This document shows, piece by piece, positions 1 to 8,050 of a DNA stretch of 8,050 nt; the first letter of the stretch is position 1; every line of letters starts with the position of its first letter. This stretch comes from Chloroflexota bacterium (GTDB taxonomy: Bacteria > Chloroflexota > Limnocylindria > Limnocylindrales > CSP1-4). Location: positions 1 to 8,050 of the forward strand of contig JAKAMV010000432.1 in the NCBI GenBank assembly GCA_021812735.1, in the 5' to 3' direction. A program made the translations under genes and the position numbers. The notes under the pieces are model-generated. The model saw nothing but the letters and a program-made list of their open reading frames with translations, searched no databases and had not been told where the DNA came from.

Positions 1-367
1 CTTGGCTACTGCGGCTGGCAGCGCCACCCACGACTGCTGTGCGTGATGGCGATCGAATCTGGTGTCGTGGGCCACGACTCGCCGGGCCGGCTCGGGGCAT
101 CGTGCGTCATCTGCGGCGAGACGCCACGTGCCGCGGCCAGGTCCTGCGCTCCAGGTGCCGCGGGTGCCTCTCGCGCTTCATGGCCGAACCTGAGCCGTTC
201 CTCGCGGGCGAGACCGGCGGCTGCTGTGGCGGCGGGCACGATCACCGATCTTTGTGCGGGCGGTTCGACGTCGCCAGTGACGTCGAACCGGCGCCCCCCG
301 GGGAGCAGGCGGCCCATCTTCCAAGCGCGGCCGCACATGGAACATGGGCCGCTGGTGTAGCGACCGA
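1..367. other. Leading region without a recognisable gene
   Basis: No protein family is recognisable here on either strand. One plus-strand frame open from 39 to 542 contains a Cys/His-rich stretch, including CRGC and CCGGGHDH after an ATG at 180. The opposite strand is open from 338 down to 6. Neither has a convincing ribosome site or a continuous conserved-looking core. The only clear structure is the inverted repeat at 261-290. The region may be intergenic, or it may hold the decayed end of a gene outside the window. Confidence 0.4.
261..290. repeat. Perfect 12-bp inverted repeat with 6-nt loop
   Basis: CGGTTCGACGTC (261-272) is followed by the loop GCCAGT and then GACGTCGAACCG (279-290), an exact reverse complement. 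No T-run follows; the next bases are GCGCCCCCCG. It is therefore not a classical intrinsic terminator. It could be a dimeric repressor operator or an RNA hairpin. It lies about 80 bp upstream of the repeat array at 368-396. Confidence 0.6.
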
Positions 368-396
368 GTCTCAGCGCTCTTTCATCCTGTCCTCAG
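368..396 (+). promoter_or_regulatory. Tandem 11-bp heptamer array upstream of the coiled-coil/pspA unit
   Basis: GTCTCAG (368-374), CTTTCAT (379-385) and TCCTCAG (390-396) are separated by 4-nt spacers, so the TCA cores at 371, 382 and 393 recur exactly every 11 bp. The array ends 23 nt before an ATG at 420. Heptamers with 4-nt spacers on one face of the helix are how OmpR/PhoB-family response regulators bind. The same arrangement precedes four other units in this window, so this is probably the promoter or operator of the 420-2906 genes. Confidence 0.6.
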
Positions 397-419
397 GCAA
401 GCGGCGCAATCTCAGAGCC

Positions 420-542
420 ATGCCTCGATCGCTCTCGCGTGTGCCTCCGCACCCGCTGTCGTCCCATCGCAGGCTGCGCGCCCCGAGCGACCTCCCGAAT
501 CCCCGGCTCGCCGGCACCCAAGCGGCCCCGAGGTCGCGGTGA
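420..542 (+). CDS. Possible 40-codon leader ORF coupled to the coiled-coil gene
   Basis: The ATG at 420 lies 23 nt after the last heptamer of the upstream array, the same distance seen at other units. It has no Shine-Dalgarno sequence, as expected of a leaderless start. The ORF reads 40 residues, rich in Pro, Arg and Ser, and its TGA (540-542) overlaps a GTG at 539 as GTGA, the classical translational-coupling arrangement. The peptide itself resembles nothing known. Alternatively, ATG 420 is the true start of the downstream protein and a 1-nt indel separates the frames, because the downstream frame in this stretch reads a more signal-peptide-like Ala/Val-rich segment. Confidence 0.3.
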   Translation: MPRSLSRVPPHPLSSHRRLRAPSDLPNPRLAGTQAAPRSR

Positions 543-2101
543 CATCCGGCAGCCGACACCCGTTCGGCCGAATGGTGGCCGCCACAGCCCTCGGCCCGAT
601 CGGCGCCGGCCTCGGCCCGATCTCGAGCGGCCCGGCCCTCGGTGGCGGGCTCGATGCCGTGGTCGCGGCAGCCCTCCTCGGCACAGCGCTCGTCGCGGTG
701 GGCCTCGCCCTCTTGGCCCGGGCCGTGGCCCGCTGGCGTCGGCGGCGGCGCAGCGCGGCCGAACGATCCCAGCGGATCGCCCAGCTCGCCACCGAGGCGA
801 ACAGGCTCATCATCGAGGCCGATGACGCCGTGCGCGAGGCCGGTCAGGACCTGGGGTTCGCCGAGGCCCAGTTCGAGGAGGCGGACGTCGCCCCGCTCCG
901 CACCGTCGTCGCGACGGCCGAGGCCGAGCTCAGGGCCGCCTTCGGCGTCCGGCAACGGTTCGACGAGGCGCCAGGGGATGCCGCGACGCAGGCTGCGACG
1001 CTGGGCGAGATCGTCGGGCGCTCCCGACGGATCCTCGATTCGCTCAACGCCGAGCGAACGCGGATCGATGGACTGCGCGAACGTGACCGTGAGGCGCCGG
1101 AGATCCTCGCAAGGCTCGCTGGCCGGATCGCCGCGTTCGAGGGGCGGCTGCCGGCCGTCGAGGTGGCGATCGCTCGCCTCGAAGCGTATGCGCCGGCTGG
1201 CTGGGATGCCGTCAGGACGAACGTAGAGGAGGCGCGCGGGCGCCTGGCCGACTCGGAGACCGAGACAGAACGGGGCATGACCGCCCTGGCAGCGAAGCCC
1301 ACAGACATGAGCTCAGCGGCCCGCAGCGCCAGGCGGGCCATCGGGGCGCTGGCCGAAGCGGGGACGTTGCTCGACAACGTCGAGAACCTACTGGCGGAGC
1401 TCGACGACGCGCGCGCCAGGGTCGCCTCCGAGGTCGAGGCGGCGGGGCGTGACCTCGAGGCGGCGAAGCTGTCGATGTCAGGCGAGTGTCCGGTCGACCC
1501 GGGGCTGGCCGCCGGGATCGCCGAGGCCGACCGCCTCCTGGCCCGGGCCAAGACCGCGGCATCGGGGGACCACCCGGATCCGGTGGCCGGCCTCCGCGCG
1601 GCCCGGCAGGCGCGTGCCGACGTCGTCGCCGTCCTCGCCAGCGCCCGTACGGTGGCGGATCGCGAGGCACGCCGGGCGGCCGCCGCGGCGACGGCGTTGC
1701 GCTCGGCGGAAATATCAATCGGCCGGGCGAACGACTACATCGCCACCCGTAGCGACGTAGGCGGCGAGGCTCGAACACGGCTCCTGGAGGCCCAGCAGCG
1801 CTACGACCAAGCGATGTCGCTTGCCGTTGCCGATGTCGAGAGAGCCACGCGGGCGGCGAGGACGGCCGACCGACTCGGGGATGAGGCGTACGGCTTGGCC
1901 AGGTCCGACACGGACAGATGGGATCGCCGCCACGACAGTCCGATCGACCCCGGCGCGGTCATCCTCGCCGGAATCGTCGGCAGCCGCCGGGGTTGCGGCA
2001 GTCCGGGAGGCGCATGGCGCGGACCCCTGGGCCGCAGTGGCAGCCTGCATGGCGACGATGGCCGTGACGACCGTGGGGGCGACGGCGAGGGAGGATGTTG
2101 A
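539..2101 (+). CDS. Single-TM coiled-coil membrane protein, TPM-associated type without TPM domain
   Basis: A 520-residue protein. From GTG 539, a short Gly/Pro-rich N-terminus is followed by one membrane segment (about residues 40-63), an Arg cluster (66-71) and about 400 residues of Ala/Glu/Arg-rich helices. The helical part matches my recollection of the C-terminal half of TPM-domain proteins found next to pspA: EADDAVREAGQDLGFAEAQF near residue 93, REAPEILARLAGRI, LLDNVENLLAELD and EARTRLLEAQQRYDQAMSLA. The tail is Gly-rich, as in that family. Positive-inside charge puts the helices in the cytoplasm, where PspA is. The extracytoplasmic TPM domain expected upstream of the TM is absent. The chosen start has GAGG at 530-533, 5 nt upstream. 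An in-frame ATG at 572 is an alternative, and the frame is open from 344. pspA follows 94 nt later. Family assignment is moderately sure; function is inferred. Confidence 0.75.
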   Translation: MTSGSRHPFGRMVAATALGPIGAGLGPISSGPALGGGLDAVVAAALLGTALVAVGLALLARAVARWRRRRRSAAERSQRIAQLATEANRLIIEADDAVREAGQDLGFAEAQFEEADVAPLRTVVATAEAELRAAFGVRQRFDEAPGDAATQAATLGEIVGRSRRILDSLNAERTRIDGLRERDREAPEILARLAGRIAAFEGRLPAVEVAIARLEAYAPAGWDAVRTNVEEARGRLADSETETERGMTALAAKPTDMSSAARSARRAIGALAEAGTLLDNVENLLAELDDARARVASEVEAAGRDLEAAKLSMSGECPVDPGLAAGIAEADRLLARAKTAASGDHPDPVAGLRAARQARADVVAVLASARTVADREARRAAAAATALRSAEISIGRANDYIATRSDVGGEARTRLLEAQQRYDQAMSLAVADVERATRAARTADRLGDEAYGLARSDTDRWDRRHDSPIDPGAVILAGIVGSRRGCGSPGGAWRGPLGRSGSLHGDDGRDDRGGDGEGGC

Positions 2102-2195
2102 CGGCAGCTGATGGCGGCCGCAGGTCCTTATGAGCCGCCGAAGGAAGCAGATTTCCACAGCGAACGCAATCGACACGCTTAATGGAGAGGCAGTC

Positions 2196-2906
2196 ATGGC
2201 CCAGTCATCGATCCTCGGACGCGTGAGCCAGCTCGTTCGCGCGAACGTCAACGCGCTCATTGACGGCGCCGAGGACCCGCAGAAGATGCTCGACCAGCTC
2301 GTCCGCGACTTCACGGACAACATCCGCGAGGCCGAGGAGGCCGTCGCCCAGACGATCGGCAACCTCCGTCTCCAAGAGGAGGACTCGAAGGAGGCATCGG
2401 ACGCGGCCGTCGATTGGGGCGCCAAGGCCGCCGCCGCCTCGAAGAAGGCCGACGAGCTGCGCGCCGCCGGCAATCCCGACGCCGACAAGTTCGACAGCCT
2501 CGCCAGGATCGCGCTCAAGCGCCAGATCTCGTACGAGGACCAGGTCAAGGCCTTCGCGCCGCAGATCGAGCAGGAGAATGCGCTAGTCGAGCAACTCAAG
2601 AACGGGCTCAACCAGATGCGCGCCAAGCACGAGGAGCTCGTCCAGAAGCGCGACCAGCTGATCGCCCGGGCCAAGATGGCCCAGGCGCAGGTCCAGGTCC
2701 AGCAGTCGCTCAAGAGCGTCAACGTCATGGACCCGACGAGCGAGGTCGCCCGCTTCGAGGACAAGATCCGCCACGAGGAGGCGAAGGCCACCGGCATGGC
2801 CGAGGTCGCCGCGAGCTCGCTCGACTCCCAGTTCGCGAGCCTCGAGGACGAGGAGAGCAACGCCGAGGTTGACGCCCGCCTGGCCGCCCTCAAGGGGGGC
2901 GCATAG
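2196..2906 (+). CDS. pspA: PspA/IM30 (Vipp1) family phage-shock protein
   Basis: A 236-residue, almost entirely helical protein of typical PspA length. The N-terminus (ILGRVSQLVRANVNALIDGA, then EDPQKMLDQLVRDF) matches the conserved start of PspA/Vipp1. That start comprises an amphipathic membrane-binding helix followed by the first coiled-coil hairpin. Long Lys/Glu/Gln-rich coiled coils follow to about residue 215. Family members bind stressed inner membranes, oligomerise into ESCRT-III-like rods or rings and limit proton leakage. The start at ATG 2196 is fixed by GGAGAGG (2184-2190) 5 nt upstream; an in-frame ATG at 2130 would add 22 residues without family similarity. The gene follows the one-TM coiled-coil gene, a plausible membrane partner, and probably shares its promoter. 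No dedicated terminator was seen after it. Confidence 0.93.
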   Translation: MAQSSILGRVSQLVRANVNALIDGAEDPQKMLDQLVRDFTDNIREAEEAVAQTIGNLRLQEEDSKEASDAAVDWGAKAAAASKKADELRAAGNPDADKFDSLARIALKRQISYEDQVKAFAPQIEQENALVEQLKNGLNQMRAKHEELVQKRDQLIARAKMAQAQVQVQQSLKSVNVMDPTSEVARFEDKIRHEEAKATGMAEVAASSLDSQFASLEDEESNAEVDARLAALKGGA

Positions 2907-3174
2907 GGCAGTCTGAGACGGGGGCCGACAGCCACGCGTTTCGAGGCGGCGGGGATAATCCCAGTGGGTCGTGTGGCAGCGTGCTCGGAACGGCGGGCGT
3001 CCGCGGGAGCGGCGTGCGGGTCTCGGTGGGTCGGATTGTCCTAGCTGCAGCGGGCGTTGGCTGCGGCCGCGGTGGGGATCGAGCCCTCTCGGCTCATCGG
3101 CGAAGCCCGAACGGTGCCGCCTCAACACCGGCTGACCGGCGCCGTTCTGGTGGGCGCCTGTCTCGCCGGGTCGG
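2907..3174. other. Intergenic stretch after pspA
   Basis: No supported gene lies between the pspA stop and the heptamer array. Several frames are open but have no ribosome site and no recognisable product. A frame from about 3057 encodes a short hydrophobic run near 3140-3185, possibly chance or a remnant. A GATAAT at 2953-2958 resembles a -10 box but has no partner. Confidence 0.4.
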
Positions 3175-3214
3175 GCCTCATCTCGCTTGCGGGTCCGGCT
3201 CATCGCCCTCTCAG
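3175..3214 (+). promoter_or_regulatory. Tandem 11-bp heptamer array upstream of 3238
   Basis: GCCTCAT (3175-3181), a degenerate CTTGCGG (3186-3192), GGCTCAT (3197-3203) and CTCTCAG (3208-3214) are in 11-bp register. The last heptamer ends 23 nt before ATG 3238, matching the spacing at 420 and 6908. It is a likely OmpR/PhoB-type site or promoter element for the two-gene unit that follows. Three of the four positions carry an intact TCA core. Confidence 0.5.
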
Positions 3215-3237
3215 CGTGGCGTGCTCCGATGGTCGGC

Positions 3238-3525
3238 ATGAAGAACAAACGCCTCTCGCTCGAGCAACCGCAGGCCCCGAGCGCACTCCAGCGGTTGCCG
3301 GCCGCGCTAGAGATCCTCTCGACACGGCTCCGGGCCGCCCTGGAGGAGCGCCGTGCCGCAGCACCCGGCAGCGAGCGGCAGCGCCGCGCCGACGAGGAGG
3401 TCGCGTACCTCAACGACCTGTACGTTGGCTTGCAGCGCCGGATGGCCATCCCGGCCGAGATCTGGCACCTCGAAGGCGGGCGAAAGGCCGCGCACGGGCG
3501 GGTCGCCGTGCCACCGCTGCGGTGA
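3238..3525 (+). CDS. Small charged helical protein of unknown function
   Basis: A 95-residue protein I do not recognise. It has no signal peptide or membrane segment. The middle (about residues 15-65) is Arg/Glu/Ala-rich and probably helical, ending in RADEEVAYLNDLYVGLQRRM. The C-terminus is basic. The start at ATG 3238 is preferred because the upstream heptamer array ends 23 nt before it; an in-frame ATG at 3229 and a GTG-type start at 3187 are alternatives. No Shine-Dalgarno is visible, consistent with leaderless translation. Its stop lies only 2 nt before the next ATG (3528), so the two genes are probably translated together. Confidence 0.5.
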   Translation: MKNKRLSLEQPQAPSALQRLPAALEILSTRLRAALEERRAAAPGSERQRRADEEVAYLNDLYVGLQRRMAIPAEIWHLEGGRKAAHGRVAVPPLR

Positions 3526-3527
3526 CG

Positions 3528-3887
3528 ATGCCAGCACGGCGGCCCGGTGCGCGCGGTCCTGGTCGCCCGAGCCTGCGGTTCGCAGGTGCGATCCATCTGT
3601 CGTACGGACTGCTCCGTCTGGCGGGACTTCGGGGCATGGCGGGACGGCTGCCGCCTCGGGTCTGCCTGCCGCTCCAAGTCGGACGGCTTGTTGGCGGGGC
3701 CGAGGCGGCGGTGGGGCTGGCACTGCTCGACCGGGCGCCGATCGAGCCCGCGGCACTGTACTGCGCAGTCGCGCCGGTCGATGACGCCGTCAGCCCGGTC
3801 TGGCGCGACTGGTTGCGCGGGCGTAGCCCGGGCTCGTCTCGCTCCGCCACTTCGGTGGTCTCGGGCCCGACGTCGCCCTGGTCGTGA
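3528..3887 (+). CDS. Small hydrophobic protein of unknown function, possibly frameshifted
   Basis: A 119-residue product. After a basic N-terminus (about residues 1-15), two hydrophobic stretches occur, around RFAGAIHLSYGLLRLAGL and VGRLVGGAEAAVGLALL, suggesting two membrane helices. A short third run, AALYCAVAPV, follows. The family is not recognised. The last ~18 residues turn Ser-rich with no coding-like pattern. Meanwhile another frame from about 3837 to a TAG at 3899-3901 reads a hydrophobic, high-GC3 tail (HFGGLGPDVALVVIAAG). The original C-terminus may therefore lie in that frame after an indel near 3830-3840. The ATG sits 2 nt after the previous stop. Confidence 0.45.
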   Translation: MPARRPGARGPGRPSLRFAGAIHLSYGLLRLAGLRGMAGRLPPRVCLPLQVGRLVGGAEAAVGLALLDRAPIEPAALYCAVAPVDDAVSPVWRDWLRGRSPGSSRSATSVVSGPTSPWS

Positions 3888-3901
3888 TCGCCGCGGGCTA
3901 G

Positions 3902-4420
3902 GAAGGACGCCCGCTCGCGAGGGTGATCGCCGAGCAGGCCACGAGGATCAGCATGGCTGCCGTGACGGCCCGAGGACGGCCTGCCGCGGCCGAGGGTTGG
4001 CGAGGTCCTGACGCTGCGAGGCCATCGGAAGAGCTCCGCCCCACGCCCAGGCGGACGACCGAGGGAGCCCTCGGTTCATCGACACCGTCCTAGGCCATCG
4101 GCCACCGGATGCGCGAGGCGCCGTGAAGGTCCCCGCTCTGTCCGAGCGCGCCTCCTGGCGGTCTTCGTCGCGGTCGCGGCTGCCGCACCCGTTACGGTCG
4201 GCGCCGCAGCACCGGCTGGCGACGAAGGTCTCCGTGACCTGCCCGACCGTCATAGGGATCCGGTGGAGCGGTTCTGAGCGTTCAGCGTCGGATGCCACGC
4301 CTTGACCGAGTCTTGATCAGGACCTGACTCGCTCTCCATCGACACGCGCGCCGGCCCGCCCGGATCATGGACCGATCGCGTCCTCGCGGTTCGCTCACCA
4401 ATCAGGCGCCGCCGCTGGCG
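3902..4420. other. Gene-poor stretch upstream of the TlpA-like gene
   Basis: No convincing gene was found in about 520 nt. A short frame around 4135-4270 reads a signal-peptide-like run (ARLLAVFVAVAAAAPVTVGA) but has no start codon and ends at a TGA in 4270-4280; it may be a remnant. A possible weak promoter is TTGACC at 4302-4307 with TGACTC 17 bp later. Two heptamer-like words, TCCTCGC (4381-4387) and CGCTCAC (4392-4398), lie in 11-bp register 36 nt before ATG 4435. They are a weaker version of the array seen elsewhere. Confidence 0.35.
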
Positions 4421-4434
4421 CAAGGAGCCGCTAT

Positions 4435-5031
4435 ATGGGCGTCGCGCTCGGGTCCATCGGCCGGTCTCGACCGACCGCTGGCCGTCTTCAGACGATCATC
4501 GTGATGGCCGTCACCGTGGTGGCCATCTCGGGTATCTCCTGGTATGTCGGCCAGTCGTCCGATGACGGGATCACCGCGATCAACGTGCGGGCGGCCACCG
4601 GGATCACGCCGCCGACTGTCGGCAAGCCGCCCACGCCGTTCACTGGGCTCACCTACGGGGGAGCGACCGTCTCGCTGGCCGACTATGCGGGCAAGCCCCT
4701 TTGGCTCAACTTCGGCGCCTCGTGGTGCCCCGACTGTCGAGCCGAGGCGGCCGACTTCGAGGCCACGTACGAGAAGCACCGGGGCCAGGGCCTGAACGTC
4801 CTCGCGGTGTTCATCAACGAGCCGGCGGCCGACGTCAAGGCGTATGCGCAGCGTGCGGGTCTCACCTTCCCGATCGTCGTCGATCCCACCGCCAAGATCG
4901 CCAGCGCCTACTCGCTGGTCGGGATCCCCATGCACATCCTGATCGGCCGCGACGGCCTGATCAAGATGATCAAGATCGGCGCCCTGTCGCCGGACGACAT
5001 GGAGAAGGCCGTCGAGACGATCCTCACCTGA
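4435..5031 (+). CDS. Membrane-anchored TlpA/ResA-like thioredoxin
   Basis: A 198-residue protein. A basic N-terminus and an uncleaved signal anchor (about residues 20-39) lead to a linker and a thioredoxin-fold domain of the AhpC-TSA/Redoxin (TlpA) type from about 62 to the end. The active site is WCPDC (C98 and C101), and the conserved cis-proline is in VGIPMHIL (P165). Such proteins act outside the membrane as thiol-disulfide reductants, for example in cytochrome c or copper-centre maturation. CPDC is less usual than the CxPC forms of TlpA/ResA. AAGGAG (4422-4427) lies 7 nt before the ATG, so this gene, unlike other unit-leading genes here, has a clear ribosome site. It is convergent with the lipoprotein/CC-HH pair. 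Its specific substrate is unknown. Confidence 0.88.
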   Translation: MGVALGSIGRSRPTAGRLQTIIVMAVTVVAISGISWYVGQSSDDGITAINVRAATGITPPTVGKPPTPFTGLTYGGATVSLADYAGKPLWLNFGASWCPDCRAEAADFEATYEKHRGQGLNVLAVFINEPAADVKAYAQRAGLTFPIVVDPTAKIASAYSLVGIPMHILIGRDGLIKMIKIGALSPDDMEKAVETILT

Positions 5032-5182
5032 CCCCGGCGCCTCGCGGGCGCGGCCGGACGGGGGCACAGCTCGTTCCGTGGTTCGCAGGCCGGCTCTGGT
5101 CCTCTCAAGGTGACCGCCGCCGTTGCCGTCCCTGCCACCCGCGCCCTCGAGGGCCGACCGTCACGACGACGGGGAGCGGCCG

Positions 5183-5689
5183 TCACGCGGCTTGGCTGAC
5201 CCGATCCGCGACCTCGCAGGCGTGGCGCGCCCGGCGCAGCTCGCGCCACAGCACGGCCACGCCGACCGCGTTCATCGCGACCCCGAGGACCAGCAGAGGC
5301 CCCTTGTACGCGTCGAGGAAGACGGCCGCGGCCGACACGCCGATGAGCGGCAGGATGTCGGCCACGTGGTGCGCGCAGCAGGCGAGCATCGCAGCCGCGC
5401 TCGTCCCGGTGCTCGCCGCGGTCATGGCCGTGCCTCGCCGATGGCGCGATGCCGTCCGGCGGAGCTCGACGAACAGGGCCGCCTGGGTGCCGAAGCCAAG
5501 CGTCACGGCCAGCACGAATGGTGCGTCGGCCCGGAACTGCTCGAGCGCGTGGGGGGCACCCTGCGCCAGCATGATGATTCCCAGATACCAGCCGAGCAGC
5601 GAGAGGCCGGCGACGAATCCGATCCCGGCGGCCCGCCATCCGACGATGGCCGGCGCCGGTGCCCGGAGTTCCGGCGCGAGGGCGGTCAC
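5183..5689 (-). CDS. Four-TM membrane protein with CC-x-HH motif
   Basis: A 168-residue protein from GTG 5689, whose start overlaps the upstream lipoprotein stop as GTGA, indicating coupled translation. Hydrophobic segments lie at about residues 20-41, 57-76, 97-122 and 129-147. A basic loop (RRTASRHRRG) between the second and third should be cytoplasmic. The third carries MLACCAHHVADILPLIG: adjacent cysteines 104-105, histidines 107-108 and Asp 111, all within or at the edge of the membrane, a plausible transition-metal or haem site. I recall similar uncharacterised proteins with CC-x-HH-x2-D-x-LP but no assigned function. The 151-nt convergent gap to the TlpA-like gene contains only a weak 5-bp stem (5037-5051). 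Metal transport or redox is an inference from the motif and neighbours. Confidence 0.8.
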   Translation of the reverse strand: MTALAPELRAPAPAIVGWRAAGIGFVAGLSLLGWYLGIIMLAQGAPHALEQFRADAPFVLAVTLGFGTQAALFVELRRTASRHRRGTAMTAASTGTSAAAMLACCAHHVADILPLIGVSAAAVFLDAYKGPLLVLGVAMNAVGVAVLWRELRRARHACEVADRVSQAA

Positions 5690-6165
5690 GCCCCGAGCCT
5701 CCACCGGAACACCCGCTCCGCCGCGCCGCCGACGTTCGGCAGGACGAGCTCCACCCAGGCGGCACCCTTGACAACGGAGCCGGCATCGCCCGCGAATGTG
5801 AGTTTGCCGGTGCGGTGGTGGCCGCCCGCCGGTGCACTCCACGAAGCGCCGACGAGCTGCTGGCCCCGGTCGTTGCGGAAGACGGCCGAGGCGAGGTTGA
5901 CGTCGTCGAGCGTGCCCGAGTGCGTGTCCATCGCGACATCGAGCACGCCGCCGGCAGCTGGCCCATCCCATGTGGCGGTGACCGTCACCCCGTTCGCCTC
6001 GCTGACCTGCTGCGCCGGAGAGGCGGGGTTGCCGGCCACCGCGGAGCTTGCCGACTGTGATCCGGATGGTGCTGGGCTCTGGCCCGCGGAGACGGCGCTG
6101 GTCGAGGTGCAGGCTGCGAGCCCCACCACGGCGACGAGGAGCGTGCTTGCGAACTGCGTCTTCAT
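5686..6165 (-). CDS. Secreted lipoprotein with beta-sandwich-like domain and His-His motif
   Basis: A 159-residue protein from ATG 6165. A lipoprotein signal peptide ends in the lipobox LAAC with Cys19. A Ser/Ala/Pro/Gly-rich linker (20-55) follows, then a globular domain (about 57-157) with alternating strand-like segments. Distinctive motifs are DTHSGTLDDVNLASAVF (80-96), GGHHRTGKLTF (114-124) and a final ERVFRWRL. I recall this pattern from uncharacterised extracytoplasmic proteins; His116-His117 and His82 could bind metal. Lipidation would require Lgt, encoded at the end of this window. The gene leads a two-gene unit with the CC-x-HH membrane protein. The start is supported by the heptamer array ending 22 nt upstream; no good Shine-Dalgarno is present. 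Confidence 0.85.
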   Translation of the reverse strand: MKTQFASTLLVAVVGLAACTSTSAVSAGQSPAPSGSQSASSAVAGNPASPAQQVSEANGVTVTATWDGPAAGGVLDVAMDTHSGTLDDVNLASAVFRNDRGQQLVGASWSAPAGGHHRTGKLTFAGDAGSVVKGAAWVELVLPNVGGAAERVFRWRLGA

Positions 6166-6187
6166 GGGACGAGCCTGGCCCTGGCAA

Positions 6188-6216
6188 CTGAAAGCCGGGT
6201 GAGCGCTCCGTGAGAA
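6188..6216 (-). promoter_or_regulatory. Tandem 11-bp heptamer array upstream of the lipoprotein gene
   Basis: Read on the minus strand, TTCTCAC (6216-6210), CGCTCAC (6205-6199) and CTTTCAG (6194-6188) are spaced by GGAG and CCGG, giving exact 11-bp periodicity. A degenerate TCCTCCG (6227-6221) extends the series by one. The array ends 22 nt before ATG 6165. This is the cleanest copy in the window and resembles Pho/OmpR-type direct-repeat boxes. Confidence 0.65.
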
Positions 6217-6259
6217 GTTGCGGAGGACGACGGCGGCCACTTGTGCCCGCTCGGACAGC

Positions 6260-6862
6260 ATGCGACCAACGGCCCCGGACGGTTCACAGCCGAACCTCAT
6301 CGTCGCCTCACCTGGGCTCATCCAGGAACCCAGACTCGGGCCCCGTGAGGACGGGAGTCGCCGCTCGCCAACCCGATACCTGGGGCTGGACGTTCTCGCT
6401 CAGGCGCTCCTCGCCCGGCTGCGCGCCTGCGACGTGGCGATGCCCATCCGCGCGACCAGCCTCGGCTCGACGCCCGCAGACCGCGCGGTCCTTGGCCGCC
6501 GCCCGATGCCGGTCTTGGTCCTCGACCAGGCGGGCTGCATGCTCGGCGCCGCCGGCCCCCGCCAGCTCGCTGCTGCCGCGGGACTCCACCGCGTCGTGGC
6601 GGACGCCATGACCCCGGCGAACCGGCTGGGCCTGATCTCGGGCGCCGACCCCGCGCAGGTGCTGGAGGGTCCCCTGAAGCGGGACGGCTTCGCGATCGTG
6701 CGCTGGCGCGGACGCCTGCTCGCAGCAGAGATGGACGATCTCCGTTGCCAGGCACGGATCTACCGGATGCTCTCGGACTGGGGACGGGCCCGCTTCGGTC
6801 GAGGACAACCGAAGTGGGCACCGCGTGGGGCTCGATGTGCGTGCTTCTCAGCCGGGCGTTAG
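6260..6862 (+). CDS. Degenerate CBS-domain pair protein, possible remnant of an S2P-type protease
   Basis: A 200-residue product if begun at ATG 6260; TTG 6218 is an in-frame alternative. Residues 40-170 read like two CBS units. The first has CDVAMP, RPMPVLVLDQAGCMLG and a closing helix. The second has VVADAMTPANRLGLISGADP, LKRDGFAIVRWRGRLLA and AEMDDL. The V-x-D-x-M-T-P openings and 'V-D-x-G-x-L-x-G' strands are CBS hallmarks. The second unit recalls the CBS tail of site-2-protease-like M50 peptidases, but no HExxH or membrane helices are encoded here. CBS pairs usually bind adenine nucleotides. GC3 is high only from about 6385 to 6730. The N-terminal ~40 codons and the last ~30 look non-coding, and the motif-predicted start (GTG 6345) is one frame off. 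It is probably a truncated or frameshifted gene. Confidence 0.5.
   Translation: MRPTAPDGSQPNLIVASPGLIQEPRLGPREDGSRRSPTRYLGLDVLAQALLARLRACDVAMPIRATSLGSTPADRAVLGRRPMPVLVLDQAGCMLGAAGPRQLAAAAGLHRVVADAMTPANRLGLISGADPAQVLEGPLKRDGFAIVRWRGRLLAAEMDDLRCQARIYRMLSDWGRARFGRGQPKWAPRGARCACFSAGR
6294..6321 (+). promoter_or_regulatory. Tandem heptamer array upstream of the CBS-like gene
   Basis: ACCTCAT (6294-6300), GCCTCAC (6305-6311) and GGCTCAT (6315-6321) have core spacings of 11 and 10 bp. A GTG (6345-6347) follows after 23 nt, the same distance as at the other arrays. That GTG is not in the frame of the CBS-like domain, which suggests a frameshift downstream or an error in the sequence. Confidence 0.45.
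6788..6819 (+). terminator. Strong hairpin near the end of the CBS-like gene
   Basis: GCCCGCTTCGGT (6788-6799) can pair with ACCGAAGTGGGC (6808-6819) over 12 bp, with a single G-U wobble and an 8-nt loop. No U-tract follows, so termination is only possible, not shown. It lies inside the open frame of the CBS-like gene but beyond its domain and before the next promoter-like array, where a transcript end would be expected. Confidence 0.35.
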
Positions 6863-6884
6863 CCGCGACTCATCCAGCGTTCAT
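6845..6884 (+). promoter_or_regulatory. Four-copy 11-bp heptamer array upstream of the cupredoxin/lgt unit
   Basis: TTCTCAG (6845-6851), GCGTTAG (6856-6862), GACTCAT (6867-6873) and CGTTCAT (6878-6884) have 4-nt spacers CCGG, CCGC and CCAG. Three cores are TCA and the second is TTA, all in exact 11-bp register. The array ends 23 nt before ATG 6908, which supports that start over GTG 6899. It is the likely control site of the small membrane protein, cupredoxin and lgt genes. Confidence 0.6.
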
Positions 6885-6907
6885 CTGGCTCCCCGATCGT
6901 GGCGGCC

Positions 6908-7102
6908 ATGGACATCGTCGGCTTCGTCTTGATCGGCATCGCCGCGCTCATCGCCCTCGACCTCTTGGTCGCAGGCGGCGCGGTGACGGTCACGTGTGCC
7001 GGCACGATCGTCGGCGTCATGGCACACCCCGCCACCTGGCTGGTCATCCTGATCGTGGCCGTGATCCTCTTCGCGGGGATCGGAGCGCTCGCGTGGGCCT
7101 GA
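6908..7102 (+). CDS. Two-TM miniprotein
   Basis: A 64-residue protein, nearly all hydrophobic. There are two membrane helices (about residues 3-26 and 42-62) joined by a short loop with Cys30, His40 and Pro41. It is not recognised. ATG 6908 is chosen because the heptamer array ends 23 nt before it; GTG 6899 would add three residues. No Shine-Dalgarno is visible. Its 3' end overlaps the cupredoxin gene start (GTG 7093) by 10 nt, so the two are co-translated and may form one membrane complex. High GC3 throughout supports coding. Confidence 0.65.
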   Translation: MDIVGFVLIGIAALIALDLLVAGGAVTVTCAGTIVGVMAHPATWLVILIVAVILFAGIGALAWA

Positions 7103-7611
7103 GCGCGGCCCAGCGTCGGCTCGGGGGCCAGGGCCGCCTCCAGATCGTCGACATCGTGGTGGCGAACGGCTATCACCCCAGCGTCGTCGAGGCCCGGGCC
7201 GGCGTCCCGCTCCGCCTCGTCTTCCGCCGGCTCGACGCCCACGAGTGCTCGGACCGCGTAGTGTTCTCGGAGCCGCGCCTGATCCGACACCTCGCACCCG
7301 GCGCCGACACCATCATCGACCTCCCGGCAGCCGGTCCCGGCGATGCCAGATTCACGTGCGGGATGGGCCGGTACCGCGGTCGGATCGAGTGGCGGACCGA
7401 GCCGGGAGCCGGGGGTGGCGGCATCCGCGGCCGCGGCGCGTGGCCCTGGCTGCTGATGACGGCCCTGCTCACCCTGCTTCTCATGGCGTCGATCGCCGCC
7501 GACGCGCCGGTCCTGGTGACATGGATCGCGGTCATGACCACGAGCCTCGCCGTGGCGGTGTTCATCCTGCGCGCCGCGGCCCTGCTGCCGCGCGCACACG
7601 GCCGGCGCTGA
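7093..7611 (+). CDS. Cupredoxin-domain protein with two C-terminal membrane helices
   Basis: A 172-residue protein. Residues about 16-101 form a cupredoxin-like domain: LQIVDIVVANGYHPSVVEA, RAGVPLRLVFRR, HECSDRVVF (His50, Cys52) and FTCGMGRYRGRIEW (Cys89, Met91). This matches the cupredoxin_1-type domain found with copper-handling membrane proteins, where Cys/Met residues near the final strand bind Cu. A Gly-rich linker (104-115) leads to two membrane helices (about 117-135 and 139-163). No signal peptide precedes the domain, so by topology it may face the cytoplasm. GTG 7093 has GGAG (7082-7085) 7 nt upstream and overlaps the preceding stop. lgt begins 9 nt after its stop. Copper binding is inferred from the family. 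Confidence 0.83.
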   Translation: MGLSAAQRRLGGQGRLQIVDIVVANGYHPSVVEARAGVPLRLVFRRLDAHECSDRVVFSEPRLIRHLAPGADTIIDLPAAGPGDARFTCGMGRYRGRIEWRTEPGAGGGGIRGRGAWPWLLMTALLTLLLMASIAADAPVLVTWIAVMTTSLAVAVFILRAAALLPRAHGRR

Positions 7612-7620
7612 GGCCCGACT

Positions 7621-8050
7621 GTGCCGTTCGTCATTGACATCGACCCCGTCGCGTTCCGCGTCGCCGGCCTGGACATCCGCTGGTACGGCCTGACCCTCGT
7701 CCTCGCCATGCTGGTCGCCTACTCCGTCGCCGATCACGAGGCCCGCCGGAGGAGGCTCCCGGCGGGCCTCGTGGCCGACGCCGTCCTGTGGGTGGCGGTC
7801 GGGTCGCTGGTCGGCGGCCGGCTCCTCTACGTCCTCCAGAACGGCCTGCCCGACCTGGCCGCCCACCCGGCGCACCTGCTCATGGTGTGGACCGGGGGCC
7901 TCTCCTTCTACGGAGGCCTCGCGCTGGGCATCATCGCGATCATCGTCCTCGCCCGCCGCCGCGGCGTCGACTGGCTGACCGCCCTCGACGTGGCGGCGCC
8001 GGCGGCCGCCGTGGGCCAGGCGGTCGGCCACGTGGGGTGCCTCATCGGCG
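7621..8050 (+). CDS. lgt: Prolipoprotein diacylglyceryl transferase, 5' part
   Basis: The first 143 codons are present; the gene continues past the window end. Lgt transfers diacylglycerol from phosphatidylglycerol to the lipobox cysteine of preprolipoproteins in the plasma membrane. Recognisable features are the N-terminal IRWYGL, GGRLLYVL (65-72), the WTGGLSFYGGL loop (90-100) and the start of the signature APAAAVGQAVGHVGCLIG (126-143). GTG 7621 is preceded by GAGG (7610-7613) overlapping the previous stop, with 7-nt spacing, so the gene is in one unit with the cupredoxin gene. The signature normally reads G-R-x-G-N-F; here it is G-H-V-G-C-L, replacing the conserved Arg and Asn. It could therefore be a lineage variant or an Lgt paralogue. 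Confidence 0.9.
   Translation, partial: MPFVIDIDPVAFRVAGLDIRWYGLTLVLAMLVAYSVADHEARRRRLPAGLVADAVLWVAVGSLVGGRLLYVLQNGLPDLAAHPAHLLMVWTGGLSFYGGLALGIIAIIVLARRRGVDWLTALDVAAPAAAVGQAVGHVGCLIG

Follow-up and report, generated by a model that had tools for sequence, protein, structure and literature searches.

Tandem YTCA arrays in a Chloroflexota contig as predicted operators of a PhoP-like regulator

The window (the whole stretch of DNA analysed here, 8,050 nt) carries five arrays of YTCA units which, in our assessment, are very probably tandem operators of the PhoP/PhoB type, belonging to an OmpR-family regulator closest to Mycobacterium tuberculosis PhoP and to a copper and envelope regulon. The operators are predicted, as are binding and phosphorylation of the regulator and its signal, which may be copper or thiol stress. 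For a group represented here chiefly by metagenome-assembled genomes, the result supplies an operator code that can be read, a likely regulator and a regulon open to testing.

Arrays, predicted promoters and genes in the window

An earlier note on this DNA had placed five heptamer arrays at 368-396, 3175-3214, 6216-6188 (minus strand), 6294-6321 and 6845-6884, and had held them to exceed chance and to end at a fixed distance from ATG or GTG codons. All five are present at these sites (Table 1), and the shuffle and resample controls agree that they exceed chance. With up to two mismatches allowed, YTCA-N7-YTCA-N7-YTCA matches nine times in the window, against a mean of 1.05 in 200 dinucleotide shuffles, none of which had nine; three units (at least 10/12 core bases) followed by a -10 hexamer yielded three arrays, against a mean of 0.02 and a maximum of 1 in 200 first-order resamples. 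Across 61 genomes of the family, the strict pattern of three units plus -10 had 113 matches and a reversed control pattern had none, and a chance origin was ruled out by these controls taken together. The units are direct repeats in 11-bp register, as in tandem operators; in 21 stretches that were themselves picked by 11-bp hits, all 73 triples counted were at 11 bp, with 0 at every other spacing from 6 to 16. The fixed distance also stood, at 28, 28, 27, 28 and 28 nt when the last YTCA is measured from its first base to the start codon, except that neither the codon at 420 nor that at 6345 begins a main ORF.

Table 1. Arrays and array-led genes in the window
Feature	Position	Strand	Details
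Array 1	370..396	+	units 370, 381, 392, step 11 bp; predicted -10 CAATCT 407-412
Array 2	3177..3213	+	units 3177, 3188 (degenerate, CTTG), 3199, 3210; ATG 3238
Array 3	6189..6214	-	units 6214, 6203, 6192; predicted -10 CAGGCT 6177-6172; ATG 6165
Array 4	6296..6320	+	units 6296, 6307, 6317; -10 CAGACT 6331-6336; GTG 6345
Array 5	6847..6883	+	units 6847, 6858 (degenerate, GTTA), 6869, 6880; -10 GATCGT 6895-6900; ATG 6908
Main ORF led by array 1	539..2101	+	likely start GTG 539 or ATG 572; then pspA
pspA (PspA/IM30 family)	2196..2906	+	PF04012, E 1.9e-38; own GGAG-type ribosome site
95-aa ORF after array 2	3238..3525	+	no Pfam match
Lipoprotein after array 3	5689..6165	-	lipobox Cys19
Unit led by array 5	6908..8050	+	small protein, cupredoxin-domain protein, lgt
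Small protein, 64 aa	6908-7102	+	first gene of array 5 unit
Cupredoxin-domain protein	7093-7611	+	PF13473, E 1.9e-09
lgt, incomplete	7621 to window end (8050)	+	PF01790, E 3e-33

Across 65 arrays with three or more YTCA units in 11-bp steps, from 23 loci (the window and stretches of nine relatives), a -10 hexamer nAnnnT was found exactly 11 nt past the last YTCA, with A at +16 in 59/65 arrays and T at +20 in 62/65. These arrays were taken from stretches chosen for hits, and -10 positions played no part in that choice; a looser array list required the -10, so its presence there is not independent evidence. All but three of the 65 (62/65) lie outside called genes, against 85% coding sequence. 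No conservation of a -35 box is visible across these arrays and loci, and the arrays occupy a fixed site just 5' of the -10, in the place of a -35. In the sequence upstream of E. coli pstS, 11 nt separate the last TGTCA from TATTTT, the -10 of that promoter, and the geometry from last unit to -10 at this PhoB box equals that of the arrays here. Within the window, the predicted transcription start of array 1 falls near ATG 420, array 2 retains the T of the -10 with the A missing at its usual place, and array 4 has a last step of 10 bp with its -10 sitting 10 nt past the last CTCA.

The constant quantity is the distance from operator to -10, and the distance to the start codon is secondary, being fixed in those targets whose predicted transcription start coincides with the start codon. 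A constant start-codon distance can thus follow from leaderless transcription and need not be built into the operator. Judging from the sequences, leaderless starts are predicted at many targets and leaders at others.

No Pfam model matches the main ORF led by array 1 above cut-off. The frame opened by ATG 420 is just 40 aa long, and the main ORF aligns with the relative G002 from 539 onwards, where a GTG stands in a different frame from ATG 420. The 95-aa ORF resembles, as judged by eye, a 103-aa protein in genome G039 (L134 9943-10251, minus strand) that is also 3' of an array. Of the 85 gene assignments that make up the target set, 8 are to the family of the lipoprotein, whose invariant residues are the lipobox Cys19, Asp80-Thr81-His82 and Gly114-Gly115-His116-His117. 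The predicted fold of the lipoprotein (mean pLDDT 81.4) has no PDB match at E ≤0.001, and the top PDB row, the Helicobacter pylori copper determinant CrdA (E 0.0096, TM 0.32/0.42), is only a hint. A ResA-like thioredoxin gene adjoins the window targets. The list of targets first proposed (pspA, lipoprotein/CC-HH, cupredoxin/lgt) needs two amendments. The pspA gene has no array of its own and probably belongs to the operon headed by array 1, and GTG 6345 is out of frame with the ORF that follows; the ATG of G002 aligned to it is the first codon of a 133-aa cupredoxin gene that the window lacks, and by this alignment the codon at 6345 is that of a lost cupredoxin gene.

When the suggested check for conservation was made, each of the five arrays had an orthologous copy 5' of the orthologous gene in G002. 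The copy of array 1 is at L124 8929-8951, that of array 2 (L124 around 5490-5530) has two units at 11 bp with an ATG at the same distance, that of array 3 is at L118 8986-8964 (minus strand), and that of array 4 likewise has no -10 at 11 nt. Orthologues of array 5 in L118, L122 and L087 have unchanged spacing and start position. A simple codon-usage caller supplied the gene starts in relatives. No array was found on L001, the contig with the closest pspA, which aligns to the window in pspA, weakly in the ORF before it, and nowhere else.

A linked regulator and its co-occurrence with the arrays

The linked OmpR-family regulator that the earlier note proposed to look for was found, together with a kinase, near arrays in relatives. 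The regulator (RR1) consists of Response_reg and Trans_reg_C domains and the kinase (HK1) of HisKA, HATPase and HAMP domains. No regulator gene lies within the 8,050 nt of the window; one is presumably encoded in the window's own genome. Regulator orthologues (81-100% identity) occur at 16 places in 14/61 family genomes, and all 14 of these genomes have strict arrays, compared with 11/47 of the others (Fisher p 2e-7). In half of the cases (8/16, expected 0.005) a strict array stands no more than 250 bp upstream of the regulator gene, and 58/92 strict arrays of the regulator-positive genomes share a contig with that gene. In G057 and G040, the regulator gene lies where its contig carries no strict array. 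One or more strict arrays are present in 11 orthologue-free genomes, of which G004 alone is explained, by a kinase orthologue cut at a contig end; in G021, G038 and G059 no kinase orthologue above 43% identity was found.

These observations bear on the two options that had been offered for the arrays, namely control by one regulator or a general promoter element of the lineage. An element of the second kind would stand before most genes and need only the housekeeping polymerase, with no regulator dedicated to it. The -10 hexamer does form part of the array, and arrays of this kind occur in 81/201 Chloroflexota genomes, as a general element would suggest. However, strict matches number just 0 to 20 per genome in the 61 genomes, and this scarcity, the clustering on regulator contigs and the co-occurrence with the regulator all contradict a general element, which we regard as very improbable. 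Linkage, the arrays 5' of the regulator gene and co-occurrence across the 61 genomes instead support a single regulator. Two genomes outside the family, G183 and G123, have the same targets and, on the contig that carries them, a regulator of 62% identity; in G178, none of the four arrays is on a contig with a regulator homologue.

The solved structure closest in sequence to the regulator is M. tuberculosis PhoP, and the reading helix of the regulator keeps five of the six base-reading residues of that protein (N212, V213, E215, Y217 and Y220; S216 is V). We also considered whether the operators belong to a second OmpR-family regulator (RR2) or a Pho-type phosphate regulator rather than to RR1. 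RR2-HK2 lies directly 3' of RR1-HK1 with 4-bp overlaps in three islands (L126, L127 and L136) and is near targets in L118 and L135, and phosphate boxes share the TCA core and the 11-bp step. The arrays, however, precede RR1, and the reading helix of RR2 is of the HVVDVH type, as against the NVLEVY of RR1 that retains the PhoP residues; RR2 was rejected as the array reader on this helix. As for a Pho regulon, no phosphate acquisition or uptake gene was found among the 20 annotated target representatives. Either alternative to RR1 thus appears unlikely.

Formal membership of the CopR/CusR or PhoB families was also rejected. The regulator scored 241.4 bits against TIGR01387 (heavy-metal CopR/CusR; cut-off 279.2), the kinase scored 202.3 bits against TIGR01386 (heavy-metal CopS/CusS sensor kinase; cut-off 292.55), its best-scoring of 74 NCBIfam models, and among the matches listed both proteins fall below every NCBIfam cut-off. 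No clear metal motif was seen by eye in the kinase sensor region.

Target genes and the copper link

Array-led genes include those for copper ATPase, HMA, YHS, cupredoxin and multicopper oxidase proteins, and 32/85 assignments are in clusters with representatives of these classes (copper ATPase and HMA counted together). Some array-to-gene assignments over more than 300 nt are doubtful. A strict array lies within 1 kb upstream of 10/41 copper ATPase genes above cut-off (expected 0.05) and is missing from that distance in the other 31. Copper-handling genes are over-represented among the targets, as in a copper regulon. For many targets there is no link to copper (M23 peptidase, PspA, MCRA family, FAD protein), and a DoxX-type protein is a further target.

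It is possible, if rather doubtful, that operator and regulator are as proposed and that the signal is envelope or disulfide stress, with the copper genes as one part of the response. The window targets, beside the thioredoxin gene, include pspA, the lipoprotein and Lgt, and the M23 peptidase and DoxX-type protein are consistent with such a signal; the share of assignments in the copper clusters argues against it.

Proposed mechanism and comparison with known systems

In the mechanism we propose for RR1, phosphorylated monomers would line up head to tail on the DNA, each bound to one 11-bp unit, with the PhoP-like helix reading the TCA core. Since no -35 box is visible and the last unit lies 11 nt 5' of the -10, the bound regulator probably stands for the -35 and would recruit a sigma-70-type polymerase (class II activation, as with PhoB). 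Transcription would start 6-8 nt past the -10; at many targets the start codon begins at that very base, and the mRNA would be leaderless. The regulator, encoded with its kinase among the targets and itself apparently array-controlled, would govern P-type ATPases, HMA and YHS proteins, cupredoxins and multicopper oxidases along with envelope and redox genes. More tentatively, and as a reading we hold to be somewhat short of probable, this would be a Chloroflexota clade of PhoP-like regulators outside the curated PhoB and CopR/CusR families, whose operators and -10 hexamers form complete, often leaderless promoters with no -35. One such pair would unite, in one family, islands of up to about 60 kb and as many as 20 strict promoters per genome into one regulon for copper and envelope stress, with related pairs doing likewise elsewhere in the phylum.

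Among the papers searched by title and abstract opening, none was found to describe such arrays, and a paper on the deep-branching Chloroflexota (PMC13212565) mentions neither copper nor promoter. The likeness noted earlier to PhoB/PhoP/OmpR-type sites, a heptamer plus 4-nt spacer, agrees with the PhoP and PhoB/pstS layouts. M. tuberculosis PhoP (PDB 5ed4, 3r0j, 9ji3) shares the 7-bp motif, 4-bp spacer and TCA core. Its operator is TCACAGC-N4-TCACAGC, and sites of three or four units are bound more tightly than those of two (PMC4832192); here the bases after TCA differ (mostly G/C/T, C/G, C) and depart from the TCACAGC consensus, and the targets are copper and envelope genes, many predicted to be leaderless. 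According to PMC4415409, the E. coli PhoB box has a CTGTCAT core and serves the phosphate regulon, unlike the arrays, whereas the Streptomyces PHO box (GTTCACC, 11-nt units) has equal unit length and a YTCA-containing core but serves phosphate control and differs in consensus past the TCA.

Among metal systems, AgrR of Cupriavidus metallidurans (silver) is, according to PMC7380067, an autoregulated OmpR-family regulator in class II position, although its box is an inverted repeat rather than a tandem direct repeat. The site of the Corynebacterium glutamicum copper two-component system CopRS, TGAAGATTT-nn-TGAAGATTT, is described in PMC3140484 as a direct repeat of 11-bp step with two units, TTCA in each in reverse complement, reported there as the single site in the genome and adjoining copper ATPase and multicopper oxidase genes, as the arrays do. 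The arrays here have at least three units and reach 20 strict copies per genome, and the comparison with CopRS is one of site and gene context. Because the control pattern had no match in the 61 genomes, the pattern of three YTCA at 11 bp, 12 nt and A-N3-T can be used to locate targets and promoters, and start codons that are probably leaderless, directly from sequence.

Array and promoter architecture

The arrays are best read as tandem operators of the PhoP/PhoB type, joined to a promoter without a -35 element; a single linked two-component system probably governs them, and the regulon covers copper and envelope genes. On re-reading of the sequence, the five arrays of the earlier note and their distances to start codons were borne out, with exceptions, and the claim that they exceed chance also held (9 matches in the window versus a mean of 1.05 in shuffles). 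Chance is excluded more firmly by the relatives than by the window alone: across 61 genomes (the family of genome G001), the strict pattern YTCA-N7-YTCA-N7-YTCA-N12-A-N3-T had 113 matches and its reversed form 0. The three-unit pattern without the -10 had 208 matches versus 16 reversed, summed over the table of genome counts, part of these being plain tandem repeats.

We aligned 65 arrays in which three or more YTCA units match exactly at an 11-bp step. They come from 23 loci: the window itself, contigs L087 and L088 of G001, and 20 stretches of other relatives (G002, G012, G017, G020, G024, G039, G046, and G055). Counted from the last YTCA, an A at +16 (59/65) and a T at +20 (62/65; both in 59/65) are the sole strong signal outside the units, and we read them as bases two and six of a putative -10 hexamer at +15 to +20, 11 nt past the last YTCA. 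No TTGACA-like conservation was found in these arrays at the -35 place, 17 bp upstream of the hexamer. ATG or GTG codons peak at +26, +27, and +28 (5, 15, and 10 arrays), with 0 to 5 arrays at every other offset from +21 to +79. Since +27 lies 7 nt past the -10, at the expected transcription start, arrays with a start codon at +26 to +28 probably make leaderless mRNAs; genes led by the remaining arrays begin further downstream. With the codon peak on the predicted start and the other genes further off, the constant is therefore the distance to the -10. Of the fixed distance to the start codon claimed earlier, the peak stands, but it follows from the fixed -10 distance and does not extend to the other genes.

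E. coli pstS shares the layout, with TGTCA, 11 nt, and TATTTT upstream of the annotated gene; we take this TATTTT to be its -10. The system resembles PhoP/PhoB in operator layout (PMC4415409) and C. glutamicum CopRS in role (PMC3140484). Its regulator and kinase score below every curated NCBIfam cut-off listed. The PhoP/PhoB-type kind of operator is already known; the new part is the regulon and its promoter code.

Arrays of the window, their predicted -10 hexamers, and their counterparts in relatives
Array	Window position (strand)	-10 hexamer	Orthologue in G002	Further copies
1	370-396 (+)	CAATCT	L124 8929-8951	
2	3177-3213 (+)	T present only	L124 about 5490-5530; two units seen	
3	6189-6214 (-)	CAGGCT	L118 8986-8964	
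4	6296-6320 (+)	CAGACT, one base closer to last unit	L118 9763-9785	
5	6847-6883 (+)	GATCGT	about L118 10769	L122 about 17655 (-); L087 16224-16191 (-); start codon at same place

The linked regulator and kinase

A linked OmpR-family regulator, which the earlier note had proposed seeking, is present in relatives: nine of the islands examined carry a response regulator followed by a kinase, with 80-92% identity to the G055 regulator (complete copies) and 61-89% to the G001 kinase. Searching all 61 genomes (limit E 1e-60) placed the regulator orthologue at 16 places in 14 genomes (81-100% identity; next matches at most 58%). Strict arrays occur in 14/14 regulator-positive genomes (92 in total) versus 11/47 others (21 in total; Fisher p 2e-7). 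Half of the regulator genes (8/16; 0.005 expected) are preceded by a strict array at no more than 250 bp, and 58 of the 92 strict arrays lie on a regulator-gene contig, all within 60 kb. Looser arrays precede the gene in L087, L120, and L136, and in L126 and L127 it comes after an array-led multicopper oxidase gene. Counter to this linkage, no strict array was found on the regulator contig of G057 or G040, nor a regulator orthologue in the array-bearing G021, G038, and G059. In G004 a kinase orthologue (68%) starts at the very end of its contig, and the regulator gene may therefore be cut off.

The closest solved structure to the regulator is M. tuberculosis PhoP (E 4.9e-64). According to PMC4832192, the PhoP base-reading residues are Asn212, Val213, Glu215, Ser216, Tyr217, and Tyr220; the T and C of TCACAGC are contacted by Tyr217, Val213, and Tyr220; three or four repeats are bound more tightly than two, and a 4-bp spacer is required. 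The regulator helix N-V-L-E-V-Y-V-R-Y keeps five of these six residues (Ser216 is Val), and this holds in eight aligned orthologues, one with Ile for Val213. Such residues fit an invariant TCA core with a different tail, and binding is predicted.

Two pairs stand in tandem (regulator, kinase, second regulator, second kinase), with 4-bp overlaps between neighbours, at L126 5135-9022, L127 7269-11153, and L136 1724-5623; the second regulator there has a different helix. In G001, a TTCA array (L088 9880-9858, minus strand; -10 CATAGT, GTG at +27) precedes a different response regulator of about 45% identity.

Predicted target genes within and beyond the family

Next-gene assignment with our own gene caller yielded 85 genes, clustered and annotated via representatives with Pfam and NCBIfam: copper-type P-type ATPases and small HMA proteins (12), the window-type lipoprotein (8), response regulators (8, including that of L088), YHS proteins (8), cupredoxins (6 and 2), a small Cys-rich protein (5), multicopper oxidases (4), M23 peptidases (3), and smaller groups. 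As an unbiased check on copper targets, a TIGR01511 search of the 14 regulator-positive genomes retrieved 41 copper ATPases above cut-off, of which 10 follow a strict array lying at most 1 kb upstream (0.05 expected) and 31 do not.

The strict pattern occurs in 81 of 201 genomes sampled from the phylum, against 4 matches to the reversed pattern. In six of these, picked for having several arrays, the best regulator homologue has 61-68% identity; in G183, G123, G074, G186, and G240 either this homologue or a further one lies on an array-bearing contig, and in G178 no array contig was found to hold one. An array ends 46 bp before a homologue in G074. In G183 an array leads a P-type ATPase of 868 aa that contains HMA domains, and in G123 an array-led protein carries the DTHS motif seen in the window lipoprotein. 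Given these targets and the homologues beside arrays, this kind of operator, and some of the regulon with it, extends beyond the family.

The window lipoprotein (5689-6165, minus strand) has no Pfam match; a metal site is suggested by two invariant motifs, DTH and GGHH. Its predicted structure is a beta-sandwich, with H. pylori CrdA as top, weak fold match.

The window and its relatives

Conservation before orthologous genes, anticipated earlier, was seen for every window array in G002 (see table). Around array 4, window 6274-6354 aligns to L118 9740-9821, and a second aligned block begins at window 6383 (L118 10290). The cupredoxin gene that lies between these blocks in G002 (L118 9812-10210) is absent from the window, a gene loss. 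Window 4054-4219 aligns to L118 2503-2667, the junction of second regulator and kinase, and 4301-5033 to L118 3690-4422, the kinase body in between being absent; the second pair seems lost from the window.

The window (8050 bases) has 71.7% G+C. Its PspA shares 95% identity with the protein of 'Chloroflexi bacterium isolate BP4.bin83' (L001, G001) and its lipoprotein 70% with a protein named from 'Candidatus Limnocylindrales bacterium'; by these closest matches the window belongs to a Chloroflexota bacterium, and we infer the order Limnocylindrales. The pspA DNA (2183-2900) is 94.0% identical to L001 and 87.2% to L124 (G002). The flanking ORF aligns well with G002 only, the L001 flanks barely aligning, and pspA alone appears to be of patchy ancestry.

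By eye, one frame of window 1-360 reads CRGCLSRF, an apparently broken copy resembling the FRCAGCFSRF of small Cys-rich proteins led by arrays in L121, L123, and L087. The 40-codon ORF from ATG 420 (420-542) ends in a TGA overlapping GTG 539 of the next ORF (GTGA), and the two may be translationally coupled.
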